Translations under genes and position numbers: made by a program
Assembly: GCA_016193385.1 (NCBI GenBank)
Contig: JACPSF010000410.1
Location: 1-7,877 of the forward strand
DNA: 7,877 nucleotides
Direction: 5' to 3'
DNA from: Deltaproteobacteria bacterium
GTDB lineage: Bacteria > Desulfobacterota_B > Binatia > UBA9968
Notes under the pieces: model-generated
What the model was told of the DNA's origin: nothing
The model's input: the letters and a program-made list of their open reading frames with translations, nothing else
Database searches by the model: none
Shown: piece by piece, positions 1-7,877 of the stretch
Numbering within the stretch: the stretch's first letter is position 1
Layout of the letters: every line of letters begins with the position of its first letter

Positions 1-295
1 CAACTTTTATGCCCGGAATAGGCCCAGCATTGGTCAACACTTCAACGAAAGGCACGCCACTTCGCGTTTTTTGCCTTATGGTCTCATCAAACATGATAAC
101 TCCGGAAATGTAATCGCCAATCCCTTTGGTGGTAAACAGCATCTCGCGGTAGGCGCGACGGTTTTCTTCAGTGGATTCGAGCTTGATGCCCTCGAAGCGG
201 CGCTTGATGGTGCCGGCACTTTCATCGGCCGCCAAGATCCCTTTGCCTTTCGGGACCAGCGATCGGGCTACGGATTCGAGTTCACCTCTGGCCAT
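1..295 (-). CDS. class I fructose-bisphosphate aldolase, N-terminal 98 residues (runs off window)
   Basis: This is the start of a class I (Schiff-base) fructose-bisphosphate aldolase, the cytoplasmic enzyme that interconverts fructose 1,6-bisphosphate with dihydroxyacetone phosphate and glyceraldehyde 3-phosphate. The visible 98 residues match the animal-type family: a PKGKGILAADES block at about 15-26, where the acidic residue contributes to the active site, then STEENRRAYREML at about 41-53, GVIMFDETIRQK at 65-76 and GIKV at 95-98. The Schiff-base lysine and the C-terminus lie beyond base 1. The ATG at 295-293 is preceded by a near-perfect Shine-Dalgarno AAGGAGGT at 304-311 (minus strand). 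The gene follows the amidohydrolase by 69 bases on the same strand, so co-transcription is plausible. The family is clear. Whether it serves glycolysis, gluconeogenesis or another aldol substrate cannot be told from this fragment. Confidence 0.93.
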   Translation of the reverse strand, partial: MARGELESVARSLVPKGKGILAADESAGTIKRRFEGIKLESTEENRRAYREMLFTTKGIGDYISGVIMFDETIRQKTRSGVPFVEVLTNAGPIPGIKV

Positions 296-364
296 GGTTC
301 AGTACCTCCTTCCCAAACAAAGATCTTTATCAAAGTCATCGGCGGCTTCCAAGCACCGCGTCCT

Positions 365-1462
365 TCAGGCGCCCTTCGGTACCCGGTAGAAGCGCCGTGC
401 ATTGCCGGCCAGAATGGCCGCCTTGTCATCTTCCGTCAGACCCTGATATTCCTGAACCTCCTCGATTTCGTGCATGATGTCCTCGGGACCGATCTCATGG
501 GGGAAATCGCTGGCAAAAAGAAAATGGCTGTTCCCGACCCGCCGGACCTGGTAATCCAGCCCCTCCTCGCCCCCTTCACACCCGACGAAAACGTTGTCTC
601 TCTTCAAATAGTCGCTCGGCTTTTGCTCCATAGAGGGCCCTTTATATCGTCCCCGCATGTTGAGCTCGCCGAAGTAGTGGTGCGATCGGTCCATACGGTC
701 CATCCAAAACGTAACCCAGGCGGCACCGCCTTCGAGAAAGCCGACCCGCAGCCGCGGAAATTCGTCGAACACCCCGTGATACACCATCCCCGAAAAGGCG
801 ATGAGCAAGGAAAGGGGATGGCCCATCCCATGAATCGGAACGAATGTCTCGAAGGTATCGAGCCCCATCCCGTGATGGCAACCGCCATGAACTGCGAGCG
901 CGCAGCCCAATTTCTCCGCCTCCGCATATACGGGCCAATAGGCGCGATGGCCCAGATCGAACGGCAGCCCGCGGGAGGGCAGCATCGCGCCGGGCATGCC
1001 GAGCTCTTTTACCGCGCGGCGCAACTCAAGAACCGCCTCGCTGACATCCTGCATGGGAAGGAGCGCCATCCCCTTGAGCCGCGGGCTGCGCTTCATGTAG
1101 CGGTCATGAATCCAGTTGTTATAAGCCCGCGCCACCGCGCACGCCCAATCGGGATGGGAGATGTTTCCCATGGCCAGCCCGATCGTCGGATAGAGGAAAG
1201 CGTACTCGAACTTGGCCACGTCCAGAAATTCAAGCCATTGCTCGGGCCCGACGCGTTTGCCTCCACCGAAGGCCCTCTCGCTCCGTTTGAAAGTAGCCAG
1301 GTGGTGAAAGTCCAGCGAGGGAAACACGCTACCCAGGACATTACGTATAGGGCCGATGATCCCCCCGTTGGTCCTGCCGCCGCGGTAGGGCTCCTCCAAG
1401 TAGTCAAGGAGGGTCTCATCCTCGATCACATGGCCATCGGCGTCGATAAGTGGCATCGCCAT
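365..1462 (-). CDS. amidohydrolase family 2 (TIM-barrel metal-dependent hydrolase)
   Basis: A 365-residue member of the amidohydrolase-2 family (COG2159; relatives include ACMSD-type decarboxylases). These are cytoplasmic TIM-barrel enzymes that hydrolyse or decarboxylate small ring or carboxylate substrates using a divalent metal. Visible landmarks are the N-terminal D-A-D-G-H strand (Asp7, Asp9, His11), the barrel histidine in AVHGG (His192), HPLSLL with His215, the FDEFPRLRVGFLEGG block (233-246) and the late-barrel aspartate in FASDFPH (Asp319), followed by the usual NARRFYRV ending. The length is normal for the family. I chose the ATG at 1462 because GGAGG lies at 1468-1472, five bases upstream. 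A TTG at 1474 lies upstream of that site, and a second ATG at 1456 is possible. It follows the VOC gene by 30 bases, which suggests an operon. The substrate is unknown. Many such enzymes sit beside VOC proteins in degradation clusters of environmental bacteria. Confidence 0.92.
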   Translation of the reverse strand: MAMPLIDADGHVIEDETLLDYLEEPYRGGRTNGGIIGPIRNVLGSVFPSLDFHHLATFKRSERAFGGGKRVGPEQWLEFLDVAKFEYAFLYPTIGLAMGNISHPDWACAVARAYNNWIHDRYMKRSPRLKGMALLPMQDVSEAVLELRRAVKELGMPGAMLPSRGLPFDLGHRAYWPVYAEAEKLGCALAVHGGCHHGMGLDTFETFVPIHGMGHPLSLLIAFSGMVYHGVFDEFPRLRVGFLEGGAAWVTFWMDRMDRSHHYFGELNMRGRYKGPSMEQKPSDYLKRDNVFVGCEGGEEGLDYQVRRVGNSHFLFASDFPHEIGPEDIMHEIEEVQEYQGLTEDDKAAILAGNARRFYRVPKGA

Positions 1463-1492
1463 AAAAACCTCCAATCTCCCTCACCTCAACCC

Positions 1493-1885
1493 TTACGACG
1501 AACGCAAATCTTGCGCAAGCTCTATTAAATGACCGTCGGGGTCCCTGAGGTACGCCGTCCGTTGCCCCCAGGGTCGAGTCGTCGGCGGCATCGCCGGCGT
1601 GGCACCTGAGGCCACCAATTCCTGAAGGGCTTTGTCGACATCCGCAACTTTGAAACCGATCTCGAATCCAGGCGCATCCTCCGCGGGCTTCGCAAGCGGT
1701 GCGCCCAAAGTCTGTCCCATGCCCTTTCTCGTATAAAGCCCAAAGCGCGTGCCTCCGGTCGCAAATTGCGCGTACTCGCCAGAACGGTGGCTCAACGGAA
1801 GTCCTAAAACCTCTCGATAGAATTTCACGGCTCGGTCCAGATCCTCAACGATAAGGATGACGTAATCGAGAGCTGCCAGATTCAT
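1493..1885 (-). CDS. VOC family protein (glyoxalase/bleomycin-resistance/dioxygenase superfamily)
   Basis: A 130-residue vicinal-oxygen-chelate protein with two beta-alpha-beta-beta-beta modules: about residues 4-53 (LDYVILIVEDLDRAVKFYRE, a typical first strand and helix) and about 74-125 (EIGFKVADVDKALQEL, then AYLRDPDGHLIEL). Glu122 in the DPDGHLIEL motif is the expected metal ligand in the second module. The superfamily includes glyoxalase I, ring-cleavage dioxygenases, epimerases and drug-binding proteins, and the sequence does not say which. I chose the ATG at 1885 because GGGAGG lies at 1892-1897 with a six-base spacer and the protein then starts right at the first conserved strand. The frame stays open upstream to about 1993, but that extension is low-complexity and unlike the family. 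It is probably the first gene of an operon with the amidohydrolase (30-base gap) and the aldolase. Confidence 0.9.
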   Translation of the reverse strand: MNLAALDYVILIVEDLDRAVKFYREVLGLPLSHRSGEYAQFATGGTRFGLYTRKGMGQTLGAPLAKPAEDAPGFEIGFKVADVDKALQELVASGATPAMPPTTRPWGQRTAYLRDPDGHLIELAQDLRSS

Positions 1886-2078
1886 TGCTTGCCTCCCGCG
1901 GCCGATCCCGCCCCTAGACTCCTGGGCCGCACCTGCGATCAGAAAAACCGGAGGGGGTTGCCAGAGCTTTTCACAAACCCTGACGCTTCTCAAGGACGAG
2001 AGTGCCCTTCGATTTGCATCGGCAGAAAAATATCAGAGAACGGGAAGGGTGTTGAAAAACCCTGTTCTCAGGCCGGTC

Positions 2079-2140
2079 AAAAAGGTCCCTGTCTGCGTGC
2101 GGGCACCTGCCGGCGCCCCGGCAGGCGGGCGCACAGGCAG
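2079..2140 (-). terminator. palindrome plus T-run, likely terminator downstream of yajQ
   Basis: Read on the minus strand, a large GC-rich palindrome ends at 2088 and is followed after four bases by five T residues (2079-2083), the shape of an intrinsic terminator for yajQ. The inner stem is perfect: CCTGCCGG at 2106-2113 against CCGGCAGG at 2118-2125 with a CGCC loop. The outer arms, CCTGTCTGC at 2088-2096 and GCACAGGCAG at 2131-2140, pair imperfectly. The same outer arms recur at 3773-3797, so this is also a copy of an interspersed palindromic repeat that may have been co-opted as a terminator. Confidence 0.5.
2088..2140. repeat. interspersed palindromic repeat, long copy
   Basis: The outer ends CCTGTCTGC and GCACAGGCAG match the ends of the shorter copy at 3773-3797. 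This copy has an additional inner palindrome of roughly 28 bases containing the CCTGCCGG / CCGGCAGG stem. A nested palindrome of this type looks like a REP-like or MITE-like short mobile repeat. No transposase is attached. Confidence 0.5.
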
Positions 2141-2195
2141 AGCGGAGGCGTACTGACGTAGTTCGTTGGGCTAATGGGCGACCCCTTTTCTTCTG

Positions 2196-2687
2196 TTACC
2201 GCATCATGTTGATGAACTGCAGGGGGATCTCAAGGTTGGCACTCCTCAGCATCTTGATGATGGCTTGAAGATCATCGATGTTTTTACCGCTAACCCGCAC
2301 TTGAGCTTCCTGGATTGTTGCCTGAACTTTCAAATTTTCGCTCTTGATCATCTTGACGATTTTTCGGGCCATGTCGCCCTCCACACCCTCTTTGATGGCC
2401 AGTTCCCTCTGGATCATTCCATGAGAAGCCATCTGAATCTCTTTGGGATCCAAACTTTTCACATCAACTTTACGTTTAACCAAACTTCCGATTAATGTCT
2501 CCTGAACAGCCTTCAACTTCATCTCATCTTCGGTCACGATATGAATCCTTTTCTCCTTCTTGTCCAGAGTGATTGAAGTTTTCGACTGGCGAAAATCATA
2601 ACGATTGAGAATCTCTTTTCTCGCTATATTTATTGCATTATCGACTTCTTGGAGATCGACACGGCTCACAATATCAAAAGATGCCAT
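2196..2687 (-). CDS. yajQ: YajQ family nucleotide-binding / cyclic-di-GMP-binding protein
   Basis: A 163-residue YajQ-family (UPF0234) protein, normal length for the family. It starts with the characteristic ASFDIVSRVDLQEVDNAINI segment (2-21), continues with RYDFRQSK (29-36), which is highly conserved, and ends LEIPLQFINMMR. The fold is two ferredoxin-like repeats. Family members bind nucleotides or RNA, and a Xanthomonas homologue has been reported to bind cyclic di-GMP and act with a transcription factor in virulence. The role in this organism is unknown. I set the start at the ATG at 2687 because it gives the family N-terminus exactly. Upstream there is a pyrimidine-rich ACTTTCTTTTTTT but no Shine-Dalgarno sequence, which is odd for this window. 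The open frame continues about 67 codons upstream (to 2888) without any YajQ-like sequence, and I treat that as non-coding. Confidence 0.93.
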   Translation of the reverse strand: MASFDIVSRVDLQEVDNAINIARKEILNRYDFRQSKTSITLDKKEKRIHIVTEDEMKLKAVQETLIGSLVKRKVDVKSLDPKEIQMASHGMIQRELAIKEGVEGDMARKIVKMIKSENLKVQATIQEAQVRVSGKNIDDLQAIIKMLRSANLEIPLQFINMMR

Positions 2688-2983
2688 AAAAAAAGAAAGT
2701 GGGGTCAAGTCCGCTCTTGGCTCATCCTTAACCCTGTCGTCTTCGCTCGCACCGGCCCTTATGTTCCTTCTTCTACTTCCCGCACTACTCCACAAAGCAG
2801 AAAGCCCGGCTGGGGAGAGCCAGTCCAAGCAATGATGCAGAATCAAAGACGTGACCGGATCGGATGACCCAGCCGAAGTCAGTCTCACGTAAAATAGGGC
2901 GAAATGATTAAGAAGGCAACAGGCGATAGGCGCAAATCAGAGACTTTTAAACCTACTTTTTCTTGAGCAGAGCCAACGTCTCT
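2688..2983. other. intergenic region upstream of yajQ
   Basis: About 296 bases between the selenoprotein gene and yajQ with no supported gene. The open frames here are short and do not resemble proteins. It contains AAGTGGGGTCAAGTCC at 2696-2711 immediately upstream of yajQ, a string I associate from memory with repeats next to REP-associated transposases. I see no clear terminator for the upstream gene and no clear promoter for yajQ. Confidence 0.45.
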
Positions 2984-3217
2984 TTAAAGGCCCAACAGTT
3001 TTTCAATCCTTTCTTGATCAAAACCTAGCACCGCCTCACCGTCGATCAATGTGACCGGCGTGCTCTGGTAGCCCATGGCAAGGAGTTCTTTAAGCGCCGC
3101 CTGATCCTCACGCACGTTCTTATCGACAAAAGCAATTCCCTTTTGAGAAAGAAACTCTTTCTCCCGATTGCAGGGCCCTCAGCCCGGCTGGCTGAAGATA
3201 ACGACCGTTTTAGCCAT
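2984..3217 (-). CDS. glutaredoxin-like selenoprotein (UGPC active site, in-frame TGA at 3179-3181)
   Basis: Reading the TGA as selenocysteine gives a 77-residue single-domain thioredoxin-fold protein of the glutaredoxin/NrdH type. It has an N-terminal strand AKTVVIFSQPG (2-12), a redox site U13-G-P-C16, helix NREKEFLSQKGI, strand AFVDKNV, the cis-proline motif S-T-P-V (Pro54) and the closing LGFDQERIEKLLG (64-76). The TGA falls exactly where the nucleophilic cysteine of CxxC belongs, and the frame is open and family-like on both sides to a TAA at 2984-2986. The ATG at 3217 has GAGGAG at 3224-3229, six bases upstream. A promoter lies at 3291-3319 and a SECIS-like hairpin at 3132-3171. UxxC thioredoxin-fold selenoproteins are an established class, and they use the selenol for thiol-disulfide exchange or to support peroxidases. 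The alternative is a pseudogene with a TGC-to-TGA mutation, but the hairpin and intact signals argue against it. The electron donor and partner are unknown. Confidence 0.82.
3132..3171 (-). promoter_or_regulatory. candidate bacterial SECIS element inside the selenoprotein gene
   Basis: Starting 15 bases after the UGA, GAGAAAGA (3163-3156) pairs perfectly with TCTTTCTC (3152-3145), closing a three-base GUU loop at 3155-3153 (AGUUU if the top A-U pair opens). A lower stem GCAAU (3171-3167) pairs with AUUGC (3136-3132). The apical loop begins 24 bases downstream of the UGA and starts with G. As I recall the published bacterial SECIS model, it wants a loop 16-37 bases from the UGA, a G in the first two loop positions and an upper stem of 4-16 pairs, so this fits. 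Its role would be to recruit SelB with Sec-tRNA. The fold is hand-drawn. Confidence 0.65.
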
Positions 3218-3290
3218 CTCGCTCTCCTCTCTTGAGACTGATCGTCGCGGCCCAGCGAAGTGTGCCGGCGACTAAACGAGGCTAAACGAA

Positions 3291-3319
3291 AGAGTACCCA
3301 CCCCCGGACCGAGAGTCAA
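3291..3319 (-). promoter_or_regulatory. sigma-70-type promoter for the selenoprotein gene
   Basis: On the minus strand, TTGACT (3314-3319) is followed by a 17-base spacer and TACTCT (3291-3296), a good -35/-10 pair. Transcription would start near 3284 and leave a leader of about 67 bases before the ATG at 3217. No operator is evident. It indicates that this small gene has its own transcript and is not just a dead fragment. Confidence 0.5.
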
Positions 3320-3358
3320 TCCCTTGAGAAACGCTGGTCAAGCTAAGAGGGGTCTTAC

Positions 3359-3751
3359 CTATCTAAGAATTAGTTTCAACTTGGCCGCGAGCCCGGCCCG
3401 CAGGACGGGCGCTACTTGACTCCTGCCCCAGTGGATCCATAGCTTCTTTGTCAACGCTGTTTCGCTGGCCTGCTTCTTGTCGAAGAAGAGGACGTTGTCA
3501 GGAACGACGATCGCCGCGCGACCGTTGATCTTGAGCAAAGTCTTGACGTGCTGGAGAAAGTTGAGCTGCTTGCTCGATGTCGTGGCCCAGAAATCGTCTC
3601 GCTCATAGGTCTCTCTTTCTTTGACGGCTTTACCATCATCGGCCACGATCGTGATGCTGCTCTTCTTCCCGAAAGGCGGATTCGTTAAGACAAGTTCAAA
3701 CCGCTCGCCGGGGTCCGCGGCCAACGAATCTGTTACGACAATCGGCTCGTA
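3359..3751 (-). pseudogene. hsdM: type I restriction-modification methyltransferase (HsdM) remnant
   Basis: A fragment of the N6-adenine methyltransferase subunit of a type I restriction system. It reads EPIVVTDSLAADPGERFELV, then the catalytic NPPFGKKSS motif (the N/D-PP-F/Y motif that holds the target adenine), then SSKQLNFLQHVKTLLKING and VVPDNVLF. A full HsdM is roughly 480-500 residues and only about 105 recognisable ones remain. After VVPDNVLF (junction 3485-3496) the sequence jumps straight to FDKKQASET...TKKLWI. In intact HsdM, as I remember it, that segment follows a second NVLF some 30-35 residues later. After codon 3434 the similarity ends, and the frame continues into unrelated residues up to the stop at 3359. 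The S-adenosylmethionine-binding N-terminus is missing, replaced by a transposase tail and a palindrome. There is no hsdS or hsdR nearby. It is almost certainly non-functional. Confidence 0.85.
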
Positions 3752-3772
3752 CTCCTGGCCTGCTTGCGCGCC

Positions 3773-3797
3773 GCCTGCCTGTGCGACGGCAGACAGG
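3773..3797. repeat. interspersed palindromic repeat, short copy
   Basis: CCTGCCTG (3774-3781) pairs with CAGACAGG (3790-3797) with one mismatch. The arm sequences match the outer ends of the repeat at 2088-2140. It sits in the junction between the transposase tail and the hsdM remnant. Confidence 0.5.
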
Positions 3798-3859
3798 TCT
3801 CCTTGGCACTTGGGGCAGGTTAGCGGGTCTGTTTCATAGACTTTTCTTTGGTAGCGCGT
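3797..3859 (-). pseudogene. transposase C-terminal zinc-ribbon relic
   Basis: In the same open frame as the hsdM remnant, 21 codons read TRYQRKVYETDPLTCPKCQG plus Asp. The R-K-V-Y-E-x-D-P-L-x-C-P-x-C-x-G pattern is one I recognise from the C-terminal zinc ribbon of IS91-like and related putative transposases. Nothing else of the transposase is left: a TAA lies just upstream on the minus strand (about 3867-3869), and downstream the reading runs into the 3773-3797 palindrome. The exact IS family is uncertain. Confidence 0.55.
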
Positions 3860-3987
3860 TTTTTCATCCCCACCTTAGCCCGGATTTTCGGGGAGAACCA
3901 CTCCAATAGGGTAGCCCCTAACGGGAAACCGAGTGCATTGCTGACATTACTCGCAACCTTGGAGGTCCTTTCCTCGGGACTGGCGGT

Positions 3988-4272
3988 TTAGGGATAAAAC
4001 CCTAAGAACCCAAAAATAACGAAGAGCGCTATTCCGATTCCACGATATGCCTTTCGACCGCTCGCCGTTTCGCCATCGGGCATCCCCTTCCGGGCGACCC
4101 ACAAGATCACCGCAACAACTGCTGAGAACAAAACGTAAGCTCCCACCAAGCCGGGCCCGCGATCTGTTGGGATCGGTTTTCCTAGAAACATCAATAATGT
4201 TAGGTACAGGGGTCCCGTGAAGAATTGGCCGACCACGCCCACCAGGATGAAGGCTTTCACATAGTCGAACAT
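3988..4272 (-). CDS. small three-helix membrane protein, unknown function
   Basis: A 94-residue hydrophobic protein that I do not recognise. Likely membrane segments are about 7-30 (FILVGVVGQFFTGPLYLTLL), 42-60 (GLVGAYVLFSAVVAVILWV) and 77-93 (RGIGIALFVIFGFLGFY). A short charged loop (ARKGMPDGETASGRKA) lies between the last two. The ATG at 4272 is supported by AAGGAG at 4278-4283 with a five-base spacer. It starts 48 bases after the SGNH hydrolase on the same strand with no terminator between them, so the two are probably co-transcribed and both located at the membrane. It could be a partner or stability factor for that hydrolase, but nothing in the sequence proves this. Confidence 0.8.
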   Translation of the reverse strand: MFDYVKAFILVGVVGQFFTGPLYLTLLMFLGKPIPTDRGPGLVGAYVLFSAVVAVILWVARKGMPDGETASGRKAYRGIGIALFVIFGFLGFYP

Positions 4273-4320
4273 TCTTGCTCCTTCTCACTGAGATAGGCCT
4301 CTAAAAAACCTCGGATCACT

Positions 4321-5445
4321 CTAAAGCTGAGGAGGCGAGAGATCTTTCTTGAGTTCTTTATAAATCATCCTTGCCACGACCTCGTTTCCCTGATCGTTGA
4401 GGTGGCCAGCCGCCCCCGGATAGTTGAGTTCCGCTTTCGGTATGAACAGATTGACAGTGTCTTCGTATGGCAAGGATCGAAAGTGGCTCAGGAGATCGAT
4501 GAGCGGAATGTCGAGGGCCCGCGATGTTCTTTCCACGAATTGGATCCATTCTGCCGGGCCATTGTCTAAAAGGTCAGATGGGTGAGGCAGATACACAAGG
4601 ATGAGCTTGCTCGAATGTTTTTCATTGAGATACTTAAGCTCTTCAAATATCTTGACCAGGACGTTACGAGTCTCTTCATTTTTATCCTTGAACGTGCGGT
4701 TAGTCGTGTCACTTCGCGAAGCCCGGTCGCTCCGGAGAGCTCGCCTTAGGAATTCGCTGGTACGTAGCCTGTCAAAATGATGACGCCTTGCCAGGAGCCA
4801 AGTGAATCCGTAAGAGGCCATCGGCACCGGCACGTTTCTCACGACAAGTTTTCCCTCTTCTATTTTTATCACGGGTTTCCCGTATCCCGCGAACTTGCTG
4901 GCTTGCATTCTAAAGAAGTCAGTCGTGATAAACGCTAGGAGGTGTACATCATGTTCGAGTTTGCCACTATCGCGTTTGAACCAGAGATACACCTGATCCA
5001 CTCCATAACCGCCCTGTCCCATATTGACAGTTTCAAGACGTGGGTCGAGAGATGTAAGGCGCTGACACCACGTATGATCATTGTCGACGCCATAGCCGAG
5101 CGTAAACGAATTGCCTGCACAGATAACGCGGCTCTTCCCGTTTGGAACCGTAGCGCTAAAATCGTGATTGTTTCGAAACCCCTGGCTATTCGTTCGTAGA
5201 TAGACTCCCGACCCATACATATCCGGTATGTGTATGTTGGGAATATGGGCCCACCCCAGGTCGGGATCGTATCGTGTATGCAGTCTCTCCGCTGAAGGAA
5301 GCGTGGTCGTGATGTCGTAAACAAGAAGGAAGTAGCTCGCCAGGCCCTCAATGACAACGAGGAGGAGGACAAGTACTAAAATATTACCGGCAATGATTCG
5401 AGTCCATTGCTTCATCTTGAGAGGAACATATTTTAGCATGAGCAA
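4321..5445 (-). CDS. membrane-anchored SGNH/GDSL-like hydrolase
   Basis: A 374-residue protein with one N-terminal membrane anchor (about 16-42) and an extracytoplasmic SGNH-type domain. Block I is GNSFTLGYGVD (111-121) with the presumptive nucleophile Ser113; the usual GDS is GNS here. Block II is probably NMGQGGYGVDQ (141-151), block III may be TTDFFRM (174-180), and block V is GHLNDQGNEVVA (347-358) with His348 as the candidate catalytic histidine. The usual acidic residue three positions before that histidine is Gly here. SGNH proteins are esterases, lipases or O-acyl-modifying enzymes, and anchored ones often act on envelope or exported polysaccharides, which is inference here. Start choice is uncertain. 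The TTG at 5445 has AAGGA (5455-5459) nine bases upstream, whereas ATGs at 5439 and 5415 have poorly placed or no such site. The 94-residue membrane protein follows. Confidence 0.85.
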   Translation of the reverse strand: MLMLKYVPLKMKQWTRIIAGNILVLVLLLVVIEGLASYFLLVYDITTTLPSAERLHTRYDPDLGWAHIPNIHIPDMYGSGVYLRTNSQGFRNNHDFSATVPNGKSRVICAGNSFTLGYGVDNDHTWCQRLTSLDPRLETVNMGQGGYGVDQVYLWFKRDSGKLEHDVHLLAFITTDFFRMQASKFAGYGKPVIKIEEGKLVVRNVPVPMASYGFTWLLARRHHFDRLRTSEFLRRALRSDRASRSDTTNRTFKDKNEETRNVLVKIFEELKYLNEKHSSKLILVYLPHPSDLLDNGPAEWIQFVERTSRALDIPLIDLLSHFRSLPYEDTVNLFIPKAELNYPGAAGHLNDQGNEVVARMIYKELKKDLSPPQL

Positions 5446-5794
5446 ATAGGAACTTCCTTTTGAGTCTCAGCCGCCGAGAGGCCGGAGACAGCCCCCGCTG
5501 CGACAATAAAAAAAGTCCTTTAAGGTACCCGACAGGCTCTAACAGGCTGCGGAAAAAGTGATTTTCATGCTTCGAGAGCCTCAGCATGAACGGAAATTCG
5601 TCAATGTTTTCAACACCTGCTCCGTTCGCCCTGAGCGTGTCGAAGGGTGAACGGAGGCTTTTTCAGCAACCTGCTAAGGGACAGCAAACGGCTTGAGCCG
5701 CCCTTTTGGGAGGGGACAGTATCCGATACCGACGTGTTATGTCAATCTCAGCTTGGTCTGAAGCCAGGGCTGGACAAATGGTGATTCACCGGCT
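5446..5794. other. intergenic region with a MITE-like element
   Basis: About 350 bases without a gene. The part nearest the SGNH gene (5446-5540) should carry its promoter, but I see no clear -35/-10 pair. The middle (5541-5676) is the MITE-like element. The stretch 5677-5794, downstream of the Mut7-C gene, shows no obvious terminator. Confidence 0.6.
5541..5676. mobile_element. MITE-like element with terminal inverted repeats and two hairpins
   Basis: The ends form an inverted repeat: AACAGGCTGCGGAAAAAG at 5541-5558 against CTTTTTCAGCAACCTGCT at about 5658-5675 (15 of 18 match). Inside are two hairpins. The first is a perfect 8-pair stem, TTCATGCT (5564-5571) with AGCATGAA (5583-5590). The second is TCCGTTCGCCCT (5621-5632) with AGGGTGAACGGA (5644-5655), one G-T pair. 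The element is about 136 bases and has no coding capacity, so it would have to be moved by a transposase in trans. I did not identify a target-site duplication. Confidence 0.55.
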
Positions 5795-6244
5795 TCAGAA
5801 TCCCATCCCCTTCAGCTCCTCAACCATCTTCTGCTGATGCGTCGCAGGCCAGTAAATGCGGTGGCACATGGGACAGACGGAGAACTTCTCGTGCGTGGAA
5901 AAGACGTACGGAGGCACCCTTTCGCGCACGGCTTCCTTCGCGATGGGCTGAAGCGGCTCATTGCACTCCACGCACCGGGTAAACGCATCCTTGAGCGGAT
6001 CCAAACCGCAGGCACGGATCACCTGCTTGAGCTGCTCGCGAAAGCGATCGCTCTCAATCCAAAGGTACTCGGGGGGCTTCTTACCGCCGATCCGGCGATC
6101 CCGCGTGAGAATGACCCGGCCCTCCCTGCGCGCGGCGCGAACCAGGCCGTACCCCGACAGGTGCGAGCCATAGGTAACATCCTGGCCGATGACTCGAAGC
6201 CATCGAGCCAACCTTCCCAACATCTTGTCGGCGACAAATTTCAT
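5795..6244 (-). CDS. Mut7-C RNase domain protein with zinc ribbon
   Basis: A 149-residue Mut7-C (DUF82) protein of normal length. The N-terminal PIN-like half begins KFVADKMLGRLARWLRVIG (2-20), with Asp6 and the TRDRR aspartate (Asp49) as likely metal-binding acidic residues. The C-terminal half is a zinc ribbon with CVEC (91-94) and CPMC (124-127), followed by HRIYWPATHQQKM. Family proteins are predicted RNases, named after the C-terminus of the nematode exonuclease MUT-7. The target RNA is unknown. I chose the ATG at 6244 because the family starts at this point; a TTG nine bases upstream adds only M-R-P. There is no convincing Shine-Dalgarno site. The gene is divergent from the transglutaminase-like gene, with 72 bases between the starts. 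Confidence 0.92.
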   Translation of the reverse strand: MKFVADKMLGRLARWLRVIGQDVTYGSHLSGYGLVRAARREGRVILTRDRRIGGKKPPEYLWIESDRFREQLKQVIRACGLDPLKDAFTRCVECNEPLQPIAKEAVRERVPPYVFSTHEKFSVCPMCHRIYWPATHQQKMVEELKGMGF

Positions 6245-6267
6245 TGGGCGCAAAGAAGGGCCAAAGT

Positions 6268-6296
6268 TTGAAAAGGGACGCCGCTTCCTTTACACT
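6268..6296 (+). promoter_or_regulatory. possible promoter for the transglutaminase-like gene
   Basis: TTGAAA (6268-6273), a 17-base spacer and TACACT (6291-6296) make a fair sigma-70-type promoter. The predicted start near 6303 would cut into the GGAGGGAG at 6297-6304, so either the leader is very short or this is not the true promoter. Confidence 0.3.
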
Positions 6297-6316
6297 GGAG
6301 GGAGTTTTTTATTTCT

Positions 6317-7780
6317 ATGTTTGTGATGCGATCCTTTAAGGTTGCTATTGTCCTGTTCTGGTGCCTCATGAACGTCCTCCTCTTCAGGCGCCAGCTCGGG
6401 GCGCCGCCCGCTGCCGTCCGCCTTCAGACGGTCTCCACGATCACAGAGCCCATGGAGGAGTGGTGGGGTATTTATTTTCACGGCGAAAAGATCGGCTACG
6501 CGGCGCAGAGCATCACCCCTGAAACCGACGGTTATCGCGTGCGGGACTTTTCGCTCCTGCACCTCAATCTCCTCGGAACTACACAGACCGTCAAGACCCG
6601 GCTTGAGATGGCCGCATCTTCGGACTGGGCCCTCAAGCAGTTCGAATTCGCGCTGGAGTCCCGCGATATCCGCTTTAAGGCCCGGGGGAAAGTCTCTCCG
6701 GGAAAACTCGCGTTAGAGGTGGACTCCGGGGGCCACCAAACTCAAAAAACAGTCCCTCTGAACCAGACCCCCTACCTGCCCGCGGGCCTCAAGCCCTACA
6801 TCGTAACGCAGAATTTCGAACCAGGAAAGGAGCATCTCTTTTTGACCTTCGATCCCTCGACCCTGTCCCAACAGATCACCACCGTCATCGTCGAGGGCAG
6901 AGAACGGATCTCGATCCGAGGTGAGACCCATCCCGCCATTCGCATACGCCAACGTTTCAGGGGTGTATCGGTGGTCTCATGGGTCGACGCCAGAGGAAGA
7001 ACCCTGAAAGAGGAGAGCCCCGCCGGACTCGCGCTGGTCAAGGAGCCGCCCGAAGAGGCCCAGGCTCTGTCCGGCACCAAATCCCTCTCGCTTGACCTGA
7101 TCAGCCAAACCGCAGTCCCGCTGAATACCCCCATCACGGATCCAGAGCAAAAACAATTCCTCAAGCTCAAACTTTCAGGCTTCGATCCCAGCTATTTTTC
7201 GTTGGACGGGGGCCGGCAGCGCCTGAGCCACGATCTCCTGGAGGTGCGGCGCGAAGACTTAAACCGGCTGAGCACTTACAGGATTCCCATCCAGGGGCCG
7301 CGGTTCGCCTCCTATCTTCAATCGACTCCGTTCTTGCAAAGCGACCATCCCGAGGTCCGCGCCGTAGTTCAAAGGGTGCTAAGGGAGGAAACCGACGCGT
7401 TGAAAGCCGTCGCGCGGCTGAGGGAATGGGTCTTCAGCCAGCTCGCCAAAGAGCCAACGGTGAGCATCCCTAACGCCCTGGAGGTCCTACAAACCCGCAG
7501 AGGAGACTGCAACGAGCACACGGTGCTCTTCAACGCCATGGCGCGGGCGGCGGGGATCCCGGCCAAGACCGTGGTCGGCGTCGTTTACCTCCGTGGAGCG
7601 TTTTACTACCATGCCTGGTCCGAAGTCTGGCTCGGCGAGTGGGTCTCGGTAGATCCGGTCCTCAACCAGTCTCCGGCGGACGTCACGCACATCAAATTCC
7701 TCGAGGGCGAGATCGACCGGCAGATCGACATTCTCCAGCTCATCGGCAAACTCAAGATCGAAGTTGTGGACGCGGGATAG
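6317..7780 (+). CDS. signal-anchored transglutaminase-like cysteine protease-fold protein
   Basis: A 487-residue protein with an N-terminal membrane or signal segment (about 7-23, FKVAIVLFWCLMNVLLF), so most of it should be outside the cytoplasm. A long beta-rich middle region (about 48-300), starting W-W-G-I-Y-F-H-G-E-K-I-G-Y, is typical of the front half of bacterial transglutaminase-like proteins. The C-terminal core carries the full catalytic triad: Cys398 in RRGDCNEHT, His432 in YYHAWSEVW and Asp446 in WVSVDPVLNQ. Bacterial members are mostly thought to be proteases or amide-modifying enzymes, and substrates are rarely known. The ATG at 6317 follows GGAGGGAG at 6297-6304 with a 12-base, T-rich spacer, slightly long; a second ATG at 6326 is too far away to be better. 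It is the only plus-strand gene here. The AT-rich repeat begins directly after its stop. Confidence 0.92.
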   Translation: MFVMRSFKVAIVLFWCLMNVLLFRRQLGAPPAAVRLQTVSTITEPMEEWWGIYFHGEKIGYAAQSITPETDGYRVRDFSLLHLNLLGTTQTVKTRLEMAASSDWALKQFEFALESRDIRFKARGKVSPGKLALEVDSGGHQTQKTVPLNQTPYLPAGLKPYIVTQNFEPGKEHLFLTFDPSTLSQQITTVIVEGRERISIRGETHPAIRIRQRFRGVSVVSWVDARGRTLKEESPAGLALVKEPPEEAQALSGTKSLSLDLISQTAVPLNTPITDPEQKQFLKLKLSGFDPSYFSLDGGRQRLSHDLLEVRREDLNRLSTYRIPIQGPRFASYLQSTPFLQSDHPEVRAVVQRVLREETDALKAVARLREWVFSQLAKEPTVSIPNALEVLQTRRGDCNEHTVLFNAMARAAGIPAKTVVGVVYLRGAFYYHAWSEVWLGEWVSVDPVLNQSPADVTHIKFLEGEIDRQIDILQLIGKLKIEVVDAG

Positions 7781-7781
7781 A

Positions 7782-7860
7782 ATTTTGGATTTTAGATTTG
7801 GGATTTCGGATTTTTGGATTGCGAATCTTGCCTCTAATCTAAAATCGAAAATCCAAAATC
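7782..7860. repeat. AT-rich degenerate tandem and inverted repeat
   Basis: Directly after the stop codon, GGATTT-type units recur about five times (7787-7820). The sequence then inverts: ATTTTGGATTTTAGATT (7783-7799) can pair with the AATCTAAAATC / AAAATCCAAAAT arm at 7836-7859, with an insertion. I associate such GATTTTGGATTTTAGATT spacers with intergenic repeats in several uncultured lineages. It could fold in the transcript, but it is not GC-rich enough for a classical terminator. Confidence 0.5.
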
Positions 7861-7877
7861 AAAAATGAGATGATCCA

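Follow-up and report, generated by a model that had tools for sequence, protein, structure and literature searches.

Gene and features at the locus

The window analyzed here, that is, the whole stretch of 7,877 nucleotides of contig JACPSF010000410.1 from a bacterium placed in the class Binatia, contains on its minus strand (3217-2984) a 77-residue frame that is interrupted, upon translation, by a single in-frame TGA and ends with TAA. The first-pass annotation had described a 77-codon minus-strand frame broken solely by a TGA at codon 13, with the second Cys and the T-P-V and G-F-D motifs intact, and the translation bears this out, the product carrying U-G-P-C, STPVT, and GFDQ in the claimed order. 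The following features are assigned to the locus.

2984..3217, minus strand: selenoprotein glutaredoxin gene, 77 codons plus TAA, with ATG at 3217-3215 (assigned from PF00462 and orthologues)
3179..3181, minus strand: TGA codon 13, read as selenocysteine (the U of U-G-P-C; translation, and TGA in 29/29 sequences)
3170..3172, minus strand: TGC codon 16, the resolving cysteine (translation, and Cys in 28/28 distinct coding sequences)
3145..3163, minus strand: SECIS hairpin of bacterial type (fold, covariation, synonymous constraint, and published model)
3222..3228, minus strand: purine-rich site AGGAGAG of the Shine-Dalgarno type, 5' of the ATG (same kind in 27/28 orthologues)

The Shine-Dalgarno site that had been claimed is recognized as AGGAGAG at 3228-3222, with a comparable site in 27 of the 28 orthologues described below. 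When the window is included, a GGAG, GAGG, or AGGA word occurs within 20 bases 5' of the start in 28 of 29 sequences, the orthologue at L093 having none of the three in its final 20 bases before the start. The promoter that had been placed 5' of the gene was not recovered, as a sigma-70 scan of 2700-3500, a weak type of scan, gave no site (0.2 expected by chance), and an Rfam scan of the whole window returned no match at gathering thresholds. Apart from this promoter, the observation of a TGA-interrupted glutaredoxin frame is confirmed. Within 2984-3217 the table-11 ORF list contains no ORF of at least 60 aa on either strand; thus, ordinary gene calling would skip or truncate the gene. This had been anticipated in the first-pass annotation, and the database copies among the matches listed are mostly pieces that start after the TGA.

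Elsewhere in the window, a 121-aa frame on the minus strand (3359-3724) matches an N-6 DNA methylase profile at positions 124-194 of 311 only, and looks like the remnant of a restriction-modification methylase gene. An imperfect inverted repeat (7782-7859; two 24-nt arms that are 88% complementary and separated by 30 nt) is located directly after a transglutaminase-like gene.

Conservation of the TGA codon and the hairpin

A contig scan of genomes revealed 13 loci, 11 of which derive from close relatives (MAGs titled Deltaproteobacteria, Candidatus Binatia, or Proteobacteria) and have TGA at codon 13 in every case (11/11), while the remaining two, from Uhrbacteria and Arthrobacter, have TGT and TGC at this codon. 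In the order containing these relatives, a match at E ≤ 1e-10 was obtained in 31 of 35 genomes, with no orthologue match at this threshold in G309, G316, G317, and G319. Full-length orthologues, each with one in-frame TGA, are present in 28 of the 35 genomes; G328 and G329 hold contig-end fragments with TGA, and in G322 the codon is read as N. Among the 30 order genomes in which the codon can be read, none was seen to have a Cys version of the orthologue. Together with the window, the aligned full-length sequences have TGA at codon 13 in 29/29 (28 distinct), within the motif U-G-P-C in 21 and U-P-P-C in 8, and the UGA position aligns with Cys13 of the structurally characterized glutaredoxin cGrx1 and with the active-site Cys of the homologues L012 and L013. 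Because codon 13 is TGA in all 28 full-length orthologues (28/28), its occurrence at this position is beyond chance.

Wider searches gave matches in 52 of 148 genomes at class level (E ≤ 1e-10) and, at phylum level, in 48 of 297 (E ≤ 1e-8), and the homologues outside the order are a mixture of TGA-bearing and TGA-free forms. Within the order, G009 and G002 also contain remoter, stop-free glutaredoxin frames (39-40% identity). Contigs C187 and C231 of G001 and contigs C137 and C33 of G006 carry additional glutaredoxin-like frames, each with a single in-frame TGA; two of these TGA-bearing frames are 1.7 kb apart on C187, and some TGA-bearing glutaredoxin-like frames in the order sit within frames of 257-284 aa.

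Beginning 15 bases after the TGA, a hairpin (3163-3145) can be formed with a stem of 7-8 bp and an apical loop of GUU (or AGUUU) that lies 22-23 nt beyond the TGA. A published model of bacterial SECIS elements specifies, in a figure legend, a loop of 3-9 nt and a stem of 4-16 bp (PMC13188914, Fig. 2 legend), and further a G among the first two loop nucleotides, a distance of 16-37 nt from the UGA to the loop, and an energy of -7.5 kcal/mol or lower (PMC13188914). The window hairpin, with its GUU loop, 8-bp stem, G at the first loop position, and 23-nt spacing, falls within the limits for these four features; its energy is -7.3 kcal/mol for the 19-nt stem and -14.2 kcal/mol for a 48-nt stretch against the limit of -7.5, the stretch boundaries of the published model not being reproduced here. 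The presence of such a hairpin on its own is not beyond chance. The single-sequence fold was rejected as evidence, as the 48-nt fold scores z = -0.32 against shuffles, and the 19-nt stem has z = -2.14 with 18 of 200 shuffles equally good. Mere presence of a hairpin was likewise rejected, since 4 of the 269 TGAs of the window are followed by one under a loose rule, which about 1.4% of random sequences also satisfy. It is conservation together with covariation that constitutes the deciding evidence.

Pairing is kept in 99.5% of the hairpin cells among the orthologues, and in 96.1% across a set of 50 sequences (45 distinct) composed of the window, the orthologues, and those 21 of 30 more distant homologues with a locus that bear a TGA, whose motifs include U-P-Y-C, U-P-F-C, U-G-S-C, and others. 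In this 50-sequence set, pair 20/36 occurs as A-U (24), C-G (18), and U-A (2), and pair 23/33 as A-U (32), U-A (9), G-C (3), and G-U (1); G27 and U28 are invariant (50/50), and shifting the partner strand by 1-3 columns reduces the pairing to 36-78%. Two of five covariation measures (pairs changed on both sides and further pair types) do not exceed the shuffles, and the shuffle control ignores relatedness; for these reasons, weight is put on the occurrence of several pair types and on the slide control. Within the order, a single event may account for the swap at pair 23/33.

At the codon level, the mean synonymous identity of codons 19-25 is 0.83, versus 0.48 for the other 61 scored codons (28 distinct sequences), and these codons rank at the top of the 67 seven-codon windows. 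Residue 20 is strictly coupled with the codon for Leu23, Lys occurring with CTT in 19 sequences and Val with CTA in 9, with no mixtures. A stem pair that changes from A-U to U-A requires just this coupling, whereas selection on the protein provides no explanation for the silent change at Leu23. The covariation, including this coupling of Lys/Val with a silent Leu codon, makes the hairpin a good test case for SECIS function.

These data bear directly on the view that the gene is a pseudogene or a product of sequencing error, i.e., a Cys glutaredoxin in which TGC or TGT has been turned into TGA by mutation or misreading. A single base separates TGC from TGA, the Cys homologues L012 and L013 exist, and a database relative (P0012, 64% identical) also has Cys. 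Nevertheless, TGA is found in 28/28 full-length, independent orthologues with the remaining frame open and conserved, the hairpin is under constraint at the nucleotide level, and a read error at 3179-3181 would need to have recurred in 28 other genomes; we therefore reject this view as extremely improbable and regard the TGA as a genuine in-frame codon. The first-pass annotation had also reckoned with close homologues that have Cys instead and lack a hairpin. Each of the 28 full-length orthologues keeps both the TGA and the hairpin, although among the matches listed P0012 is a Cys-containing relative.

Among the more distant homologues, L042 (genome G062; 1528-1578) is a Cys (TGT) glutaredoxin that the tree places as the sister of three Sec homologues. 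Of the SECIS stem, it retains the six inner pairs and has lost the outer two; it is likely to represent a Sec-to-Cys reversion with a decaying hairpin. A weaker hairpin remnant is seen in another Cys homologue, L041. The homologue tree is weakly resolved (20/56 inner branches starred), and the main claim does not rest on it.

Selenocysteine machinery in relatives and database copies

For the window gene, the Sec machinery would be that read from its sister genomes. Of the first 11 genomes, tRNA-Sec is over the cut-off in 7, selB in 7, selA in 10, and selD in 8; the corresponding numbers for 14 control genomes are 5 (loose tRNA run, RF01852), 2, 1, and 2. ARAGORN identified a tRNA-SeC with the TCA anticodon at 8/8 of the fetched over-cut-off places, which are distributed over 7 genomes; a further tRNA-Sec place over the cut-off (G010, 47.3 bits) lies outside this set. 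In a strict run, tRNA-Sec was detected in 25 of the 35 order genomes and missed in 10, and among the 14 controls it was detected only in E. coli and M. jannaschii; selA is present in 32 of the 35 order genomes, and among the controls only in E. coli. The gene is present in G006 with tRNA-Sec, selA, selB, and selD all below the cut-off, and in G008 only selA of the four is over it; both assemblies have contig numbers in the hundreds. In two genomes, G314 and G315, a single contig (4.2 Mb and 4.1 Mb, respectively) carries the gene together with tRNA-Sec and selA. All 9 over-cut-off selD matches (from 8 of the 11 relative genomes) have one in-frame TGA each, and SelD of the relatives looks to be a selenoprotein itself.

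The search of protein databases with the 77-residue product, which had been proposed in the first-pass annotation, gave 450 proteins at E ≤ 0.001, the best 120 of which were examined. Of these best 120 of 450, 109 lack G-P-C and are mostly 47-60-aa pieces starting after the TGA. The 11 G-P-C-bearing proteins have W in 9, R in 1 (P0009, with R-G-P-C), and C in 1 (P0012, the sole Cys among the best 120 of 450); the R of P0009 may be due to mutation, to a read error, or to a genuine change. P0037, a 50-aa NCBI entry, is probably the L001 locus in truncated form. The gene is a clear case in which automatic annotation truncates or skips a conserved coding sequence across a bacterial order.

The W found before G-P-C in 9 of the 11 such proteins among the best 120 of 450 is what a table-4 call gives, and it might be taken at face value, with TGA coding for Trp, as it does in translation table 4, to yield W-G-P-C. 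However, the genomes of the order carry tRNA-Sec with the TCA anticodon, and TGA serves as the terminator of ordinary genes, ending both the amidohydrolase-like gene of the window (365-1474) and the L008 orthologue. A Trp code also leaves the SECIS-type hairpin unexplained, and to our knowledge Trp cannot act as a nucleophile. We regard decoding as Trp as scarcely credible and reject it, and consider that the W at the Sec position would instead reflect table-4 gene calling. The reading of the gene as a glutaredoxin-like selenoprotein, as advanced in the first-pass annotation, is supported by the TGA of the orthologues, the hairpin, and the Sec machinery in relatives. Computation has established the UGA-containing frame and its conservation, the covariation of a SECIS-type hairpin, the sister-genome Sec machinery, and the predicted fold; from these we infer that Sec is inserted at codon 13 in the cell.

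Family, predicted fold, and possible redox partners

The product scores 47.7 bits (E 1.8e-12) on PF00462 (glutaredoxin), for which the cut-off is 22.9, and a sequence search of the PDB ranks 7c10 (cGrx1 of Clostridium oremlandii) first, at E 4.1e-18, with residues 1-77 aligned to 1-77 without a gap. Five AlphaFold models have pLDDT values of 85.9, 84.4, 80.3, 53.1, and 50.9, two of them thus being poor; the best model (pTM 0.70, from an input alignment of 23 rows) again finds 7c10 as the top PDB fold match (TM 0.92, rmsd 1.0, 45% identity). On the basis of the profile score and the predicted thioredoxin-type fold, the protein is a PF00462/cGrx1-like member. Among the NCBIfam profiles, the best matches are to the YruB, NrdH, and UXX-star families (TIGR02196, TIGR02194, NF041212, NF041114, NF041211, and NF047338); however, the window protein scores under every curated cut-off, as it does for all 20 listed models. 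NrdH (TIGR02194) gives 53.0 bits versus 85.75, and the protein is outside TIGR02196 GlrX_YruB (70.1 versus 88.55 bits) and NF041212 Uxx_star (41.5 versus 66 bits) as these are delimited. UXX-star family 1 has the motif UxxT (as given in PMC13188914), in contrast to U-G-P-C in the window protein.

Glutaredoxin selenoproteins have been included in surveys since 2005 (PMC1088965, PMC1794560, PMC9312934), one of which showed a glutaredoxin SECIS and reported truncated or missed selenoprotein ORFs (PMC1088965). The surveyed proteins share PF00462 and the UxxC motif with the window protein (PMC1088965, PMC1794560, PMC9312934, PMC13188914), which is therefore a member of the known glutaredoxin selenoproteins, a kind already known. 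The first-pass annotation had likewise assigned it to a known class; the very short length that it remarked on is nothing unusual, given the gap-free 1-77 alignment with cGrx1. Figures and supplements apart, UGPC is absent from the text of PMC13188914 and PMC1088965, and Binatia from the text of PMC9312934 and PMC13188914; among the literature matches listed, none has selenoproteins of Binatia as its title subject. The lineage of the window gene looks to be one not listed in these surveys, as far as their running text goes.

The closest structurally known relative, cGrx1 from C. oremlandii OhILAs (PDB 7c10, 7c12, and 7c13), is like the window protein a native Sec glutaredoxin using positions 13 and 16, but has a U/C-P-x-C site instead of U-G-P-C. 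As described for cGrx1, the Sec of the native selenoprotein was replaced by Cys13 for the structure, the site being U(or C)PXC, occupied in the crystal by Cys13 and Cys16; of these two positions, the first attacks and the second resolves, and glutathione is the reductant (PMC7642778). cGrx1 has been proposed to reduce a selenoprotein MsrA (PMC7642778). In the order studied here, 53 MsrA matches in 31 of 35 genomes (three of them partial) include none with an in-frame TGA, and this 0/53 gives no support to a tandem-Sec partnership with MsrA, which we reject.

By analogy to cGrx1, a mechanism may be proposed in which SelB carrying Sec-tRNA(UCA) would bind the hairpin just 3' of UGA codon 13, where selenocysteine would be inserted in place of a stop. 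Sec13 would then act as the attacking nucleophile of U-G-P-C, Cys16 would resolve the bond formed with the substrate, and the oxidized protein would be recycled, most likely by glutathione in the U-G-P-C branch. We are highly confident in this overall reading, i.e., a small cGrx1/YruB-like Sec glutaredoxin with hairpin-directed UGA decoding, Sec13/Cys16 chemistry, and likely recycling by glutathione.

Recoding of UGA depends in principle on selenium, and the substrate and reductant of the glutaredoxin are proposals only, so that the gene might alternatively be a regulatory read-through element or a sensor of selenium status that contains Sec without being a redox enzyme. We consider this very improbable, as the 77-residue protein is conserved beyond the UGA with Cys16, TPV, and GFD kept, and as a glutaredoxin fold is predicted, both of which argue for a redox-active Sec glutaredoxin.

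To compare gene neighborhoods, the ORFs of the window were set beside those of 22 relative loci from 28 genomes, half of these loci (11) having flanks of up to 5 kb and the other 11 flanks of 1.5 kb. A divergent M28 peptidase-like ORF lies upstream in 17 of the 22 relative loci, as judged from ORF clusters and in agreement with blastp from the L010 copy; the latter, the only copy scanned with profiles, is an M28 peptidase with a PDZ domain. This ORF, the usual next neighbor in relatives, is missing from the window. A glutathione S-transferase ORF is located upstream on the opposite strand within 5 kb in 9 of the 22 loci, and the gene is found in 9/9 of the loci whose upstream DNA exceeds 2.7 kb (4 of the 9 profile-scanned). 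The divergent copies lie at 2624-3229 in L002, 2415-3014 in L005, 2598-3203 in L007, and 2102-2707 (minus) in L011, and in five more loci. Downstream neighbors vary among the relatives and include dienelactone hydrolase-like and short-chain dehydrogenase genes. In the window, tblastn detected neither the glutathione S-transferase nor the M28 peptidase; hence, the earlier statement that the gene has no adjoining redox partner stands for the window but not for the relatives, in view of the glutathione S-transferase within 5 kb in all nine loci with sufficient upstream DNA.

Over its cut-off, gshB (TIGR01380) is present in 18 of the 35 order genomes, namely, in 16 of 20 U-G-P-C genomes, in none of 8 U-P-P-C genomes, and in 2 without the gene, where the 8 U-P-P-C genomes constitute one branch and gshB is the only route to glutathione covered. 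Thioredoxin reductase is over the cut-off in 26 of the 35, and all but one of the 8 U-P-P-C genomes (7/8) are among these. Because of this gshB distribution, the nearby glutathione S-transferase in relatives, and the reductant of cGrx1, the reductant of the U-G-P-C branch to which the window gene belongs would most likely be glutathione. We tentatively speculate, with rather low confidence, that the Sec glutaredoxin lineage, which would be order-wide and has shown no Cys form in the 30 readable order genomes, may have split into a U-G-P-C branch dependent on glutathione and a U-P-P-C branch dependent on thioredoxin reductase or another thiol, neither serving a selenoprotein MsrA. The U-P-P-C sub-branch comprises G307, G308, and G310-G315 (L077, L079-L082, L084, L087, and L088), in which Tyr22 and the hairpin are kept.
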